Assembly (NCBI GenBank): GCA_947494305.1
Contig: CANLUL010000001.1
Span: forward strand, 124,001-188,000
Direction: 5' to 3'
DNA from: an uncultured Sphingomonadaceae bacterium
GTDB taxonomy: Bacteria; Pseudomonadota; Alphaproteobacteria; Sphingomonadales; Sphingomonadaceae
DNA length: 64,000 bases
The stretch's first letter is position 1. Every line of letters begins with the position of its first letter. A model generated the notes under the pieces. The model was given only the letters and a program-made list of their open reading frames with translations, was not told where the DNA came from and did no database searches. The position numbers and the translations under genes are program-made. Positions 1-64,000 of the stretch are shown in pieces.

Positions 1-220
1 TAAAGAATTCTTTATATCCCGTCAATGCGCTAGTTTCAGGGACTGAAAATGTAAAATTTACACTTTTGTGACAAAAAAAATCCCGCTTGATCATAGAGTA
101 AGGATCTTGGCCATTGCTATTCGATTATCAGATCGGTAAGGACCCGGGTCGCAAATGAGTGGAGGGAAGAAATCTACCGTTTGCGTGGTTTTTTGAGGAA
201 TATAGTAAAGGGTTTACCCA
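1..220. other. Intergenic leader before the first lipoprotein gene
   Basis: I see no gene in this stretch. It is AT-rich around 45-85, with a run of eight A bases, and probably carries the promoter of the lipoprotein gene that starts at 221. A purine-rich AAAGGG at 206-211 lies about nine bases before that ATG and can serve as its ribosome site. No convincing -35/-10 pair could be fixed by eye, and the left window edge cuts off whatever lies upstream. Confidence 0.4.
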
Positions 221-604
221 ATGAAAAAAGTTACAACATCTATCGTTCTTGCGGCCGCTCTTGGCCTAGCTGCATGTTCCGGTGCTGCAGACAATGCAGA
301 AGCTGGTGCAGAAGAAGCTGTAGAAGGCACAGAAGCAACTGCTGAAGAAGCTGCTGAAGACGCAATGGATGCCGCTGAAGGCGCTGCTGACGCAATGGGC
401 GACGCTGCTGCTGAAGCAACCGACGCTGCTGGCGAAGCCGCTGGTGAAGCTGCTGATGCAACCGCAGAAGCTGCTGGCGACGCTGCCGATGCTGCTGGCG
501 ATGCCGCAAAAGGCGCTGCTGATTCAGTAAAAGACGCTGCTAAAGGCGCTGCAAACGACCTTATCGAAAAAGGTGCCGATGCTGCGAAAAAAGCTGTTGA
601 ATAA
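221..604 (+). CDS. Ala-rich LEA-like repeat lipoprotein
   Basis: Predicted outer- or inner-membrane lipoprotein of 127 residues. The N-terminus has a short charged start, a hydrophobic stretch and the lipobox L-A-A-C with Cys19. The remainder is almost only Ala, Glu, Asp, Gly and Lys, in an 11-residue-like pattern (blocks such as AAGEAAGEAAD and DAAKGAADSVK), first acidic then lysine-rich at the C-terminus. Such repeats resemble late-embryogenesis-abundant and apolipoprotein-like amphipathic helices, so a stress or envelope-stabilising role is possible, but that is inference. The gene is monocistronic and followed at once by a clear terminator. An equally long open frame on the opposite strand is an artefact of the GC-periodic repeats. 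It resembles the start of the lipoprotein at 54006. Confidence 0.85.
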   Translation: MKKVTTSIVLAAALGLAACSGAADNAEAGAEEAVEGTEATAEEAAEDAMDAAEGAADAMGDAAAEATDAAGEAAGEAADATAEAAGDAADAAGDAAKGAADSVKDAAKGAANDLIEKGADAAKKAVE

Positions 605-624
605 GCTTTAAGCATTTTGAATAG

Positions 625-658
625 AAAAAGGGCTGCCTTCAGGCGGCCCTTTTTTTTT
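625..658 (+). terminator. Rho-independent terminator
   Basis: A nine-pair stem (629-637 with 642-650, one G-U pair) with a TTCA loop is followed by eight T bases at 651-658. It lies 25 bases after the stop of the repeat lipoprotein, so that gene is probably transcribed alone. Confidence 0.9.
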
Positions 659-684
659 GCCATCATTTGAGATACGGAAAGAAT

Positions 685-879
685 ATGAAAAAACTGCTTT
701 CTGTCGCCGCAACTTTCACACTCTTTGCATGTGGTCCTGCGGAAAATGATCCGGGGCCAGGGGGTGTTACTGTCGGTGAAGCGAAGGCTTTGGATGAAGC
801 AGCAGAAATGTTGGACGAGCGTAACACCCTTCCAGAACGTGCCGAACAATCAGAGCCGCTGCAGGAGCCAGCGCAATAG
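685..879 (+). CDS. Small lipoprotein, unknown function
   Basis: Predicted lipoprotein of 64 residues. The mature part begins at a Cys in the context L-F-A-C-G after a typical signal (MKKLLSVAATF). The rest is acidic and Pro/Glu-rich and matches no family that I recognise. I chose the ATG at 685 because GGAAAG at 676-681 lies just ahead of it and the protein then begins with a standard signal; an in-frame TTG at 667 would add six residues that spoil the signal. The gene lies just after the preceding terminator and ends four bases before the convergent beta-lactamase-like gene, with no terminator between them. Confidence 0.7.
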   Translation: MKKLLSVAATFTLFACGPAENDPGPGGVTVGEAKALDEAAEMLDERNTLPERAEQSEPLQEPAQ

Positions 880-883
880 AGTT

Positions 884-1984
884 TTATCGTTTGTGATATC
901 TTGCGACGGCGCGAGTAACCGCCTGCATCATACGCATTCGTTCCGGAATGGATGCCGTGGTATTGGCCAGCATCACTGCAACGGCATAGCGCGTACCGTC
1001 GGGCGCTGTCATGATACCAACATTGTTATAGCCAGTAGCAGTCGATCCCAACACTTGACCTGTACCGGTCTTATGCAAAAAACCCCAACCCGATGGTACG
1101 CCAGCTTTCAGCCGATTGGGTCCACTTCGCGTACGCTTCAAAATTGATAAAATCGCTTGTGTAGAATATTCGGACAGCAATTCTCCGCGGGCCAGTTTGT
1201 CCAACGCATCCACAATTGCGCGAGGGCTCGCTCCATCTATGGGGTCAGCCAAATATGCATTGAGTGCTTGTCTTCTGCGCTCTAAGGGTACTTTTGCGCG
1301 CGCGGCATAAAATTTGCGACCAACGGAAAGGTCCTGCGTCCAACTCATTCCGGCTATCTGGCTTTGCATCAAGCGTTCGCCTGGGCCAAATTTTATCTGC
1401 CCCAACCGATTGCGACGGATGAAGCGATTGACCTCGTCGGGCCCGCCGGCGTGACGGAGCAGCGTATCGTTAGCTGTGTTATCGCTGCGAGAAAGGGCTC
1501 TATCCAGCAGGGTATAGACGCTCTTTATAACCGCTCCTTCGCGCCGAACTTCGGCGGCCAGAGGTTGATGGAATAGAGTCAAATCTTCTGGTCCAATACG
1601 GACGGCATCTGACGTCGAAATCTTTCCCTGATCAATTTTGTCGAATACGGTCAAAGCGACCCATAGCTTGGACACGCTTTGCTGCGGGAAATTTTGATCT
1701 AGCCGGTGACCAATCGTCCAGTTTCCGTCAATGCGTCTAATAGCGATACCGGTTTTACCAGGAAACGTGCGCCATAGTTCAGCAATTTCGGCTACTAGAG
1801 CAGGGTGAGGACGATCGCGAGATGCATCTGAAATTGATCGCGGTGGTGACGGAGGTAAAGGGTTATTATAGCGTGGCTTTTGCTCGTTATACCCAGGATC
1901 GGGGCGTTCCACAGAATTCCCGGATGCGCAGGCTGCCAAGAAGCCAATAGACAGGAGGGCAATAATAGTTTGAATGAAGCGCAA
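884..1984 (-). CDS. Class A beta-lactamase-like serine hydrolase, lipoprotein
   Basis: A 366-residue lipoprotein (lipobox L-A-A-C, Cys19) with a proline-rich linker and a class A beta-lactamase fold (Beta-lactamase2 type). Three catalytic motifs are visible: S103-V-S-K106 (nucleophile and lysine), S167-D-N169, and K305-T-G307 preceded by His304. The region A-S-P-R-A ... L-A-R-G-E-L-L matches the alpha-domain helix before the KTG strand in true class A enzymes. However, the omega-loop E-x-x-L-N motif, which carries the deacylating glutamate, is not visible between SDN and that helix; a longer basic insert sits there. It may be a penicillin-binding or peptidoglycan-related enzyme and not a resistance enzyme. 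The start is TTG with AGGGA eight bases upstream. Confidence 0.85.
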   Translation of the reverse strand: MRFIQTIIALLSIGFLAACASGNSVERPDPGYNEQKPRYNNPLPPSPPRSISDASRDRPHPALVAEIAELWRTFPGKTGIAIRRIDGNWTIGHRLDQNFPQQSVSKLWVALTVFDKIDQGKISTSDAVRIGPEDLTLFHQPLAAEVRREGAVIKSVYTLLDRALSRSDNTANDTLLRHAGGPDEVNRFIRRNRLGQIKFGPGERLMQSQIAGMSWTQDLSVGRKFYAARAKVPLERRRQALNAYLADPIDGASPRAIVDALDKLARGELLSEYSTQAILSILKRTRSGPNRLKAGVPSGWGFLHKTGTGQVLGSTATGYNNVGIMTAPDGTRYAVAVMLANTTASIPERMRMMQAVTRAVARYHKR

Positions 1985-2119
1985 TGACGATGTCCCTGTT
2001 AAGAAAGATGCTCTGGTCTAGATGTTCTTGTAGATAAGCAGCGCATCCTGAACAGAGCCAGAATTCATCTTTGCGATGAATGATTCTGCTGTTGCGACGG
2101 AATACCGATATATTGCGGA

Positions 2120-3415
2120 TTAATCGCCGGGAGGCAGTAAATCTGTTTTCCCCCCAAGGCCAAAATTGAATCGGCGGGTCACTGAATAATCTATCGCATT
2201 CACAACGAGATAAGAGAGTGTCCAGCGCAGTCGGTTCAACAGGCCAGCACGTGAGTTGTGGAGTGGTAGCGTAATTTCCTCGGATCTTTCGTTCAAATCA
2301 TCAATCAGTAACCGTGCATGTGCCGCGAAATTTCTGTCTTCAATACGCAGCATCATTTCGACATTGATAAACAGGCTCCTGATATCAAAATTGGCTGAAC
2401 CGATGTAAACCGCATCGTCAACGACAACCAGTTTCATATGTAATCGCTTTGGTTGATATTCAAAAACCCTAGCTTTGCGCTTCAGCAGATATCCATAAAG
2501 TAGTCGACTGGCGCCGATTGTAGCTGCATTATCGGTCTTGCCAGCCAATATCATTCGGCTAGTGCCGCCCCGCTTTGAAAGTTTCCCAATACGTCGCAGC
2601 AGGCCTTGTCCGGGAGAGAAATAGGCTGTCACTAAATCCAGTTTCTGTCCCTGTTCCAAATCCCGCTTGATTGAAACAGCCCATTGACTGAGGCGATTAC
2701 TCGGTCCGCCCAATAACCACTGAAATTGGCCATCGCCAGTATTCCACCTTTTTATTAACTTTCGCAGCGGCCTTAACTGTCCGTTTTGGGAATGCACCCA
2801 TTGCGATAACTGGCGATAATATTCCATTAGTCGGTCGACTTCGGGGCCTTTTAACAAAAGCCCTAAGTCCTCCCAACTGGATGGGCTTTTCTCGTTATCC
2901 TCATCGTCGCTATGCCGATTGAAATATTGATCAGCGATGTTGAATCCGCCGATGAGCAGCAGTTTCTCGTCTGCAATGGCCATTTTTTGATGATTGCGGA
3001 CAAAATAACTTGTTGAAATGCGCGGACTAAACATCGCGAATTTTGCACCTGCATTTTTCAACTGTCTAAAAAAACTTTCGGATGCTCCATTGGAGCCGAA
3101 GCTGTCGACAATTAATTCCACCGACACACCGCGCTGGCAGGCTTCGATCAGGGATTTCATAACGGCTTGGCCAATCTGATCCTCTTCAAACATATAATAG
3201 AAAATATGCAGAGAACTATCTGCGCCCTCTATCAAATCAATCACCGTCTGCATTCTGTCCGACGCAGACACGACCAATTTCAGCTGATTGGCGCCAATAT
3301 CGTGCCACTTTTGTTGCTGTTCGCTGTCGGCCATAAAATTCTCATAGATCACCGTTTGATGCCGAACAAATGAATAGGTGGGTATATGATATCTATCGCG
3401 CGGATTTATTGACAT
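2120..3415 (-). CDS. Cardiolipin synthase-like phospholipase D protein
   Basis: Two PLD phosphodiesterase motifs are present: H142-x-K144-x4-D149 followed by G-G-F-N, and H326-x-K328-x4-D333 followed by G-S-A-N-F-D. This two-HKD layout, with the second motif near the C-terminus, is that of bacterial cardiolipin synthases, which transfer a phosphatidyl group between two phosphatidylglycerols or between phosphatidylethanolamine and phosphatidylglycerol at the inner membrane. Unlike ClsA it has no N-terminal transmembrane hairpin, so it is closer to ClsB-type proteins. A second methionine at residue 28 is a possible alternative start. It stands alone, divergent from rpoZ with about 60 bases between the starts. 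Other PLD-family lipid or nucleic-acid enzymes are possible but less likely. Confidence 0.85.
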
Positions 3416-3478
3416 TCTGCCGGAATAATCCTAATGTCATCGTTCGTTTCCAACAGATATGAGAATCAGGAGCGCCTT

Positions 3479-3826
3479 ATGGCTCGCGTTACGGTTGAAG
3501 ATTGCGTTGATAAAGTAACCAATCGGTTTGATTTGGTCCTTTTTTCTGCGCAGCGTGCACGGCAGATTTCCGGCGGCGCTGAGATAACTGTTGATCGGGA
3601 CAATGACAAAAACCCTGTTGTTGCGCTTCGCGAGATCGCTGATGAGACGATCAAGCCTACGGAATTGAATGAAGATCTTGTAGAATCGCTTCAGAAAGTT
3701 CTGATTGACGACGATGATACGCCAGATGAAATCGGCTCACTTAGCCAATCAGCTGAAGCGCTGCGTCTCACCGCTGCGGCTCCTCCTCGTAGCGCTGGTG
3801 TCGCTACCGAATATGGTCGCCGCTAA
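3479..3826 (+). CDS. rpoZ: RNA polymerase omega subunit
   Basis: The protein begins [13 protein letters not shown] and continues with N-R-F-D-L-V-L ... A-R-Q-I, the conserved omega core that helps to assemble and fold the beta-prime subunit. The length of 115 residues is normal for alphaproteobacteria, which carry an acidic, poorly conserved tail like the one here. The open frame extends 15 codons upstream, but AGGAG just before the ATG at 3479 and the family's conserved N-terminus decide the start. In many proteobacteria rpoZ precedes spoT/rel; here it is followed by a non-coding stretch and a bidirectional terminator, so it seems to be transcribed alone. Confidence 0.95.
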
Positions 3827-3864
3827 GGTTTAACCGCATTGGCGTTGTTGATGGTGCTGAGGTA

Positions 3865-3887
3865 GTTTCTCCGCCTTCGGAAGAAAC
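3865..3887. other. Hairpin in the rpoZ 3' region
   Basis: GTTTCT-CCG pairs with CGG-(A)-AGAAAC around a CCTT loop, with one bulged base. It has no T run, so it is not a classical terminator. It may protect the rpoZ mRNA end. Bases 3827-3960 otherwise show no gene. Confidence 0.35.
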
Positions 3888-3964
3888 GCATTCACGGTCA
3901 TGGGCGATGCCGGGCTGGCATTTGTAAATAGGCTCGATGCCATGATGGCTTTGCTTAATGATGC

Positions 3965-4003
3965 AAAAAGGGCTTCCTTCGATAGCGAGGGAAGCCTATT
4001 TTA
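3965..4003. terminator. Bidirectional terminator between rpoZ and ftsH
   Basis: An 11-pair stem (3971-3981 with 3986-3996, one G-U pair) and ATAG loop. It is flanked by A-rich sequence on the left (AAAAAG) and a T-rich run on the right (TATTTT), so it can end transcription of rpoZ from the left and of the ftsH operon from the right. Confidence 0.85.
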
Positions 4004-4065
4004 AATATTGCCGTGAACGGGTAGAGAATGTCGCAAAGCTATCGAGAGATAGCTAAGAGATCCTA

Positions 4066-6021
4066 TCAAGCACCCTGCGGTTTGGGGTCACCAAATGGCC
4101 CGCCGCGTTTTTTTCCGGCTTTTGGTACAGACGTTCCGGCGGCTGGTGTTTTCGAAGGCTTGACGGTCTCGCCATCGTCCCGCTCAAACTTTCCAGTTTC
4201 AACCAGTTCATCAATCTCTTCACCCGAGAGTGTTTCATATTCCAACAATGCGTTGGCAAGAGCATGTAGTTGATCTTCGTGATCCGTCAGCACTTGCTTG
4301 GCCCGGTCGTAGCTATTGTCGATCAACTGACGAATTTCGCTGTCGATCTTCTTGGCTGTCTCATCGGACATGTGAACCCGTTGGGATTGTGAGTAACCTA
4401 GGAATGTTTCACCCTGCTCTTCCTCATATTGCAGAGGGCCCATTTCTTCGGACATGCCCCATTGTGTGACCATGTCGCGTGCGAGTTTGGTTGCATATTG
4501 AATATCACCAGAAGCACCGGAGGAGACCTTGTCATGACCGAAGATAACTTCTTCCGCTACTCGGCCGCCCATAGATACAGCCAGGTTGGCATGCATTTTG
4601 TCACGGTGATAGCTATAGTTATCCCGCTCTGGAAGACGCATAACCATGCCGAGCGCACGACCGCGCGGAATGATGGTTGCTTTGTGGATTGGGTCGGATG
4701 CTTCCTCATGAACGGAAACAATCGCGTGACCAGCCTCATGATAGGCAGTCATTTTTTTCTCGTCCTCAGTCATCACCATGGACTTGCGCTCGGTACCCAT
4801 CATGACCTTGTCTTTGGCTTCCTCAAACTCGCTCATCGCGACCAGGCGTTTTCCGCGGCGTGCCGCTGTAAGTGCGGCCTCGTTAACGAGGTTGGCCAAG
4901 TCGGCACCCGAGAAACCCGGAGTTCCGCGTGCAATGGTGCGTGAATTTACGTCCGGTGCTAGCGGAACCTTCTTCATGTGAACCTCAAGGATCTTTTCGC
5001 GGCCTTCAATATCGGGACGCGGCACTACAACCTGACGGTCAAAGCGGCCGGGACGGAGCAGCGCAGGGTCAAGAACGTCAGGACGGTTGGTTGCAGCGAT
5101 GATGATGATTCCCTCATTCGCTTCAAATCCATCCATTTCGACCAGCAATTGGTTCAGTGTCTGCTCACGTTCGTCGTTGCCATTGCCAAGGCCCGCACCG
5201 CGATGCCTGCCGACAGCATCAATCTCATCAATAAAGACGATGCATGGTGCGTTTTTCTTGGCCTGCTCAAACATATCGCGGACGCGGCTGGCGCCAACAC
5301 CGACAAACATTTCAACAAAGTCCGAACCAGAAATAGTGAAGAACGGCACGCCTGCTTCTCCGGCAATAGCACGTGCAAGCAGTGTTTTACCGGTACCGGG
5401 TGAGCCCACTAGCAAAGCCCCTTTGGGAATTTGTCCGCCTAGTCTTGCAAACCGGCTTGGCTCTTTCAGAAATTCGACAATCTCCTCCAGTTCCTCGCGT
5501 GCTTCATCAATACCAGCGACATCCTGAAAGGTGACCTTGCCTTGTTTTTCGGTCAGCATTTTGGCTTTTGATTTACCAAAACCCATCGCGCCGGACCCGC
5601 TTCCTTTCTGCATTTGACGCAGAACGAAAAAGGCTATGCCGAGAATGAGTAAGAAGGGTAAGGATTGAATCAGCAAATACTGCCAGATGCTGGGCTGTTC
5701 TTCAGCCTTACCGCTATATTCCACACCTTTTTCATCGAGCAGGTTAACCAGCGTTGGATCATTGCCTACAGGTGTGGTTGAAAATTTGTCTCCATTGGTC
5801 AATTCACCGGTAATCTTGTCAGGGGCAATGGCGACACTTTTAACACTGCCTTCTTCGACTTTGTCGCGGAAGGACGAATAGCTCATGGCTGATCCAGCTT
5901 CAGCGCTATTGCCAGCACCAAACATGGAGACAGTTAGCAGTAAAGCAACAATCACGCCCGCCCAGATAAGCATTGATTTCATCCAAGGGTTTTCTTTTGG
6001 ATCCTGTTCGTCATTATTCAT
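4066..6021 (-). CDS. ftsH: ATP-dependent zinc metalloprotease FtsH
   Basis: Membrane-anchored AAA+ protease that extracts and degrades membrane and short-lived cytosolic proteins. Domains in order: first transmembrane helix about residues 15-34, a periplasmic domain, second helix about 113-134, the AAA module with Walker A G206-S-P-G-T-G-K-T213 (a serine variant of the usual GPPGTGKT), Walker B I-V-F-I-D-E at 261-266 and second-region-of-homology arginines, then the M41 zinc site H428-E-A-G-H432. The length of 651 residues is full. It lies 166 bases downstream of tilS on the same strand, in the usual cpoB-tilS-ftsH order of sphingomonads, and ends at the shared terminator with rpoZ. Confidence 0.98.
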
Positions 6022-6187
6022 GGGCGTGATATTCCTAAGCTATCATGGGCAGATTTCCGAACAAAACCCGCAATTATCTATTATGCAAAGATAAGACTTT
6101 TCTGTTGGATGACAATATCGCCTGACAAGTTTTTGCAACAATGCGGTTTTTTGATCCGAATTTACTTATAACCTGCTGAAAAACCGC

Positions 6188-7126
6188 CTATTTCCGTCTT
6201 TTTGGTGCCGGTTCAAAACTCCACATCCCACGGCCGTTACATAGTGTGTTGCCAATGGTCACCGTTTCACCATGGCGCATTGCCACGATAATGCGTTCCA
6301 GCTGCGGGCCGCGAGGTGACAAGGCCGGGTCACATATATGCAGGCATTTCAATACTAATCTCCGTAAGATCTCATGTGGGAAATCATTGGCTTTCAACCT
6401 ACAGCAATCGCCATCCCGTTCAATATTTTCAGAGGCAAGATTTTCGACCATCCAGGCGATTGCTTCGCGGGCATCATCTAGGGCCGCCGCGCTTTGGCTG
6501 GCTAGACCAACATTGAAGCCGTCCAGCTGAGAAAGTGCTTTGCGAACACGCACTCTGTCAAAACTCTGATCGTGATTGGAGGGATCGTCAACTGCCGTTA
6601 TGCCTTGGGATCGCACATACTCTTCAAGTTCCATCTTTGACAGGTGCAATAGAGGTCGGATCACATAACCGCGTTTAGCCCGAATAGCGGACATGCCGTC
6701 AATGCCGCTGCCCCTTAAAACCCGCATGATCAGTGTTTCCAACTGGTCATCCGCATGATGCGCTGTGGCGAGCCAACTAATCTGTTCTTTCTCCATCCAG
6801 CTTTGCAAGAGATTGTAACGTACTTTGCGTGCTTCCGACTGAATATTTCCTCGAATTGGGATGGAGGGCTTCAATATGATGTGCGGTATATTTCGCCGGG
6901 CGCAGACATCTGCAACCATTTCTGCTTCATCTTTGGCTTCTCGGCGCAATCCATGATCCACTGTTGCTGCCGCAATTTGTGTTGGATGGTTTTCATGGGC
7001 GAGCAAAAGCAGCGCCAAGCTGTCCGGTCCGCCAGAAACAGCAAGTCCCAATTTTTCTTCAGTGTTAGCAAAGCCTGGAATAAGCTTTTCAACAGCGCCG
7101 TGAAAATGATCAACAATACCGTTCAA
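6188..7126 (-). CDS. tilS: tRNA(Ile)-lysidine synthase
   Basis: TilS uses ATP to attach lysine to C34 of the CAU-anticodon isoleucine tRNA, which changes both its charging and its codon reading. The N-type PP-loop S31-G-G-P-D-S36 and the downstream V-D-H-G-L-R and A-H-H-A-D-D-Q motifs are clear. At 312 residues it is much shorter than the E. coli enzyme (about 430) and lacks the C-terminal TilS_C domain; this short form is common in alphaproteobacteria. The start is a TTG with GGAGG further upstream, and the gene begins 19 bases after the cpoB stop, so the two are very likely co-transcribed. Confidence 0.93.
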   Translation of the reverse strand: MNGIVDHFHGAVEKLIPGFANTEEKLGLAVSGGPDSLALLLLAHENHPTQIAAATVDHGLRREAKDEAEMVADVCARRNIPHIILKPSIPIRGNIQSEARKVRYNLLQSWMEKEQISWLATAHHADDQLETLIMRVLRGSGIDGMSAIRAKRGYVIRPLLHLSKMELEEYVRSQGITAVDDPSNHDQSFDRVRVRKALSQLDGFNVGLASQSAAALDDAREAIAWMVENLASENIERDGDCCRLKANDFPHEILRRLVLKCLHICDPALSPRGPQLERIIVAMRHGETVTIGNTLCNGRGMWSFEPAPKRRK

Positions 7127-7145
7127 CAGTTACAGGCCTCCGGGG

Positions 7146-7991
7146 TTATTTACAGTTTGCAGCAGTTTTTCCGAGAGCAACGCGATTGCTCAGTCGACCA
7201 GCCGCCGCATCAGGATAAACATCCTGTAATTCCGCTAAAACGCGACAGGCGTCATCCTTCTTGTTGAGCTGGACAAGCGCAGTGCTCAGGAAATAGAGAC
7301 TATCTGGTGCGCGTTCACCGCGCGGACGTTTTTGGTAATTTTCGTACAGTGCGACTGATGCCAACGCCGGTTTGCCATCATCGAGATAAGCACGTCCCAA
7401 TAGATTTTGTGCAAAGCTGGCGCGTCGATGATTCGGATGAGCTTCGAACATTTTTTTGAGTTGTGCCTGCGCTTCAGGATAAAATTTCGCATCCCAAAGA
7501 CGGTACCCATAAATGTAGGAATCTTCGGCTGCATCACCAGTTTCAGGCATCACAATCGCTGCAACACCCTCCACTCTTAGTGGGTCCGGTGCTTTTTCAG
7601 GTTTAGCCTTGGTTTCGGTATTCGTGCTGGCTGCAACTGGTGTTGTTTCGGTGGCGTTGCCGCTCGCCATTTTGTCTTCAATCTGTTTCAGCCGAAAACT
7701 GTTCTTCTCTACTTGCCCGGTGATATTGGCCAGACTGCGTTCCATGGCATCAACGCGAGCGATCAGATCGGAAACAGGGGTCGATGTCGTCGATGATGTA
7801 CCTTCCTTTTGTTGCTCTGGTTTAATCTCGGGTTGAAAAAGTGTTGAACCGCTGGGGAACACCTTGCGCTGTACGGCACGCATTTCTTTTTCCAGTCGTT
7901 CCACCCGTTTGTCGACACCTGCATTTTGAGCCATAGCTGGTGAAGACGTTACCAGTCCGGCAACAATCATAGGGAATATAGCGCGTTTCAT
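7146..7991 (-). CDS. cpoB: Cell division coordinator CpoB / TolA-binding TPR protein
   Basis: Exported protein of 281 residues. It has a signal peptide ending at A-M-A-Q, a coiled-coil region with heptad-like E-R-L-E-K-E segments (about 28-45 and 78-110), a Pro/Thr/Lys-rich linker, and C-terminal TPR repeats (about 155-275, starting at Y-G-Y-R-L-W-D-A-K-F-Y). This is the architecture of YbgF/CpoB, the periplasmic protein that links Tol-Pal to peptidoglycan synthesis during division. An AGGAGG sits directly before the ATG. The tol-pal genes themselves are not in this window. It heads the cpoB-tilS run. Confidence 0.88.
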   Translation of the reverse strand: MKRAIFPMIVAGLVTSSPAMAQNAGVDKRVERLEKEMRAVQRKVFPSGSTLFQPEIKPEQQKEGTSSTTSTPVSDLIARVDAMERSLANITGQVEKNSFRLKQIEDKMASGNATETTPVAASTNTETKAKPEKAPDPLRVEGVAAIVMPETGDAAEDSYIYGYRLWDAKFYPEAQAQLKKMFEAHPNHRRASFAQNLLGRAYLDDGKPALASVALYENYQKRPRGERAPDSLYFLSTALVQLNKKDDACRVLAELQDVYPDAAAGRLSNRVALGKTAANCK

Positions 7992-8082
7992 GCTTGTCCT
8001 CCTGAACAGTGCATCATGTTAACCATATAATGCGCTGAAATGTAAATAGATTTGCGAACAGAAATTCGCATGGTATCGATGA

Positions 8083-8922
8083 CTATTGTTGGGGTTCCGC
8101 AGTTGGAGCGTTGCTTCTAGCAAGTAGAGCCGCAGCGCTCACGCCAACATCAGCAATAGTTCTTTCACCGGAACCAAGGGGTGCGACAACCTGACCATCA
8201 ATCGTTACTTCGAGAGCATCTGGCCGACCGGTAAGAATTTGCGGATTGTTGGCATCTTCAGGAACAGCAAAGGAGTCGCCGGGAGACATTTCATTTTCGT
8301 ACAGCCGTTCACCCTCTTCATCATAGACTTTTATCCATACGGGTTGCGTCGCCGTTAACACGACAGTGCCGGTCGTTGGCGGAGTGGCAACATTCGGATT
8401 AGCTGTGCCAGTTTCGGCGTTCGTCTCTACCGTCTCAGTATCGGAAGCAACAGGGTCTCCTTCGGTCGCTGCGATTGTTGATGGTTCGAGCAGCAAGGTT
8501 CGCCAAATCAAATAGCCAACCAGCACCAAGACACCCATTCCTGCGGCGGTAAAAGCCAGTGCTTTTGGTGGAATGCTTGTCGAATTCGCTGGAGAATAAG
8601 CACTGGTTTCTGGTTGATATGCGCCGAGGCCCTGTTCTTCCATTTCTTCCCGCAAACGACTGCCAATAGTGGCATCGCTCAATCCAACGGCTCTGGCGTA
8701 AGATTTTGCAAAACCTATGGCGTAGGTACGGCCAGGGAGCGCATCAAAATCGCCCGTTTCAATGGAAGATAAGTGACGCTGCGGGATGCGCGTATCTTTG
8801 GCGATATCTTCAATGGACAGCTGCTTACGCTCACGCGCTTGCCGTAACATTTCGCCAGTGCTTTGAAGATCGAGTTCACCGTTGGACTCAAGCTCTTCTT
8901 CAATTTCATGTTTAGCGGCCAA
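8083..8922 (-). CDS. rodZ: RodZ-like cytoskeletal protein (HTH, TM, DUF4115)
   Basis: An Xre-like helix-turn-helix domain occupies about residues 22-85 (L-R-Q-A-R-E-x-K-x-L-S-I-E-D-I-A ... L-S-S-I-E-T-G). It is followed by a linker, one transmembrane helix at about 121-144 and a periplasmic DUF4115 domain at about 185-265 (P-V-W-I-K-V-Y-D-E-E-G). This order is that of RodZ, which ties MreB to the wall-elongation machinery and sets rod shape. The start is TTG with AGGAG six bases ahead. It is 91 bases upstream of cpoB on the same strand, so it may be read together with it. Confidence 0.88.
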   Translation of the reverse strand: MAAKHEIEEELESNGELDLQSTGEMLRQARERKQLSIEDIAKDTRIPQRHLSSIETGDFDALPGRTYAIGFAKSYARAVGLSDATIGSRLREEMEEQGLGAYQPETSAYSPANSTSIPPKALAFTAAGMGVLVLVGYLIWRTLLLEPSTIAATEGDPVASDTETVETNAETGTANPNVATPPTTGTVVLTATQPVWIKVYDEEGERLYENEMSPGDSFAVPEDANNPQILTGRPDALEVTIDGQVVAPLGSGERTIADVGVSAAALLARSNAPTAEPQQ

Positions 8923-9102
8923 AACGCTCTCCTAGGCCGTTTGGCGATATATCGCCGTTGTTCCCCTACCGATTTCAGGAAAGCCACTAAGGCCAACAAA
9001 AGTCAATGATTTTCGCAGCATGTTTGATTTGAAACGACGTTTGAACGACTATGTTACAAATAGTTACAGGCCCATGCAGATAAACTGTTTTGGTTGACCA
9101 GG

Positions 9103-11385
9103 TTATTCGAGATCAATTTTTTGTATTTCGGCCCATTTAGATAGTTCTCCCCGGATATCTCGATTAGGGTTAAGCAAGCTTTTCTCCATGAACTTTTTGG
9201 CTTCTCCCAAATCTGTTGACCGAACCATGGCCTTAATCGATCCGACCGATGCCGGTGTGATGGATAGCTTTTCAATGCCAAGGCTGAGTAAGGCCAATGC
9301 ATCCAGCGGTCGACCGCCCATTTCACCGCATACTGAAAACTCGATACCGAGTTCATCTGCCTTTTCGGATACTCTTTTTAGGAACCTCAAAATTGCAGGA
9401 CTCAGCCAATCAAAACGTTCGGCCAATTTGGGGTTACTGCGATCGGCGGCGAACAAAAACTGGGTTAAGTCGTTGGTTCCGATGGAGATAAAATCTAACC
9501 GGCCGGCCAACATGTCTAGACACTCGGCCAAAGCGGGTACCTCCAGCATGGCGCCAAAACGCACAGCAATGGGTAGCTGTTTGCCTTTGGATTTTTGATA
9601 CTCAATTTGTTTGTCAAAAATCGCCTTGGCCTCATCAAATTCCCACGGTTCGGCGATTAAGGGGAACATGACATTCAGTTTCTTCCCGGCCGCGGCTTCG
9701 ACCAGCGCCCTTGCCTGGACCTTCATTAGACCATCGCGCTCCAACCCCACTCGGGTGGCACGCCACCCCATGGCGGGGTTTTCTTCCTTAACTTCGCTTG
9801 CTTTGAAATAGGGTAGCGGTTTGTCACCACCGATATCCACAGTACGAAATATAATGGGCTTGTCACCGGCATGCTCCAAAACATCCCTGTAAAAACGTTG
9901 CTGCGCATCCCTTGTCGGCATCGTGGCGGCAACAAGAAATTGAAATTCCGTTCTGAACAATCCAACGCCATCCGCTCCGGTCAAATTCAACAAGCTGACA
10001 TCATCACGAAGCCCCGCATTGATGTTGATCGTTATTCTTTGGCCATCTTTTGTATACGGCTCTTTGTCTCGCAATTCGGCATAAACGGCGCGTTTTTTTG
10101 CGCTCAATTCGAACTGGGTATCAAATGCCTGTTGCGTAGGCGCTGTTGGGCGGACAAAAACTGCTTTTTCATCGACATTGAGTAGCAACAAATCATCATC
10201 CCGCACGATCTGCCGGATATTCTTAACCTGACCGAGCATCGGAATACCCATCGCGCGCGCAATAATCGTTACATGGGCGGTCAGCGAACCTTCTTCTAGC
10301 ACAACACCCTTTAACCTGCGTCTGTCATATTCGAGCAATTCTGCCGGGCCCAGATTGCGGGCGATCAAAATTGTGTCTTTCTTGATCCCCATGCTCGCCG
10401 CTGTACCCATCTGCCCAGACACAATTCTCAGTAGCCGATTGGCCAAATCTTCAAGATCATGCATGCGCTCAGCCAAGAGCGGATCATCAATCTGCCGCAT
10501 CCGCATCCGTGTATGTTGCTGAACGCGTTCAATCGCCGCCTCGGCGGTCAATCCGCTGTCGATCGATTCATTGATTCGGCGACTCCAACCTTCATCATAG
10601 GCAAACATTTTATATGTTTGCAGGACTTCTTCATGCTCACCGCCGGCGCCAAATTCGGCGAGGCTCGCCATCTGATCAATCTGTTCCCGCATTTTGTCAA
10701 AAGCGGAATAAACCCTGTGTCGTTCCGCTTCGACATCCTCGGCAACTGTGTGCTCGATTTTGACACGAGGTTGATGGAAAACTGCATGGCCGCGGGCTTT
10801 GCCCTTGACGAGTTGCAATCCGTTCAGGCGATTTGCGCTGTCATCTCGTACAATTGGCTCGTCGAGAGAATGCTCATCTATAAGTCCCGCATTGGCAATT
10901 AACTCCGCCAACACCATCGCAGCAGTTTCAAATGCCTCAATTTCCTCATTCGAATATTTTCGTGGATCGATATGCTGTGCACAAAGGACCCCAACAGCTT
11001 GTCGATTTCGGATTATGGGAACCCCAGCAAAGCTATGGAATTTTTCTTCCCCCGTTTCTGGGCGATATTGAAAATCAGGATGACTGGCAGCCTCGTCTAG
11101 GTTCAAAGTCTCGGCATTTTTGGCAATATACCCGGTCAATCCTTCTCCGAAAGCCAATTTGGTAACATGCACTGCTTCTTGGTTCAGGCCCAACGTTGCA
11201 AACAGCTCGAGCACCCCTTCACGCAGAAGATAGATGGAACAGACTTCGCTGCTAACGGCCTCGCCAATGGTTTCGACAACTTTGTTTAATTTGGCCTGCG
11301 CATTCGAAGGAGACGCCATAATAGCGCGTAATCCGGACAATATGTCGCGTGCCGTCGCGGGGCTAGAGACCTGATTTGTTGCCAT
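9103..11385 (-). CDS. ptsP: Phosphoenolpyruvate-protein phosphotransferase PtsP (EI-Ntr)
   Basis: First enzyme of the nitrogen-type phosphotransferase system; it takes phosphate from PEP and passes it to NPr. The 760 residues show an N-terminal GAF domain (about 20-165), the EI N-terminal domain, the active-site histidine H371 in the context G-S-L-T-A-H-V-T-I-I-A-R, and the PEP-binding barrel with F-I-S-I-G-T-N-D-L-T-Q and S-V-C-G-E-M-G near the C-terminus. The GAF domain separates it from the sugar-PTS enzyme PtsI, and it may sense nitrogen or redox metabolites. The partner genes for NPr and EIIA-Ntr are outside the window. It appears to be monocistronic. Confidence 0.96.
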   Translation of the reverse strand: MATNQVSSPATARDILSGLRAIMASPSNAQAKLNKVVETIGEAVSSEVCSIYLLREGVLELFATLGLNQEAVHVTKLAFGEGLTGYIAKNAETLNLDEAASHPDFQYRPETGEEKFHSFAGVPIIRNRQAVGVLCAQHIDPRKYSNEEIEAFETAAMVLAELIANAGLIDEHSLDEPIVRDDSANRLNGLQLVKGKARGHAVFHQPRVKIEHTVAEDVEAERHRVYSAFDKMREQIDQMASLAEFGAGGEHEEVLQTYKMFAYDEGWSRRINESIDSGLTAEAAIERVQQHTRMRMRQIDDPLLAERMHDLEDLANRLLRIVSGQMGTAASMGIKKDTILIARNLGPAELLEYDRRRLKGVVLEEGSLTAHVTIIARAMGIPMLGQVKNIRQIVRDDDLLLLNVDEKAVFVRPTAPTQQAFDTQFELSAKKRAVYAELRDKEPYTKDGQRITININAGLRDDVSLLNLTGADGVGLFRTEFQFLVAATMPTRDAQQRFYRDVLEHAGDKPIIFRTVDIGGDKPLPYFKASEVKEENPAMGWRATRVGLERDGLMKVQARALVEAAAGKKLNVMFPLIAEPWEFDEAKAIFDKQIEYQKSKGKQLPIAVRFGAMLEVPALAECLDMLAGRLDFISIGTNDLTQFLFAADRSNPKLAERFDWLSPAILRFLKRVSEKADELGIEFSVCGEMGGRPLDALALLSLGIEKLSITPASVGSIKAMVRSTDLGEAKKFMEKSLLNPNRDIRGELSKWAEIQKIDLE

Positions 11386-11488
11386 TTAGACCGTCTAGCA
11401 GAAAGCACTCATGCGCGCGATATGCAATTCCGGCTGGTTACAGAAAATCTGCTAAAATTTTTGTTTTGGGTGGGTATCCAACCTCGCC

Positions 11489-11647
11489 CTAAGCTTCGGT
11501 GAGCAGTTCTTCCTTCAATCGCAATTTCTGTTTCTTGAGTTCGTGGAGCTTAATCGTGTCGGGATACGGCCGTGCCTCTTCATCGTTGATTTTTTGATCG
11601 AGGGCTTCGTGTTTGTTGCGTAATGCTGCGACATGATTTTGATCCAT
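11489..11647 (-). CDS. Small DUF465 (YdcH-like) protein
   Basis: A 52-residue highly charged helical protein beginning MDQNHVAALRNKHEALDQKI and ending in LKKQKLRLKEELLTEA. The pattern H-x-A-L-D-x-x-I followed by L-K-K-x-K-L-x-L-K-E is typical of DUF465, a widespread short coiled-coil family of unknown function. CTCCT at 11654-11658 (AGGAG on the coding strand) gives a well-placed ribosome site before the ATG. It is divergent from another DUF465 gene at 11827. Confidence 0.82.
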   Translation of the reverse strand: MDQNHVAALRNKHEALDQKINDEEARPYPDTIKLHELKKQKLRLKEELLTEA

Positions 11648-11826
11648 TATCTACTCCTAGAATTTTATCAGAAAAATGTGATGAACTAAGTTAAACTGCT
11701 CCTTTCGCAATGCGCCTATCGAGGCGGTTTGGTTCGAAGCTAATATGTCTTGGTTTCGACATAGACCACGAATAAGGTTAAGATTACAAATTTGAGGCAC
11801 TGTGGCAAGGGGTGAATAGAGCCGAT

Positions 11827-12030
11827 ATGGTGATGAGCGATGAAGAGTTACGCGAACGGCTTGAGTTGCTGAAAATCGAGCACCGAGATTTGGATGATGC
11901 GATCAGTGCGTTGATAGCATCTGGAAACACCGATCAACTTCGTAACGCGCGTTTGAAAAAGAGAAAGCTGCAACTGCGCGATCGCATCATCCTGATAGAA
12001 AACGCGTTGATGCCGGATATCATCGCTTAA
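11827..12030 (+). CDS. Small DUF465 (YdcH-like) protein, second copy
   Basis: Coiled-coil protein of 67 residues, with MSDEELRERLELL near the start, then H-R-D-L-D-D-A-I and L-K-K-R-K-L-Q-L-R-D. It shares the H-x-x-L-D and L-K-K-x-K-L spacing with the divergent DUF465 gene at 11489, so the two are paralogues. The start is uncertain: GTG at 11812, ATG at 11827 and ATG at 11833 are all in frame; family members usually begin near the last two. AAGGGG at 11807-11812 is the only ribosome-site candidate and is rather far from the ATGs. The rcdA-like gene follows 127 bases later. Confidence 0.8.
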   Translation: MVMSDEELRERLELLKIEHRDLDDAISALIASGNTDQLRNARLKKRKLQLRDRIILIENALMPDIIA

Positions 12031-12157
12031 TATATCGTCTTGCCCGTTCAGGTTAACCAGCGACAACGTATCACATTGAAACAGCACCAAAGTTAACCCT
12101 TTTTGGTGTCAAAAAATCGCTGTTCAATAGAGGAGATTATTTGCTAGGCATCATCGG

Positions 12158-12613
12158 ATGGCTGAAGTCGAGTCCCTTCTCACTCCAAAATTGATAGATG
12201 CGCTCTATACAGAAGCGATGATTCTCGCTGATGAAGCCCGTTCCTATTTTGAATCGGGACGATTTGACGAGGAGTCCCATGCCGATTCCAATCTATCTGT
12301 AGCGTTTTCCTGCGAATCCCTGAAAGTAACAACGCGGTTGATGCACTGTATTGCCTGGCTGCTTAATCAAAAGGCACTGCACGGCGACGATTTATCAGAT
12401 GGTGAAGCCTGGAACCGGGATCGCGAATTGGGCTACGCAGCAGCGAGTGATGTCCCAATGGTTGCGTTATTTCCAGAGGATGCGCAACGCGTCATCAACG
12501 CCAGCGAAGATTTGTTCCAACGTTTACAACGTATGTCCGCGCGGATGGAACAGCAGACGGACGAACATCCCGTGGTTCACGACATGTTTGCCCGTCTACA
12601 AAATAGTTTTTAA
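12158..12613 (+). CDS. rcdA: DUF1465 protein, RcdA-like protease adaptor
   Basis: The 151 residues match the DUF1465 family: F-Y-type helical bundle start (L-x-Y-T-E-A-M-x-L-A-D-E-A-R-x-Y-F), an E-S-L-K-V-T-T-R-L-M-H segment and a W-L-L-N-Q-K-A helix. In Caulobacter this family is RcdA, an adaptor that helps ClpXP to degrade the cell-cycle regulator CtrA. In sphingomonads its role is less studied, so the symbol is by family only. It follows a DUF465 gene, a pairing that I recall as common in this order, and ends six bases from the convergent reductase gene. Confidence 0.78.
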   Translation: MAEVESLLTPKLIDALYTEAMILADEARSYFESGRFDEESHADSNLSVAFSCESLKVTTRLMHCIAWLLNQKALHGDDLSDGEAWNRDRELGYAAASDVPMVALFPEDAQRVINASEDLFQRLQRMSARMEQQTDEHPVVHDMFARLQNSF

Positions 12614-12619
12614 TCGGTT

Positions 12620-13741
12620 TTAAGCAGTCGCCTTTTCCTGCTCATTCATGGCCGGATAATCGATATAACCTTCTGGACCCTGACTATACCATGTTGGGGT
12701 AAAGTCCCACGCACTCTTATCTTCGGCCACACCGTTCAGCTCCGCACCGCTGGCCAGTCGCGCAGGCAGGTCGGGATTGGTGATGAATGGGCGGCCAAAG
12801 CTGATCGCGTCGCAATGGCCCGCGGCCAAAGCCTCTTTTGCCCGGTCGATATCATAGTCACTGTTGAGTACCAATGGTGTCTTGATCAGCGGGCGAATGT
12901 CCGGGCTGACGGGAGGCACTTCTGTAGAACCATAAGTTCCGAAGTTGGGTGGTTCCCGTAACTCGAGAAAGGCAATACCAATATCGTCGAGCAATTTTGC
13001 CGCAGCGGTAAATGTTTCGACCGGCGTCGCGTCATCAGCACCCTGAGAATCGCCATTGGGAGATAGGCGCACAGCGACATAGTCGTTGCCCCAAACATCG
13101 ACCAGACGCTGCGTCACTTCCCCGAGCAAGCGAATGCGGTTTTCAATCGATCCGCCATATTCGTCTTCGCGAACATTGGTGCCGGAGCGGATGAACTGGT
13201 CGATCAGATAGCCGTTGGCGCTGTGTAATTGTACGCCATCAAAGCCTGCTTTTTTGGCATTCTCGGCAGCATTGGTATAGTCATCCAACAGGCTTGGAAT
13301 TTCGCTGACTGCCAGTGGCCGTGGAACTTCATATTCTTTCTTGCCCTGATAGGTGCGGATCTGTCCGGGAGCCTGAATATTAGATGCCGATACGGGCTGA
13401 TCGCCGTTCATGAAATCGGAGTGGACAAGGCGCCCCATATGCCAGAGCTGGCACATGATTTTCCCGCCCGCTTCGTGGACTTGCTCGACAATTGGTTTCC
13501 ATGCTTCGGTTTGTTCGTCGTTCCAGATGCCCGGAGCAAAGGGAGTTCCCAAACCTTGTTGGCTAATCCCGGTCGCTTCAGAGATGATCAGGCCGGCACT
13601 GGCGCGCTGCGAATAATATTCACCCATTATTGGAGTTGGCACATGCGGCATTGTAGAGCGGCAACGTGTCAGGGGGGCCATGAACATCCGGTTCGGTGCA
13701 TCAATCGCACCGACTTTGATAGAATCGAACAATGTTGTCAT
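12620..13741 (-). CDS. Alkene reductase, old yellow enzyme family
   Basis: FMN-dependent NAD(P)H oxidoreductase of 373 residues that reduces activated C=C bonds of enones, maleimides or nitro esters (NemA/OYE-like). The TIM-barrel start F-D-S-I-K-V-G and the substrate-binding pair H173 and N176 in Q-L-H-S-A-N-G-Y-L-I-D-Q-F, followed by D-E-Y-G-G-S-I-E-N-R, are diagnostic. The open frame extends 50 codons further, but AGGAAA just before the ATG at 13741 and the family N-terminus fix the start. It is divergent from coq9, with about 130 bases between them. The true substrate cannot be told from the sequence. Confidence 0.93.
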   Translation of the reverse strand: MTTLFDSIKVGAIDAPNRMFMAPLTRCRSTMPHVPTPIMGEYYSQRASAGLIISEATGISQQGLGTPFAPGIWNDEQTEAWKPIVEQVHEAGGKIMCQLWHMGRLVHSDFMNGDQPVSASNIQAPGQIRTYQGKKEYEVPRPLAVSEIPSLLDDYTNAAENAKKAGFDGVQLHSANGYLIDQFIRSGTNVREDEYGGSIENRIRLLGEVTQRLVDVWGNDYVAVRLSPNGDSQGADDATPVETFTAAAKLLDDIGIAFLELREPPNFGTYGSTEVPPVSPDIRPLIKTPLVLNSDYDIDRAKEALAAGHCDAISFGRPFITNPDLPARLASGAELNGVAEDKSAWDFTPTWYSQGPEGYIDYPAMNEQEKATA

Positions 13742-13871
13742 GAATATTTTTCCTAATCCGTTTTGGCTGCAAGTTAATTGAACAGTTAATATGCCAATGC
13801 CTGCAATGCAATGGTTTGAACCGAAGCATTTTCTGTCTATATTGAAAGCATAACCATCAAGGACTTCAATC

Positions 13872-14537
13872 ATGGTATCACCGCTTCCCAAAGACCCAAC
13901 GCTTGACGAGGTGCGGGCGTTTCTTGCTCCGAATATTGCTGCCCAGGCAGCGTTTGATGGATGGAACGAAAAGGCGGTTCTGGCTGCGGCAGAATTGGCT
14001 GGCGTCGATGCCGATCTTGCACGGCTCTCTTTTAACGATGGCCCGGTCGATATGATTGACGCATGGTTTCAGTCGATTGACATGAGAATGGCAGAGATGC
14101 TGCCTCAGGACAAATTGGACAGGATGAAAATTCGGGAACGGATTGCAGCGCTAGTGGAAGCGCGGCTAGAAATACTGGAACCAGATCGTGAAGGTTTGCG
14201 CCGTGCACAGGCGATTTTGGCGGCACCACCCCATTTACGCAAAGCGGCAAAACTCGGATGGCGGGTGGCAGACCGCATGTGGAGGCTAGCTGGTGACACA
14301 GCTACTGATTATAATCACTACACAAAACGAACCTTATTGTCGGCGGTATATGGCAGCACACTTAGTGTATTTCTGGATGATGAAAGCGATGATTTTCAAA
14401 ACACCCGTGCCTTCCTCGCGCGGCGGATTGAGAATGTGATGCAGTTTGAAAAGGTGAAAGCCAAACTCACCAACCCAGGGGGTGAACGTTTTAGTATGGC
14501 TCGCTTCGTAGGGCGGTTACGCTATCGCGGGACTTAG
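13872..14537 (+). CDS. COQ9 family ubiquinone biosynthesis protein
   Basis: The 221 residues match COQ9, a TetR-like-fold lipid-binding protein that in eukaryotes helps the hydroxylase COQ7 in ubiquinone synthesis. Seen directly: an N-terminal helical part with G-W-x-x-K-A-V-L-A-A-A, W-R-x-A-D-x-M-W, and the C-terminal signature D-T-A-T-D-Y-N-H-Y-T-K-R-T-L-L. Bacterial COQ9 homologues are largely confined to alphaproteobacteria, which supports the taxonomic call. A UbiH-type hydroxylase lies elsewhere in the window at 24921. feoA follows with a 71-base gap. Confidence 0.92.
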   Translation: MVSPLPKDPTLDEVRAFLAPNIAAQAAFDGWNEKAVLAAAELAGVDADLARLSFNDGPVDMIDAWFQSIDMRMAEMLPQDKLDRMKIRERIAALVEARLEILEPDREGLRRAQAILAAPPHLRKAAKLGWRVADRMWRLAGDTATDYNHYTKRTLLSAVYGSTLSVFLDDESDDFQNTRAFLARRIENVMQFEKVKAKLTNPGGERFSMARFVGRLRYRGT

Positions 14538-14586
14538 CGATCCATATTAATAAAGGACTCGCAACGCGCGATCATTGTTGATAACC

Positions 14587-14616
14587 ACTCGCAACTAGGA
14601 AATTCGAATTGCGAGT
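14587..14616 (+). promoter_or_regulatory. Hairpin over the feoA ribosome site and start codon
   Basis: ACTCGCAA at 14587-14594 is the exact complement of TTGCGAGT at 14609-14616. The 14-base loop between them holds the only ribosome-site candidate, AGGA at 14597-14600, and the right arm contains the TTG start codon itself. A second copy of ACTCGCAA lies at 14557-14564, exactly 30 bases earlier, and could pair with the same right arm. These features suggest translational or repressor-based control of iron uptake, but no experiment or known motif supports that here. Confidence 0.45.
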
Positions 14617-14875
14617 AACGAACATCTCCCAAACTCTCGATCAATGGCCACTGAAACAGACTGCAATCGTTACAGCCATTAATTGGTCGAACATGTCTGA
14701 TGCGGAAGGCGCGCGCCTTCGAGCTTTGGGATTGGAAGAAGGTGTCTCGGTTGAGCGGCTGCACAAGGGAATTTTTGGTTTGAATGACCCCATGGCTCTG
14801 AAAGTCGGGCGCATGAAAATTGCGGTACGCAGAGCGCATGCTTTAGCAATTACTGTTGAAGCAGTTTCGGAATAG
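14609..14875 (+). CDS. feoA: Ferrous iron transport protein A
   Basis: Small SH3-like cytosolic partner of FeoB. The core T-L-D-Q-W-P-L-K-Q-T-A-I-V ... R-L-R-A-L-G-L-E-E-G-V-S-V-E and the C-terminal A-L-K-V-G-R-M-K-I-A-V-R-R strand are standard FeoA features, and 88 residues is the usual length. The start is the TTG at 14609: AGGA lies eight bases upstream and the next in-frame ATG would delete the first strand. feoB begins three bases after the stop, so the two are co-translated. The ribosome site and start codon lie in an inverted repeat (separate entry). Confidence 0.92.
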   Translation: MRVTNISQTLDQWPLKQTAIVTAINWSNMSDAEGARLRALGLEEGVSVERLHKGIFGLNDPMALKVGRMKIAVRRAHALAITVEAVSE

Positions 14876-14878
14876 CAA

Positions 14879-16732
14879 ATGATAAATATGGCTCCTTTGA
14901 TCGCCTTGGCGGGTAATCCTAATGCCGGAAAAAGTGCGCTATTTAATGCCTTAACCGGCGCACGCCAGAAAATTGCCAATTATCCCGGCGTAACGGTGGA
15001 ACGAAAATCTGGTCATTTTTCGCTGCCGGATGGCCGGCCGGCAGAACTGATCGACTTGCCCGGTAGCTATAGTCTGGATCCGGTTAGTCCGGATGAAGAA
15101 GTTACACGCAATGTAATTACCGGGCAGTTTGACGCAGAACGAAGTCCCGATGCCATAGTCATTGTTCTCGATGCGGCCAATCTAGATAATCATCTGCGCT
15201 TCGCGCTAGAGGTCATTGCATTGGGGCGGCCTGTAGTGGTTGCTCTGAACATGATGGACCTGGCAGAGAGAGATGGCTTGACGCTGGATCCGGCGAAGCT
15301 GGAAGAGGCGCTTGGCGTTCCGGTCATTCCCACCGTCGCTGTGCGGCGAAAGGGATTGGAAGAGCTTAAAACAGCTGTGGATGCTGCACTTTTCGATACT
15401 GTCATAGTTGATGACGTGATCATTCCCAAAGAACGGGACAATGGATTGCGTCAACAGGCGAAGAAAATCGCATCACAAACCATCGTTTCGGAAACTGCTG
15501 GGCGCCGCTGGTCGGAAATGGCCGATGCGATATTCCTGCACCCAATTGCCGGACCAATTATTTTGCTCGGTATATTGTTCGTCATGTTTCAGGCGGTGTT
15601 TGCCTGGTCCGAGACACCGATCGGCTGGATCGAAGGCGCAGCAGAATGGATGGCGGGCGCGGTTGAAGCCAATATGGCGGAGAGTTTTCTGCGTGATTTC
15701 ATCATTGAGGGAGCGATCGCCGGGGTTGGCTCCGTGGTCGTTTTCTTGCCACAAATTTTGATATTATTCCTATTCATCCTATTGCTCGAAGCCAGCGGCT
15801 ACATGACCAGAGCAGCCTATATTATGGATCGGTTGATGGCGGGTGTTGGATTGTCAGGACGCAGTTTCATTCCGCTGCTATCATCCTTTGCCTGCGCCAT
15901 TCCCGGGATCATGGCGACACGCAGTATAAGTGATGCCAACGACCGGCTTACTACGATCCTCATTGCGCCCTTGATGACTTGTGCTGCTCGCTTGCCGGTC
16001 TATGCGATTATCATTGGTGCCTTTATTCCCAATCGAGATGTCGGAGGCGGTGTCGGCCTGCAGGGACTGGTGCTATTCGGGCTTTATATATTTGGCATTG
16101 TCGGTGCGATGCTCGCCGCTTTGCTTTTGCGGAGCACTGTTACCGCGGGTCCCAATGCCGGTTTCTTGATGGAAATGCCCAAATATCAGATGCCTCAGCT
16201 TAAGGATGTCCTGATTGGTCTATGGCAGCGTGCGTGGATATTCTTGAAGCGCGCCGGCACTATCATCTTTGGCGTGACCGTCGTTTTGTGGGTGCTGCTA
16301 ACCTATCCGCAGGCACCGGATGGAGAAAGCCAGGTTAAATATAGCGCTGCGGGCCGGATCGCATCAGTAATCGAACCAGTGCTCAAACCAGTTGGCTTTA
16401 ATAGCGAAATTTCTTTGGCTCTTATTCCAGCCATGGCGGCGCGGGAAGTCGCGGTCGCGGCGCTGGCGACGACATATGCCATTGATGCACCCGACGAAGA
16501 AACAGAGGCGAAATCGCTTACCGAACGTCTGCAAAGCAAGTGGTCGCTACCAACTGCACTTGCCTTTCTCGCGTGGTTTGTTTTTGCCCCGCAATGTATC
16601 TCAACGATAGCTGTTACAAAGCGCGAAACCAATGGATGGAAATGGCCGATGTTCATGCTCGGCTATCTTTTTGCATTGGCATATATCGCAGCTGGAATAA
16701 CATATTGGGGTGCTATCGCGCTCGGTCTTTAA
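14879..16732 (+). CDS. feoB: Ferrous iron transporter FeoB
   Basis: Inner-membrane Fe(II) transporter of 617 residues with an N-terminal GTPase domain: G1 G12-N-P-N-A-G-K-S19, G2 near G-V-T-V-E-R-K-S-G, G3 D-L-P-G and G4 N-M-M-D. About eight transmembrane helices follow from residue 215 to the end, with the inverted Gate motifs containing cysteines (S-F-A-C-A-I-P-G and the later F-A-P-Q-C-I-S-T). It is shorter than E. coli FeoB (773) because the cytosolic linker is small, as usual in this group. No feoC follows. It is translated with feoA. Confidence 0.96.
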   Translation: MINMAPLIALAGNPNAGKSALFNALTGARQKIANYPGVTVERKSGHFSLPDGRPAELIDLPGSYSLDPVSPDEEVTRNVITGQFDAERSPDAIVIVLDAANLDNHLRFALEVIALGRPVVVALNMMDLAERDGLTLDPAKLEEALGVPVIPTVAVRRKGLEELKTAVDAALFDTVIVDDVIIPKERDNGLRQQAKKIASQTIVSETAGRRWSEMADAIFLHPIAGPIILLGILFVMFQAVFAWSETPIGWIEGAAEWMAGAVEANMAESFLRDFIIEGAIAGVGSVVVFLPQILILFLFILLLEASGYMTRAAYIMDRLMAGVGLSGRSFIPLLSSFACAIPGIMATRSISDANDRLTTILIAPLMTCAARLPVYAIIIGAFIPNRDVGGGVGLQGLVLFGLYIFGIVGAMLAALLLRSTVTAGPNAGFLMEMPKYQMPQLKDVLIGLWQRAWIFLKRAGTIIFGVTVVLWVLLTYPQAPDGESQVKYSAAGRIASVIEPVLKPVGFNSEISLALIPAMAAREVAVAALATTYAIDAPDEETEAKSLTERLQSKWSLPTALAFLAWFVFAPQCISTIAVTKRETNGWKWPMFMLGYLFALAYIAAGITYWGAIALGL

Positions 16733-16805
16733 AGTCCGCTTTGACTGCTAAGATGCTCCGTCTATAGAGTTCCCAAGAATCGAAAAATCACGTGAGGAAT
16801 TTGAA

Positions 16806-17333
16806 ATGGCTGGCGGCATCAACAAGGTTATTATCGTAGGAAATCTGGGCAAAGACCCCGAAGTTCGTACATTCAACAATGGCGGCAAAGTCTGTAATTT
16901 CAGTGTCGCAACGTCTGAAAGCTGGAAAGATCGCCAGACCGGTGAGCGCAAGGAAAAGACGGAGTGGCACAATATTTCAATCTACAATGAAGGCCTTGCC
17001 GGTGTCGCTGAAAAATATCTGCGTAAGGGCAGCAAAGTCTATCTCGAAGGCAAGCTGCAAACCCGCAAGTGGCAGGATCAGTCTGGCAATGACCGCTATT
17101 CTACTGATATCGTGCTGCAGGGCTTTGACGCCAAAATGGAGATGCTCGACAGTCGCCAAGGCGGAGGCGGTCAAGGCGGCGGAAATGACGGCTGGGGCGG
17201 AGGAAGTTCCGGTGGTGGTCAGGGTGGCGGCGGCTCCAATGATGGTTGGGGCAACACCGGCGGTGGCGGTTCTGGCGGAGGCCAGGGCGGCGGTGCCTTT
17301 GATGCTGATCTAGATGATGACGTTCCGTTTTAG
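16806..17333 (+). CDS. ssb: Single-stranded DNA-binding protein
   Basis: SSB of 175 residues. The OB-fold (about 1-110) begins [20 protein letters not shown] and contains E-W-H-N-I-S-I-Y and [15 protein letters not shown] long Gly/Asn/Trp linker with repeated G-G-G-Q-G-G-G and N-D-G-W units leads to the acidic tail D-D-D-V-P-F that recruits repair and replication partners. GAGGAAT lies before the ATG. A weak hairpin without a T run (CGGTGC with GCACCG, 17347-17363) follows the stop. Confidence 0.97.
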
Positions 17334-17383
17334 GATAGACTAGCTTCGGTGCAAGTAGCACCGCTTCGATCTGAAAACGGTAT

Positions 17384-17596
17384 CTAAAGTTTTGTGTCCA
17401 GTTTGGACGATTGAGGATAAACCATTTCTACAACGGTAGAGCATGTGTTTAGTTCTTCATCGGCCAGATTCTGAATAGCTTCGTGAGCCTCCAGTATCTT
17501 GATGGCGGCCAACGAAGCATCCAGCATGTCGGCGTCGCGCAGGCAATTCTGCAAATCACTGGCGAGCTTCAACAATTTTTCGGACCGGCGTTCCAA
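17384..17596 (-). CDS. Small helical protein, unknown function
   Basis: A 70-residue cytosolic protein with no family that I recognise. It is mostly helical by composition (K-L-L-K-L-A-S-D-L-Q-N-C-L and A-I-K-I-L-E-A-H-E-A-I) and has two cysteines. The start is TTG, with a good GAGGAG ribosome site about eight bases upstream, which is the main reason to believe the gene. It converges on ssb and lies about 90 bases downstream of the AraC-type regulator, also on the minus strand. Confidence 0.6.
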   Translation of the reverse strand: MERRSEKLLKLASDLQNCLRDADMLDASLAAIKILEAHEAIQNLADEELNTCSTVVEMVYPQSSKLDTKL

Positions 17597-17690
17597 CGTG
17601 GTCTCCTCTCAAAACAACGCCTCCCTATCGATCTGTTGGCAATACCGTCTCCTCAAAACTGACAAAAATGTGTTCAGTTATGAGAAGTGC

Positions 17691-18749
17691 TCAATCAACT
17701 GATTCGCTGTTCCGGATTTCAATGTGCTGATCTCTATACTCAGATGGCGTTATCCCGACTTCAGTTTTAAACACGCGATTGAATGATGGGATTGAATTAA
17801 ACCCACAGTCGAAAGCGATTTTCGTTATGGACACCTGGGAAAACTCTGCATCGGTCAGCATGGTTTGTGCTTCCTTTATCCGATACGAGTTCACGAATTC
17901 ACGAAAATTCTTGAATGCCAACTGATTATTGATGAGTTTTCGAAGCTCGTGCGTCTGGATGCCTGTTTCCTCTGCCAGCATCTTAAATGTTAGATCAGGA
18001 TGGCGGTGCAAGTTTGTTGCCATAATTTTCTTCAGCCGATCCATCCTTAGCTTTTCATTGGATTTTTGATGCTTGGTCTCTGGAGATTTAGGCTTAGATT
18101 GCATCTCTCGCGCATAGTCATATGCACATATCGCCAGCAATGAGAGGGCGAGTAAAAGAGACAAAAGTGACATGGTGAGATTGAGGCTCGAATAGTAAAT
18201 CGACTCTCGGTAATCAGCATTTGTAACAGCACCTTCGAGCCAGAAAATCCCAACCGGTCTAACTAAACCCTGTACCGCCAAAAGAATGAAAAGTGTGAAA
18301 AGCCAAAGTTCGAGCTGGCTATTTTTTCGACCTTGCCAAAGATTTAGTGCTCCCGATAGAAACACTGCGCTGTAAGCGATGTTGGCTGCAATCACCCGTA
18401 AATTCGCAAGATCACTGTTTGAATGCAGCCAAACTATCAGCGGCGTTGTACAAGTGACAATCGCGAGGTTGAGCGAAACTCTAGGCGGAGTGTGAATCCG
18501 CGATGATACCGCCCAGACTATTGATATTAGAGCGATTGAATAGAAAAAGTGAGTTCCCAGGACGTGGAGCAAGCTTTGCGCTGATATGCCAACGTTCGAA
18601 ATGAACATTCCGCATGAGAACGAGAAATAGCTGAGCGCAATGAGAAGAACATATTTGCGGTGTTTTTGAACCAGCCAGAAAGCCACAAAGGCCAATCCAA
18701 AGATCATGGCCAGCAATGGATTTACGATCCCAATGATCTGCTGACTCAT
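17691..18749 (-). CDS. Membrane-bound AraC-family transcriptional regulator
   Basis: A 352-residue protein with about seven hydrophobic helices in residues 5-215, then a charged linker and a C-terminal AraC/XylS double helix-turn-helix (about 240-340) ending in I-A-F-D-C-G-F-N-S-I-P-S-F-N-R-V-F-K-T-E-V-G-I-T-P-S-E-Y-R, the classic signature. Such fusions place the DNA-binding domain in the cytosol under control of a membrane sensor. The ligand and target genes are unknown. It is AT-richer than its neighbours to the eye, which might mean more recent arrival. It is not clearly in an operon. Confidence 0.9.
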   Translation of the reverse strand: MSQQIIGIVNPLLAMIFGLAFVAFWLVQKHRKYVLLIALSYFSFSCGMFISNVGISAQSLLHVLGTHFFYSIALISIVWAVSSRIHTPPRVSLNLAIVTCTTPLIVWLHSNSDLANLRVIAANIAYSAVFLSGALNLWQGRKNSQLELWLFTLFILLAVQGLVRPVGIFWLEGAVTNADYRESIYYSSLNLTMSLLSLLLALSLLAICAYDYAREMQSKPKSPETKHQKSNEKLRMDRLKKIMATNLHRHPDLTFKMLAEETGIQTHELRKLINNQLAFKNFREFVNSYRIKEAQTMLTDAEFSQVSITKIAFDCGFNSIPSFNRVFKTEVGITPSEYRDQHIEIRNSESVD

Positions 18750-18911
18750 TTTGGAGCCCTTTACCTACCGATACATTCCTCGAAGTTTTTTGAACACTAT
18801 CGATGCCAAATTCAAGCGCATAAAATTCTAGATATGGATTCATCCCAAATGCGGACACTTTAGTAGACTTGATTAACTTCAGGCGATGTCAATTGTTACG
18901 CGGTAAAAGGA

Positions 18912-19418
18912 CTATCGAATTTCCATCACATCACCCGGCGCAAGTGCCAATAAAATTCCATCCATTTCTCGGCGAGCAATTGCAACGCACCCTTCGGTTG
19001 GCTTACCTTCGTTCCAGATATGGAAAAATATCGCGCTGCCATTTCCAGGTTCTGGTGGCGCGTCGTTATGACCCAACACCACTATGATATCATAGAGAGG
19101 ATCGTCACGGATAAGTGTTTCGGCGCTGAATGGGTGGGGCAGGCTAACTGGACGATTATAGTTTGGATCAAGCGGATCATCGGACCAGCCATCCTGTTCG
19201 CTAATCCAACGCCAGGGGAGGGTAATGCCTTTCGGCGGAGTGCTTCTACCAGGTCGGAACAACGCGCCTCGGATTGACCAGGATCCAAGCGGTGTGCAGC
19301 CATCACCTTCGGTCTTTGTATCTGCTGAACAGGCGCCGGATCGACCGATAGTACAGGGGATGGTTTTGTCTTTGAACCTGAGCGTCAGCGCTTTGCTATC
19401 CACTCGGATTGCGTTCAA
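18912..19418 (-). CDS. L,D-transpeptidase (YkuD) domain protein
   Basis: A 168-residue YkuD-type protein. The catalytic site is visible as H133 in F-F-H-I-W and the nucleophile C144 in T-E-G-C-V-A-I. Members either cross-link peptidoglycan 3-3 or attach proteins to it. There is no signal peptide, which is odd for an enzyme of the wall; family members of this short cytosolic-looking kind are common in sphingomonads. The start is TTG and overlaps the ribA stop by four bases, so it is the last gene of xth-ribA-ldt. Confidence 0.85.
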   Translation of the reverse strand: MNAIRVDSKALTLRFKDKTIPCTIGRSGACSADTKTEGDGCTPLGSWSIRGALFRPGRSTPPKGITLPWRWISEQDGWSDDPLDPNYNRPVSLPHPFSAETLIRDDPLYDIIVVLGHNDAPPEPGNGSAIFFHIWNEGKPTEGCVAIARREMDGILLALAPGDVMEIR

Positions 19419-20482
19419 AGCTTATGCCCCGTCCGATCGCGTTTGGTATCCAGATAAAATTCATTGTACGGATTGGCAGTGATCTTAACCGGCAGGCGTT
19501 CCTCAACTTTCACGCCGCAAGCTTCTATTCCTTCGACCTTCTCAGGATTGTTGGTCAGTAATTTTACTTTGGGAATGCTGAGTAGCTCGAGCATCCGTGC
19601 CGCAATCCCGAAGTCTCTTGCATCAATCGCAAACCCCAACCGTTGATTGGCATCCACAGTATCAAAACCCTGATCCTGCAGCGCATAGGCGCGCAGCTTG
19701 TTGATCAAACCAATCCCGCGTCCTTCCTGGCGCAGGTAGAGTAGCACGCCCCAATTCGCCTCGGTCATCTGGCCGAGCGCAGCATGCAGTTGCGGCCCGC
19801 AATCGCATTTTAAACTGCCCAGCACATCGCCTGTCAAACATTCGCTGTGCAAGCGCACTACCGGAGTAGTTTCATCGCGTTTGCCGACCACGAGCGCCAC
19901 ATGATCGGTCGCATCGGCTTCGCTGCGGAAACCATAAATATGCGCCTGTTCATTCGCGGCAACCGGAAGTTTCGCATGCGCGCTGATGATAAGCTTGTTA
20001 GCATCGGCATAAGCAGCGACATCGTCGGCATTCACCTGATCCTCTACTGATTCATCCGCGAGTAGGAAAGCAGGAAGTATACCGCCCAGCCGCGCCAGCT
20101 CCATTGCCGCTTTCGCCGCCTGCGGATTGGCCAGTTCGCTGCTGCGAAACGGCCCCTTCATTGGGTGACGCATGTCTAACACAGGATCCGCTATGGCAAT
20201 GATCTCAGCCGCATTGGCTGCCTCGACGAGATCAATCTGCACCGGCAATTCAGGGTCGGCAGAAGCGCGTTGGTTGAGTAGCTTCAACGTGTCTGCCCGG
20301 CTGGCTGAGATGAGAAGTGAGGGTGCTTTACGACTCTCAAGATACTCATCCAGATTGGCTGTCTCAACCGGCAACAGGTTAAGCGTTTCTCCGTCAGCCT
20401 CAACCCCAATAGGCCAACCGCGACGCAGCGCATCAATGGCTCGCGCGGCTCTTCTGGCCCCAGGAGAGGGTGTTGTGCTCAA
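19415..20482 (-). CDS. ribA: GTP cyclohydrolase II
   Basis: First step of riboflavin synthesis: GTP to 2,5-diamino-6-ribosylamino-4-pyrimidinone phosphate, formate and pyrophosphate. The C-terminal GCHII domain (about 165-345) has the zinc cysteines C215, C226 and C228 and the G-R-G-I-G-L-I-N-K motif. The first ~165 residues resemble a DHBP synthase (RibB) in parts (A-L-R-R-G-W-P-I-G-V-E near the start and L-A-R-L-G-G-I-L-P-A), but the acidic D-R-E-N-E-G-D loop and other catalytic residues are missing, so that half is probably inactive. The TTG start overlaps the xth stop by four bases. Confidence 0.93.
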   Translation of the reverse strand: MSTTPSPGARRAARAIDALRRGWPIGVEADGETLNLLPVETANLDEYLESRKAPSLLISASRADTLKLLNQRASADPELPVQIDLVEAANAAEIIAIADPVLDMRHPMKGPFRSSELANPQAAKAAMELARLGGILPAFLLADESVEDQVNADDVAAYADANKLIISAHAKLPVAANEQAHIYGFRSEADATDHVALVVGKRDETTPVVRLHSECLTGDVLGSLKCDCGPQLHAALGQMTEANWGVLLYLRQEGRGIGLINKLRAYALQDQGFDTVDANQRLGFAIDARDFGIAARMLELLSIPKVKLLTNNPEKVEGIEACGVKVEERLPVKITANPYNEFYLDTKRDRTGHKL

Positions 20483-21273
20483 AATTTAAATTCCGTGATC
20501 AATGGCGCGTGATCGGAAGGTTTGCTCCAGCCGCGCGCATCTTCATGGACAACATGGCCAACTGCATTTTTTTCCAGTTCTGGACTGACCCAGACATGAT
20601 CCAGGCGCCGACCTTTGTCCGATTTGCGCCAGTCGCGTGCGCGGTAACTCCACCATGTGAAGAGGCGCTCCGGATCGGGAATAAATTTACGCCCAATATC
20701 AACCCAGCCATGTGCGTCTTGAAGCTTCTTCATCGTTTCGACTTCCAGCGGGGTGTGGCTAACAACCTTGAGCAGTTGCTTGTGGTTCCAAACGTCGGAT
20801 TCCAGCGGCGCGATGTTGAAATCACCCAGAAGAATCGTCGGTGTTTTGAGATCCTGTGACCAATCCGTCATGCGTTGGTAGAAATCAAGCTTCTGCCCGA
20901 ATTTCGGATTGACTTCGCGGTCAGCAATTTCTCCGCCAGCGGGAATATAGACATTCTCAACCCGGACGCCGTTGCTCAAAATGCCCCCAATATGGCGCGC
21001 CTCGCCATTGGCCTGCCAGTCATTGCGCGTCTGTTCGTGAAGTGGGACACGACTCACCATAGCAACGCCGTGATGCATTGGCTGACCGTTTAGGATTAGG
21101 TGATTGTATCCCAGCCGCCGAAACATCCCTTCCGGAAATTGATCATCGCGTACTTTGGTTTCCTGCAAGCACAAGATGTCTGGTTCTTCCTCACGCAAGA
21201 ATCTCTCTACAATATCGATTCGTGCCCGCACGCTGTTAATATTCCAGCTGACAATTTTTAGGGTATCACTCAT
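20479..21273 (-). CDS. xth: Exodeoxyribonuclease III
   Basis: DNA repair nuclease (AP endonuclease, 3'-5' exonuclease) of 264 residues in the endonuclease/exonuclease/phosphatase fold. Seen: N11 in S-W-N-I-N-S-V, the metal ligand E38 in L-C-L-Q-E-T-K, G-D-F-N with D151 and N153, and the terminal S-D-H with D254 and H255. The frame is open for 16 more codons, but AGGAG before the ATG at 21273 and the family N-terminus settle the start. It leads an operon with ribA and the L,D-transpeptidase. Its 5' leader carries a terminator and a short reading frame. Confidence 0.95.
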   Translation of the reverse strand: MSDTLKIVSWNINSVRARIDIVERFLREEEPDILCLQETKVRDDQFPEGMFRRLGYNHLILNGQPMHHGVAMVSRVPLHEQTRNDWQANGEARHIGGILSNGVRVENVYIPAGGEIADREVNPKFGQKLDFYQRMTDWSQDLKTPTILLGDFNIAPLESDVWNHKQLLKVVSHTPLEVETMKKLQDAHGWVDIGRKFIPDPERLFTWWSYRARDWRKSDKGRRLDHVWVSPELEKNAVGHVVHEDARGWSKPSDHAPLITEFKF

Positions 21274-21356
21274 GGCGCATCTCCTAGCCATGGTTGCGCG
21301 CAAACCCAAGCCCAAAGGCATAGAAAATTTGATAGTCTTTCGAAGGATTTGGAACG

Positions 21357-21377
21357 AAAAACCCCCACCTCCGGGGG
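21357..21377 (-). terminator. Terminator in the leader of the xth operon
   Basis: On the minus strand CCCCC (21377-21373) pairs with GGGGG (21366-21362) around a GGAGGT loop, followed by five T bases. It lies 84 bases before the xth start and 185 bases after the lolA stop. It either ends lolA transcription or acts as a conditional terminator for xth, because an alternative hairpin exists (see the leader entry). Confidence 0.8.
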
Positions 21378-21380
21378 CAT

Positions 21381-21416
21381 TTAGGAGGTGAGGGCTAACT
21401 CGCGTTCGTCACGCAT
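21381..21416 (-). CDS. Possible 11-codon leader peptide before xth
   Basis: ATG at 21416 opens a frame reading MRDERELALTS and stops with TAA at 21381. Its last codons, ACC TCC, form the CACCTCC that can pair with GGAGGTG in the terminator loop. That is the layout of a translation-coupled attenuator. The ribosome site is weak (GGAT about eight bases ahead), and no amino-acid bias is obvious apart from two Arg and two Glu codons. It may be only the chance inside of a small RNA. Confidence 0.3.
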   Translation of the reverse strand: MRDERELALTS

Positions 21417-21438
21417 AGGATGATCCAAGGTTTGTAAC

Positions 21439-21464
21439 GTCAGGTAACAGGGGGAAAACCTGAC
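21439..21464. repeat. Inverted repeat upstream of the leader frame
   Basis: GTCAGGT at 21439-21445 is the exact complement of ACCTGAC at 21458-21464 with a 12-base spacer. It lies between lolA and the leader frame and would form a stem in any RNA from this region. Bases 21378-21562 contain no other gene that I can support. Confidence 0.5.
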
Positions 21465-21562
21465 CGCCTCTTTGCATCCTGTAATCCTTATACGGAGCGG
21501 TTTCTGTCGCTTATATGAACAGAAAGCTGAACATATTCCGCTGGTCGATTGCGCGGCTCAAT

Positions 21563-22192
21563 TCACCGTTTGCCTCGACGTTTCTTGCGTGGATCGGTCC
21601 ATCTAAATGTGCTGTTCGACACCGCAGCACCATATTTTTGGTTTGAGAGTCGGATGGATGTGCGGTTGTTTTTCGAGTCCAAAGAGACCCAGCCGTCCAG
21701 GCTGAGGCCACCTGGCGCACCGGCTTTCTCCTGAAAAACCATGGTGATGACCCCATATTCTGGGCGTTTGGGGTCGCGGATTTCTGCGCTCAGAACATTT
21801 GGATTACGAGTCGGGATTATTTTTGCGTACTTTTTTAAATCGCGCTCAGGATTAAGCAGCGCGCTCAGCGGGCTATTACGTATCGGCCAGCGTTGGACTT
21901 GATTGACTTCATAATCGATCATGGTGAGGGCTTTGCCATCACCGACAATCAGAAGATTCGCTTCCTTGCCATATTGAAACCGAATGCGGCCTGGTTGTTT
22001 CAATGTCAGCTTGCCGTTCAGGATTTGTCCGTTTCGGTTCGACTGGCTGAAGCTAGCCGTCATCGTGTTCATCGAACGCAGATGATTGGAAATCCGATCT
22101 AGCTGATTATTGGGACTTTGCTGAGCGGTCGCAGTGCTGCTGGCCGTGAAGGCGAGCGGAGCGGCGAGCAATGAAATAGCATATTTCAACAT
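21563..22192 (-). CDS. lolA: Outer-membrane lipoprotein carrier LolA-like protein
   Basis: Periplasmic protein of 209 residues with a signal ending at T-A-T-A-Q. The LolA fold features are T-M-T-A-S-F-S-Q, then G-K-L-T-L-K-Q-P-G-R-I-R-F-Q-Y and the strand pattern that follows. LolA carries lipoproteins from the LolCDE transporter to the outer membrane; the region holds several lipoproteins that would be clients. The tail is unusually basic (R-K-K-R-R-G-K-R). It sits 274 bases downstream of ftsK on the same strand, the order found in many alphaproteobacteria. Confidence 0.88.
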   Translation of the reverse strand: MLKYAISLLAAPLAFTASSTATAQQSPNNQLDRISNHLRSMNTMTASFSQSNRNGQILNGKLTLKQPGRIRFQYGKEANLLIVGDGKALTMIDYEVNQVQRWPIRNSPLSALLNPERDLKKYAKIIPTRNPNVLSAEIRDPKRPEYGVITMVFQEKAGAPGGLSLDGWVSLDSKNNRTSIRLSNQKYGAAVSNSTFRWTDPRKKRRGKR

Positions 22193-22466
22193 ATTGAAAA
22201 CTCCAGAATATTTACCGCTTTATTAGCCAATTATGGTTGAACATGTGCTGAACTCCCTGTTCAATTCTCGATCATTGCATCGTCACGCTAGCAATGGCGT
22301 TGGCAAAGGAATATCAATTCCCAAAATTATACACTTTCTACACCTACCGACCTTTCACGGAAAATCCTGCTTTCCGAAACGAAGTCACTGATATTGGTGG
22401 TATCTATGTTTGAAAAGCCATGCACTATATCAATACTCGCTTAGCAGAATGTAGGACAGCGTTTCC

Positions 22467-24770
22467 TTATCTGATCTCACCGTTTTGATCACGTAACACT
22501 TCACGGCGACCAATATGGTTTGGCGGGCTGATAAACTCGTCTTCCTCCATCCGGTCGATAATCCGGGCGGCGGTGTTGTAGCCAATCCGCATTTGCCGTT
22601 GCAGCCAGCTGGTGGAAACCTTCTGACCCTCAAACACGATCTGACAGGCCTGGGCATATTGCCGGTCTTCTTTGCTGTCAGACAGGTCTGCACCGTCGAG
22701 CGCATAACCACCATCTTCTGGTTCTTCGGTTACCGCTTGAATATATTCCGGAGATCCTTGCGAGCGCCAGTGATCGGCCACCGCCTGTACTTCTTCATCC
22801 GAGACAAAAGGTCCGTGGACACGCGTTAGCTGTTTACCGCCGGGCATATAAAGCATGTCGCCTTTGCCGAGCAATTGCTCTGCGCCTTGTTCGCCAAGAA
22901 TGGTCCGTGAGTCGATTTTTGACGTAACGTGGAAGGATATCCGCGTCGGCAGGTTTGCCTTGATCACGCCCGTAATAACATCAACCGATGGTCGCTGTGT
23001 CGCCATGATCAAGTGAATACCTGCGGCACGGGCTTTCTGGGCCAACCGTTGGATCAAGAATTCGACTTCCTTGCCAGCCGTCATCATCAGGTCGGCCAGC
23101 TCGTCTACAATAACGACAATTTTGGGCAACACTTCATATTCAAGCTGCTCTTCTTCATAGATGGGCCGCGATGTTTCAGGATCATATCCTGTTTGGACTT
23201 TGCGGCCCAATGGCTCGCCTTTGGCCTTCGCCGCTTTCACCTTTTCATTAAAATTGGCAAGGTTGCGAACAGAGATTGATGACATCATCCGGTACCGTTC
23301 TTCCATCTGTTCCACCGCCCATTTGAGCGCACGAACCGCTTTCGCAGGCTCTGTCACAACGGGTGATAGTAGATGCGGAATATCGTCATAGGTGCTGAGT
23401 TCCAGCATTTTGGGATCAATCATGATCATTTTGCATTCGTCGGGAGTCAGGCGATAGAGCAGGGAGAGGATCATGCAGTTGAGGCCAACCGATTTACCTG
23501 AGCCGGTAGTGCCAGCGACCAATAGATGCGGCATGGGTCCCAAGTCAGCAATCACCGGATCGCCAGAGATATTTTTACCGAGGATGATGGGTAACTGTCC
23601 GCTTTGATCGGCGAAACTGTCGCTGGCGACCATCTCGTGGAGGACCACCATCTCGCGATCTTTATTAGGCAATTCGATGCCCATTACCGTACGGCCGGGA
23701 ATGGCCGCAACACGAGCGGACAGGGCAGACATATTGCGCGCAATATCTTCGGCTAGTTGGATAACCCGGCTGGCTTTGATACCGGGAGCCGGCTCCAATT
23801 CGTACATGGTAACAACCGGTCCCGGACGGACAGCATTGATCGTGCCTTTCACATGGAAATCATCCAGCACAGACTCTAGCAAACGCGCGTTGCGTTCCAA
23901 TCCAGCTTTATCGAGCACATTCTTCGCCTTTTCTTGCGGCGGGTTCAATAACTCGATCGAAGGCAGCGAATAAGGGCCAAAGAAATCGCCTTGCTTGCCT
24001 TTGTTTACGTCTGCTTTTTTGGGCGGTAGCGCGCGATCACTAATTTCCGGTGGAGGTCGATTGTCCGGTTTAACTTCTTTGCGCGGTGTTGGTTTTTTCG
24101 CTTTGGCCGGTTTCTCATTGCCTTCCGGTTCGATAACCAGCCCTTGATCTTTCTTCCCGAAAGGATTTGTGACTTCAGGAACTTTAAACTCGCGGAATAA
24201 CGGCTTGTCGAGGCGGAGGCTGAAATAGCCCAATGCCGCGCCGCCTGTGATTGCAATAGCCGTGATAACTCCGGAGGCGAGACCACTCCAACTTTGTGAG
24301 ATGGCGCCAAGTCCGGCGTTAATACCATTGCTGGCAAGCAGGCCTGTTAGACCGCCCAGGCCAGATGGCATTTCTGACCCGCCGTTGGGGAACCATAGTG
24401 ACAGGCCCGTTCCGATCAGGGAAATGCCAATGACGCACCACAAAAGCTGCTTTTTCCAATCCGGTTGCGCGATGTTTTTCCATAGGCGATTTGCGAAAAC
24501 GGCGATGAGCGGTAGCAAAATAACCACCGGATAACCGAATAAGAGCAACAACAGGTCGGAGCTGTAAGAGCCAATTGCGCCCATCCAGTTATGTTCGACG
24601 CTACCGGCAGATGTGCTGAAAGAAGGGTCGCTCGCGGAATGACTGGCCAGTGCCAGAAGGAGGAAAATTGCCAATATAAACAGGCTGATAGATCCAATAA
24701 GCGCACCACTACGCAGCAGGCTCAGACGCATCATTTCCCGCCAGTTCGCTTGTTTAGCCTTGCTGGCCAT
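22467..24770 (-). CDS. ftsK: DNA translocase FtsK
   Basis: Septal DNA pump of 767 residues that clears chromosome ends at division. Four or five transmembrane helices (about 22-45, 70-93, 107-125 and 165-185) are followed by a Pro/Lys linker (220-260), the motor with Walker A G420-T-T-G-S-G-K-S427 and Walker B V-V-I-V-D-E-L-A-D-L, and a C-terminal gamma winged helix (about 700-767) that reads the KOPS sequence (S-T-S-W-L-Q-R-Q-M-R-I-G-Y-N-T-A-A). The linker is shorter than in E. coli, as usual for alphaproteobacteria. The ATG has GGGAG ahead. It is divergent from the UbiH gene. Confidence 0.97.
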   Translation of the reverse strand: MASKAKQANWREMMRLSLLRSGALIGSISLFILAIFLLLALASHSASDPSFSTSAGSVEHNWMGAIGSYSSDLLLLLFGYPVVILLPLIAVFANRLWKNIAQPDWKKQLLWCVIGISLIGTGLSLWFPNGGSEMPSGLGGLTGLLASNGINAGLGAISQSWSGLASGVITAIAITGGAALGYFSLRLDKPLFREFKVPEVTNPFGKKDQGLVIEPEGNEKPAKAKKPTPRKEVKPDNRPPPEISDRALPPKKADVNKGKQGDFFGPYSLPSIELLNPPQEKAKNVLDKAGLERNARLLESVLDDFHVKGTINAVRPGPVVTMYELEPAPGIKASRVIQLAEDIARNMSALSARVAAIPGRTVMGIELPNKDREMVVLHEMVASDSFADQSGQLPIILGKNISGDPVIADLGPMPHLLVAGTTGSGKSVGLNCMILSLLYRLTPDECKMIMIDPKMLELSTYDDIPHLLSPVVTEPAKAVRALKWAVEQMEERYRMMSSISVRNLANFNEKVKAAKAKGEPLGRKVQTGYDPETSRPIYEEEQLEYEVLPKIVVIVDELADLMMTAGKEVEFLIQRLAQKARAAGIHLIMATQRPSVDVITGVIKANLPTRISFHVTSKIDSRTILGEQGAEQLLGKGDMLYMPGGKQLTRVHGPFVSDEEVQAVADHWRSQGSPEYIQAVTEEPEDGGYALDGADLSDSKEDRQYAQACQIVFEGQKVSTSWLQRQMRIGYNTAARIIDRMEEDEFISPPNHIGRREVLRDQNGEIR

Positions 24771-24920
24771 TTGTAGCTCCCTGCATCGCCCCAGCCAGAA
24801 ACGTGCATTAACTATATCCCCTTTGCGCGAATCGGGGACTCTCCGTCAAGTTTCTTGATGATTTTTACCCGAATTTGCCTTTCATTAGACTGACCTCAGG
24901 CCTATCTTGGTGCAAAGGAA

Positions 24921-26168
24921 ATGGTGAATTCAGATATGAGCGAAAACAACCAGCATAGTGATGTAATTATTTTGGGTGCCGGTATGATTGGCCTGACTCA
25001 GGCTCTGACACTCGCGGCTCATGGTTTGACCGTTGCGATTATTGATCGTGCGGATCCCGCTGACCTTATCAATCCCGGAAAGGATGAGCGGGTTTCTGCA
25101 ATCAACAGCGCCAGCTGGAATATGTTTGAAGCCATCGGTCTGGCAGACAAGCTAAAGCCAAATGGCTGTGCAATCGAGAAGATCTTGGTCAATGATGGCC
25201 TCAAACCGGGCACGTTAGATTTTGTCCCCGGAGACAATGAAGGTCCGATGGGCGTGATGGTGGAAAATGCCCTGTTGCGACGTCTGCTTTTTGAAGCAGT
25301 CCAGGCAGAAGATGCCATCACTTTGCACATGCCCACACAAGTTGCATCCTGTGATCGGGGTGAACATCGGGTCACTGTCGCATTGGAAGACGGTCAGCAG
25401 CTAACTGCACCTTTGCTAATTGCTGCTGATGGCCGGGGAAGCCGGATGCGCGAAGAAGCGGGAATCATTATGGCCCACTGGCAATATGATCATAACGCGA
25501 TTGTCTGTAAGATTGCGCATGAGAAACCGCATGGTAACACCGCTTATGAGTTATTTTTTCCGTCTGGACCGTTTGCGATCCTGCCGATGTTGGATGATGA
25601 AAATGGCAAACACCGTTCCGCGGTTGTTTGGACTGTATCGCGCAAAGATGGTCCGGCTTTTGCCAATATCAACCAGCGCGCTTTCGTCGCGGAGATGATG
25701 AAACGCACGGGCGGTTTCCTCGGCGAGATTGAATTGTTAACTGATCGCCCGACCTATCCCTTGGGCTTTCACCATAGTTCGCATCTGACGGCGGATCGCA
25801 TGGTGCTAATCGGCGATGCCGGACATGGCATTCATCCGATTGCGGGGCAGGGGCTCAATCTTGGTTTGCGTGATGTGGCGGCGTTGACCGAATGTCTGGT
25901 CGATGCCGCGCGTACAGGATTAGATTTGGCTGATGCTCAGGTGCTCGCGCGTTATGATCGATGGCGAAGTCTGGACAATATGACAGTATCGGCGGCCACC
26001 GATATACTGACCCGGCTATTTGGTTTGCCCGGAGAGACTTCATCGGCGATCCGGCGATTTGGGATTGGATTGGTTCAACGTATCCCACCGCTAAAAGCGC
26101 AATTCATGGCAGAAGCCAAAGGTGAGACTGGTGATCTGCCAAAATTGTTGATGGGGGAAATGGTTTAG
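24921..26168 (+). CDS. UbiH/UbiF/VisC-family FAD-dependent monooxygenase
   Basis: Flavin hydroxylase of the ubiquinone pathway family. The FAD-binding G19-A-G21-M-I-G24 motif is near the N-terminus, and the second signature G-D-A-G-H-G-I-H-P-I-A-G-Q-G-L-N-L-G-L-R-D is complete. Which ring position it hydroxylates cannot be told from sequence alone. The start is uncertain: ATG at 24921 has AAGGA only a few bases ahead, and ATG at 24936 (MSENNQ) is also possible. Its stop codon overlaps the stop codon of the convergent SDR gene in TTAG at 26165-26168. Confidence 0.92.
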   Translation: MVNSDMSENNQHSDVIILGAGMIGLTQALTLAAHGLTVAIIDRADPADLINPGKDERVSAINSASWNMFEAIGLADKLKPNGCAIEKILVNDGLKPGTLDFVPGDNEGPMGVMVENALLRRLLFEAVQAEDAITLHMPTQVASCDRGEHRVTVALEDGQQLTAPLLIAADGRGSRMREEAGIIMAHWQYDHNAIVCKIAHEKPHGNTAYELFFPSGPFAILPMLDDENGKHRSAVVWTVSRKDGPAFANINQRAFVAEMMKRTGGFLGEIELLTDRPTYPLGFHHSSHLTADRMVLIGDAGHGIHPIAGQGLNLGLRDVAALTECLVDAARTGLDLADAQVLARYDRWRSLDNMTVSAATDILTRLFGLPGETSSAIRRFGIGLVQRIPPLKAQFMAEAKGETGDLPKLLMGEMV

Positions 26169-26932
26169 CGCGGACTTTGCCCATCATCGATTTTGACTAC
26201 GGTACCGGTTACCGCATCAGAGGATGGTGACACCAGAAACAATAAAGTACTATCCATTTGCTCAGGCTGGGCAATTCGACCACGCGGGAATTGCTTGTAG
26301 AATTCGCCTGAGCGTTCGACCATTCCATCCGACATATCGGTTTGGAAAAGACCCGGCGCAATGCCGTTAACATTGATATGAAATCTGGACCATTCTACTG
26401 CCAATGCCTCGGTTACGCGAACCACGCCTGCCTTTGTAATCGAATAAAGCGCCGCGCCGTTGCCGCCATAGTTGGTTGCAGCGATGGAGGCGATGTTGAC
26501 AATCCGTCCGGGGGATTTTTCGGCAATCAGAGGGCGTGCAAATTCGTTTGAAAGCGTAAAGACGCTCCTTAGATTGGTGTCCAGAACGTCATCAATCAGT
26601 TCTTGTGACATGCGCGTAGCGTGCTCGGCATCAACGATACCTGCGTTATTGACCAGGATATTGGGTTGCCCCAGAGCATCGGTCACGGATGGTATAATGG
26701 CTTTTAACTGCTGGGCATCCCGGACATCAAGGGCAAAAGCCTGAGCGACGCCACCGTCGGCTTCTATTTCACTAACCAGAGCATCCAACTTATCTTTTCG
26801 CCGCGCTGTACAGGCGACTTTGGAACCGCAAGCGGCGAGCACTTTTGCAAAGCGCAGTCCCAGACCAGCGGAAGCGCCGGTCACAATCGCGGTTTGACCA
26901 CTTAGGTCGATAGAAAAATTTGGTGTTGTCAT
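26165..26932 (-). CDS. Short-chain dehydrogenase/reductase
   Basis: NAD(P)-dependent oxidoreductase of 255 residues. The cofactor motif is T18-G-A-S-A-G-L-G25, the N-N-A-G strand follows, and the catalytic residues are N120, S149, Y163 and K167. The basic residues after the second strand (T-A-R-R-K-D-K) suggest that it prefers NADP. The substrate is unknown. AGGAGG lies well placed before the ATG. It ends inside the stop codon of the UbiH-type gene and has no terminator of its own. Confidence 0.92.
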   Translation of the reverse strand: MTTPNFSIDLSGQTAIVTGASAGLGLRFAKVLAACGSKVACTARRKDKLDALVSEIEADGGVAQAFALDVRDAQQLKAIIPSVTDALGQPNILVNNAGIVDAEHATRMSQELIDDVLDTNLRSVFTLSNEFARPLIAEKSPGRIVNIASIAATNYGGNGAALYSITKAGVVRVTEALAVEWSRFHINVNGIAPGLFQTDMSDGMVERSGEFYKQFPRGRIAQPEQMDSTLLFLVSPSSDAVTGTVVKIDDGQSPR

Positions 26933-26995
26933 ATTCGGGCATCCTCCTGCTGAAGGACGAATGCCCGATATGTTCGATTCAACGCAAGCGCTTAA

Positions 26996-27676
26996 TCAGC
27001 CGCTTAAATCATTCTCACGAATGGGGACAATCTTGATTTCCACCCGGCGATTGGCTGCGCGGCCTTCTTCGGTGCTGTTGGTTGCAACCGGCTGACTCTC
27101 GCCAAAGCCTTGCGTGGCAAGACGCGCGCTTTGGACACCGCTGTTAGATAGGAAATTGGATACCGAGTTGGCCCTGCGCTCCGACAGTGACTGGTTATAG
27201 GCATCGCTGCCGGTGCTGTCCGTATGCCCGAAAATATCGACATAACTTTTTTCATATTGCGAAAGCGTGTTGGCGACACTGCCCAATGTTTCCTGAAAAT
27301 TGGGCTGGATCGCGCTGCTATCGACAGCAAAGGTGACATTGGACGGCATATTGAGGATTAGATTATCACCTTCGCGCGTGACATCGATTCCGGTACCTGC
27401 GGTTTGTTCGCGGAGTTTCTTCTCCTGCTCATCCATGTAGTAGCCAATACCTGCACCCGCGAGACCGCCTAAACCTGCGCCAACGATCTTTGCTGTTCGA
27501 TCGTTGCGTCCGCCCAATATGTCGCCAAGCAAATAGCCGCCAACAACACCGCCAATCCCGCCAATAGCTGCTTTGGAAATCCGTTGATTGCCGGTCTCCG
27601 GATTGGTGACACAGGCGCTGGTCATGGAAAGGGCGCTTAGTGAAAGCGCTGAAATCAGGATTTTATTCGTCCGCAT
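26996..27676 (-). CDS. OmpA-family lipoprotein with glycine zipper
   Basis: Predicted outer-membrane lipoprotein of 226 residues. The signal ends at T-S-A-C. Then follow a glycine-zipper segment (about 35-80, G-G-I-G-G-V-V-G-G-Y and G-A-G-L-G-G-L-A-G-A-G-I-G), and an OmpA C-terminal peptidoglycan-binding domain with F-G-H-T-D-S-T-G, S-x-R-R-A-x-x-V and N-R-R-V-E-I. This is the YiaD/PAL-like layout, tethering outer membrane to wall. The frame extends 23 codons upstream, but GAGGGAA before the ATG at 27676 and the signal peptide set the start. Confidence 0.92.
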   Translation of the reverse strand: MRTNKILISALSLSALSMTSACVTNPETGNQRISKAAIGGIGGVVGGYLLGDILGGRNDRTAKIVGAGLGGLAGAGIGYYMDEQEKKLREQTAGTGIDVTREGDNLILNMPSNVTFAVDSSAIQPNFQETLGSVANTLSQYEKSYVDIFGHTDSTGSDAYNQSLSERRANSVSNFLSNSGVQSARLATQGFGESQPVATNSTEEGRAANRRVEIKIVPIRENDLSG

Positions 27677-27837
27677 ATCAAATTCCCTCAAGGTTACTCT
27701 TTGAAAAATATAGTGATTTTCCGATAAAGCAGTGTTTAACCACAATTTAGATGAACAAGAAATGACGGGACATTTGATATTTCGTAAAATCTATGGCTAT
27801 AGAGCGGTTCGGGCTTTTCCGCTTTCAATTGGATAAA

Positions 27838-29151
27838 ATGACACCCTTTCCCTGGTTTGATGTCGCAATCATAATTTTGCTGGTTCTGATAAACGGCGTT
27901 TTTGCCATGTCGGAACTCGCCATCGTGTCTGCAAAAAAGGCGAAACTGTCGGCGATGGCTGATGACGGTAGTCGCGGTGCGCGTATTGCAATGCGGCTTG
28001 CGGCTAATCCCGGCAAGTTTCTATCGACGGTCCAAATTGGGATTACTTTGATCGGGATTGTTGCGGGTGCGTTTTCTGGGGCCAGCTTGGGCGGCCCTGT
28101 CGCAGAGCGTCTCGAGGCATTGGGAATGGGTGCCGACTTATCGGTCAGTTTTGGATTTGCGCTGGTCATTGGATTGACCACCTACGCATCGCTTGTTGTT
28201 GGCGAGTTGGTTCCCAAGCAATTTGCATTGCGGTCGGCCGAGAAAATAGCGGTAACAATGGCTCCGGCAATGGATATGCTAGCGCGCATTGCGGCGCCGT
28301 TGGTGTGGTTGCTCGATAGCACAAGCTCTCTGATCTTTAGACTTCTTGGAATGAAGCGCGACAAGCAAAACCATGTGACAGCAGAAGAACTGCAGATGGT
28401 ATTTGCCGAAGCCACAAGATCAGGTGTGATCGAGGAACATGAGCGCGCCGTGATATCCGGTGTAGTTCGTATGGCCGACCGTCCGGTTCGCGAAGTAATG
28501 ACACCGCGAACCGAAGTAGATTGGATTGATGTGTCGGCATCAATTGAAGACATTCACAACATGCTGATGGAATCGCCACACAGCCGAATTCCCGTCGCTC
28601 AGGATTCGGTGGATGACATATTGGGAGTGGTGCAAGTGCGCGATCTGGTCGTTGCGCAATTCGGCGGTAAGGAAATTGATCTGAAGGCACTTCTAAGGCC
28701 TTTGGAAAAAATTCCTGACCAACTGGATGCGCTTGATGCTCTGGAGATTTTACGTGAGGCGGAAGTCGCCATGGTGCTGGTTCACGATGAATATGGGCAT
28801 TTTGAAGGGATTGTGACGCCAAATGATTTGCTAAGCTCGATCGCCGGCGAATTTGTTTCTGACCAAGATGAAAAGACGCCGCGTAGCCTTATCGAAAGGG
28901 CTGACGGAAGTTTGCTGGTTTCTGGTGCCATGCCAATAGATGCCTTGGCCGAGCGACTGGAAATCAAACTCCCCGATGATCGTGACTATGCAACGGTGGC
29001 AGGCCATGCACTAGAACAGTTCAGAAGGCTGCCCGATGAGGGTGAGCAGTTTGAGGATCAAGGATGGGATTTCGAAGTCATTGATATGGATGGCCGCAAG
29101 ATCGACAAGTTGATTGTTCGGCCAATGGATGGCGAAGAAGAAATCGACTAG
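27838..29151 (+). CDS. HlyC/CorC-type transporter with DUF21 and CBS domains
   Basis: Membrane protein of 437 residues. A DUF21/CNNM domain with about four helices (residues 5-150) contains N-G-x-F-A-M-S-E-L-A and P-K-Q; two CBS domains follow (about 200-320: V-M-T-P-R-T-E-V and H-D-E-Y-G-H-F-E-G-I-V-T), then a CorC_HlyC FAD-like C-terminal domain. Relatives act in magnesium or polyamine export; the name haemolysin is historic. An earlier ATG at 27793 is in frame but adds residues with no ribosome site; the chosen start puts the first helix at the N-terminus. Its stop abuts the stop of the next, convergent gene. Confidence 0.9.
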   Translation: MTPFPWFDVAIIILLVLINGVFAMSELAIVSAKKAKLSAMADDGSRGARIAMRLAANPGKFLSTVQIGITLIGIVAGAFSGASLGGPVAERLEALGMGADLSVSFGFALVIGLTTYASLVVGELVPKQFALRSAEKIAVTMAPAMDMLARIAAPLVWLLDSTSSLIFRLLGMKRDKQNHVTAEELQMVFAEATRSGVIEEHERAVISGVVRMADRPVREVMTPRTEVDWIDVSASIEDIHNMLMESPHSRIPVAQDSVDDILGVVQVRDLVVAQFGGKEIDLKALLRPLEKIPDQLDALDALEILREAEVAMVLVHDEYGHFEGIVTPNDLLSSIAGEFVSDQDEKTPRSLIERADGSLLVSGAMPIDALAERLEIKLPDDRDYATVAGHALEQFRRLPDEGEQFEDQGWDFEVIDMDGRKIDKLIVRPMDGEEEID

Positions 29152-29775
29152 CTAAAGCTTGCCGTATTTCTTCTCGAAACCATCAATATCGTCCTTTGCC
29201 AGAAACTTTGCTTGATCAATCCATAAATCGCGAGTGATCCGGCCGCTAAATGTTTCCAAATATTGGTCCATCTCGGCGATATCTTCGGCCTTCCATGCCG
29301 CGATCTGGTCAAATCTCGTGACACCCAACTTATTGAGTAGACCGTTGAGTTTTGGTCCAACACCCTTGATCAAACGAAGATTGTCGGGTTCACCTACTGC
29401 GGCGGCAATTTTTGGTTTGCCTGTCGGAGGCGGCGTTTTGGTTTCTTCCACAACCGGTTTTTTGCGCGGTCGCGGCGCAGGTTTTGGCGCAGGAGTCGGT
29501 GGTGGTGCAGCTTCCATTTTTTCAGCGGCGACAGCCGCAGCCGCTACGGCGGTTGCTTTAGCGGCAGGTTTTGGGTCAGCCAGAGGAGTTTCAGATTCTG
29601 ATGGCGCTGGCACGACTACTTCGTCCGCTTTTTCCAACAATCCATCATTGGCGTCAAATTGCTCTGCATCGCTAGCTTCACGTCCTGTTCCAGCCCAGAT
29701 CCAAAATGCCGTGACAACACCAATTGCCAATGCGATCAGAAACAAAAGCCAATTTTCGGAAATCAGCGTGATCAT
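29152..29775 (-). CDS. Membrane-anchored helix-hairpin-helix protein
   Basis: A 207-residue protein. An N-terminal transmembrane helix (about 8-28) is followed by an Ala/Pro/Lys-rich linker and a C-terminal domain beginning at about residue 130: N-L-R-L-I-K-G-V-G-P-K-L-N-G-L-L-N-K-L-G-V. That is a helix-hairpin-helix-like module also found fused to respiratory complex I and ribosomal L21-like proteins in alphaproteobacteria, where its role is unclear. It follows a 33-residue membrane protein whose single helix resembles this anchor. It may bind DNA or protein at the membrane. The stop codon directly abuts that of the CorC-type gene. Confidence 0.75.
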   Translation of the reverse strand: MITLISENWLLFLIALAIGVVTAFWIWAGTGREASDAEQFDANDGLLEKADEVVVPAPSESETPLADPKPAAKATAVAAAAVAAEKMEAAPPPTPAPKPAPRPRKKPVVEETKTPPPTGKPKIAAAVGEPDNLRLIKGVGPKLNGLLNKLGVTRFDQIAAWKAEDIAEMDQYLETFSGRITRDLWIDQAKFLAKDDIDGFEKKYGKL

Positions 29776-29835
29776 TTTTTCAAACCCCTTTGTTCGGTCC
29801 GTCGGGCAAAATTTCCCGGGTGTCCGATCTCAATC

Positions 29836-29937
29836 TTAATATTCTTCGCCGCCACGGCCCCAGATAAACCAGCCAATTGCGAGGCCGATAGCAAAGGTTA
29901 ACAACAGGAAGAACAAATATTCGATGAAGAGTGGCAT
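29836..29937 (-). CDS. Tiny single-helix membrane protein (33 residues)
   Basis: A frame of 33 codons: one hydrophobic helix (about 6-25) ending in a W-F-I-W-G-R-G-G-E-E-Y tail. An exceptionally good ribosome site, AGGAAGGA, precedes the ATG, and the gene starts three bases after the upstream OmpA-type stop, so it is surely translated with it. The core F-A-I-G-L-A-I-G-W-F-I-W matches the pattern of the anchor of the downstream helix-hairpin-helix protein (L-A-I-G-V-V-T-A-F-W-I-W), which suggests common origin or partnership. No family is known to me. Confidence 0.72.
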   Translation of the reverse strand: MPLFIEYLFFLLLTFAIGLAIGWFIWGRGGEEY

Positions 29938-29940
29938 GAT

Positions 29941-30690
29941 CTATCCTTCCTGTGGCGCGGTTGCACCACTATTTGCTTGTATCTTAAACTCAATCCGTCG
30001 GTTCTGGGCATCAATATTGGCGCCAGAGCCTTCGGCCAACGGTTGTTCACTGCCGTAACCTGTAGCTGTGATTAGGTCTTTTGCAATTCCGCGATCAATC
30101 AAGCCTTGCCGAACGCGATCTGCGCGTTCTTGAGACATGGTTTTATTCACACCGGCATCGCCATTATTGTCGGTATGCCCTCCCACGGCGATGGTCAGGC
30201 CGTCGCAAGGCTTCAGCGCCCCAGCCACTTCGTCTAGTATCTTATTGGATACAGGCGAAACATAGGCGCTTCCTGATCGGAAATTGATTTTTTTGGCTTC
30301 GATGATTTGATTGACGTCGTCCTGGCACTTAGCGATTTTTTCTTGTGTTGCCGGATCCAATGATGATGATCCATCGGTAGAATTGCCGTCGGACGTCTCT
30401 GCAAGCTGTTCTCCTTGCCACTTAGCGGCGGAGACACCTGGTATTGCCATAACTGTTTGCAATGCTGCTTGTTTGGTGTCGTCATCAACATCACCGTCCA
30501 AAATTGCTTTGCGTGACAGCGGATCACGCGCGAAAGTTACTTTCACACCGTCCATACCCTGAGCCGTCAATTCGGTTTGTGCCTTGCTTTCCAGTTTCGC
30601 GATCAGTCCATCAGATGTCGTGAAATGGCCAACAATTGCGAGCAAAGCCGTCGCTGCTGCGCCGGTCAGTAACTTGGCCCCCACTTTCAT
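29941..30690 (-). CDS. OmpA-domain protein with BON-like segment
   Basis: A 249-residue envelope protein. An N-terminal hydrophobic helix is followed by a region that looks like a BON fold (about 30-95: L-E-S-K-A-Q-T-E-L ... V-K-V-T-F-A-R-D-P ... A-I-L-D-G-D-V) and an OmpA peptidoglycan-binding domain (about 130-240) with I-x-F-x-S-G-S, G-G-H-T-D-N-N-G and N-R-R-I-E-F. The BON plus OmpA order recalls mycobacterial ArfA/OmpATb. It is the first gene of a three-gene minus-strand set with the 33-residue and the helix-hairpin-helix proteins. Confidence 0.85.
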   Translation of the reverse strand: MKVGAKLLTGAAATALLAIVGHFTTSDGLIAKLESKAQTELTAQGMDGVKVTFARDPLSRKAILDGDVDDDTKQAALQTVMAIPGVSAAKWQGEQLAETSDGNSTDGSSSLDPATQEKIAKCQDDVNQIIEAKKINFRSGSAYVSPVSNKILDEVAGALKPCDGLTIAVGGHTDNNGDAGVNKTMSQERADRVRQGLIDRGIAKDLITATGYGSEQPLAEGSGANIDAQNRRIEFKIQANSGATAPQEG

Positions 30691-30816
30691 AAACTCACCC
30701 TTGTATCATTTTCAAAAAACTTCATTACAGCCATCGACCAAAATGAAGTAATTTCGCCAGTGAGTCCAGTTTTACACGGTGCAATATTTGAAACATTATG
30801 ATCAACAAGGGCGGAT

Positions 30817-30837
30817 TTTGTCCCCATGTGGGACAAA
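30817..30837. repeat. Inverted repeat TTTGTCCC / GGGACAAA
   Basis: Two perfect 8-base arms separated by CATGT, located about 130 bases before the OmpA-type start at 30690 and 40 bases after the VWA gene stop. There is no T run on either strand, so an operator is more likely than a terminator. Confidence 0.5.
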
Positions 30838-30851
30838 TGCTCAACAAATAT

Positions 30852-30868
30852 GGTTAATTTCATTAACC
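30852..30868. repeat. Palindrome GGTTAAT-TTC-ATTAACC
   Basis: Two perfect 7-base arms with a 3-base spacer in the same intergenic region. It holds two TTAA boxes, but they are five bases apart, not the seven of the Caulobacter CtrA site. Confidence 0.5.
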
Positions 30869-30876
30869 TCTGGCGA

Positions 30877-32712
30877 TTAACTCCTCGTTTGACTTGCCGC
30901 CAGGTCATTCAGTTTGCGAAACTCCTGACGCCAGTAGTCACCGCCACCATTAGATAACATACTTATATTTTGGAAGTTATATTCGCCAAGATATTTATCA
31001 CCGCGCAGTTTCTGACCAAAGGCCGCGACAGCGACGGCAAATGCCATGTCGCCCTTTGGCCCGGTTGCTCTGGAAAGCTTGCTGGCTGATACTTGACGAC
31101 TGATCAGGCGTGATTTTGAACCGTTTGGCAATTTGTAGCGCAGTTTTACATTTGCCATTTCACCGCCAAAATCGAGTTGCCAGTCGACTACACGGTTAGC
31201 GGGATAGCGCCTTTCGGGCAGCCAGCCTTTGGCGTTGGCAGGCATGATTTCATATAGGGCCGTCACCTGGTGTCCCGCACCGATATCGCCAGCATCGATT
31301 TTATCATTGTCAAAATCTTCTTCTGCCAGCAGCCGGTTTTCATAGCCGATCAAGCGGTACTCTTTCACATGTGCCGGGTTGAACTCAATCTGTATTTTCA
31401 CATCCTTTGCGATAGTGAATAATGTTGAGCTCAATTCATCGCCGAGAACTTTTCTGGCTTCCATTGCACTGTCTATATAGGCGTAGTTGCCATTTCCGAC
31501 ATTGGCGATACCCTCCATTAATTCATCACGGATATTGCCTCTGCCATAGCCGAGCATGGTTAGGTTGACGCCGGATTCGCGTTGTTTGGCGACATATTTC
31601 TTTAACTCGTTCGTAGAAGATGTGCCGACATTGAAATCACCGTCGGTTGCCATGATAATCCGGTTGATTCCGCCTTTCAGGAAATTTTTCCTGGCTGTCG
31701 AATAAGCAAGCTTGAGCGCATCGCCGCCGGCAGTTGAACCGCGAGCAAAGAGGCAATCGACTGCCTCTTTAACATGGCCTTTGTTGGAGGTAGGGGCAAG
31801 CAACAGGCCTACGGTACCAGAATAAACAACGATTGAAACTCTGTCATCACTGCGCAGTTCATTGGCTAGCGCCGTCAAGGTGGATTTAACCAGGGGTAGT
31901 TTTTCTCGGCTACCCATAGAACCCGATACATCAACCAAGAAAACCAGATTGGCGCGCGGACGTTCGGCGTTGCCTACATCATAGCCGCGCAGGCCGATGC
32001 GGAGGATTCTGCTCGTATCATTCCACGGTGTGGTAGACATGTCAGTTGTAACGCTAAACGGGGTGTTGCGACTGGAAGGGCGCGGATAATCGTAGCGGAA
32101 ATAATTGATCATTTCCTCGGTTCGTACTGCTGCTTCGGGCGGCATCTGGCCGTCGTTTAAGAAGCGTCGGACATTGGAATAGCTGCCGGTATCCACATCA
32201 ACAGCAAAAGTTGAAACAGGCTCATTGGCTACCCGCTTAATGCTCGCAACCTCCTTGCCGTCATATTGTTCACGATCGCGCGGTTGAGGAAAAGGGCGTG
32301 GGTGGGGGAAAGGTGCCGAACGTATTGCACCGGTTCTTGGCGAGGATTTTGAAGTCTGTCTTCCAATTGCGGAGACAGGTGCTGCGGACTCCTGCACTGG
32401 TGATTGAGCGCGTTGCCCCGTGACAACCACCGCATTGCCGTCTGCTGCCGCTGGCGGACGAGGAGCAGGTGGCGGCGGTGGAGGTTGCGGAGGCGGCGCA
32501 GAACCAACTGGCCCTTTCAACGCGCTCGTGCGCCGATTGGCATAACCTCGATCCTCATTGACTCGCGAAAAGATGCTGCAATTCACGGGATGCGGTTGGG
32601 GAATGGGTCTTACTATCGATCGCGCATCCAGCGCCGGTGTGGTCGATGTAGCAGTGAGCCCTACAACCGCTAGACTGCTCAAAAACTTACCGAAAAAGCT
32701 GAAATGCCGCAT
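30877..32712 (-). CDS. Exported von Willebrand factor A domain protein (YfbK-like)
   Basis: A 611-residue protein with a signal peptide, a proline-rich stretch (about 73-88), a segment N-A-V-V-V-T-G-Q-R that resembles the plug start of TonB-dependent receptors, and an N-terminal domain common to YfbK-type proteins (F-A-V-D-V-D-T-G-S-Y-S-N-V-R-R-F-L). A VWA domain follows with the metal-binding D261-V-S-G-S265 motif, then a C-terminal DUF3520 domain ending G-E-Y-N-F-Q. VWA domains bind ligands through a metal ion. The function is unknown; no AAA ATPase partner is adjacent. GGGAGTG precedes the ATG. Confidence 0.9.
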   Translation of the reverse strand: MRHFSFFGKFLSSLAVVGLTATSTTPALDARSIVRPIPQPHPVNCSIFSRVNEDRGYANRRTSALKGPVGSAPPPQPPPPPPAPRPPAAADGNAVVVTGQRAQSPVQESAAPVSAIGRQTSKSSPRTGAIRSAPFPHPRPFPQPRDREQYDGKEVASIKRVANEPVSTFAVDVDTGSYSNVRRFLNDGQMPPEAAVRTEEMINYFRYDYPRPSSRNTPFSVTTDMSTTPWNDTSRILRIGLRGYDVGNAERPRANLVFLVDVSGSMGSREKLPLVKSTLTALANELRSDDRVSIVVYSGTVGLLLAPTSNKGHVKEAVDCLFARGSTAGGDALKLAYSTARKNFLKGGINRIIMATDGDFNVGTSSTNELKKYVAKQRESGVNLTMLGYGRGNIRDELMEGIANVGNGNYAYIDSAMEARKVLGDELSSTLFTIAKDVKIQIEFNPAHVKEYRLIGYENRLLAEEDFDNDKIDAGDIGAGHQVTALYEIMPANAKGWLPERRYPANRVVDWQLDFGGEMANVKLRYKLPNGSKSRLISRQVSASKLSRATGPKGDMAFAVAVAAFGQKLRGDKYLGEYNFQNISMLSNGGGDYWRQEFRKLNDLAASQTRS

Positions 32713-32836
32713 TTCTTCACTCCCATTTTCTGACCCTCAACCAAAGGCTGCCAGAATCAGCATGACTGGAAAATGAACGCATGATATGTTGTTACATGGC
32801 GGTTGCTAGAATGAAGTGGATCGTTCGGAGCTTTGA

Positions 32837-33331
32837 CTACCAGAAGCGGCTACCCGGAACGCCCTTAAATGGTCCGGCTACATGAGAGCTAATCCATCCA
32901 CCGTAAAAGCCTCCTGGTTGCGGTGTTACTGGCTCTCCTTCCACGGTGCATTGGTCAAACGCAGAAGCATAAAAAGCAATATAGTTTTTGATCGCGGCAA
33001 AAGCGGGTGTCGGCACAGCATAGCCCCAGGCGACATCGCCAAAAGACTGGTTATCAAATAGCGCGTCAAAATAATGTGCCTGTCCCTTCCATTCGCACAG
33101 CGATCTGCGCGAATTTATCCTGAGCAGCGAAAAGTTCACGTCTTTTGGCGGGAAATAATAGGTGGGTGGATGACTGGTTTCCAGTGTTCGGATCGCATTT
33201 CGGGTCTCTGCCAAAATCTCGCCGCGATGCGCGATCCTGCAGTGTAGATTGGTCTGTTCGGCGATGGCAGGACGTGGGTAGTCCCAGACACTTTCCTGCC
33301 CGGCGCTCATAGGATCAGGTTTCACACTCAT
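32837..33331 (-). CDS. DUF427 domain protein
   Basis: A 164-residue protein whose core (P-R-P ... A-E-T-R-N-A-I-R-T-L-E-T-S-H-P-P-T-Y-Y-F-P, S-x-C-E-W-K-G ... A-W-x-Y) matches DUF427, a widespread beta-fold family of unknown activity. The start at 33331 overlaps the stop of the upstream DUF393 gene by four bases (ATGA), so they are translationally coupled. The longer open frame upstream lies inside that gene and is ignored. The two-gene pair recurs in alphaproteobacteria as I recall. Confidence 0.88.
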   Translation of the reverse strand: MSVKPDPMSAGQESVWDYPRPAIAEQTNLHCRIAHRGEILAETRNAIRTLETSHPPTYYFPPKDVNFSLLRINSRRSLCEWKGQAHYFDALFDNQSFGDVAWGYAVPTPAFAAIKNYIAFYASAFDQCTVEGEPVTPQPGGFYGGWISSHVAGPFKGVPGSRFW

Positions 33332-33687
33332 TGTATCGCGGGTCTTTTGAACAATTTTTGCATATGCGGCCGGACCTTCAGAAACCGAAGGTAAAGCCAA
33401 TCCAAACGCGTCAGGACAAAACGGTTGCGGGCCAACAAACCAAAGGGCCGCAGCAGTGGGATGGCACGCCACATCGCGGCAAAAGCAGCTGCACCAGAGA
33501 GAATTTCCCCATTTTCTTCGGCATGAAAGCGCTCCAGCATCTCCTGCCGGTCCGATGGGCAGGAGATCTGGCCGTTGGTAAGATCGACGAAACTAATGGC
33601 ATTTCGCCGATCAAGTCGTTTCATTAGCCCAATCTCCCGCAAACATAGCGGGCAATCGCCATCAAACCAGACCGTTATCCTTTGCAT
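33328..33687 (-). CDS. DCC-family thiol-disulfide oxidoreductase (DUF393)
   Basis: A 119-residue thioredoxin-like protein with the family signature F-D-G-D11-C12-P-L-C15 and a later hydrophobic W-R-A-I-P-L-L-R-P-F-G-L-L region. DCC proteins are predicted disulfide oxidoreductases; the partner is unknown. There is no signal peptide, so it is cytosolic. It overlaps the DUF427 gene by four bases and is its upstream partner. Confidence 0.88.
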   Translation of the reverse strand: MQRITVWFDGDCPLCLREIGLMKRLDRRNAISFVDLTNGQISCPSDRQEMLERFHAEENGEILSGAAAFAAMWRAIPLLRPFGLLARNRFVLTRLDWLYLRFLKVRPHMQKLFKRPAIQ

Positions 33688-33749
33688 GAAATGCCTGATG
33701 GCATTGTTCAGGCGTTCGCGAAGCCTGTCTTTAATCCCGTAGTCTTGGC

Positions 33750-34526
33750 TTAGACTTGTTTGCGCATGCGTTTGGCGCGGCTAGCCGGGCTTGGATGCGT
33801 TGATAGCCAATCCGGACCGCTGCTGCCTTCGCTCATGGCCGCAAGTTTATCGAGGGCGGTCACACAGGCATTGGGGTCATATTTTTTCTGTTTCATGAAA
33901 CCCATTGCATAGTCATCGGCTTCTTTTTCATGCTTCTGGCTATGTTGGGCAGAGACAACATTGCCGAACAACTTGCCCAATTGTGATCGAGAGATACGCG
34001 CAACCGAACCGCCTGCAGCGTCAGCGACACCAAAGGCCGCTTCTTTTTGCAGCGCACCTTGCATACGTTTCTTGGTGTGGCCTTCTTTTACATGGCCAAT
34101 TTCATGTCCGATCACATAACGGATTTCATCATCGGTAAATTTGTCCATCAGGCCAGCAAAGACCCGGATTGTACCATTGGCCATGGCAAAAGCATTCACA
34201 TCTTTAACCAGATAGGCCTTGATATCGAGATCGAGGCCATCATGATTCTGAAGGCCGCGCGACAGATTCGCGATGCGTTTGCCATACGGGTTTTTCGCGC
34301 CCGCGACTGGATTCCGGCGATCCATATCGACTGACATCTGATCGAAATATGTTTTCATATCCTCGTCAGAATAGGATGCTGCTTTAGCCACTTTTCCGGC
34401 AGCGCCGAGAGCCTTCTTGATGTTAAACTGCGCATGGAGAGGAGCCGTTGCACTGACGCCACCGGCTAGCGCAGCCACAACCATGATCTGGCGCCGCGTC
34501 AAATAAATGTCTTCATTGTCTTTCAT
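33750..34526 (-). CDS. M48-family zinc metalloprotease, possibly Tat-exported
   Basis: A 258-residue M48 peptidase. The zinc site is H141-E-I-G-H145 with a third ligand at E202 in H-E-K-E-A-D-D-Y-A. Residues 9-32 look like a Tat-type signal: L-T-R-R-Q-I-M-V, a hydrophobic A/G/V stretch, then A-P-L-H-A-Q. Relatives such as LoiP and BepA act in outer-membrane quality control. The start is the methionine with AAGG eight bases upstream; another ATG five codons earlier is possible. The end S-T-H-P-S-P-A-S-R is typical of this subfamily. Confidence 0.87.
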   Translation of the reverse strand: MKDNEDIYLTRRQIMVVAALAGGVSATAPLHAQFNIKKALGAAGKVAKAASYSDEDMKTYFDQMSVDMDRRNPVAGAKNPYGKRIANLSRGLQNHDGLDLDIKAYLVKDVNAFAMANGTIRVFAGLMDKFTDDEIRYVIGHEIGHVKEGHTKKRMQGALQKEAAFGVADAAGGSVARISRSQLGKLFGNVVSAQHSQKHEKEADDYAMGFMKQKKYDPNACVTALDKLAAMSEGSSGPDWLSTHPSPASRAKRMRKQV

Positions 34527-34674
34527 GTTCCAACCCTTCATCTCAATTACTATCCTCGGCACAAATATTCGCAAAATATTCAATATATGACAAGCAGTTG
34601 ATTGATTGGGTCAGTTTTTTAAACGAAGTTTCAATGGATTGACTTCTTATCCTGAACCGGAATAGTCGGACGGC

Positions 34675-35757
34675 ATGAAATTTCTATTTTCTGTTTTGAG
34701 CTTGGTGTCTGCTTTTTTTCTTCTGACATCTTCGGCCGTCGCCAATGAACCCAAACAATCTGAAATTTTGCGAGAAGCAAATCTGGCTTTGACCACGGGC
34801 CAGTTCGTAAAAGCAACACAGCTATATTATGCCGCACGCGAACAACTGATCTCAAAGGGTGACAACGAGTTTTCGGATGAGGAGGTTTACCAGCTCATAG
34901 AAATAAACCGTTCCATCGCTGATGCGATGGCAGGAGGGGAATTTGGAGATCCATGTAAGCCGCTTGCTCGGGCCAATGAAAATATGGTCGCCTTGATCAT
35001 TCGGGGAAAGACCGAGCGGCGTCCCCCATTTGAGTTAGAGCTATCCTTGGTTTCTCGCCAGATACAGCAAGCAATTGTCAAGTTTGCATGCAGTGAGAAA
35101 ATTGCCAATAGACCCGATCCGAAAGTTGCTGGCATCTATTATCTGCGCGGGGTTATGGAGACGGCTTCTGGTTTGAAACTGGATGAAAATGGTCGCTACG
35201 AATGGTATCTTGCGGTGGGATCACTTGATCTGGTCAGTAAAGGCGTTTGGCACCGGCAAGGGGATTATATCCAATTGATTTCGGATCAGGAGAAGAAAGA
35301 ACCGAAAATTATAATCACCACAAAGCAAACGTCATTTGCACCGCGTATCGTAAAACCGGATGAATATGCCGACCTTCCGGATAATCCAAATTATGCCATT
35401 ATTTTTGAAAGTGATGAGCCGAATTCATATCCGCCACGCGCCTATACTTTATTTGGTTATGCAGATGGGCGAGAGAAAATGGTCGGTTCGGTTGGTTACG
35501 GTCGTCTGGACCTGGAACTGGATGGAAAGGACCTTCCAACCTCAGTCCGTTTGCTGTTTTCGATCGAGGAGCAAATAGTTGAAGTGAAAACTGATATCGT
35601 TCCAACGATAGGCTTCGCCCATGAAATGGTGGTGCGGCGACCGGATATCAGGGAACTTGGCGTTACGACGATGGTGCTTAGGGTGGATGGCGATACCCTG
35701 AAATCGAACGATTTTGGTGGGAAAGGTGCCTATGTGAAAGCCAAGCCAAAACCCTAG
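34675..35757 (+). CDS. Exported protein of unknown function
   Basis: A 360-residue protein with a clear signal peptide (about 1-24, ending S-S-A-V-A-N-E). The first part after it is helical and TPR-like ([19 protein letters not shown]), and the second half (from about 155) is rich in beta strands with [11 protein letters not shown] and G-x-W-x-R-Q-G-D-Y. I recognise no named family. The stop codon overlaps that of purD inside CTAG at 35754-35757. It seems to be transcribed alone. Confidence 0.75.
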
Positions 35758-37037
35758 CGCGCACCGCCTTCGCGTTCCACCTCGCGCCAGCCAATATCGC
35801 GGCGACAAAACCCGCCTTCAAAAATGATTTTGTCAACGGCCTCATAGGCTCTTGCTTGGGCTTCGGTCGTGTTGTCACCCAATGCGGTCACGTTGAGAAC
35901 CCGACCGCCACTGGCAACCAGCTTTCCATCTACCACTGCTGTGCCAGCATGGAAAATCTTTGCGCCCCCTTTTTCTGCCTCTCGCATGTTCGAGATTTTA
36001 CTGCCTTTCTCAGGCGTGCCGGGATATCCTGCGGCGGCCATTACCACTGTGAGCGCGGTTCTGCCGTCAAAAGTAGGAGTACTGGTTTGCGCGAGGTCAC
36101 GCTTGGCCGTTGCCATCATGAGTTTGGCGAGATCATTTTCCAGACGCATCATCAGCACCTGACATTCCGGATCACCAAAGCGGGCATTATATTCAATCAG
36201 TTGCGGGCCGGTTTCGGTCAGCATCAGGCCAGCAAACAAAACTCCACTATAAGGCATGCCTTCAGCTGCCAGAGTATCAACCGTTGGTTTGATAATCTCT
36301 TCCATGACGCGTTTTTGCAGTTTCGAAGTGAGCACCGGCGCAGGGCTATAGGCACCCATGCCGCCCGTGTTCAGCCCAACATCGCCTTCGCCAACACGTT
36401 TGTGATCCTGCGCGGTGCCAAAGGGTACAACATTGACTCCGTCGGTAATGGCAAAGAAGCTGGCTTCTTCCCCTTCCAGAAATTCTTCAATAACGACTTC
36501 CGCTCCGGCCTCGCCAAAGCCGCCATCGAACATATCGGCAATGGCCTTTGTCGCCTGGTCACGGGTTTCAGCGATGATGACCCCTTTACCAGCAGCAAGA
36601 CCATCTGCCTTGATCACAACGGGAATGGAAAAATCATCTAGTGCAGCGAGGGCATCTTTGGCATTTGTTGTTCTGACATAACCGGCTGTGGGAATATTGG
36701 CGCGCTTGCAGAGATCTTTGGTAAAACCTTTCGATCCCTCTAGTTGCGCTGCATCTTTATTGGGGCCGAATACCAAAATATCGGCTTCGCGCAGACTGTC
36801 GCTCAAACCATCCACCAATGGTGCTTCCGGCCCGACTACAACAAGATCAACCCGCTTGCGCTGACAAAAAGCAATCACCGCATCATGGTCGGACGCGTTC
36901 AGGTCTACTAGATCCGCTTCATGCGCAATTCCGGGATTCCCCGGCGCCGCATAGAATTTCTCCACAGAAGACGATTGCGCGAGCTTCCAAGCCAAGGCAT
37001 GTTCACGGCCACCAGAGCCAATGAGCAGGATATTCAT
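35754..37037 (-). CDS. purD: Phosphoribosylamine-glycine ligase
   Basis: Second step of purine synthesis: ATP-dependent joining of glycine to phosphoribosylamine. The 427 residues start [17 protein letters not shown], as in all GARS enzymes, and carry the ATP-grasp features [17 protein letters not shown] and [10 protein letters not shown]. The open frame runs 33 codons further upstream, but that is overlap with xseA on the other strand. The start codon shares CATG with the xseA start, and the stop shares CTAG with the preceding convergent gene. Confidence 0.97.
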
Positions 37038-38514
37038 GAGCGATTCTCTTTCTTTAGACGCGAAACTGTTAGCCGAGAGTGGCGAGGGTGACAACGCCGC
37101 GCCGCTGTCCGTCTCGGAAATTTCCGGTGCACTCAAACGCGTAGTCGAGGATCGCTTTGGCTATGTGCGGGTAAAGGGCGAGATATCCGGTTATAAACGC
37201 GCGGCTTCGGGGCATGTCTATCTAAAGCTGAAAGACGACAAGGCCGTTCTGGACGGCGTGATGTGGAAAGGCAATGCTGGACGCCTGCCGTTTCAACCAG
37301 AAGATGGTATTGAAGTTGTCGTGTCAGGCAAGCTGACCACCTATCCCGGACGTTCCAACTATCAGGTTGTAATCGACAAGATGGAGCTAGCGGGCGAGGG
37401 CGCGTTGATGGCTTTGTTCGAGAAGCTCAAGGCAAAGCTATCGGGTGAAGGTTTATTTGATTCGGAGCGCAAGCGGGAGATACCGTTTTTGCCCAAAACA
37501 ATCGCGGTGGTCACATCCCCAACCGGGGCGGTAATTCGGGATATTTTGCATCGTCTGGCCGATCGATGCCCAAGTCATGTGATCGTGTGGCCCGTATTGG
37601 TTCAGGGTGAGGGCGCAGCCACACAGATTGCCGCTGCAATCAACGGTTTCTCGGCTTTGGAGGAAGGAGGGGCGGTTCAGCGGCCCGACCTTCTTATAGT
37701 CGCGCGGGGCGGTGGTTCGATTGAAGACCTGTGGAGCTTCAACGAAGAGGAGGTGGTAAGAGCGGTCGCCAATTGCTCCATTCCCACAATCTCTGCCGTG
37801 GGCCACGAAACCGATACAACGCTTTGCGACTATGCCGCCGATTTACGAGCACCAACACCGACGGCGGCGGCGGAAATGGCCGTGCCGGTGCGGGCCGAAT
37901 GGTTGGCAACGCTTGCCGAATCCAAAGCAAGAATGCAGCGCAGCGTAGGGCGCGGTTTATCGCAAGCGCAGGAACGGCTGACCGCTCAGCAGCGATTGAT
38001 GCCGGCGCTATCCGATCTACTGCGACCGCATCAGCAACGAATTGACGAGGTTGCTGAGCGGATGAAATATGGTTTGAGTCAAAATATCAGCCACGCTCGT
38101 AGCCGCTTTGACAAGAGCGATGGTGCATTGAAACCGGCGATGCTGAAGGGACGTCTGGATCGGGCAAAAGAGCGACTCATTCGCTTTGAAATGCCGTCAT
38201 CGATGATCCAGCGCCCTCTGGATGAAGCAAAGCAACGGCTGGATGCGATTTGGCGCGTTGCGCAACAAGTGTCGCCTGATGGACCCCTGAAGAGAGGCTA
38301 TGCGAGAGTTTCCGGACCTGATGGCGACCATATTGGCAGCAAAGCCAGTGCGAAAACGGCAGGTGCGATAACTCTGCATTTCCATGATGGTGATATAGGG
38401 GCGCAGGTGGCTGGCGGAGATGTTTCAGTATCGGCGAATTCGCCATCCAAGCCCCAAGGTAAGCCAAAGCGAGTCAAAAAAGCGGCGGATGACAGGCAAG
38501 CGGATTTGTTCTAA
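37036..38514 (+). CDS. xseA: Exodeoxyribonuclease VII large subunit
   Basis: Single-strand exonuclease of mismatch and crosslink repair; 492 residues with an N-terminal OB domain ([23 protein letters not shown]) and the catalytic part with [17 protein letters not shown] and G-H-E-T-D-T-T-L. I prefer ATG at 37036, which has AGGA five bases ahead; an in-frame ATG at 37021 lies inside purD. Both starts overlap purD, whose ATG is on the other strand of the same CATG. The small subunit xseB is not nearby. Confidence 0.95.
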
Positions 38515-38593
38515 TCGCCTGCTTTCGATAAGATGCTGGCGAACAAGCGCTTGTAAATCGCGGGTAAATCAACAGGGAGCTATGGTCTAAACC

Positions 38594-38800
38594 ATGTTAA
38601 TGTCTAATCGCAACAAAGCGGCTAAGCTGCACTATATGCCCAACGGTTTCCGACCTTTGTCAGGCGGAGACCATGTAATATGTGCCGTTTCCGGGGAACA
38701 AATCCCGCTCGAGGAGCTGCGCTATTGGAGCGTCGAAAAGCAGGAGCCTTATGCAACCGCCCAAATTTCGGCCAAGGCGCATGCAGGTGATATAGAGTGA
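38594..38800 (+). CDS. DUF2093 small protein
   Basis: A 68-residue cytosolic protein with the family pattern A-K-L-H-Y-M-P-N-G-F-R-P-L-x-x-G-D-x-V-x-C-A-V-S-G-x-x-I-P-L-E-E-L-R-Y-W-S-V-E-x-Q-E-P-Y. DUF2093 is found in alphaproteobacteria beside xseA and is of unknown function; the two conserved Cys/Ser-Gly turns suggest a small beta barrel. ATG at 38600 is an alternative start two codons later. The stop overlaps the start of the next gene (TGATG). Confidence 0.88.
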   Translation: MLMSNRNKAAKLHYMPNGFRPLSGGDHVICAVSGEQIPLEELRYWSVEKQEPYATAQISAKAHAGDIE

Positions 38801-39672
38801 TGCGGGCCAAAAAACTGTTGGCTGCAACACTTGTCGGCTCTCTTATTGTTCCCGCAGGAATCGTTTGGGCTGAAACTTCCGAATCTTCAGCTGAAGAATC
38901 TGCGTTTAGGCAAGCAACCAAATTCGGCTTTTCTGGTGAAGCTATTCAAGGCGGGGTGATTGTCGGGGATGTGCCAGCTGGTACACGCAGCTTGGTATTT
39001 GATGGCAATCCGGTGCCGATGGATGCCGATGGCAAGTTTATCGTCGCCTTTAATCGAGATGCTGGGCAGGCCGCTACTTTGGTCGCCACATTGGAGAATG
39101 GTCAAACGGTCCGACAATTTTTCAATATCGCCCCCCGAAAGTGGAAGATCCAACATGTCGCGTTGAATCGCAAAAAGCGAACCGCCAGCGCAGCCTATAA
39201 AAAGCGCCGTGCCCCGGAGCTGGCTCAGATAAACGCAGCCCGCCGTGTGCAAAGCGATAGCAAAGGCTGGCGCCAGGATTTTGTCTGGCCCGTAAAGGGG
39301 CGTATTTCTGGCATGTTTGGTCACCAACGGATCTACAACGGTTCGCCCGGTGGTTATCATACTGGCATCGATATTGCGGCACCGACCGGAACCTATTTTG
39401 TTGCTCCGGCCGATGGTGTGGTCACACTGGCAGCATCCAGCCCGTTTTCGCTTGAAGGTAATTTGCTGATGATTGACCACGGTATGGGTTTGAACAGCGC
39501 GTTTTTGCATAGTTCAAAGATTCTGGTGAAAAACGGTCAAAAAGTGAAGCGCGGTGAACCGATTGGCAAAGTCGGCGCCACCGGCAGCGCCACCGGCCCG
39601 CATCTACATTGGTCGATGAAATGGAACAAAGCGCGGATCGATCCGATTCTTTTGACGGGGCCTATGGGCTAG
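38800..39672 (+). CDS. M23-family peptidoglycan endopeptidase
   Basis: A 290-residue exported LytM-type peptidase. A signal ends at V-W-A-E, an N-terminal beta-rich domain follows, and the C-terminal M23 domain (about 165-280) has the zinc ligands in G-Y-H187-T-G-I-D191 and P-H-L-H-W. With all ligands present it is probably a true D,D-endopeptidase and not a degenerate activator. A GTG at 38797 is a possible start one codon earlier. The stop/start overlap with DUF2093 indicates translational coupling. Confidence 0.92.
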   Translation: MRAKKLLAATLVGSLIVPAGIVWAETSESSAEESAFRQATKFGFSGEAIQGGVIVGDVPAGTRSLVFDGNPVPMDADGKFIVAFNRDAGQAATLVATLENGQTVRQFFNIAPRKWKIQHVALNRKKRTASAAYKKRRAPELAQINAARRVQSDSKGWRQDFVWPVKGRISGMFGHQRIYNGSPGGYHTGIDIAAPTGTYFVAPADGVVTLAASSPFSLEGNLLMIDHGMGLNSAFLHSSKILVKNGQKVKRGEPIGKVGATGSATGPHLHWSMKWNKARIDPILLTGPMG

Positions 39673-39684
39673 CTGCTAGCTCGC

Positions 39685-40266
39685 TTACCTAACTATCCGC
39701 TTTACCTTAAACGGGCGACCATTGTTAACTTTCGCCATAAAGCTCCCGAGAGCAGCGCGCTTAATTACTATTGACTGGCCTTCTCGCGGTCTCCGCATGG
39801 TGCGCACCTCTGTTTGCTGCCATGTAGCGCCATCTTCCAATGTGAAGATCAATTTCCCACTACGCAGTTTTTGAATTGAAGTAATGGTCGCTTCGATTTG
39901 CTCGATACCGGTTCCTTCATCACTACCACCCTCAAACAGTTTGATTCTTGGCAGAGAAAGGCCAAAAAAACCACGACGAGCCTTTTTAACCTGTTCACGA
40001 TCGGCAATAACAACCTGTTTACTGGCCTGTGCTGTTTCCAAAGCCGCCACTTTTTCATCATAGCAAACCAGTCGTTGCTGTGGATCTGTTATATTTTTGC
40101 AAGCCAACAAGTCAGTGTAAATTGCAGGCGGTTTAGCTAATTGATCTTCTTTGTTATCTGCCGCATGGGCCATCGGTGCCATCGAGAAACAACCAATTCC
40201 TATACAGGCAATAGCAATATGTTTCTTGTTTAAGACCGAATTCGTGGCCAATAGTCGCTTATTCAT
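39685..40266 (-). CDS. Exported protein of unknown function
   Basis: A 193-residue protein with a signal peptide ending at A-H-A-A-D. The segment L-L-A-C-K-N-I-T-D-P-Q-Q-R-L-V-C-Y-D has two cysteines, spaced like a small disulfide hairpin seen at the start of several alphaproteobacterial envelope proteins; the C-terminal part is an OB-like beta domain (T-S-I-Q-K-L-R-S-G-K-L-I-F-T-L-E-D-G-A-T-W-Q-Q-T) and a basic tail. I cannot name the family. The frame opens 12 codons earlier; TGGAG before the ATG at 40266 decides the start. It converges on the M23 gene with a 12-base gap. Confidence 0.72.
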   Translation of the reverse strand: MNKRLLATNSVLNKKHIAIACIGIGCFSMAPMAHAADNKEDQLAKPPAIYTDLLACKNITDPQQRLVCYDEKVAALETAQASKQVVIADREQVKKARRGFFGLSLPRIKLFEGGSDEGTGIEQIEATITSIQKLRSGKLIFTLEDGATWQQTEVRTMRRPREGQSIVIKRAALGSFMAKVNNGRPFKVKRIVR

Positions 40267-40571
40267 AATGGGCTCCAGCGTATCCAAGTGCCAATATTCC
40301 AAAAAATTAATAAAAGATCGTCTGAAGCCGATGTTAGCAGATCAGAAACGTCGAGCAACCGCGGTGTTGGCACTGTGACAAAATAGTTACATTATATACA
40401 AAAACCGCCACTTTGCCTGAACAGAAGCTTTACAGGCAGGCGCTCTTGTTGCATCTGCCCCCCAACTCGGTGGAAGATTCTGCGCGTTTGGGGCGTGCGA
40501 TGTATCCGCCGATCAACAACCGGGGATAGGTCAATGGTGGCCATTCTCTCCAGAATAAGGGACTGGATTAC
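40267..40571. other. Intergenic region before the TonB-dependent receptor
   Basis: About 300 bases without a gene. It holds the promoters of the minus-strand gene at 39685 and of the receptor. CCCCAA at 40460-40465 and TTGGGG at 40488-40493 could form a six-pair hairpin in the receptor leader. AATAAGGGA shortly before the ATG is the likely ribosome site. I found no known riboswitch or sRNA. Confidence 0.4.
40367..40395 (+). promoter_or_regulatory. Possible promoter of the TonB-dependent receptor
   Basis: TTGGCA (40367-40372) and CATTAT (40390-40395) are 17 bases apart and match sigma-70 boxes at five and four of six positions; the area is the most AT-rich of the leader. This leaves a long 5' untranslated stretch of about 165 bases. 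Read by eye only. Confidence 0.3.
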
Positions 40572-43500
40572 ATGAGAAAATTTTCAAGCCTTAAGGCGTC
40601 CACTGCACCGATGGTGCTTGGTCTTGCCATGGTTTCAACACCTGCTTTTGCGCAAGATCAAGACGCAGATTCAGCTAGCGAGGATATCATCGTCGTTACA
40701 GGGTCTTTGATTGCTGATCCAAATCTTGAGCGGTCTTCACCTGTTATCGCAACCAACGCTGAAGAGATTGGGCTTAAGATATCGACAAATGCTGAAGAGC
40801 TGATTCGGGATATTCCTGGACTCGTTACGGGTATTGGTTCGAACACCAATAACGGTAACAATGGTACAGCAACAATCGACTTGAGAGCGTTGGGTTCAAA
40901 TCGTAACCTTGGTTTGCTTGATGGTTCTCGCGTGGTTCCGAACGATCTGGCTGGTCAGTTCGACTTGAACAATGTTCCATTGGCGTTGATTGAACGTGTT
41001 GACGTTCTAACTGGCGGTGCTTCAACAACTTACGGTGCAGACGCTATTGCCGGTGTTGTGAACTTCATTACTAAGAAAGACTTTTCTGGTTTTGAAGTTG
41101 AAGCATCTCAACAACTGACTGAGCAGGGTGACGGAAACATCTTCCGCATTGATGCTACTGTTGGTGCTAACTTCGACGATGGTCGTGGTAACGTTGTTTT
41201 GAGCTTGGGTTACCAAGATCGTGACGCTGTGTTCCAAGGCGATCGCAGCTTCTCCGAGTTTAACATTGGTTCGTTTAACAATCAGCCCGGTGGCTCAACC
41301 ACAACGGTTCCATCAGCATTCTCTTTTGCATGTGCTGGCTTGAACCCTTGTCCACAAGACGCAACCAATTTTTCTGGGAACAAGCAGGTTAACCCTGCTT
41401 CTGGTGGTTTGAACCCTTCCATTAACTTGTTCAACTTTAACCCGTTCAACCTGTTCCAAACGCCATTTGAGCGCTTTAACATTTATGCTGCAGGTAATTA
41501 TGAGATTTCCGACGCAGTTGAAGTTTATACGCGTGGCTTGTTCTCCAAGAACAACGTGAGCACTATTATTGCTCCATCTGGTTCTTTTGGTTCGAACCAG
41601 ACGATTAACATCAACAACCCGTTTATTCCGGTACCATTGCGGAATTCCTTCTGTGCAAACAACGATTTCGATCCAAACACAGCTGGCATTCAAACACTCG
41701 ACGCAGCTACTTGTTTGGCGGCTGCAACCGATCCTAATGGTCCAACGCTTGCTGACGGTAGCGCCAACCCCAACTATCAAACGTTCCAGACGAACCTTCG
41801 TCGTCGTTTTGTTGAAGTTGGTCCACGTCTAGGTGACTACTCTTCAACCTTGTTCGATTATAAGATCGGCTTCCGTGGCGGTATCACTGATTCAATCGAC
41901 TGGGACATCACCGGCTCATACGGTGAGAGCTCACGTATTTTGACACAAGACAACTATGTGTTGAACTCACGCTTGGGCGACGTTCTTCAGACCGTTGATG
42001 GTACGACCTGCGTAAATGCATCAGCTGCAAACTGTGTTCCAGCAAATGTCTTTGGTAATGCCGGGGATGTTTCTGAAGGCGCTGCCAGCTATATTCGTGG
42101 TCGTAGTACTACGGAACGACGTGCTTCGCTAGCTCAGGTTCGTGGTGTTGTAAGTGGAGATGCAGGTTTTGCTGCACCATGGGCTGCAGAAAACGTGCGG
42201 TTTGCTGTAGGTGGCGAATATCGCAACAATACTGGTTTCCAACAAGCTGACTCACTCGCCGAAACACCGGGTGAACTTGGTGGTGCTGGTGGTGCGGCTG
42301 TGCCAATCCGTGGCGCCTATGACGTTTATGAAGCGTTTGGTGAGCTTGTCATTCCAGTTGTTCAGGACAAACCATTTTTTGAAGACCTGACAATTGAAGG
42401 TGGCATTCGTTACTCTGATTACACGATCGAAACGCCAACCAACCAAGGTTACAGCACAACGACATGGAAAATCGGTGGTAGCTGGACCCCAACACCAGGT
42501 TTGAAAATTCGTGGTGGTTTCAATCGCGCGGTACGCGCACCAAATATTGGTGAGCTATTTACGCCGGTTGCGACGGTTCTTACCAACCTTTTGACTGAAC
42601 CATGTCAGGGCATAGCGCCAAACGCTGATCCAAATCTGGCAGCAGTATGTTTGGCACAGGGTGCTCCGGCGTTCACCATCGGTAACATCCCGGCACCAGT
42701 ATCTGGACAGGTTAACATCACCACCGGTGGTAACGTTAATCTTCAGCCAGAAACTGCTGATACTTACACTGTAGGTTTCGTGTTCCAGCCGGAATTCATC
42801 CCTGGTTTCTCAATGACGGTGGATTACTATAACATCTCGATCACTGACGCGATTACGGTGGCGACACCAGGTGATTTGATTGCTGCATGTTTTGGTAACA
42901 TCACTGCTGCATCCGCAACGGATCCAGCGTGTACCCAAATTGGCCGTAACCCATCTGATGGTGGTTTGAGTGGTGACCCAGCTGTTACTCCTGGTCTGTT
43001 TGGCGCCCTGTCAAACCTTGGTACTCTGGAAACAGATGGTGTTGATTTCTCTCTCAGCTACCAACGGGATATCGGTTTTGCCGAACTTTCGTTGGGTCTG
43101 CAAGGAAACTGGACAAATTCAACAAAGTTCCAGGCTACACCGACTTCAGTCAATCGTGAGTGCGTAGGTTTCTACAGTGTGAACTGTAGTGCTTTCAGCG
43201 GTGCTATTCAGCCTGAGTGGTCATTCGCACAACGTACAACGTTGAGCTTTGATGATGTCGATGTTTCGCTACTGTGGCGCTACATTGATGGCGTTCAGTA
43301 TGAACCACTTCAGCAGTTGACTGACCAGGCTGCGGCTTTGGCATCCAACCTTGATGCAACCGGCGCGTTGCTTCCAGTTGCTGCTCAGGGCTGTCCTGAC
43401 TTTGATGGTGCTGACCCAGGTGGATGTATTGTTGATCCAGCTTTCCGTAGCATCGGATCTGCTCACTACTTCGATCTGAGCGCTCGCTGGCAGGTAATGG

Positions 43501-43664
43501 ATAACCTGCAGGTTACATTCCTGGTTCAGAACCTGTTCGACAAATCGCCACCACTTGTGGGCGCGGATGTTGGTACTACCACCTTCAACAACGGTAATAC
43601 CTACTCCTCAACCTATGATGCGCTTGGCCGGCGTTATGGTCTCTCAGCAAAAGTTACTTTCTAA
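40572..43664 (+). CDS. TonB-dependent outer-membrane receptor
   Basis: A 1030-residue receptor with a signal ending A-F-A-Q, a Ton-box-like D-I-I-V-V-T-G, a plug domain (about 40-170, with I-P-G-L and Y-G-A-D-A-I-A-G-V-V-N-F-I-T-K-K) and a 22-strand barrel ending with the outer-membrane terminal Phe (A-K-V-T-F). Such receptors import siderophores, vitamins or sugar polymers; the large size and Asn/Thr-rich loops suggest an organic nutrient, but the substrate is unknown. The codon usage is unlike its neighbours: GGT, GTT, CGT, GCT and AAC dominate, a sign of very high expression. A strong terminator follows. Confidence 0.95.
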   Translation: MRKFSSLKASTAPMVLGLAMVSTPAFAQDQDADSASEDIIVVTGSLIADPNLERSSPVIATNAEEIGLKISTNAEELIRDIPGLVTGIGSNTNNGNNGTATIDLRALGSNRNLGLLDGSRVVPNDLAGQFDLNNVPLALIERVDVLTGGASTTYGADAIAGVVNFITKKDFSGFEVEASQQLTEQGDGNIFRIDATVGANFDDGRGNVVLSLGYQDRDAVFQGDRSFSEFNIGSFNNQPGGSTTTVPSAFSFACAGLNPCPQDATNFSGNKQVNPASGGLNPSINLFNFNPFNLFQTPFERFNIYAAGNYEISDAVEVYTRGLFSKNNVSTIIAPSGSFGSNQTININNPFIPVPLRNSFCANNDFDPNTAGIQTLDAATCLAAATDPNGPTLADGSANPNYQTFQTNLRRRFVEVGPRLGDYSSTLFDYKIGFRGGITDSIDWDITGSYGESSRILTQDNYVLNSRLGDVLQTVDGTTCVNASAANCVPANVFGNAGDVSEGAASYIRGRSTTERRASLAQVRGVVSGDAGFAAPWAAENVRFAVGGEYRNNTGFQQADSLAETPGELGGAGGAAVPIRGAYDVYEAFGELVIPVVQDKPFFEDLTIEGGIRYSDYTIETPTNQGYSTTTWKIGGSWTPTPGLKIRGGFNRAVRAPNIGELFTPVATVLTNLLTEPCQGIAPNADPNLAAVCLAQGAPAFTIGNIPAPVSGQVNITTGGNVNLQPETADTYTVGFVFQPEFIPGFSMTVDYYNISITDAITVATPGDLIAACFGNITAASATDPACTQIGRNPSDGGLSGDPAVTPGLFGALSNLGTLETDGVDFSLSYQRDIGFAELSLGLQGNWTNSTKFQATPTSVNRECVGFYSVNCSAFSGAIQPEWSFAQRTTLSFDDVDVSLLWRYIDGVQYEPLQQLTDQAAALASNLDATGALLPVAAQGCPDFDGADPGGCIVDPAFRSIGSAHYFDLSARWQVMDNLQVTFLVQNLFDKSPPLVGADVGTTTFNNGNTYSSTYDALGRRYGLSAKVTF

Positions 43665-43690
43665 GCTGAAACTCACATAGAGAAATAGAA

Positions 43691-43718
43691 AGGCGGGCTC
43701 TCGGGCCCGCCTTTTTTT
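43691..43718 (+). terminator. Rho-independent terminator after the receptor
   Basis: GGCGGGC (43692-43698) pairs with GCCCGCC (43705-43711) and is followed by seven T bases. It lies about 30 bases after the receptor stop. Confidence 0.93.
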
Positions 43719-43765
43719 ATGTTTCCATGGGAGGATATGAAAAGTGTAGTGAAGCCAATAACGGC

Positions 43766-44806
43766 TCAGATAAGCGGTGAATTCAGTTCGGGCGAAATTT
43801 TCATTTTCCCGCTCATGATTTTCGCCCACTCATAGACTTTTTCTATTTCGTCTGCGTGCAAGGACGCAGCGTTTGTATGTTCCTCCCGTCGAGAAACCTC
43901 GTCGAATTGCATGTCAAGTTTTGAGTGTTTGTTAAAAGCGGGCCCATCAACAATTTGTTGAATTTTTGCCTCATTGATATCGAGTTCGAACAGGCGAGAC
44001 ATTTCCGTCATAGTTCCGAGTTTGTTTGCCAACAGTGAAGCGCTATCTAGAGACCGTACACGTTCAGGACCAAATTTCGCTAAAACCGCAGAAAATACAG
44101 CATGTTGTGCCAGCCAACCTATCGCGGCTACTTGCAAATCAGTTAACATCAACATGTCATCCGTATTCATGCCAAATGGAGCGATCATCTGATCCTTCAT
44201 TTGACCAATGAAAAGTTCACGAACCCACATCCGGCCCCATAGCCCTTTTTTTGCTATGGACCCTAAAAAGGTCTTCAATGGAGCATAAAGCAATATTGCC
44301 CTGGCATCAGGGCGCATTGCTAGCATTGCCAGCGCCAATGGGTTTACGATGTTGGAGGGCTTTACGATAACTGATTCACCATCGGCGAAAGGCCGTGCCA
44401 AAAGCGCCATTGACTGATCGAGTCGTTCAGCGACATCGCGAGGATTAGCACCTCGACGTTTCCATCCGACCAGATCATTGAGTATCACTGGTTCCTTAAA
44501 ACCCATTGAGACTCCCTCTATGTCGGCGGCGCGAGCTAGCATTGTTGAACAACAATAGGCCGAATGAAAAATGAAGTGAATATTTCCTTTGGGCGGTTTT
44601 GCGGCGATGACATCTCTTCTATCATAAGCAAAAACTGGAAGATTTTCCGGGAAAATTTTGTCCGTTAAGAAAGTTGAAGCGCGATGAAGTTCTCTGTCCA
44701 CGGGAATAAACCGGAATGCATCATTTTTTTCATCATATCGATGAGCGAGATAGTCGCCGTTTGCCAATATTTGATGGAGTGATGGAGTTTTTATTGTTTT
44801 GTGCAT
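43766..44806 (-). CDS. Sulfotransferase-like P-loop protein next to the receptor
   Basis: A 346-residue protein of a group that I recall beside TonB-dependent receptors in sphingomonads. Seen: T-P-S-L-H-Q-I-L-A-N-G-D-Y at the start, then I-H-F-I-F-H-S-A-Y-C-C-S-T-M-L-A-R, which looks like the phosphosulfate-binding loop of sulfotransferases, and F-K-E-P-V-I-L-N-D-L after it. Catalytic activity is not proven. Start choice is weak: methionines exist up to 25 codons earlier, with a TTG at 44881, but only this one begins at the conserved part. It may modify the receptor's ligand or the envelope. Confidence 0.68.
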   Translation of the reverse strand: MHKTIKTPSLHQILANGDYLAHRYDEKNDAFRFIPVDRELHRASTFLTDKIFPENLPVFAYDRRDVIAAKPPKGNIHFIFHSAYCCSTMLARAADIEGVSMGFKEPVILNDLVGWKRRGANPRDVAERLDQSMALLARPFADGESVIVKPSNIVNPLALAMLAMRPDARAILLYAPLKTFLGSIAKKGLWGRMWVRELFIGQMKDQMIAPFGMNTDDMLMLTDLQVAAIGWLAQHAVFSAVLAKFGPERVRSLDSASLLANKLGTMTEMSRLFELDINEAKIQQIVDGPAFNKHSKLDMQFDEVSRREEHTNAASLHADEIEKVYEWAKIMSGKMKISPELNSPLI

Positions 44807-44965
44807 TTGCAGTCTTTTTCCCGAGATAGATGCATTCGTGGGTTTATAATCTAAGCAGAAACTCATTTCCATAAGTTTCAAAAAGGGGCACGAAAGACAG
44901 ATATTTCTCTATCGTTTGCATAACAGTAAAAATGATGTAAAACTTACAAAAATCAGGAGTTAGTA

Positions 44966-45253
44966 ATGAATATAAAATCCCTTTTCCCACTGCTTCTTGT
45001 CGCAGTCAGCCCGCAAGCAGTTTTGGCAAACAGCCAGAACGAGCAATCGGAAGATCAGCTAGCAGAAGTTTCGAAAGAAGTTGACCCGGAAAATCGGGTA
45101 AGATGCAAGCGTTTGCAAGTGACTGGTTCTCTGCTTAAAAGTCGCAAAATATGTAAAACAGTAGGTGAGTGGAGAAACATAAACAGGCAAGGGAATCGTG
45201 CAGCTCGCACGATTGTTGATCATGCTAATCAAGGGAGTACGAGCGGCAGATAA
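44966..45253 (+). CDS. Small secreted Cys-containing protein
   Basis: A 95-residue exported protein: signal ending V-L-A-N-S, an acidic stretch, and a core V-R-C-K-R-L-Q-V-T-G-S-L-L-K-S-R-K-I-C-K-T-V-G-E-W. The spacing C-x14-C with V-T-G-S and T-x-x-E-W recurs in many small sphingomonad proteins as I recall; a disulfide-linked turn is likely. AGGAG precedes the ATG. Function unknown. It converges on clpB with a 15-base gap and no terminator. Confidence 0.75.
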   Translation: MNIKSLFPLLLVAVSPQAVLANSQNEQSEDQLAEVSKEVDPENRVRCKRLQVTGSLLKSRKICKTVGEWRNINRQGNRAARTIVDHANQGSTSGR

Positions 45254-45268
45254 CGTTCGAAAATCTTA

Positions 45269-47848
45269 TCAGTCGACGTGCATCTCCAACGCTCCATCAC
45301 CCTCGTCAATCTTCACCATTGACCCATCGGGCACGTCTCCACGCAATATGAGATCAGCCAGCGGATCTTGAAGATATTTCTGGATTGCCCGTTTCAGCGG
45401 ACGAGCGCCGTACACCGGATCATAACCAACGCGTCCCAACCAACGCTGGGCGGCATCGGTGAGATCCAACTCAATCTTGCGATCCTTGAGTAGTTTTTGC
45501 ACACGCTTGACCTGGATTTCCACAATGGGTGCCATATGTTCCTCAGCCAAACGATGGAACAGGATGATTTCATCCAGTCTATTCAAGAATTCAGGACGGA
45601 AATGGCCACGGACAACATCCATCACCTGTGGTTCGACATCCTTGACCTTCTGTCCATCTTCCAGGTTGGCCATAAACTGACTGCCGAGATTGGAGGTAAG
45701 GATGATGAGCGTGTTGGAAAAGTCTACCCTCCGACCTTGACCATCGGTTAACTGTCCATCGTCGAGAACTTGCAGCAAGACGTTAAACACATCACTATGT
45801 GCTTTTTCAACTTCGTCGAACAGGATGACCTGGTACGGTCGACGCCGAACAGCCTCCGTCAGGACACCACCTTCTTCATAACCGACATAGCCGGGAGGCG
45901 CACCGATTAGGCGGGCTACGCTGTGCTTTTCCATAAACTCGGACATGTCGATCCGCACCATGGCTTGATCATCGTCAAACAAGAAGCCCGCTAAAGCCTT
46001 AGTCAGTTCCGTTTTGCCGACACCTGTGGGGCCGAGGAAAAGGAAGCTGCCCAAGGGACGGTTCGGATCCTGCAAGCCGGCACGGCTGCGGCGAACAGCA
46101 GATGACACCGCTTCGATTGCGTCTTTTTGACCGATGACGCGCTTGCCAATTAACTCTTCCATTGCGAGCAATTTTTCACGTTCGCCTTCGAGCATTTTAT
46201 CGACGGGAATGCCGGTCCATTTGGAAACCACAGAAGCAATATCTTCGCTCACGACTTCTTCGCGGAGCATGGCGCCTTCGGTTGCACCACTGGCCTCTTC
46301 TACCTTCTTTTCCAGATCGGGAATTTTGCCATAGCTTAGCTCTCCGGCCTTGGCGAGATCGCCGGCACGTTCAGCCTGTTCAAGTTCCAGACGTGCGGCA
46401 TCCAGTTCTTCCTTCAGATGGGCTTCAGCATGAATTTTGTCTTTCTCACCTTGCCAGCGTGTTGTTAACTCAGCCGACTCTTGTTCCAGTTCGGCGAGGT
46501 CTTTTTCAAGCGCTTCCAGTCGCGACTTAGATGCGTCGTCATTTTCCTTCGACAAGGCTTCGCGCTCGATTTTGAGCTGAATGATCTTGCGATCAAGCGT
46601 CTCAATCTCCTCAGGTTTGGATTCTACTTCCATACGGATGCGTGAAGCCGCTTCATCCATCAGGTCGATTGCTTTGTCGGGCAGGAATCGATCGGAAATA
46701 TAGCGGTGCGAAAGCGTAGCTGCGCTAACCAACGCGCCATCGGTAATCCGCACACCGTGATGCAGTTCATATTTTTCTTTGAGCCCGCGCAGGATTGAAA
46801 TCGTGTCTTCGACCGTGGGTTCACCAATAACAACCGGCTGAAAACGCCGCTGCAGGGCAGGGTCTTTTTCAACATATTTTTGATATTCGTCGAGCGTGGT
46901 TGCCCCGATACAGTGCAATTCACCGCGCGCCAGAGCCGGTTTTAGCAGATTGGAGGCATCCATTGAGCCTTCCGAAGCACCCGCTCCAATCAATGTATGC
47001 ATCTCGTCGATGAACAAGATGATCTCACCATCGGCGCCGCGTACTTCATCGAGTACGCCCTTAAGCCGTTCTTCAAATTCTCCGCGATATTTGGCGCCCG
47101 CGATCAGGGCCCCCATGTCGAGCGACATAAGTCGGCGATCTTTCAAACTGTCGGGTACATCGCCATTTGCAATACGCAGCGCCATGCCCTCAGCAATCGC
47201 GGTTTTGCCGACACCGGGCTCACCGATCAGCACTGGATTATTCTTTGTCCGCCGCGCCAATATCTGAATGGTCCGGCGTATTTCCTCATCACGGCCGATG
47301 ACCGGATCAAGCTTACCATCACGCGCAGCCTGGGTCAGGTCGCGGGTATATTTTTCCATCGCTTCATAGCTATCTTCGGCAGAAGCGGTGTCGGCGGATT
47401 TGCCTTTGCGCAATTCATTGATTGCGCCGTTAAGGCCTTCAGCAGAAACCGCTGCTTTCGCCAGCGCTTTTCCAGCGGCAGTATCTTTGGATAGCGTCAA
47501 TGCCAGCAACAGTCGCTCGACCGTTACATAGCTGTCACCGGCTTTTTCGGCGATTTGTTCCGCCTGATCCAGAGCGCGAACGGCATCGTTATTCAGGCCC
47601 GGTGTTTGCTGCGCACCGCCGCCTGACACTGCCGGAATTTTAGCCAGAGCCGCGTCTGTTTCCTGATGTGCCAGCTTGGCATTGCCGCCCGCCTTGGTAA
47701 TCAGGCCAGAAGCCATGCCCTGCTCGTCTTCGAGCAATGCCTTTAAAATATGCGCAGCGGTAATCTGCTGGTGGTTCATGCGAATGGCCACCGTCTGGGC
47801 GCTTTGCAAAAAGCCTTTGGCGCGATCTGTAAATTTCTCGAGATTCAT
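45269..47848 (-). CDS. clpB: ATP-dependent disaggregase ClpB
   Basis: Heat-shock chaperone of 859 residues that pulls apart aggregates together with DnaK. In order: Clp_N repeats (1-145), first AAA+ module with Walker A G209-E-P-G-V-G-K-T216, the coiled-coil middle domain (about 400-525) that distinguishes ClpB from ClpA/ClpC, and a second AAA+ module with G-P-T-G-V-G-K-T near residue 605 and the D2-small domain ending [12 protein letters not shown]. Full length. No sigma-32 promoter or HrcA CIRCE element was seen in the 89 bases before it. Confidence 0.98.
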
Positions 47849-47937
47849 GGTCCCGTTCCCTCAATTGTCGTTCCCATCAAATATGGTGTGATGAATTTAC
47901 AACACAAGGGATGAGGGCAAATTATTGTTCCCCTAGA

Positions 47938-49521
47938 CTATTCCGCTTTCCAGTCGCGAGCCAGTTGATCGAGCAATCGTACGCCAAAGCCAGACGCTCC
48001 TTTGGGTGTCAAAGGCTGTGAACTTTTGATCCAATCCACACCGGCAATGTCGAGATGCGCCCACGGCAGAGACTTGTCGATAAAATATCCGATGAAATGC
48101 GCGCCGGCACTAGCGCCGGGAGCATTGGTAACGCCCGAATTTTTGACATCCGCAATGTCTGACCGAATGGCTTTTGCGTATGCAGGATGCAAAGGCAGTC
48201 GCCACAAATGCTCGCCGCTGGTTTCAGCAGCATTCATCAATCGGTCCGCCACACTGTCTTCGCGTGCGAATAGTCCGGCATATTGATCGCCAAGCGCGCG
48301 CCCTACTGACCCCGTCAGAGTGGCTATATCAACCAACGCAAAAGGTTTGTAGCGGTCGGCGACATATTGCACGGCATCGGCGAGCACCAACCGGCCTTCC
48401 GCATCCGTACTGAGAATCTCAATAGTTTTTCCGCCATATGTCCGCACGACATCGCCGGGACGCTGCGCATTCGCGCCGGGCATATTTTCCGCCAGTGCGG
48501 CGACTGCAACGATATTGACCGGAGCGCGGCTTTTGGCGAGCGACAATGCTGCGCCCATGACCGCCGCAGCGCCCGACATATCGGCTTTCATCTCCCACAT
48601 GCCGCTATTGGATTTTATCGAAATACCGCCGGTGTCAAAGGTAATGCCTTTGCCGGCCAGTGCCAATGGAGCGCCGCTACCGCCAGTATAGCGGACAATC
48701 ATCATCCGTGATCCGCGCGGGCTACCCTGACCAACGCCGACGATTGCGCCCATGTTCATTTTCCGCATTGCTGCTTCGTCGAGTACCTCTATTTTGACAT
48801 TCGCAACGCCGGCAAAAGCGGCACGTGTTCGTTCTACAAAGCTTTGCGGATAAAGTGCGCTTGCTGGTTCGCTTTGCAGATCGCGTACAAAGCTCACGCC
48901 TTCTGCCAGATGCTTGTGACGGTTATTCCACAACGCCTGTGCCTCATTTGCTGCGCTGCCGACAAAGGTGACCTTTTGGCTGGCGGGCGCCTTCTCAACA
49001 TCATATTGATAGCGGTCGAACCGATATTGACCCAAGGACAAGCCGACCGCTGCATTGGACATTGCCGCTGCATCCGGAGCGCCGATAACAGCCAGCTCGG
49101 CCTCCTCTTTCATCAGTTTTTGTACAGCACCGCCTGCTGCAGATCGCCAGTCTGGGCCTTCGTCATCTGCTTTTGTGGATCCGGCCAGCATGATCAAAGG
49201 ATGGCTGCCGATACCCCGAAGTTTCAAGGTTTGTCCTTTTTTCCCTTTGAAATCTGCCGATGCGATAGCCGCTTCAACTGCACTTCGCTCCGCAGCGGTT
49301 AATGCTCCAGTTTCAGGCAACTCTGCGCTTTGGGTTAGAATGACGAGCGCAGCGCCTGCGGGTGCTTGCGCAGCAAAACTGATGGGTCTTTTCGTGCTGT
49401 TTGGAACCGTCGATGCAGGCACACCTGACCCGACAATAGACTGGGCCAATGCGGGCGGCGACATTGCCAGCAAGGGCAGGGTAGCAAGAAATGCGAGGCG
49501 ACTGTTTTTGAACATGGGCAT
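47938..49521 (-). CDS. Exported leucyl aminopeptidase (M17)
   Basis: A 527-residue M17 aminopeptidase. The catalytic part has G-K-G-I-T-F-D-T-G-G-I-S-I-K, the metal-binding M-K-A-D-M-S-G-A-A and S-T-D-A-E-G-R-L-V-L-A-D-A (with S instead of the usual N at the start of the motif). Unlike cytosolic PepA it begins with a signal peptide (L-A-F-L-A-T-L-P-L-L-A-M-S-P-P-A-L-A-Q), so it acts in the periplasm. AGGA is six bases before the ATG. It is divergent from the acylase gene. Confidence 0.92.
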   Translation of the reverse strand: MPMFKNSRLAFLATLPLLAMSPPALAQSIVGSGVPASTVPNSTKRPISFAAQAPAGAALVILTQSAELPETGALTAAERSAVEAAIASADFKGKKGQTLKLRGIGSHPLIMLAGSTKADDEGPDWRSAAGGAVQKLMKEEAELAVIGAPDAAAMSNAAVGLSLGQYRFDRYQYDVEKAPASQKVTFVGSAANEAQALWNNRHKHLAEGVSFVRDLQSEPASALYPQSFVERTRAAFAGVANVKIEVLDEAAMRKMNMGAIVGVGQGSPRGSRMMIVRYTGGSGAPLALAGKGITFDTGGISIKSNSGMWEMKADMSGAAAVMGAALSLAKSRAPVNIVAVAALAENMPGANAQRPGDVVRTYGGKTIEILSTDAEGRLVLADAVQYVADRYKPFALVDIATLTGSVGRALGDQYAGLFAREDSVADRLMNAAETSGEHLWRLPLHPAYAKAIRSDIADVKNSGVTNAPGASAGAHFIGYFIDKSLPWAHLDIAGVDWIKSSQPLTPKGASGFGVRLLDQLARDWKAE

Positions 49522-49644
49522 GAACGATCCTTTGTAATGTTGACTGACCTGTGCAGGTGCATGGCTATCTGGTTGACCAATGTCTTAACTTTGCCCAAGA
49601 GTGAGCAAAGGGCAAGCCCCGGAAGCGATAGAAAAGGTAATCGA

Positions 49645-51843
49645 ATGAAGGTGATCAAGCGGATCGGATGGGGTCTTCTGATACTTATATTGCTGATTGG
49701 ACTGGCCTTGGCCGTTTGGGAACCTTTGAGCATCTCGTCCACTGCGCCGCCGCCGGACAAAAATTATGAAGTGCGTATTGTCCGCGATGATTTTGGCGTT
49801 CCGCATATTTTTGGTAAGACCGATGCCGATGTAGCCTTTGGTGTAGCTTATGCCCACGCCGAAGATGATTTTGACACGCTGCAAGAAGTAACCGCCATGA
49901 CGCGAGGGCGGATGGCGACACTCAACGGCGCTGATAGTGCTCCGATAGATTTTGTTGCCGCTTTGTTAGACGTTGATGGCACGGTTGACCGAAAATATGA
50001 TGACCTGCCTGAAGACGTTCGCGCTCTGCTCGATGCTTATGCCTCGGGCCTCAACAAATATGCGGAGGAGCATCCAGAAGAGGTAAAACTGGCAAAATTA
50101 TTCCCTGCAAACGGGAAAGATATTGCCCGCGGTTTTGTATTGCGATCACCATTTTTCTTCGGATTAAACGGTCCCATTGAAAAACTGATCGGCAATGAAC
50201 CGCTTCTTAGGGAGGGTGGCCCGCGTCTATCAGGGGATGTTGATGACAAAACCATCCATCCGCTGAGCAAGGACAAGATGCTGACTCCGGTCGGGACTGA
50301 TCCCGATGAGAATGGCTCCAATGCTTACGCGGTTGCTCCGTCGCATACGGAGGATGGTGATACAGTTCTAATCTCAAATTCCCACCAACCGCTACGCGGC
50401 AATGTCGCATGGTATGAATTGGTTGTGCATAGCGAAGAAGGCTGGGATTTTGCCGGAGCGAATTTCCCGGGTTCCCCTTATCCGTTTCTGGGACATAATA
50501 AGAATCTGGGTTGGACCAACACTGTCAACCGCCCGGACTTGATCGATATCTATAAATTGAAACTCAATCAAACCCGCAGCGCTTATCAATATGATGGTGA
50601 ATGGAAACCACTGCAAAAGAAGCGTGTTTGGTTGAAGATCAAATTTGGACCATTTGTTGTTCCTTATCCTCAGATTGTCTATCGCTCAATCCACGGTCCG
50701 GTAATCCTGAATGACGAAGGTGCATTTGCGATCCGCTATGCCGGAATCGATCAATTGGATATGCTAACCCAATATTATCGCCTCAACAAAGCGCAGAGCT
50801 TTGAAGAGTGGCAGGCGGCAATGGCCGGGCAGGGGGTTCCGGCAACGAACTTCATCTATGCCGACGCAAAGGGAAATATCGGGATGTTCTACAATGCGAT
50901 GTTCCCGGATCGTGCGCGCGGATATGATTGGCGCGGGGTGTTGCCAGGTGACACTTCCGCGGTCGTATGGCAAAAGTCACTACCCTTCACACGCGTTCCA
51001 GCACTGATCAATCCGCAGTCGGGATATGTGATGAATGCGAACAATACGCCCTATGTGGCGGCGGGACCCGGTGATGAGCTGTCTCCGAGCAGTTTCTCAC
51101 CGCTGATGGGAATCGAAAATGATCAAACCAACCGGTCACGCCGTTCGATTGCGTTGCTTGAAAAAGCCAATGCAGACGGCACGCTGACCGATGCAGAATT
51201 GCGCACGATAAAATATGATACCGGCTATGAAAAAGCGGGATATGCCGGTGCATGGATGGATCAGATGACGGCGCTCGAACTGCCCATCCGAATGAAAGAC
51301 GGCGGGCAATATATTAACGCACAAAAGCTATTGGCGGAATGGGATTGGAACCTGGATGGAAAGGGCTCAGCTGATGCTCTGGCTTTGATGGTGTTACGAC
51401 CGGCCAACAAGGCCCACTATCAGCGCGGAGAGGTGCCGAAGCCGGAAGATATCTTAAAAGAAACAGTCGACCACTTGATGGAATATTTCGGCAGAATTGA
51501 TCCGCCAATGATGGATGTCTTGCGATTGCGTCAAGGCGATGTCGATCTTCCGATTGATGGCGGCAATGACACAATCCGCGCCTCAACCCTCTGGGATGTT
51601 GAAGAAGATGGTCGGCTATCCGTTCGTCACGGTGACAGCTTCATTCAGTTCGTTGAGTGGGACAAGGCCGGGAAGGTGACATCCCGCTCGATCCAGCCCT
51701 TTGGCGCGGCAACAACGCGGCCTGATTCAAAACATTATACCGATCAGATGCAGCTATTTGTGGACAAGAAGTTGAAGCCGGTACATTTTGACCCGGCAGA
51801 GTTAGAGAAGCATAAAACTAGTGATAAGATTGTGCGAAGATAA
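49645..51843 (+). CDS. Penicillin acylase-family N-terminal nucleophile hydrolase
   Basis: A 732-residue Ntn hydrolase. An N-terminal hydrophobic helix (about 8-24) may anchor or export it. The alpha part reads V-R-I-V-R-D-D-F-G-V-P-H-I-F-G; the self-cleavage site is G224 followed by the nucleophile S225 in E-N-G-S-N-A-Y-A-V. The beta part follows. The family includes penicillin, cephalosporin and acyl-homoserine-lactone acylases; the true substrate is not visible, and quorum-signal degradation is only one option. AAGG eight bases before the ATG at 49645 sets the start; 36 extra codons upstream lack a site. Confidence 0.9.
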   Translation: MKVIKRIGWGLLILILLIGLALAVWEPLSISSTAPPPDKNYEVRIVRDDFGVPHIFGKTDADVAFGVAYAHAEDDFDTLQEVTAMTRGRMATLNGADSAPIDFVAALLDVDGTVDRKYDDLPEDVRALLDAYASGLNKYAEEHPEEVKLAKLFPANGKDIARGFVLRSPFFFGLNGPIEKLIGNEPLLREGGPRLSGDVDDKTIHPLSKDKMLTPVGTDPDENGSNAYAVAPSHTEDGDTVLISNSHQPLRGNVAWYELVVHSEEGWDFAGANFPGSPYPFLGHNKNLGWTNTVNRPDLIDIYKLKLNQTRSAYQYDGEWKPLQKKRVWLKIKFGPFVVPYPQIVYRSIHGPVILNDEGAFAIRYAGIDQLDMLTQYYRLNKAQSFEEWQAAMAGQGVPATNFIYADAKGNIGMFYNAMFPDRARGYDWRGVLPGDTSAVVWQKSLPFTRVPALINPQSGYVMNANNTPYVAAGPGDELSPSSFSPLMGIENDQTNRSRRSIALLEKANADGTLTDAELRTIKYDTGYEKAGYAGAWMDQMTALELPIRMKDGGQYINAQKLLAEWDWNLDGKGSADALALMVLRPANKAHYQRGEVPKPEDILKETVDHLMEYFGRIDPPMMDVLRLRQGDVDLPIDGGNDTIRASTLWDVEEDGRLSVRHGDSFIQFVEWDKAGKVTSRSIQPFGAATTRPDSKHYTDQMQLFVDKKLKPVHFDPAELEKHKTSDKIVRR

Positions 51844-52030
51844 ATCTGTACTTATCGGTCATCTCAAGGCTCTAGCTCAGGGGCGAAAACCAGCGCTTTA
51901 AACTTTGCACAAACTCCAGAAGCATCCAACATAACCTATGACTGAACCTGTATCATTTTACATTGATTTAGGTTGGGGTTAGGGTTGGTGTCAGGGCGTC
52001 GCAAACCGTTACAGTGGGGCATATCCGTGA
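51844..52030. other. Intergenic region before the TIR gene, G-rich
   Basis: 187 bases without a gene. G runs of 2-4 at 51971, 51975, 51982, 51987 and 51994 are spaced by 2-5 bases in the plus strand about 40-60 bases before the TIR start, so a G-quadruplex is conceivable. No clear ribosome site precedes the TIR ATG. Confidence 0.35.
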
Positions 52031-53977
52031 ATGACTGATGGTGAGCAAATAGTTGAAAAAACGAAACACACAGTTTTCGTAAGCTATTCCCACGCCGATC
52101 GTTCCGAAGCGTTACCTATTATCAAAGCGCTGGAAGATGCCGGCTTTAACGTATGGTGGGATGGGTTGATCAAGGGCGGTGTTCACGCTGCTCAAGAGAC
52201 GGCTGATGTATTGGAACGCGCCAGAGCGGTGCTGGTGCTCTGGTCCAAAAATTCCGCTAAGTCTCATTGGGTTCAAGACGAAGCCACGAGAGGTCGGGAT
52301 CGTGGATGCCTGGTTCCGGTATCAATTGATGGTCATGAACCACCGCTGGGTTTCGGTCAATTTCAGTTCATCGACATTTCCGGTAAGAAAAATAATCCCG
52401 GTTCACCTGAAATGCAAAAAGTCTTACATGCGGTGTCCGCGCTGCACGAGGATATTGTTTCCCCGGTACAAATAACTTCACCTGGCGCCCCTCAAGCGCC
52501 TCTGATCGCTCGCCGCAATCTGATCATTGGAGGAACCGCAACCGTTTTGGCCGGGGGTACAATTGCTGCTTGGGTAGGGGGACTATTTGATGGGAAAAGC
52601 CAGCCGAGCAGCATCGCTGTGCTGCCATTCGCCAACCTCAGTCGCGATCCTGAACAGGTTTATTTCTCAGACGGCTTGGCATCCGAAATTCGTTCTGAGT
52701 TATCACGCAATCCGCTTTTACAAATTGTTGGGCAGACTTCTTCGAACAGTTTTCGTGACAAGCAAGATGATGCCAAGTCTATTGCCAAGAAACTAGGTGT
52801 TTCCTTTTTGCTGGATGGCAACGTCCAAAAAGCGGATGGTCAGTTAAAGATCACGACTGACTTAATTGATGGTGATACCGGATTGAGCAAATGGGCAGAA
52901 ACATTCGAACGCCCAATCGCAGATGTTTTTGCGGTACAAGAAGAGATTGCTGCGGCAGTTGCCTCGGCAATGTCGGTTGCAATGAGCAGCAAGGGGAAAA
53001 GAGGCGACAGTCATCAAAATGGTGGGACCACGAATATTGCGGCATTTGACGCCTATCTGCGTGGCCGGGATTTGTTCGAATTGCATATTGATGAAACCAG
53101 TGAACGTGCGGCATTGGCAAAATTTGAGGAATCGATCCAAATCGATCCTGAATATGCCGCGCCGCGTGCTGCGCGTGCGCGTGCGCTAGCGGTCATCGCC
53201 AACCAATATGTCAGTAGTGATGAGCGTTTCCGGCTCTATGATGAGGCCGCCGAAGAAGCGACCCGAGCAACCGAGATTGCTCCTGAATTCGCGGCTGGAT
53301 TCAATGCCTTGGGTTATGCGCTCTTTTACGGCAAACTTGACGTAAAAGGCGCGCGCACTCCCTATGATCGAGCCTATGCTTTGGCCAAAAGTGATGTTGA
53401 TGTCTTCAGTCGCTATGCGATTTATTGCGCTCGTACGGGGCGCTTTAGCGAGGCATATAAGGCAATTGATCAGGCATCAAAACTTGACCCGCTTAACGCT
53501 TCGATATTTCGATCGATGGGCACAATCAAATATGCCGGCAAAGAATATGATGAAGCTATTGCTGCGGGTCGCCGTGCTCTTGAGATCAACCCTGAAAGAA
53601 ATAGCGTTCACGGCGATATCGGCGATTCCTACCTCATGCTGGGACAGTTGGGCAAAGCCCGGCAGGAATATGCGTTGGAGAAAAACAGCCTGATCACATT
53701 GACCGGCAAAGCGATATTGGAGCACAGGGAAGGCAATAGAGCGGAGGCGCAAAAGAACTTTGATGGATTGGTCGCAGACCATGGCGACAATGGCTTGTAC
53801 CAACAGGCTCAAGTGCTCGCCCAGTGGGGAGAAACAGACCGCGTTTTCGCAGTGCTCTCGGATGCGCAGAAATTGCGCGATTCCGGGTTGATCTATCTGC
53901 TTCACGATCCCTTTCTTGATCCAGTGCGAGACGATGAGCGTTTTAATGACTTGCTATTACAACTAGGGTTTCTATGA
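52031..53977 (+). CDS. Transmembrane TIR - TolB/FlgO-like - TPR protein
   Basis: A 648-residue protein with three parts. Residues 10-140 are a TIR_2 domain (H-T-V-F-V-S-Y-S-H-A-D ... W-W-D) with W80-V-Q-D-E84, the same spacing as W-V-H-K-E642 of SARM1, whose Glu cleaves NAD. One transmembrane helix follows at 163-186; the A-R-R-N before it predicts a cytosolic TIR domain. Residues 190-320 (S-I-A-V-L-P-F-A-N-L-S-R-D-P-E-Q-V-Y-F-S-D-G-L-A) are a TolB/FlgO-like module also found beside bacterial cyclases, and residues 335-648 are TPR repeats, both then periplasmic. It would be a transmembrane sensor. The lipoprotein at 54006 is just downstream. Confidence 0.9.
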   Translation: MTDGEQIVEKTKHTVFVSYSHADRSEALPIIKALEDAGFNVWWDGLIKGGVHAAQETADVLERARAVLVLWSKNSAKSHWVQDEATRGRDRGCLVPVSIDGHEPPLGFGQFQFIDISGKKNNPGSPEMQKVLHAVSALHEDIVSPVQITSPGAPQAPLIARRNLIIGGTATVLAGGTIAAWVGGLFDGKSQPSSIAVLPFANLSRDPEQVYFSDGLASEIRSELSRNPLLQIVGQTSSNSFRDKQDDAKSIAKKLGVSFLLDGNVQKADGQLKITTDLIDGDTGLSKWAETFERPIADVFAVQEEIAAAVASAMSVAMSSKGKRGDSHQNGGTTNIAAFDAYLRGRDLFELHIDETSERAALAKFEESIQIDPEYAAPRAARARALAVIANQYVSSDERFRLYDEAAEEATRATEIAPEFAAGFNALGYALFYGKLDVKGARTPYDRAYALAKSDVDVFSRYAIYCARTGRFSEAYKAIDQASKLDPLNASIFRSMGTIKYAGKEYDEAIAAGRRALEINPERNSVHGDIGDSYLMLGQLGKARQEYALEKNSLITLTGKAILEHREGNRAEAQKNFDGLVADHGDNGLYQQAQVLAQWGETDRVFAVLSDAQKLRDSGLIYLLHDPFLDPVRDDERFNDLLLQLGFL

Positions 53978-54005
53978 TTTTTTTCTCAATATTGGAGGAT
54001 GGATA

Positions 54006-54266
54006 ATGCGTAAGATTTTAACAGGTGCCGTTGTGGCTACTTTGTCTCTCGGCCTTGCTGCTTGCGGCGCTCCTGCTGACGATGCAGCTACCGAGGAAGC
54101 CGCAACCGAAGAAGTTGTCGCGGAAGATGCAATGGCAGAGAGTGTTGCCGAAGAAACTGAGGCGGCTGAAGAAGGTGCGGCAGCAGAAGTATCTGATGAT
54201 CAGGGGTCAAATGATCAGGGATCCAACGACCAAGGGTCTAACGATCAAGGGTCTAACGATCAGTAA
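54006..54266 (+). CDS. Acidic lipoprotein with DQGSN pentapeptide repeats
   Basis: An 86-residue lipoprotein (lipobox L-A-A-C, Cys20). After it come about 40 residues of Ala/Glu/Asp/Val, then four DQGSN pentapeptides and a final DQ. The repeat copies differ at silent codon positions, so the amino-acid pattern seems to be kept by selection. It is similar in composition to the lipoprotein at 221. GGAGGA lies just ahead of the ATG. It starts 28 bases after the TIR protein stop and could be read with it; a terminator follows. Confidence 0.82.
   Translation: MRKILTGAVVATLSLGLAACGAPADDAATEEAATEEVVAEDAMAESVAEETEAAEEGAAAEVSDDQGSNDQGSNDQGSNDQGSNDQ
54198..54263 (+). repeat. 15-base tandem repeat in the lipoprotein gene
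   Basis: Four and two-fifths copies of a 15-base unit coding for D-Q-G-S-N. The units differ by one to four bases, mostly silent. Copy number may vary between strains. Confidence 0.9.
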
Positions 54267-54289
54267 GTTTCCACAAGAATAACGCGAAA

Positions 54290-54315
54290 AAGGTCCGTTT
54301 ATCCGGGCCTTTTTT
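54290..54315. terminator. Terminator between lipoprotein and protease genes
   Basis: AGGTCCG (54291-54297) pairs with CGGGCCT (54304-54310, one G-U pair) around a TTTATC loop. A T run follows on the right and an A run precedes on the left, so it can serve both convergent genes. Confidence 0.85.
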
Positions 54316-54329
54316 GTGCCTTTAAGTCG

Positions 54330-56231
54330 TTACCGTTTCTTGACCTGACCACTTACAAAGCTGCGCTTCGCCGTTTTGATCCAGCTGGAATATTGCATAA
54401 CATCTACAAATACCGACGGATTTTGACGGTGCCTTCCCGCTTTAGCCCCGCAACCGATACCCCATGATACCAAGCCGATCTGAACCTTCCTGCGGCCGAC
54501 CCAACGGATTACCGGACCTCCACTATCTCCACGGCAACTGAATGTATTACCGCTACTCACCGATGCCTGATTTCTTGGCGGTGAAGTGGCGCAAATGCTC
54601 TTACTGTTCACGCTGGCATATTTGTTTATGCGTCTGCATTCTGCCAGGCCCATGGCCATTAAGTTTCCTTTTCTCAGGTCACTGACATATGCCTGAGGGC
54701 GTCCTTCACTCAGCTCGGGACGTTGGCCACCCTTTACTTCGCCAGTATATCCCCAGCCCAATACTTCCATAAAATCACCAGCTTTGAGTTTTGGCATATT
54801 GGGCACTGCATCGGGCAATAAAACCGGACGCTGGACTGTCCGGCGGTTTAGCGGTTTGATTTTGAGCAAGGCAATATCATTGGGCGGGCGTCCTGGGCGA
54901 TATCCTTTATGTACCACCACAGAATCTATCAAATAGGTTTTTCCACCCCGCGCCAGACTTTGTGTCCCAACCCGCACCCGACGGTCTTTCAAAACGCGAT
55001 TATTGTTCGTGAACTGACCTTTTGCGACACAGTGCGCTGCGGTCAAAACGATGTTCTGAGCGATCAATGAGCCGCCACAGCGATGTTGCCGTTGGTATTT
55101 TTTAAGCTTCCAGAGAAACTTACTTTTGCTTTTTGGCAGTCGCTTATCCGCGGCGATCTGTGCTTTGGTATAAGGTACGTTTGAGAAGATCTCCACTTGC
55201 CAAGGTGCATATCCAGCCGGAACCCAGACCCCTCCGCCGACATATCCTGTATCGCCAGTTGTTCCATAATAACTATCTACCGACGCATTCCAATTCGAAT
55301 CAGAATTCCAGGCTGTAGTCGGGAGTGATGCATCATATTTCCCCAGAATAGTACCGCATAGCAGGAGTTCCAGAACGCTCTTGCAGTCTTCTTTGTTTAT
55401 CGCACCAGCATCTCCCGAAACTAGCAGATTTTCGTTGATTGGTGTATCGGATGCAATGGTAAGAAAATTATATTTCCCAGCCTTTTTGAATGCGAAAGAT
55501 GGGTCATTAAATTCTAACTGTGCGGTCTGACCCGGAGTTATTGGGCTGTCGCTAGCCGTCCAATACACCCACTCAATTTCATTGTCCGGTCTTGTCATCA
55601 GTATATATACGAATTGCGACTTTTCATGATCGTTAAGGAAATTCAAAAACAGGGGTTGGCCCGCTGCCATTGTTTTTGAATTTGCAGCATCAGCTGTATA
55701 ATAGCTCTTGCGGTGATGCACTTGAAGATAGACTTTCATTTTCCATGTGCTTATTCTCGCGAGTTCCTTACGCCGAACTATTTTTCGCAATTCTTGATCG
55801 AGTTCAGCGGCAAAACTACCATCGTCGAGTCTACCGATAAATGCTGGTTCCGCGAGCGCGGGCACATCAAATCGAGGGACTTGCGAAAAGCCTCTATACG
55901 CTGAGCTTGCAACCGGATTGTTCATGTCGACTAGGAAAAAGTTACCGGGATATTCAGGATCAGCAGTGATTTCGAACTCACTCGGCCAACCAACTCGGAC
56001 ACGCGGGTTCGCGCGCAGTATTTTCTCTATCTCAGCCATATTGTCGCCGAGCTCTTCACGCATCCCGATAGCGATTTTGCCTTCTACCAGGTTGGGATTT
56101 TTTTCGCCAACGATGATTGCCGAGGCGGGCGATACCCAGAGCGTGAAAACCAAAATGGCAGCGCAGAGAATACCAAGCACTCGATCAAAGACGTTTTTCA
56201 AAATAATAAACGCCGCGCCCTGTAACGCCAT
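54330..56231 (-). CDS. Exported trypsin-fold serine protease with N-terminal extension
   Basis: A 633-residue protein. A long signal or anchor (to S-P-A-S-A) is followed by a ~150-residue region without a known motif, a beta-rich region (about 155-275) that resembles DUF4384 domains, and an S1 protease domain (about 340-620) with L-T-A-A-H400-C, N-D452-I-A-L-L-K and G-D-S570-G-G-P. The residue at the position of chymotrypsin 189 is Phe (N-T-F-S-C-R-G-D-S), not Asp or Ser, so cleavage after Lys/Arg is unlikely. The start at 56231 matches the signal peptide; 37 further codons upstream have none. It is divergent from the channel gene. Confidence 0.85.
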   Translation of the reverse strand: MALQGAAFIILKNVFDRVLGILCAAILVFTLWVSPASAIIVGEKNPNLVEGKIAIGMREELGDNMAEIEKILRANPRVRVGWPSEFEITADPEYPGNFFLVDMNNPVASSAYRGFSQVPRFDVPALAEPAFIGRLDDGSFAAELDQELRKIVRRKELARISTWKMKVYLQVHHRKSYYTADAANSKTMAAGQPLFLNFLNDHEKSQFVYILMTRPDNEIEWVYWTASDSPITPGQTAQLEFNDPSFAFKKAGKYNFLTIASDTPINENLLVSGDAGAINKEDCKSVLELLLCGTILGKYDASLPTTAWNSDSNWNASVDSYYGTTGDTGYVGGGVWVPAGYAPWQVEIFSNVPYTKAQIAADKRLPKSKSKFLWKLKKYQRQHRCGGSLIAQNIVLTAAHCVAKGQFTNNNRVLKDRRVRVGTQSLARGGKTYLIDSVVVHKGYRPGRPPNDIALLKIKPLNRRTVQRPVLLPDAVPNMPKLKAGDFMEVLGWGYTGEVKGGQRPELSEGRPQAYVSDLRKGNLMAMGLAECRRINKYASVNSKSICATSPPRNQASVSSGNTFSCRGDSGGPVIRWVGRRKVQIGLVSWGIGCGAKAGRHRQNPSVFVDVMQYSSWIKTAKRSFVSGQVKKR

Positions 56232-56396
56232 AGCTTGTCCCCGCCATTGCTGCCGATTAGATATGTGATCATCCTCGACGAAGAGGGTATAACGAATTGC
56301 AAATAAATGTAAAATACGCAATGTTCGGTCTCTGTAAGTCATTTGTCGGATCGCAACGTACTTGACAAACCCCGTTTCGAAAGCAGGCCGGACTTT

Positions 56397-56834
56397 ATGA
56401 AAGAATTAATCGTTGCTCTATCAATCTCCGCGTTGTTGATTGCGGTCTGTCTCTATTTGCATTTTAAGGCTTTACGGGCCGGTGCGTTGATGATTGCAAA
56501 GTGGGAGCACAATGTTCGCCGGCCGATGTTGTTAGTGATGACGTTAATTTTCGTAACACATTTGCTGGAGATCATCCTGTTCGCCATTACCATCTGGGCG
56601 ATGGTAAAAACCGGCAACGGTGATCTGGTTGGCGCGCATACTTCAACGATGGCGGATTATTTCTATTTTTCGATTGGGTCCTACACCACACTTGGTATCG
56701 GCGATATCACGCCAGAGGGGCCTATTCGCGTCGTCGTGGGGATAGAAGCGTTGACGGGTCTGCTGCTTATCGCGTGGAGCGCATCCTTCACCTATTTGAC
56801 GATGGAACGCATCTGGGCACCAGAAAAGCGATGA
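56397..56834 (+). CDS. Small potassium-channel-like membrane protein
   Basis: A 145-residue protein with three or four helices (about 3-22, 43-70, and after the pore at 108-128) and a pore loop F-S-I-G-S-Y-T-T-L-G-I-G-D-I-T-P-E-G. T-L-G-I-G-D is the potassium filter T-x-G-Y-G-D with Ile replacing Tyr, so ion selectivity may differ. There is no regulatory RCK or cyclic-nucleotide domain. The ATG at 56397 starts the first helix; a TTG at 56343 is less likely. It converges on the SLOG-SLATT gene with a 12-base gap and is divergent from the protease. Confidence 0.85.
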   Translation: MKELIVALSISALLIAVCLYLHFKALRAGALMIAKWEHNVRRPMLLVMTLIFVTHLLEIILFAITIWAMVKTGNGDLVGAHTSTMADYFYFSIGSYTTLGIGDITPEGPIRVVVGIEALTGLLLIAWSASFTYLTMERIWAPEKR

Positions 56835-56846
56835 TCACGATTGGCA

Positions 56847-58838
56847 CTAAACCGGAACGGTTATGTGCTTGCCGCTGAATACCGCCTGCCAATTCTCAAT
56901 TTCCGCGACGACGACATCATCGGCGGCATGCACCAATTCGGCGACCTGATCATAGCTCAACATATCATCGGGCGCTGACTGGAGCAGCGCAATACGTCCG
57001 GCAATCGCATCCAGTCGTTCTGCGGTAACTTCTGATATCGCCGCAAAGCGTTCAAAATCACCAAAGAAGCGGATTCCAGCAATAGCTCCCCCAAAAGTGG
57101 GGAATAGAACACCCAATAGTGTGAAGGTTTTGGACGATTTGGAAACGATACCAGCATCAATTAATTGCAAGGAAGACCCGGCTTTCAATAACAAATAGCC
57201 AGCAACAGAAATGATCGCGAGTTTAAAGAGAAGCTCAGAAAATCGATCGAGATTGTGATGAACGGTTTTAAGCCGCTTCGCTTTGTCATAATGATAATCA
57301 CGCTGCGGCGTCACATGGCTGTCCAATAGCGTCGAAAGAAAATGACGCAGATATCCGTCTGTGATTTTGGCATTTGGCAAGCCGATATCTCTTAGTGCTT
57401 GGCGTACGTACCATTCCGGCCAGCTTGTATCGGTGCCTTTTGGCCAGCGTCCGGGTGCGCGCGCCACTCCGAGCATCAGCAGCATCGGACTGTGGCGAAA
57501 ATATTCCGCTACCCGCCGTGTCTCAAACCATCGGCCATGCCAACGATATTTCTGGCCGCGCCAGGTAATGACTACAATCGCGATGAGAAGAAGAAACTCG
57601 AACAGTGCAAAGCCCCACTTCTGCTCCGCTGGAACCAAAGGCAGATATAAAACCCCGCCCACAATGGCCAGACCCGACAACAAGAAATTGACAATCATCC
57701 CTCCGCGATAGTGATCGGAAAGGCGTGCCGAAATGCCATCGGCCCAGGCAAAATTTTGCATAGCCTGTTGCTCTATTTTATCCGCCAATCCGGGATCCGC
57801 ATCAGGCAAGTTGCGAGCGGTGTCTAAAACATCCGCGCCGCTACCGGTGCCTATTTCATCGGGCTTCTCATAAGTCTGGACAATCGATCGAAATGGCTTG
57901 CCATCTCCGCCGAACATCGCCTCAATTCGCCGATATCCGTGCGTTAATCGGGCACTGCGGTCATACCAACGGGCTTTTCGAAGCGCGGAGAGGCCTTCAT
58001 GGGCATCGCTTTTATCAATGGGCGTATCACGCGGGAAAATAACATCACTGACTATTGACTGCATTTCCTCAATGCGGTCCTGATTTGGGGAATTGCACTG
58101 CATCAACGCTAGCGATTCCGGAGCATGCAGGATGCGCCAGTCATCCGGGCTTTCCGGATCGATCCATATCACTGGAGCACCGAGGTCCAATGCCGTTGCA
58201 ATTGTATGGCCGGTGCCACCGGGGCTAGCGGATGATTTTCCGTCCCATATGCCAATTATCAAATCCGACTGCTCGATCAAAATTCTTCCAGCAAGAGCCG
58301 CACGCTTTGCACTTTCAAGTGTAAATGTCTGGGCTAGTTCAAAATTATCGGGCGCGTCCAGTTTGGACAGGTAAAGCTGCGTGATGGCGTCATCCTGATC
58401 CGCAAGCTCAAACGTCTTTGCGTTTCCGGTCAGTTTGATAATTTCGCTGGCTCGTCTCTGGGTGTCAGTGTCTTTCGCAGAATCGCCGGACAACAATGCA
58501 CGAGCGTCATCGCCGTTGACCGGCAGTGCGTTGATTGCGGTATTCAATCGCGCGCCAAAAGGAAGAGGACTGATTAACTCCCAACCTCGAGCCAGCGCCA
58601 TTTCCGCCGCCGCTTGATCGGTGCCGTCAACCATCAACGTATGCAACCGAGTTGGAGCAAGAGATGCGGGGCCAAGAAGCAAATCTGTTTGGCTCAGAAT
58701 TTGCTCAATCTGGTCAAAAATACCCGCGATGACGATACTGATCTGTTTAGCATTTTTCGCATATCCTTCATGGGATGCACGATGGCCGGTCACGCCAATA
58801 CTGAAACGAACTTTTGGTGGCATTGGCGGAGATGTCAT
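56847..58838 (-). CDS. SLOG domain fused to SLATT-like membrane module
   Basis: A 663-residue protein. Residues 10-230 are a SLOG-like Rossmann domain: V-R-F-S-I-G-V-T-G-H-R, G-T-D-Q-A-A-A-E-M-A-L-A-R-G-W-E-L, and S-D-L-I-I-G-I-W-D-G-K followed by P-G-G-T-G-H-T-I-A-T-A, the ligand loop of the fold. After a linker come four helices in two pairs (about 381-400 and 409-426; 534-552 and 572-591), each with a basic/aromatic soluble segment, resembling SLATT/DUF4231-type modules. SLOG and SLATT are described in predicted nucleotide-activated conflict systems. ATG at 58838 is preferred to the TTG 12 codons earlier; the site is weak. Confidence 0.78.
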   Translation of the reverse strand: MTSPPMPPKVRFSIGVTGHRASHEGYAKNAKQISIVIAGIFDQIEQILSQTDLLLGPASLAPTRLHTLMVDGTDQAAAEMALARGWELISPLPFGARLNTAINALPVNGDDARALLSGDSAKDTDTQRRASEIIKLTGNAKTFELADQDDAITQLYLSKLDAPDNFELAQTFTLESAKRAALAGRILIEQSDLIIGIWDGKSSASPGGTGHTIATALDLGAPVIWIDPESPDDWRILHAPESLALMQCNSPNQDRIEEMQSIVSDVIFPRDTPIDKSDAHEGLSALRKARWYDRSARLTHGYRRIEAMFGGDGKPFRSIVQTYEKPDEIGTGSGADVLDTARNLPDADPGLADKIEQQAMQNFAWADGISARLSDHYRGGMIVNFLLSGLAIVGGVLYLPLVPAEQKWGFALFEFLLLIAIVVITWRGQKYRWHGRWFETRRVAEYFRHSPMLLMLGVARAPGRWPKGTDTSWPEWYVRQALRDIGLPNAKITDGYLRHFLSTLLDSHVTPQRDYHYDKAKRLKTVHHNLDRFSELLFKLAIISVAGYLLLKAGSSLQLIDAGIVSKSSKTFTLLGVLFPTFGGAIAGIRFFGDFERFAAISEVTAERLDAIAGRIALLQSAPDDMLSYDQVAELVHAADDVVVAEIENWQAVFSGKHITVPV

Positions 58839-58954
58839 ATCAAATGATCCACTGAGTTCGAGATTTAGATCCAAAAATAGACTTTCTACCGTATCAAGTT
58901 TCTAACATTCGACAAGTTAAGTCAGAACGGGAATGATTGGAGGTACTCGTATCA

Positions 58955-58974
58955 GCACGCTGGCTGAAGCGTGC
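58955..58974. other. Hairpin after nadB
   Basis: GCACGCT (58955-58961) and AGCGTGC (58968-58974) form a seven-pair stem with a GGCTGA loop just past the nadB stop. It has no T run, so it may be an imperfect terminator or an mRNA end protector. Confidence 0.4.
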
Positions 58975-58985
58975 AATAGGAATTT

Positions 58986-60581
58986 TCAAGGCACCAACAC
59001 CGTATCGCGCGCCTCATTAGCCATTTCTGGATAGTCGGTAATGGAGTGCAGTCCCCGGCTTTCTTTACGTGCAAGCGCCGATTTCACGATTAAGTCTGCG
59101 ACCTCAATCAAGTTACGCAGCTCAATCAAATCCTGGGTGACGCGGAAATTGCTGTAATATTCCTCTACCTCTTCGCGAAGCAGGTTGATCCTGTTCTGGG
59201 CGCGTTCAAGGCGCTTGGTGGTGCGGACGATGCCGACATAGTTCCACATGAAGCGGCGAATTTCGGTCCATGTCTGTTTGATCACAACCTCTTCATCACT
59301 ATCGGTAACACGGCTTTCATCCCAAGGTTTGATCGCCGGTGGTTCAGGGAGTTCATCCCACTGTGCTGCGATATCTCGTGCGGCTGCGTCACCAAATACA
59401 AAGCACTCTAATAAGCTGTTCGAGGCAAGGCGGTTTGCGCCATGCAGACCGCTTTCGCTCGCCTCGCCGGCGGCATAGAGACCAGGCAAATCGGTGCGAC
59501 CATTGAGGTCAATGAGAATTCCGCCGCAGGTATAGTGCTGGGCCGGCACAACCGGAATGGGTTCCTTGGTCATATCAATGCCCAGTCCAATCAGCTTGTC
59601 GTAGATGTTGGGGAAGTGGCCTTTTACGAATTCTGGATCTTTGTGCGAAATATCCAGATGGACATAGTCCAGTCCTAACCGCTTAATCTCATGGTCATTC
59701 GCGCGGGCGACTATGTCACGTGGTGCCAGTTCCATGCGTTCCGCATCAAAACGATCCATATAACGCAGTCCAGCTTCTTCCCCGGCATCTTTGGGCAGTT
59801 TCAGATGCCCGCCTTCTCCGCGAACCGCTTCGGTAATCAGGAAGTTTTTAACCTCCAGATTGTAGAGGCAGGTTGGATGGAACTGCATCATTTCCATATT
59901 GGAAACCCGCGCCCCAGCGCGCCAGGCCATGGCAATGCCGTCACCGGTTGCACCGCGCGGCGCGGTGGAGAATAGATAGGTTCTGCCAGCGCCACCACTG
60001 GCCATTACCGTCGCGCGAGATGTCAACGTCTCGACATGCCCGGTTTCGTTATTCAGCGCATAAACGCCCCAGACATTTTTGGAGCCATCGGGCGTTTCGG
60101 CGTGGCGATCCACAATTAGATCGATCGCCACCATATGTGGTTGGAGCGTGATGTTGGGATGGGCCGCTGCTGTATTTTGCAACGCCTCTTGCACCGCCCA
60201 ACCGGTGGCATCATCCACATGGACAATCCGGCGATGGCTATGTCCGCCTTCTCGAGTAAGGTGCAGAGCCTCTTCTTCTTTGTTGAAGGGGACACCCATG
60301 TCGACGAGGCGCTCAATGGCCGCTGGCGCATTTTCTACAACAAACTCAACGGTTTCCCGGCGGTTCAATCCTCCACCGGCGACCATCGTGTCATCGATAT
60401 GATTTTCAAACGTATCGCCTGCATCCAGGACGGCAGCAATGCCGCCTTGCGCCCATGATGTCGAACCGCCTGCCAGCTCTCCCTTGGCCAGCACCAAGAC
60501 TTTATGCGTGCGCGCCAAAGTGATCGCAGCACTTAGGCCCGCTGCGCCGGAACCTACAATAATGACATCAAATTGCTTCAC
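58986..60581 (-). CDS. nadB: L-aspartate oxidase
   Basis: Flavoenzyme of 531 residues that oxidises aspartate to iminoaspartate in the first step of NAD synthesis. The FAD motif G10-S-G-A-A-G15, G-G-S-T-S-W-A-Q-G-G-I-A-A, E-G-G-H-S-x-R-R-I-V-H and Y-T-C-G-G-I are as in NadB, and the C-terminal helical domain of the succinate dehydrogenase flavoprotein fold is present. nadA and nadC are not in the window. The GTG start overlaps the ABC gene's stop by four bases (GTGA). Confidence 0.96.
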   Translation of the reverse strand: MKQFDVIIVGSGAAGLSAAITLARTHKVLVLAKGELAGGSTSWAQGGIAAVLDAGDTFENHIDDTMVAGGGLNRRETVEFVVENAPAAIERLVDMGVPFNKEEEALHLTREGGHSHRRIVHVDDATGWAVQEALQNTAAAHPNITLQPHMVAIDLIVDRHAETPDGSKNVWGVYALNNETGHVETLTSRATVMASGGAGRTYLFSTAPRGATGDGIAMAWRAGARVSNMEMMQFHPTCLYNLEVKNFLITEAVRGEGGHLKLPKDAGEEAGLRYMDRFDAERMELAPRDIVARANDHEIKRLGLDYVHLDISHKDPEFVKGHFPNIYDKLIGLGIDMTKEPIPVVPAQHYTCGGILIDLNGRTDLPGLYAAGEASESGLHGANRLASNSLLECFVFGDAAARDIAAQWDELPEPPAIKPWDESRVTDSDEEVVIKQTWTEIRRFMWNYVGIVRTTKRLERAQNRINLLREEVEEYYSNFRVTQDLIELRNLIEVADLIVKSALARKESRGLHSITDYPEMANEARDTVLVP

Positions 60582-61513
60582 GCGGCTTTTCGGGTCAGGT
60601 TCAGGAACACGTCTTCCAAGTCTGCCTCTTTGGTCGACACTTCGACGATCTCAAATCCTTGTTTCTGGATAGCGCGCATAACACCGCCGGCATTGGTTCG
60701 ATCTTTGTTATAGGTCACGGCAATCGTGCAGGGGCCGACTATCTCGACTTTGTCAAATTCGGAATCGGCAAATGTTACTGCTTTGGATTCCTCGTTGATC
60801 TCCCGATCTAATGTGAGTTCCACCATTTTCTCACGGGCCATATCCACCAGTTCAGACGTGTTTTTCAGGGCAATCAGTTCACCATGATTGATGATCGCGA
60901 TCCGGTCACACAGATTTTCGGCCTCTTCCAGATAGTGCGTAGTGAGAACAATCGTAACACCCGCCTTGTTGAGCCGTTCCACATAGTCCCAAAGTTGTTG
61001 ACGCAGTTCGATGTCGACGCCCGCGGTGGGTTCATCCAAAACCAATATCGGTGGGGAATGGACCATTGCTTTGGCGACCAGCAAGCGTCGTTTCATGCCG
61101 CCGGATAATGTGCGCGAATAGGCATGGGCTTTGTCGTCTAAATGTACCGCCCGCAGTAACTCCATCGTTCGGCGTTCGGACTTTTTGATGCCATATAGCC
61201 CCGCGACAACTTCCAGCGATTCAGCCGGTGTAAAAAACGGATCGAACATGATTTCTTGTGGGACAATACCGATAGAAGCTTTTGCATTGCGGTGGTCCTT
61301 GTCAATATCAAAACCCCAGATCGTCGCAGTACCACTGGTTTTGCCGACCATGCCAGACAGGATATTGATCAGTGTAGATTTACCTGCGCCATTTGGACCA
61401 AGCAGCCCAAAAATTTCGCCGCGCTTCACGTCAAAAGAAACGCTGTCCAGCGCCTTTTTGCCGCCTTCATAAGTTTTGGAAAGACCATCTATTGAAATTG
61501 CTGCTTCTGTCAT
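60578..61513 (-). CDS. ABC transporter ATP-binding protein
   Basis: A 311-residue ABC ATPase of the CcmA/YadG-like drug/polysaccharide exporter class. Walker A is G39-P-N-G-A-G-K-S46, the signature L-S-G-G-M is at 136-140, and Walker B is I-L-V-L-D-E-P at 156-162, followed by a C-terminal extension ending E-A-D-L-E-D-V-F-L-N-L-T. The class normally pairs with a separate ABC-2 permease; none is adjacent, so the partner must lie elsewhere. It is translationally coupled to nadB, but a functional link is not obvious. Confidence 0.93.
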   Translation of the reverse strand: MTEAAISIDGLSKTYEGGKKALDSVSFDVKRGEIFGLLGPNGAGKSTLINILSGMVGKTSGTATIWGFDIDKDHRNAKASIGIVPQEIMFDPFFTPAESLEVVAGLYGIKKSERRTMELLRAVHLDDKAHAYSRTLSGGMKRRLLVAKAMVHSPPILVLDEPTAGVDIELRQQLWDYVERLNKAGVTIVLTTHYLEEAENLCDRIAIINHGELIALKNTSELVDMAREKMVELTLDREINEESKAVTFADSEFDKVEIVGPCTIAVTYNKDRTNAGGVMRAIQKQGFEIVEVSTKEADLEDVFLNLTRKAA

Positions 61514-61645
61514 CGGCGCTGCATAGCCGTTCGGTTACAGACAATCAAAAGTTTTGGTGGCAAACTGCTACGTATTTTCGTGACTAAATATTGTTAACCA
61601 AGATTGTAAGCGCAAATTTCGTTTGTTTTCAGCAAATGGGACAGC

Positions 61646-62203
61646 GTGAAACATGTGGGGACCAGAAAACAGGCGATTCAGCCTGGAACGAAAAGTGCGG
61701 CCATCGCGCTTTGTGTGTGCTCTTGTCTATTGTTCGCCCAATCTGCAACAGCGCAGACGTCTAGCGGCCAGACAAATGCAGCCGTTCGCCAACCGCTCAC
61801 CGTCGTCAAAAATAGCGATCTTGATTTTGGGGCATTTGTTGCCGGAACGACAACCAGTGAATTTCGCATTGATGCGGTTACCGGCGCAATGGCGCAGTTA
61901 AATGGCAATGCCATTGCAATGGGCGGAACGACCTCACGGGCATCGTTTACCGCTACTGGAACACCATTCCAACAAGCCAATATTCGGCGGTCACAAAACA
62001 GCATCAATATCGTTCGCGACGGCGGATCTGAAACCATGCGGGTCAACGATTTTTGGCTGGGAAATAGAGCAGGGTTGCGCGACCAAATTTTGGATGCGTC
62101 GGGTCAGGCTACTTATTTTGTTGGCGGAAAATTACGTATTCTGGCCAACCAGGCACCGGGAACGTATCGCGGCACTTTCAATGTCACGATTGAATATCAA
62201 TAA
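61646..62203 (+). CDS. DUF4402 exported protein, copy 1
   Basis: A 185-residue protein with a signal ending S-A-T-A-Q, then a beta-sandwich with the family markers D-L-D-F-G-A-F-V-A-G-T near residue 60 and a terminal P-G-T-Y-R-G-T-F-N-V-T-I-E-Y-Q. DUF4402 proteins look like secreted or surface fibre-type domains; the role is unknown. The start is GTG with GGGA ahead. It is the first of three tandem paralogues. Confidence 0.9.
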   Translation: MKHVGTRKQAIQPGTKSAAIALCVCSCLLFAQSATAQTSSGQTNAAVRQPLTVVKNSDLDFGAFVAGTTTSEFRIDAVTGAMAQLNGNAIAMGGTTSRASFTATGTPFQQANIRRSQNSINIVRDGGSETMRVNDFWLGNRAGLRDQILDASGQATYFVGGKLRILANQAPGTYRGTFNVTIEYQ

Positions 62204-62399
62204 AATTATCGGGCTTTCAGTCCGTCACTTCAACAATTTTTAGAAAATCCTTTCGATGGCGTGGATTGACCATTTTTCGCTAGTGGCCGGTTTTCTGTGT
62301 CGTTCTTGGTTAAAATTGGTTTTACCATCTAAATCCACCTTATTTTCTTGGATGGCTCCTAAATCCATTTGCGTGGGACATTAAAGGGGCCAGAAGCGG

Positions 62400-62912
62400 A
62401 TGAAAAAATCCAGATACAAGCGCGCAATCGTGAGCGTGCCTGCAGCATTTATAGCCATTCAAGGCGCGCATGCGGCCAATGGTGGTGGTGATTCGACTGC
62501 CAATATTCGGCAACCGGTATCGGTAACGAAGACGGCCGATCTTGATTTCGGAACATTTGTACCAGGCACTGCAAATAGTGTTTTTCGTATCAATCCGCGT
62601 AACGGCAATATGACCCAACGCAGCGGCGATGCAATTGCATTTGGCGGTACTCCGACGCCTGCCAGCTTTGATGTAACCGGAACAGCCGGTTTGCGCGTAC
62701 AGATAACGCGTAATCAGAATCGCATTTTTATCACGCGCGATGGCGGTACCGAAACGATGCGGATCAATCGATTTACCTATGATCGCCGTCGCAAGCGGTT
62801 AAATGCTGCGGGTGAAGCAAATTTTGCCGTTGGTGGTCAGATTCGTATTGGAGCCAATCAAGCCGCAGGGACTTATCGTGGTACATTTGGTGTAACGGTT
62901 GAATATCAATAA
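62400..62912 (+). CDS. DUF4402 exported protein, copy 2
   Basis: A 170-residue paralogue with a signal ending H-A-A-N, then D-L-D-F-G-T-F-V-P-G-T and the end A-G-T-Y-R-G-T-F-G-V-T-V-E-Y-Q. It also has the shared mid-segment I-T-R-D-G-G-T-E-T-M-R-I-N. AAAGGGG lies before the ATG. It is separated from copy 1 by about 200 bases, in which a pyrimidine/purine palindrome-like stretch around 62330-62375 repeats the words TAAATCCA, so it probably has its own promoter. Confidence 0.9.
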   Translation: MKKSRYKRAIVSVPAAFIAIQGAHAANGGGDSTANIRQPVSVTKTADLDFGTFVPGTANSVFRINPRNGNMTQRSGDAIAFGGTPTPASFDVTGTAGLRVQITRNQNRIFITRDGGTETMRINRFTYDRRRKRLNAAGEANFAVGGQIRIGANQAAGTYRGTFGVTVEYQ

Positions 62913-63009
62913 GCGCAACAAAATGTGGAGTGAACTGGAAAAAGTTAATATCGGTTAACCAGTCAGAATAGCATTTCTTTACCATTGGCCTCGTAAAACC
63001 GATATCACG

Positions 63010-63552
63010 ATGACCAGAGACCAGTTTTTTTCGCGTGCTATCGCATGCCTGTTGTTCGTTTTGGCCGCACTGACCAGTGCGCCGGCTGCCTATGCCCAAA
63101 CATCAAATGGCGATGCAACGGCGGTCACCATTGGACCTATGTCCGTGGTCAAAATTGAAGATTTGAATTTTGGCAATTTGGTTGCAGGAACTACCGCTGG
63201 AACGATGACTGTCAATACCGCCAATGGCAACGTCAACGTGACCGGCGGTGTTGTGCGCGCTGGTGGTGTAACAAGCCGTGCCAATTTTATCATCTATGGC
63301 CCGCAAAATCAGATTGTGCGGATTAGAATTCCTTCGACGATTTTGATAAGTCGCAATGGCGGCGGCGCTAATATGCGCATTGATCAAATGTCAGTCGGCA
63401 ACGCCAACCGAAGTCTGGGAACAAATGTTTTGGGCAGGTTGAGTAGGACCGGTGTTTTTAATCTTACGGTCGGGGGGCGTTTGCGGGTTAACGCGAACCA
63501 GCAAGAAGGCGGCTACACCGGAACATTTGATATGACGGTTGACTATTTTTAG
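63010..63552 (+). CDS. DUF4402 exported protein, copy 3
   Basis: A 180-residue paralogue with a signal ending A-Y-A-Q-T, then D-L-N-F-G-N-L-V-A-G-T and the end G-G-Y-T-G-T-F-D-M-T-V-D-Y-F. It is the most diverged of the three. GTTAA and GGTTAACC occur 50-65 bases before its start, similar to words upstream of copy 1. It is followed by the zinc-finger gene with a 67-base gap. Confidence 0.88.
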   Translation: MTRDQFFSRAIACLLFVLAALTSAPAAYAQTSNGDATAVTIGPMSVVKIEDLNFGNLVAGTTAGTMTVNTANGNVNVTGGVVRAGGVTSRANFIIYGPQNQIVRIRIPSTILISRNGGGANMRIDQMSVGNANRSLGTNVLGRLSRTGVFNLTVGGRLRVNANQQEGGYTGTFDMTVDYF

Positions 63553-63619
63553 TCACAGTTTGCGCTTCCTACGCCTGAACAATATTGCGTCTTAGCCCAA
63601 CCATTGCTAATCGCGCGAT

Positions 63620-63832
63620 ATGACTGACACACCGGAAACCGTAAGAACATCCAAAAAACGCAATGCCTGTGATGGTGCGACCGATATCCCGGGCGGTGCA
63701 GCGCTGGGTCATCCGCGTGTCTGGTTGGAAATCGATGAAAAAGGCTATGTCGAATGCGGCTATTGCGATCGGCGCTTCGTTTTGATCGGCGGGCCAGCTG
63801 ATATTTCCGTGGAAGCGGACGAGGCTGAATAA
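63620..63832 (+). CDS. CHCC-type zinc-finger protein
   Basis: A 70-residue protein with the zf-CHCC ligands C17, H31, C46 and C49 (A-C-D-G ... L-G-H-P-R-V-W-L ... V-E-C-G-Y-C-D-R-R-F). The family is homologous to the mitochondrial complex I accessory subunit NDUFS6, and in alphaproteobacteria it is usually a free-standing short protein. Full length. The start is the first ATG of a compact frame. Confidence 0.92.
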   Translation: MTDTPETVRTSKKRNACDGATDIPGGAALGHPRVWLEIDEKGYVECGYCDRRFVLIGGPADISVEADEAE

Positions 63833-63881
63833 ACTCATCTAAAGGGGTGCACGGCCCTCAATTCGTTTCTATATGGGGTGG

Positions 63882-64000
63882 ATGATAGAAAATCTTGACC
63901 CTCGCTCCTTCCTTTACCGTCCTGACGGACTTGATCCTGAACGCGCCAAAGCGCTGGTTTCCCAGTCTTTGGATGCCTGTGATGATGGTGAGCTCTACCT
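63882..64000 (+). CDS. tldD: TldD-like metalloprotease, cut by the window edge
   Basis: The last 119 bases code for MIENLDPRSFLYRPDGLDP and on to C-D-D-G-E-L-Y-L, an N-terminus that I recognise as TldD: a subunit of the TldD/TldE zinc protease that processes microcin precursors and other peptides. GGGGTGG before the ATG is a plausible ribosome site. The frame is open to the end of the window, so the gene is incomplete and the call rests on a short piece. Confidence 0.6.
   Translation, partial: MIENLDPRSFLYRPDGLDPERAKALVSQSLDACDDGELY

Follow-up and report, generated by a model that had tools for sequence, protein, structure and literature searches.

SLOG-SLATT, a candidate membrane effector in a gene cassette with TIR, protease and K+-channel-like partners in Sphingomonadaceae

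A five-gene cassette between penicillin acylase and nadB

The window analysed here is a stretch of 64,000 nucleotides from an uncultured Sphingomonadaceae bacterium, and positions without a locus prefix refer to it. Between a penicillin acylase gene and nadB it carries an inserted block of five genes, one of which encodes a SLOG-SLATT fusion protein, P0001 (Table 1). Papers are cited by PMC number.

Table 1. Features of the cassette and of related loci
Feature	Position	Strand	Support or extent
TIR1: TIR - signal-anchor-like helix - TPR protein	52031..53977	+	Pfam TIR_2 E 3.5e-21, TPRs
Small acidic lipoprotein, SNDQG repeats, 86 aa	54006..54266	+	ORF
Trypsin-like protease	54330..56342	-	Pfam Trypsin E 2.4e-32
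2TM K+-channel-like protein, 145 aa, filter TTLGIGD	56397..56834	+	Pfam Ion_trans_2 E 2e-10
SLOG-SLATT fusion protein (P0001), 663 aa	56847..58838	-	
SLOG (YpsA-like) Rossmann domain	58119..58817	-	~residues 8-240
First 2TM SLATT-like unit	57492..57752	-	~residues 363-449
Second 2TM SLATT_1-like unit	56883..57242	-	~residues 533-652
Whole inserted cassette, penicillin acylase/nadB gap	51844..58985	.	flank homology
TIR1 sensor half + winged helix	L116:9380-11455	-	Pfam
TIR1 sensor half + guanylate cyclase	L123:4290-6395	-	Pfam
TIR1 sensor half + winged helix	L159:2734-4644	+	reading
TIR1 sensor half + membrane helices	L160:3362-5179	-	reading
TIR1 sensor half + membrane helices	L161:355-2136	-	reading
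SLOG-SLATT beside RyR-domain protein	L177:5787-7889	-	
SLOG-SLATT beside RyR-domain protein	L178:6343-8742	-	

The N-terminal half of P0001 has the Rossmann fold of SLOG domains; its best fold matches are SLOG proteins, and it carries the motifs GxTGHR (residues 15-20), GxD (72-74), WDG (198-200) and GGT (207-209). In the YpsA clade a GxD/E signature is predicted to bind substrate (PMC6459960), and P0001 bears this signature because it has G72-x-D74, which is kept in both clades of the family (alignment of 67 sequences). The helical half shows what is expected of SLATT proteins, a 2TM pair with helices matched by SLATT models. Its first 2TM unit gives weak SLATT_3 and DUF4231 matches, with which hydropathy agrees, and in relatives L079 and L172 this unit matches SLATT_1. 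The second matches NCBIfam SLATT_1 at E 3.7e-8, below the cutoff, and in relative L016 the match stands above the curated cutoff; 13 of 14 family members match SLATT_1 at E<=0.1. In fold comparison the helical half had no match clear of the helical background. Pore formation by SLATT is a prediction of the literature. PADLOC has no model for P0001, and no known defence gene was recognised adjoining it.

The first-pass annotation had read this gene as a SLOG domain joined in one chain to two SLATT-like helix pairs with no SMODS cyclase adjoining. Domain and helix pairs are borne out, and among the 8 ORFs scanned as neighbours there is no CD-NTase (SMODS) gene of the CBASS kind. Its refuting alternatives, a better fit of the N-terminal part to a different Rossmann family or helices of a common transporter, did not turn up: SLOG proteins remain the best folds, and the helical half has no clear match.

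TIR1 contains, besides its hydrophobic helix and TPRs, a TolB-like region (by reading). Glu84 of its TIR domain, in S-x-x-S-x-W-V-x-x-E, is present in 36/36 aligned sequences, two cluster members shorter than 400 aa being excluded. A twin-arginine and a hydrophobic helix follow the TIR domain in 31 of 36 TIR1 sequences and in 13 of 14 further TIR1-family proteins, the fourteenth (L116) having no TIR. The position of these elements suggests that the TIR domain is cytosolic and the TPR half outside. TIR1 is predicted from sequence to be both an NADase signal generator and a sensor. The protease has a signal-peptide-like start (likely ATG near 56231) and an intact triad, H437/D489/S607, found in 28/28 family rows, so that the catalytic residues of both enzymes look intact. 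The filter TTLG[IVL]GD is kept in 19/19 channel homologues adjoining SLOG-SLATT. The repeats of the lipoprotein, whose gene lies between those for TIR1 and the protease, are encoded by a 15-bp tandem array at 54198-54263; similar small lipoprotein genes adjoin TIR1 in L012 and L014 and were found by ORF reading in L116 and L117. Further along the window, 61646-63552 encodes three tandem small secreted-looking proteins, alike by eye, the first of which matches DUF4402.

In 20 of 31 genus relatives no more than 5 kb separates penicillin acylase from nadB. The gap between their matched ranges is 7148 bp here versus as little as 122 bp in G031 and 134 bp in G011. In 20/20 sites flank homology stops about 60 bases or less from both stop codons, and none of these sites has cassette DNA between acylase and nadB. 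Several of them hold other genes; the cargo differs from species to species, and the site is possibly an insertion hot spot. Cassette genes occur at other places in six genus relatives and in a single genome from a different genus, with both the order and the strands of the genes rearranged. We take the five genes as the unit because flank homology ends at its borders and the cassette sits elsewhere in relatives. By these sequence comparisons it is a discrete, moving unit.

Distribution and partners of SLOG-SLATT

SLOG-SLATT was found in 94 of 397 sampled Sphingomonadaceae genomes and 37 of 96 genera, the 94 including a remnant of 29 residues (G105) and some pieces at contig edges. TIR1-family proteins (E<=1e-60) occur in 67 of the 397; SLOG-SLATT accompanies them in 60/67 versus 34/330 other genomes (Fisher 2e-38), with three candidates at most scored per genome and statistics that ignore phylogeny. 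For TIR-domain genomes only, the figures are 60/64 versus 34/333; the 64 exclude G374, G093 and G127, in which TIR is replaced, and include G329, whose contig end cuts before its TIR. Counted by genus, 24/24 TIR-domain genera have SLOG-SLATT versus 13/72. Within the genus of the window (32 genomes) SLOG-SLATT is present in 7, and trypsin and a TIR1-family protein are present in the same 9, of which 8 have the TIR domain; the ninth, G011, has a winged helix instead, and another of the 9, G021, is an incomplete assembly.

The association extends to gene neighbourhood. Within 6.5 kb of SLOG-SLATT (71 loci, window included) the top neighbours are TIR1 (38), trypsin (26) and the channel (19); a second TIR cluster (8 loci) and caspase-like genes (6 loci) rank lower, below some ordinary families. 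The arrangement of Thoeris-type systems, a TIR adjoining an effector with a nucleotide-sensing domain, is found here. In clade-A genomes with both SLOG-SLATT and TIR1 the two are at most 10 kb apart in 27/36. Where they are unlinked in G287 and G128, TIR1 adjoins three genes resembling caspase, CHAT and nSTAND1 (BLAST, reading), and in G060 Pfam finds all three beside TIR1. Such partners are typical of conflict systems. By TIR profile, a TIR-domain ORF is near 42 of 70 loci (clade A 29/42, clade B 13/28). At the other 28 (13 clade A, 15 clade B) no ORF passes the profile; three of these loci (L088, L089, L101) carry a member of the second TIR cluster, and the remaining 25 have no TIR in the stretch compared.

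Against the TIR-linked reading stand these TIR-less loci; four TIR-domain genomes (G199, G318, G325, G439) from which SLOG-SLATT is absent, also by family profile; 34 of the 94 SLOG-SLATT genomes, in which no TIR1-family match reaches E<=1e-60; and SLOG-SLATT-negative G007 of the same genus, where a distant match to TIR1 spans residues 14-434 at 30% identity (E 2e-38).

In four genomes a related sensor bears something other than TIR: a winged helix in G011 of the same genus (sensor 67% identical), a cyclase in G374 (Pfam), winged-helix and membrane-helix forms in G093 and membrane helices in G127 (both by ORF reading). SLOG-SLATT is absent from all four by profile. Replacement of TIR in SLOG-SLATT-negative genomes offers a clean testable prediction. 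A weak match in G127 was rejected as SLOG-SLATT, being another SLOG protein. As side observations, L160 also carries caspase-like and trypsin-like ORFs, and L156, L157 and L158 encode TPR-SLOG-class III cyclase-like proteins (cyclase part by reading) whose SLOG part weakly matches the P0001 family profile.

In a wider set, SLOG-SLATT occurs in 10 of 385 alphaproteobacterial genomes (E<=1e-15), two of them Sphingomonadaceae (G000, G096). Among the eight loci outside this family, L172 and L174 (two genomes, one genus) have it adjoining a TIR-WD40 protein. In L177 and L178 it lies beside a RyR-domain gene; a stop splits the L177 gene, whose RyR-domain neighbour has a weak TrkA_N match, and a patatin gene intervenes in L178. 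In the other four none of the labelled families was found. On Caballeronia plasmid pSBC2-4 genes for a TIR and a WD40 protein come after a DUF4231-annotated homologue, and in a 1.8-Mb Novosphingobium plasmid record TIR1 adjoins SLOG-SLATT. Since L172, L174 and Caballeronia carry different TIR genes, the TIR partner recurs while the sensor part changes. Annotated phages contain no SLOG-SLATT at E<=1e-5. A homologue on a viral contig (L105:7815-9941, + strand) lies by phage- or gene-transfer-agent-like tail genes (ORF reading).

What the cassette might do

The first-pass annotation had proposed a self-contained nucleotide-gated membrane effector. A nucleotide-gated membrane effector is supported as likely. 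The word self-contained is not supported: the gene shares its cassette with four others, among them those for a TIR enzyme, a protease and a channel-like protein, and its presence follows a TIR-domain protein across genomes. Given this company, SLOG-SLATT is probably an immune-like alarm effector rather than a stand-alone one. The reading we favour, with somewhat better than even confidence, gives it the part of membrane effector in a modular cassette for TIR signalling.

The sequences themselves show the domains, the conservation of catalytic residues, the cassette borders, the co-occurrence and the four replacements of TIR on a related sensor; the following steps, with their topology, messenger, membrane effect and possible phage trigger, are what we infer. 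The TPR half of TIR1 and the exported trypsin-like protease would sense stress, perhaps phage or an attack on the envelope. The cytosolic TIR domain would then turn NAD+ into an ADP-ribose-type messenger, which would bind the cytosolic SLOG domain via the conserved GxTGHR, GxD and GGT loops. In response the two 2TM SLATT units would rearrange or oligomerise, making the inner membrane permeable, with the small K+ channel as accessory or co-effector. Growth arrest or cell death would be the outcome. We place the protease and the TPR part upstream because they are kept together where SLOG-SLATT is absent (G011), and we group the channel with SLOG-SLATT because within the genus every genome with the channel also has SLOG-SLATT. 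There is precedent for SLOG sensing in SIR2-SLOG ThsA, whose activators are cADPR isomers produced by a TIR protein (PMC11204291). SLATT is predicted to be an effector of membrane permeability regulated by ADPR derivatives (PMC9503650), and DRT10 needs a SLATT gene to defend against phages (PMC12632851). From the observations above and these analogies, the most economical model is one in which TIR makes a signal of the ADP-ribose type, SLOG senses it and SLATT acts on the membrane.

Other suggestions can be made. If the cassette is a trans-envelope regulator of stress or homeostasis (osmotic, proteolytic) rather than a device for defence or cell death, the signal-peptide or lipobox starts of many neighbouring proteases and the signal-anchor-like helix of TIR1 (by eye, hydropathy), all pointing to the envelope, would be in place, as would DNA-binding or cyclase outputs on related sensors. 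SLATT need not be defensive either, because a DUF4231/SLATT gene of Agrobacterium came from a motility screen (PMC9812332). The patchy distribution of SLOG-SLATT, the changing place and plasmid carriage of the cassette, and its caspase, CHAT and nSTAND1 partners argue the other way. We judge this possibility rather unlikely, and yet the most plausible of the rivals.

SLOG-SLATT could instead sense nucleotides as a subunit of the small K+ channel, giving a ligand-gated K+ conductance whose ligand TIR supplies or removes. SUR pairs with Kir in such a way, and TRPM2 has its SLOG domain ahead of the pore. Close channel homologues (E<=1e-25) are found in 35 of the 397 genomes, 31 of them with SLOG-SLATT, and in the genus in exactly its 7 SLOG-SLATT genomes; genomes with only distant homologues, a negative control, show no enrichment (6/60). 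The invariant filter fits as well, and at seven loci (L057, L082, L083, L086, L089, L091, L101) the channel lies beside SLOG-SLATT with no TIR1 nearby. However, the channel is not obligatory, since 63 of the 94 genomes with SLOG-SLATT lack a close homologue of it; four of the 35 channel genomes have no SLOG-SLATT; and a second-TIR-cluster gene is near four of the seven loci (L082, L086, L089, L101). We judge the subunit role unlikely. Much the same low credence goes to a joint reading in which exported protease and periplasmic TPR part turn on TIR in the cytosol, and the messenger that TIR makes from NAD opens a conductance gated by SLOG and made of the double-SLATT chain and the bare 2TM K+ pore. 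A trans-envelope relay would then couple a prokaryotic ligand-gated K+ channel to innate immunity, with TIR, winged-helix and cyclase outputs swapped freely on one conserved sensor.

Least probable is that SLOG degrades or edits the TIR product, SLOG-SLATT being a membrane-anchored off-switch or immunity factor and not a killer: LOG enzymes have an acidic residue after the GGT motif, which is not conserved in the SLOG alignment (by eye), and an off-switch needs no four-helix membrane part. It draws on LOG-clade SLOG proteins that cleave N-glycosidic bonds and on phage SLOG domains proposed to degrade ADPR signals (PMC9503650).

Relation to known systems

The membrane effector model has relatives among described systems. 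It resembles Thoeris with SIR2-SLOG ThsA, in which the effector SLOG senses a TIR-made cADPR-type messenger (PMC11204291); here SLATT helices replace SIR2 as output, the TIR protein has a hydrophobic helix and TPRs, and protease and channel genes lie alongside. Thoeris with TM-macro ThsA also joins TIR to an effector in the membrane that carries a nucleotide-binding domain (PMC11204291), whereas here SLOG replaces macro and four TM helices are predicted in two SLATT units. SLOG-SLATT has no SIR2 or macro family match, and we do not file the cassette as Thoeris because its effector is SLOG plus SLATT without either.

TIR and 2TM SLATT are encoded together in Firmicutes phages (PMC9503650), but here SLOG and two SLATT units form one chain accompanied by protease and K+-channel-like genes. 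GAP1-N1 conflict systems gather TIR, SLATT, trypsin and caspase effectors in one network (PMC7159879); no GTPase/GAP1 core was noticed here, and SLOG and SLATT are fused. DRT10 (UG17) RT-SLATT systems depend on their SLATT protein for defence against phages (PMC12632851), whereas the genes that recur beside SLOG-SLATT here encode TIR, protease and channel proteins. TRPM2 combines a SLOG domain with a channel; here SLATT units replace the TRP pore. That TIR lies by SLATT, that SLOG senses TIR products and that conflict systems include proteases is already in print (PMC9503650, PMC7159879, PMC11204291). We found no description of the combined cassette in the literature searched, a search outside which the founding SLATT paper lies.

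The cassette ties SLOG-SLATT, a predicted effector class, to a concrete candidate for the source of the signal (TIR) and to a sensor, proteases and a K+-channel-like gene; the unit is compact, relocating and testable. If the model is true, TIR signalling would gain an effector that depolarises the membrane and senses through SLOG, and TRPM2 and other channels gated by SLOG would have a counterpart in bacteria.
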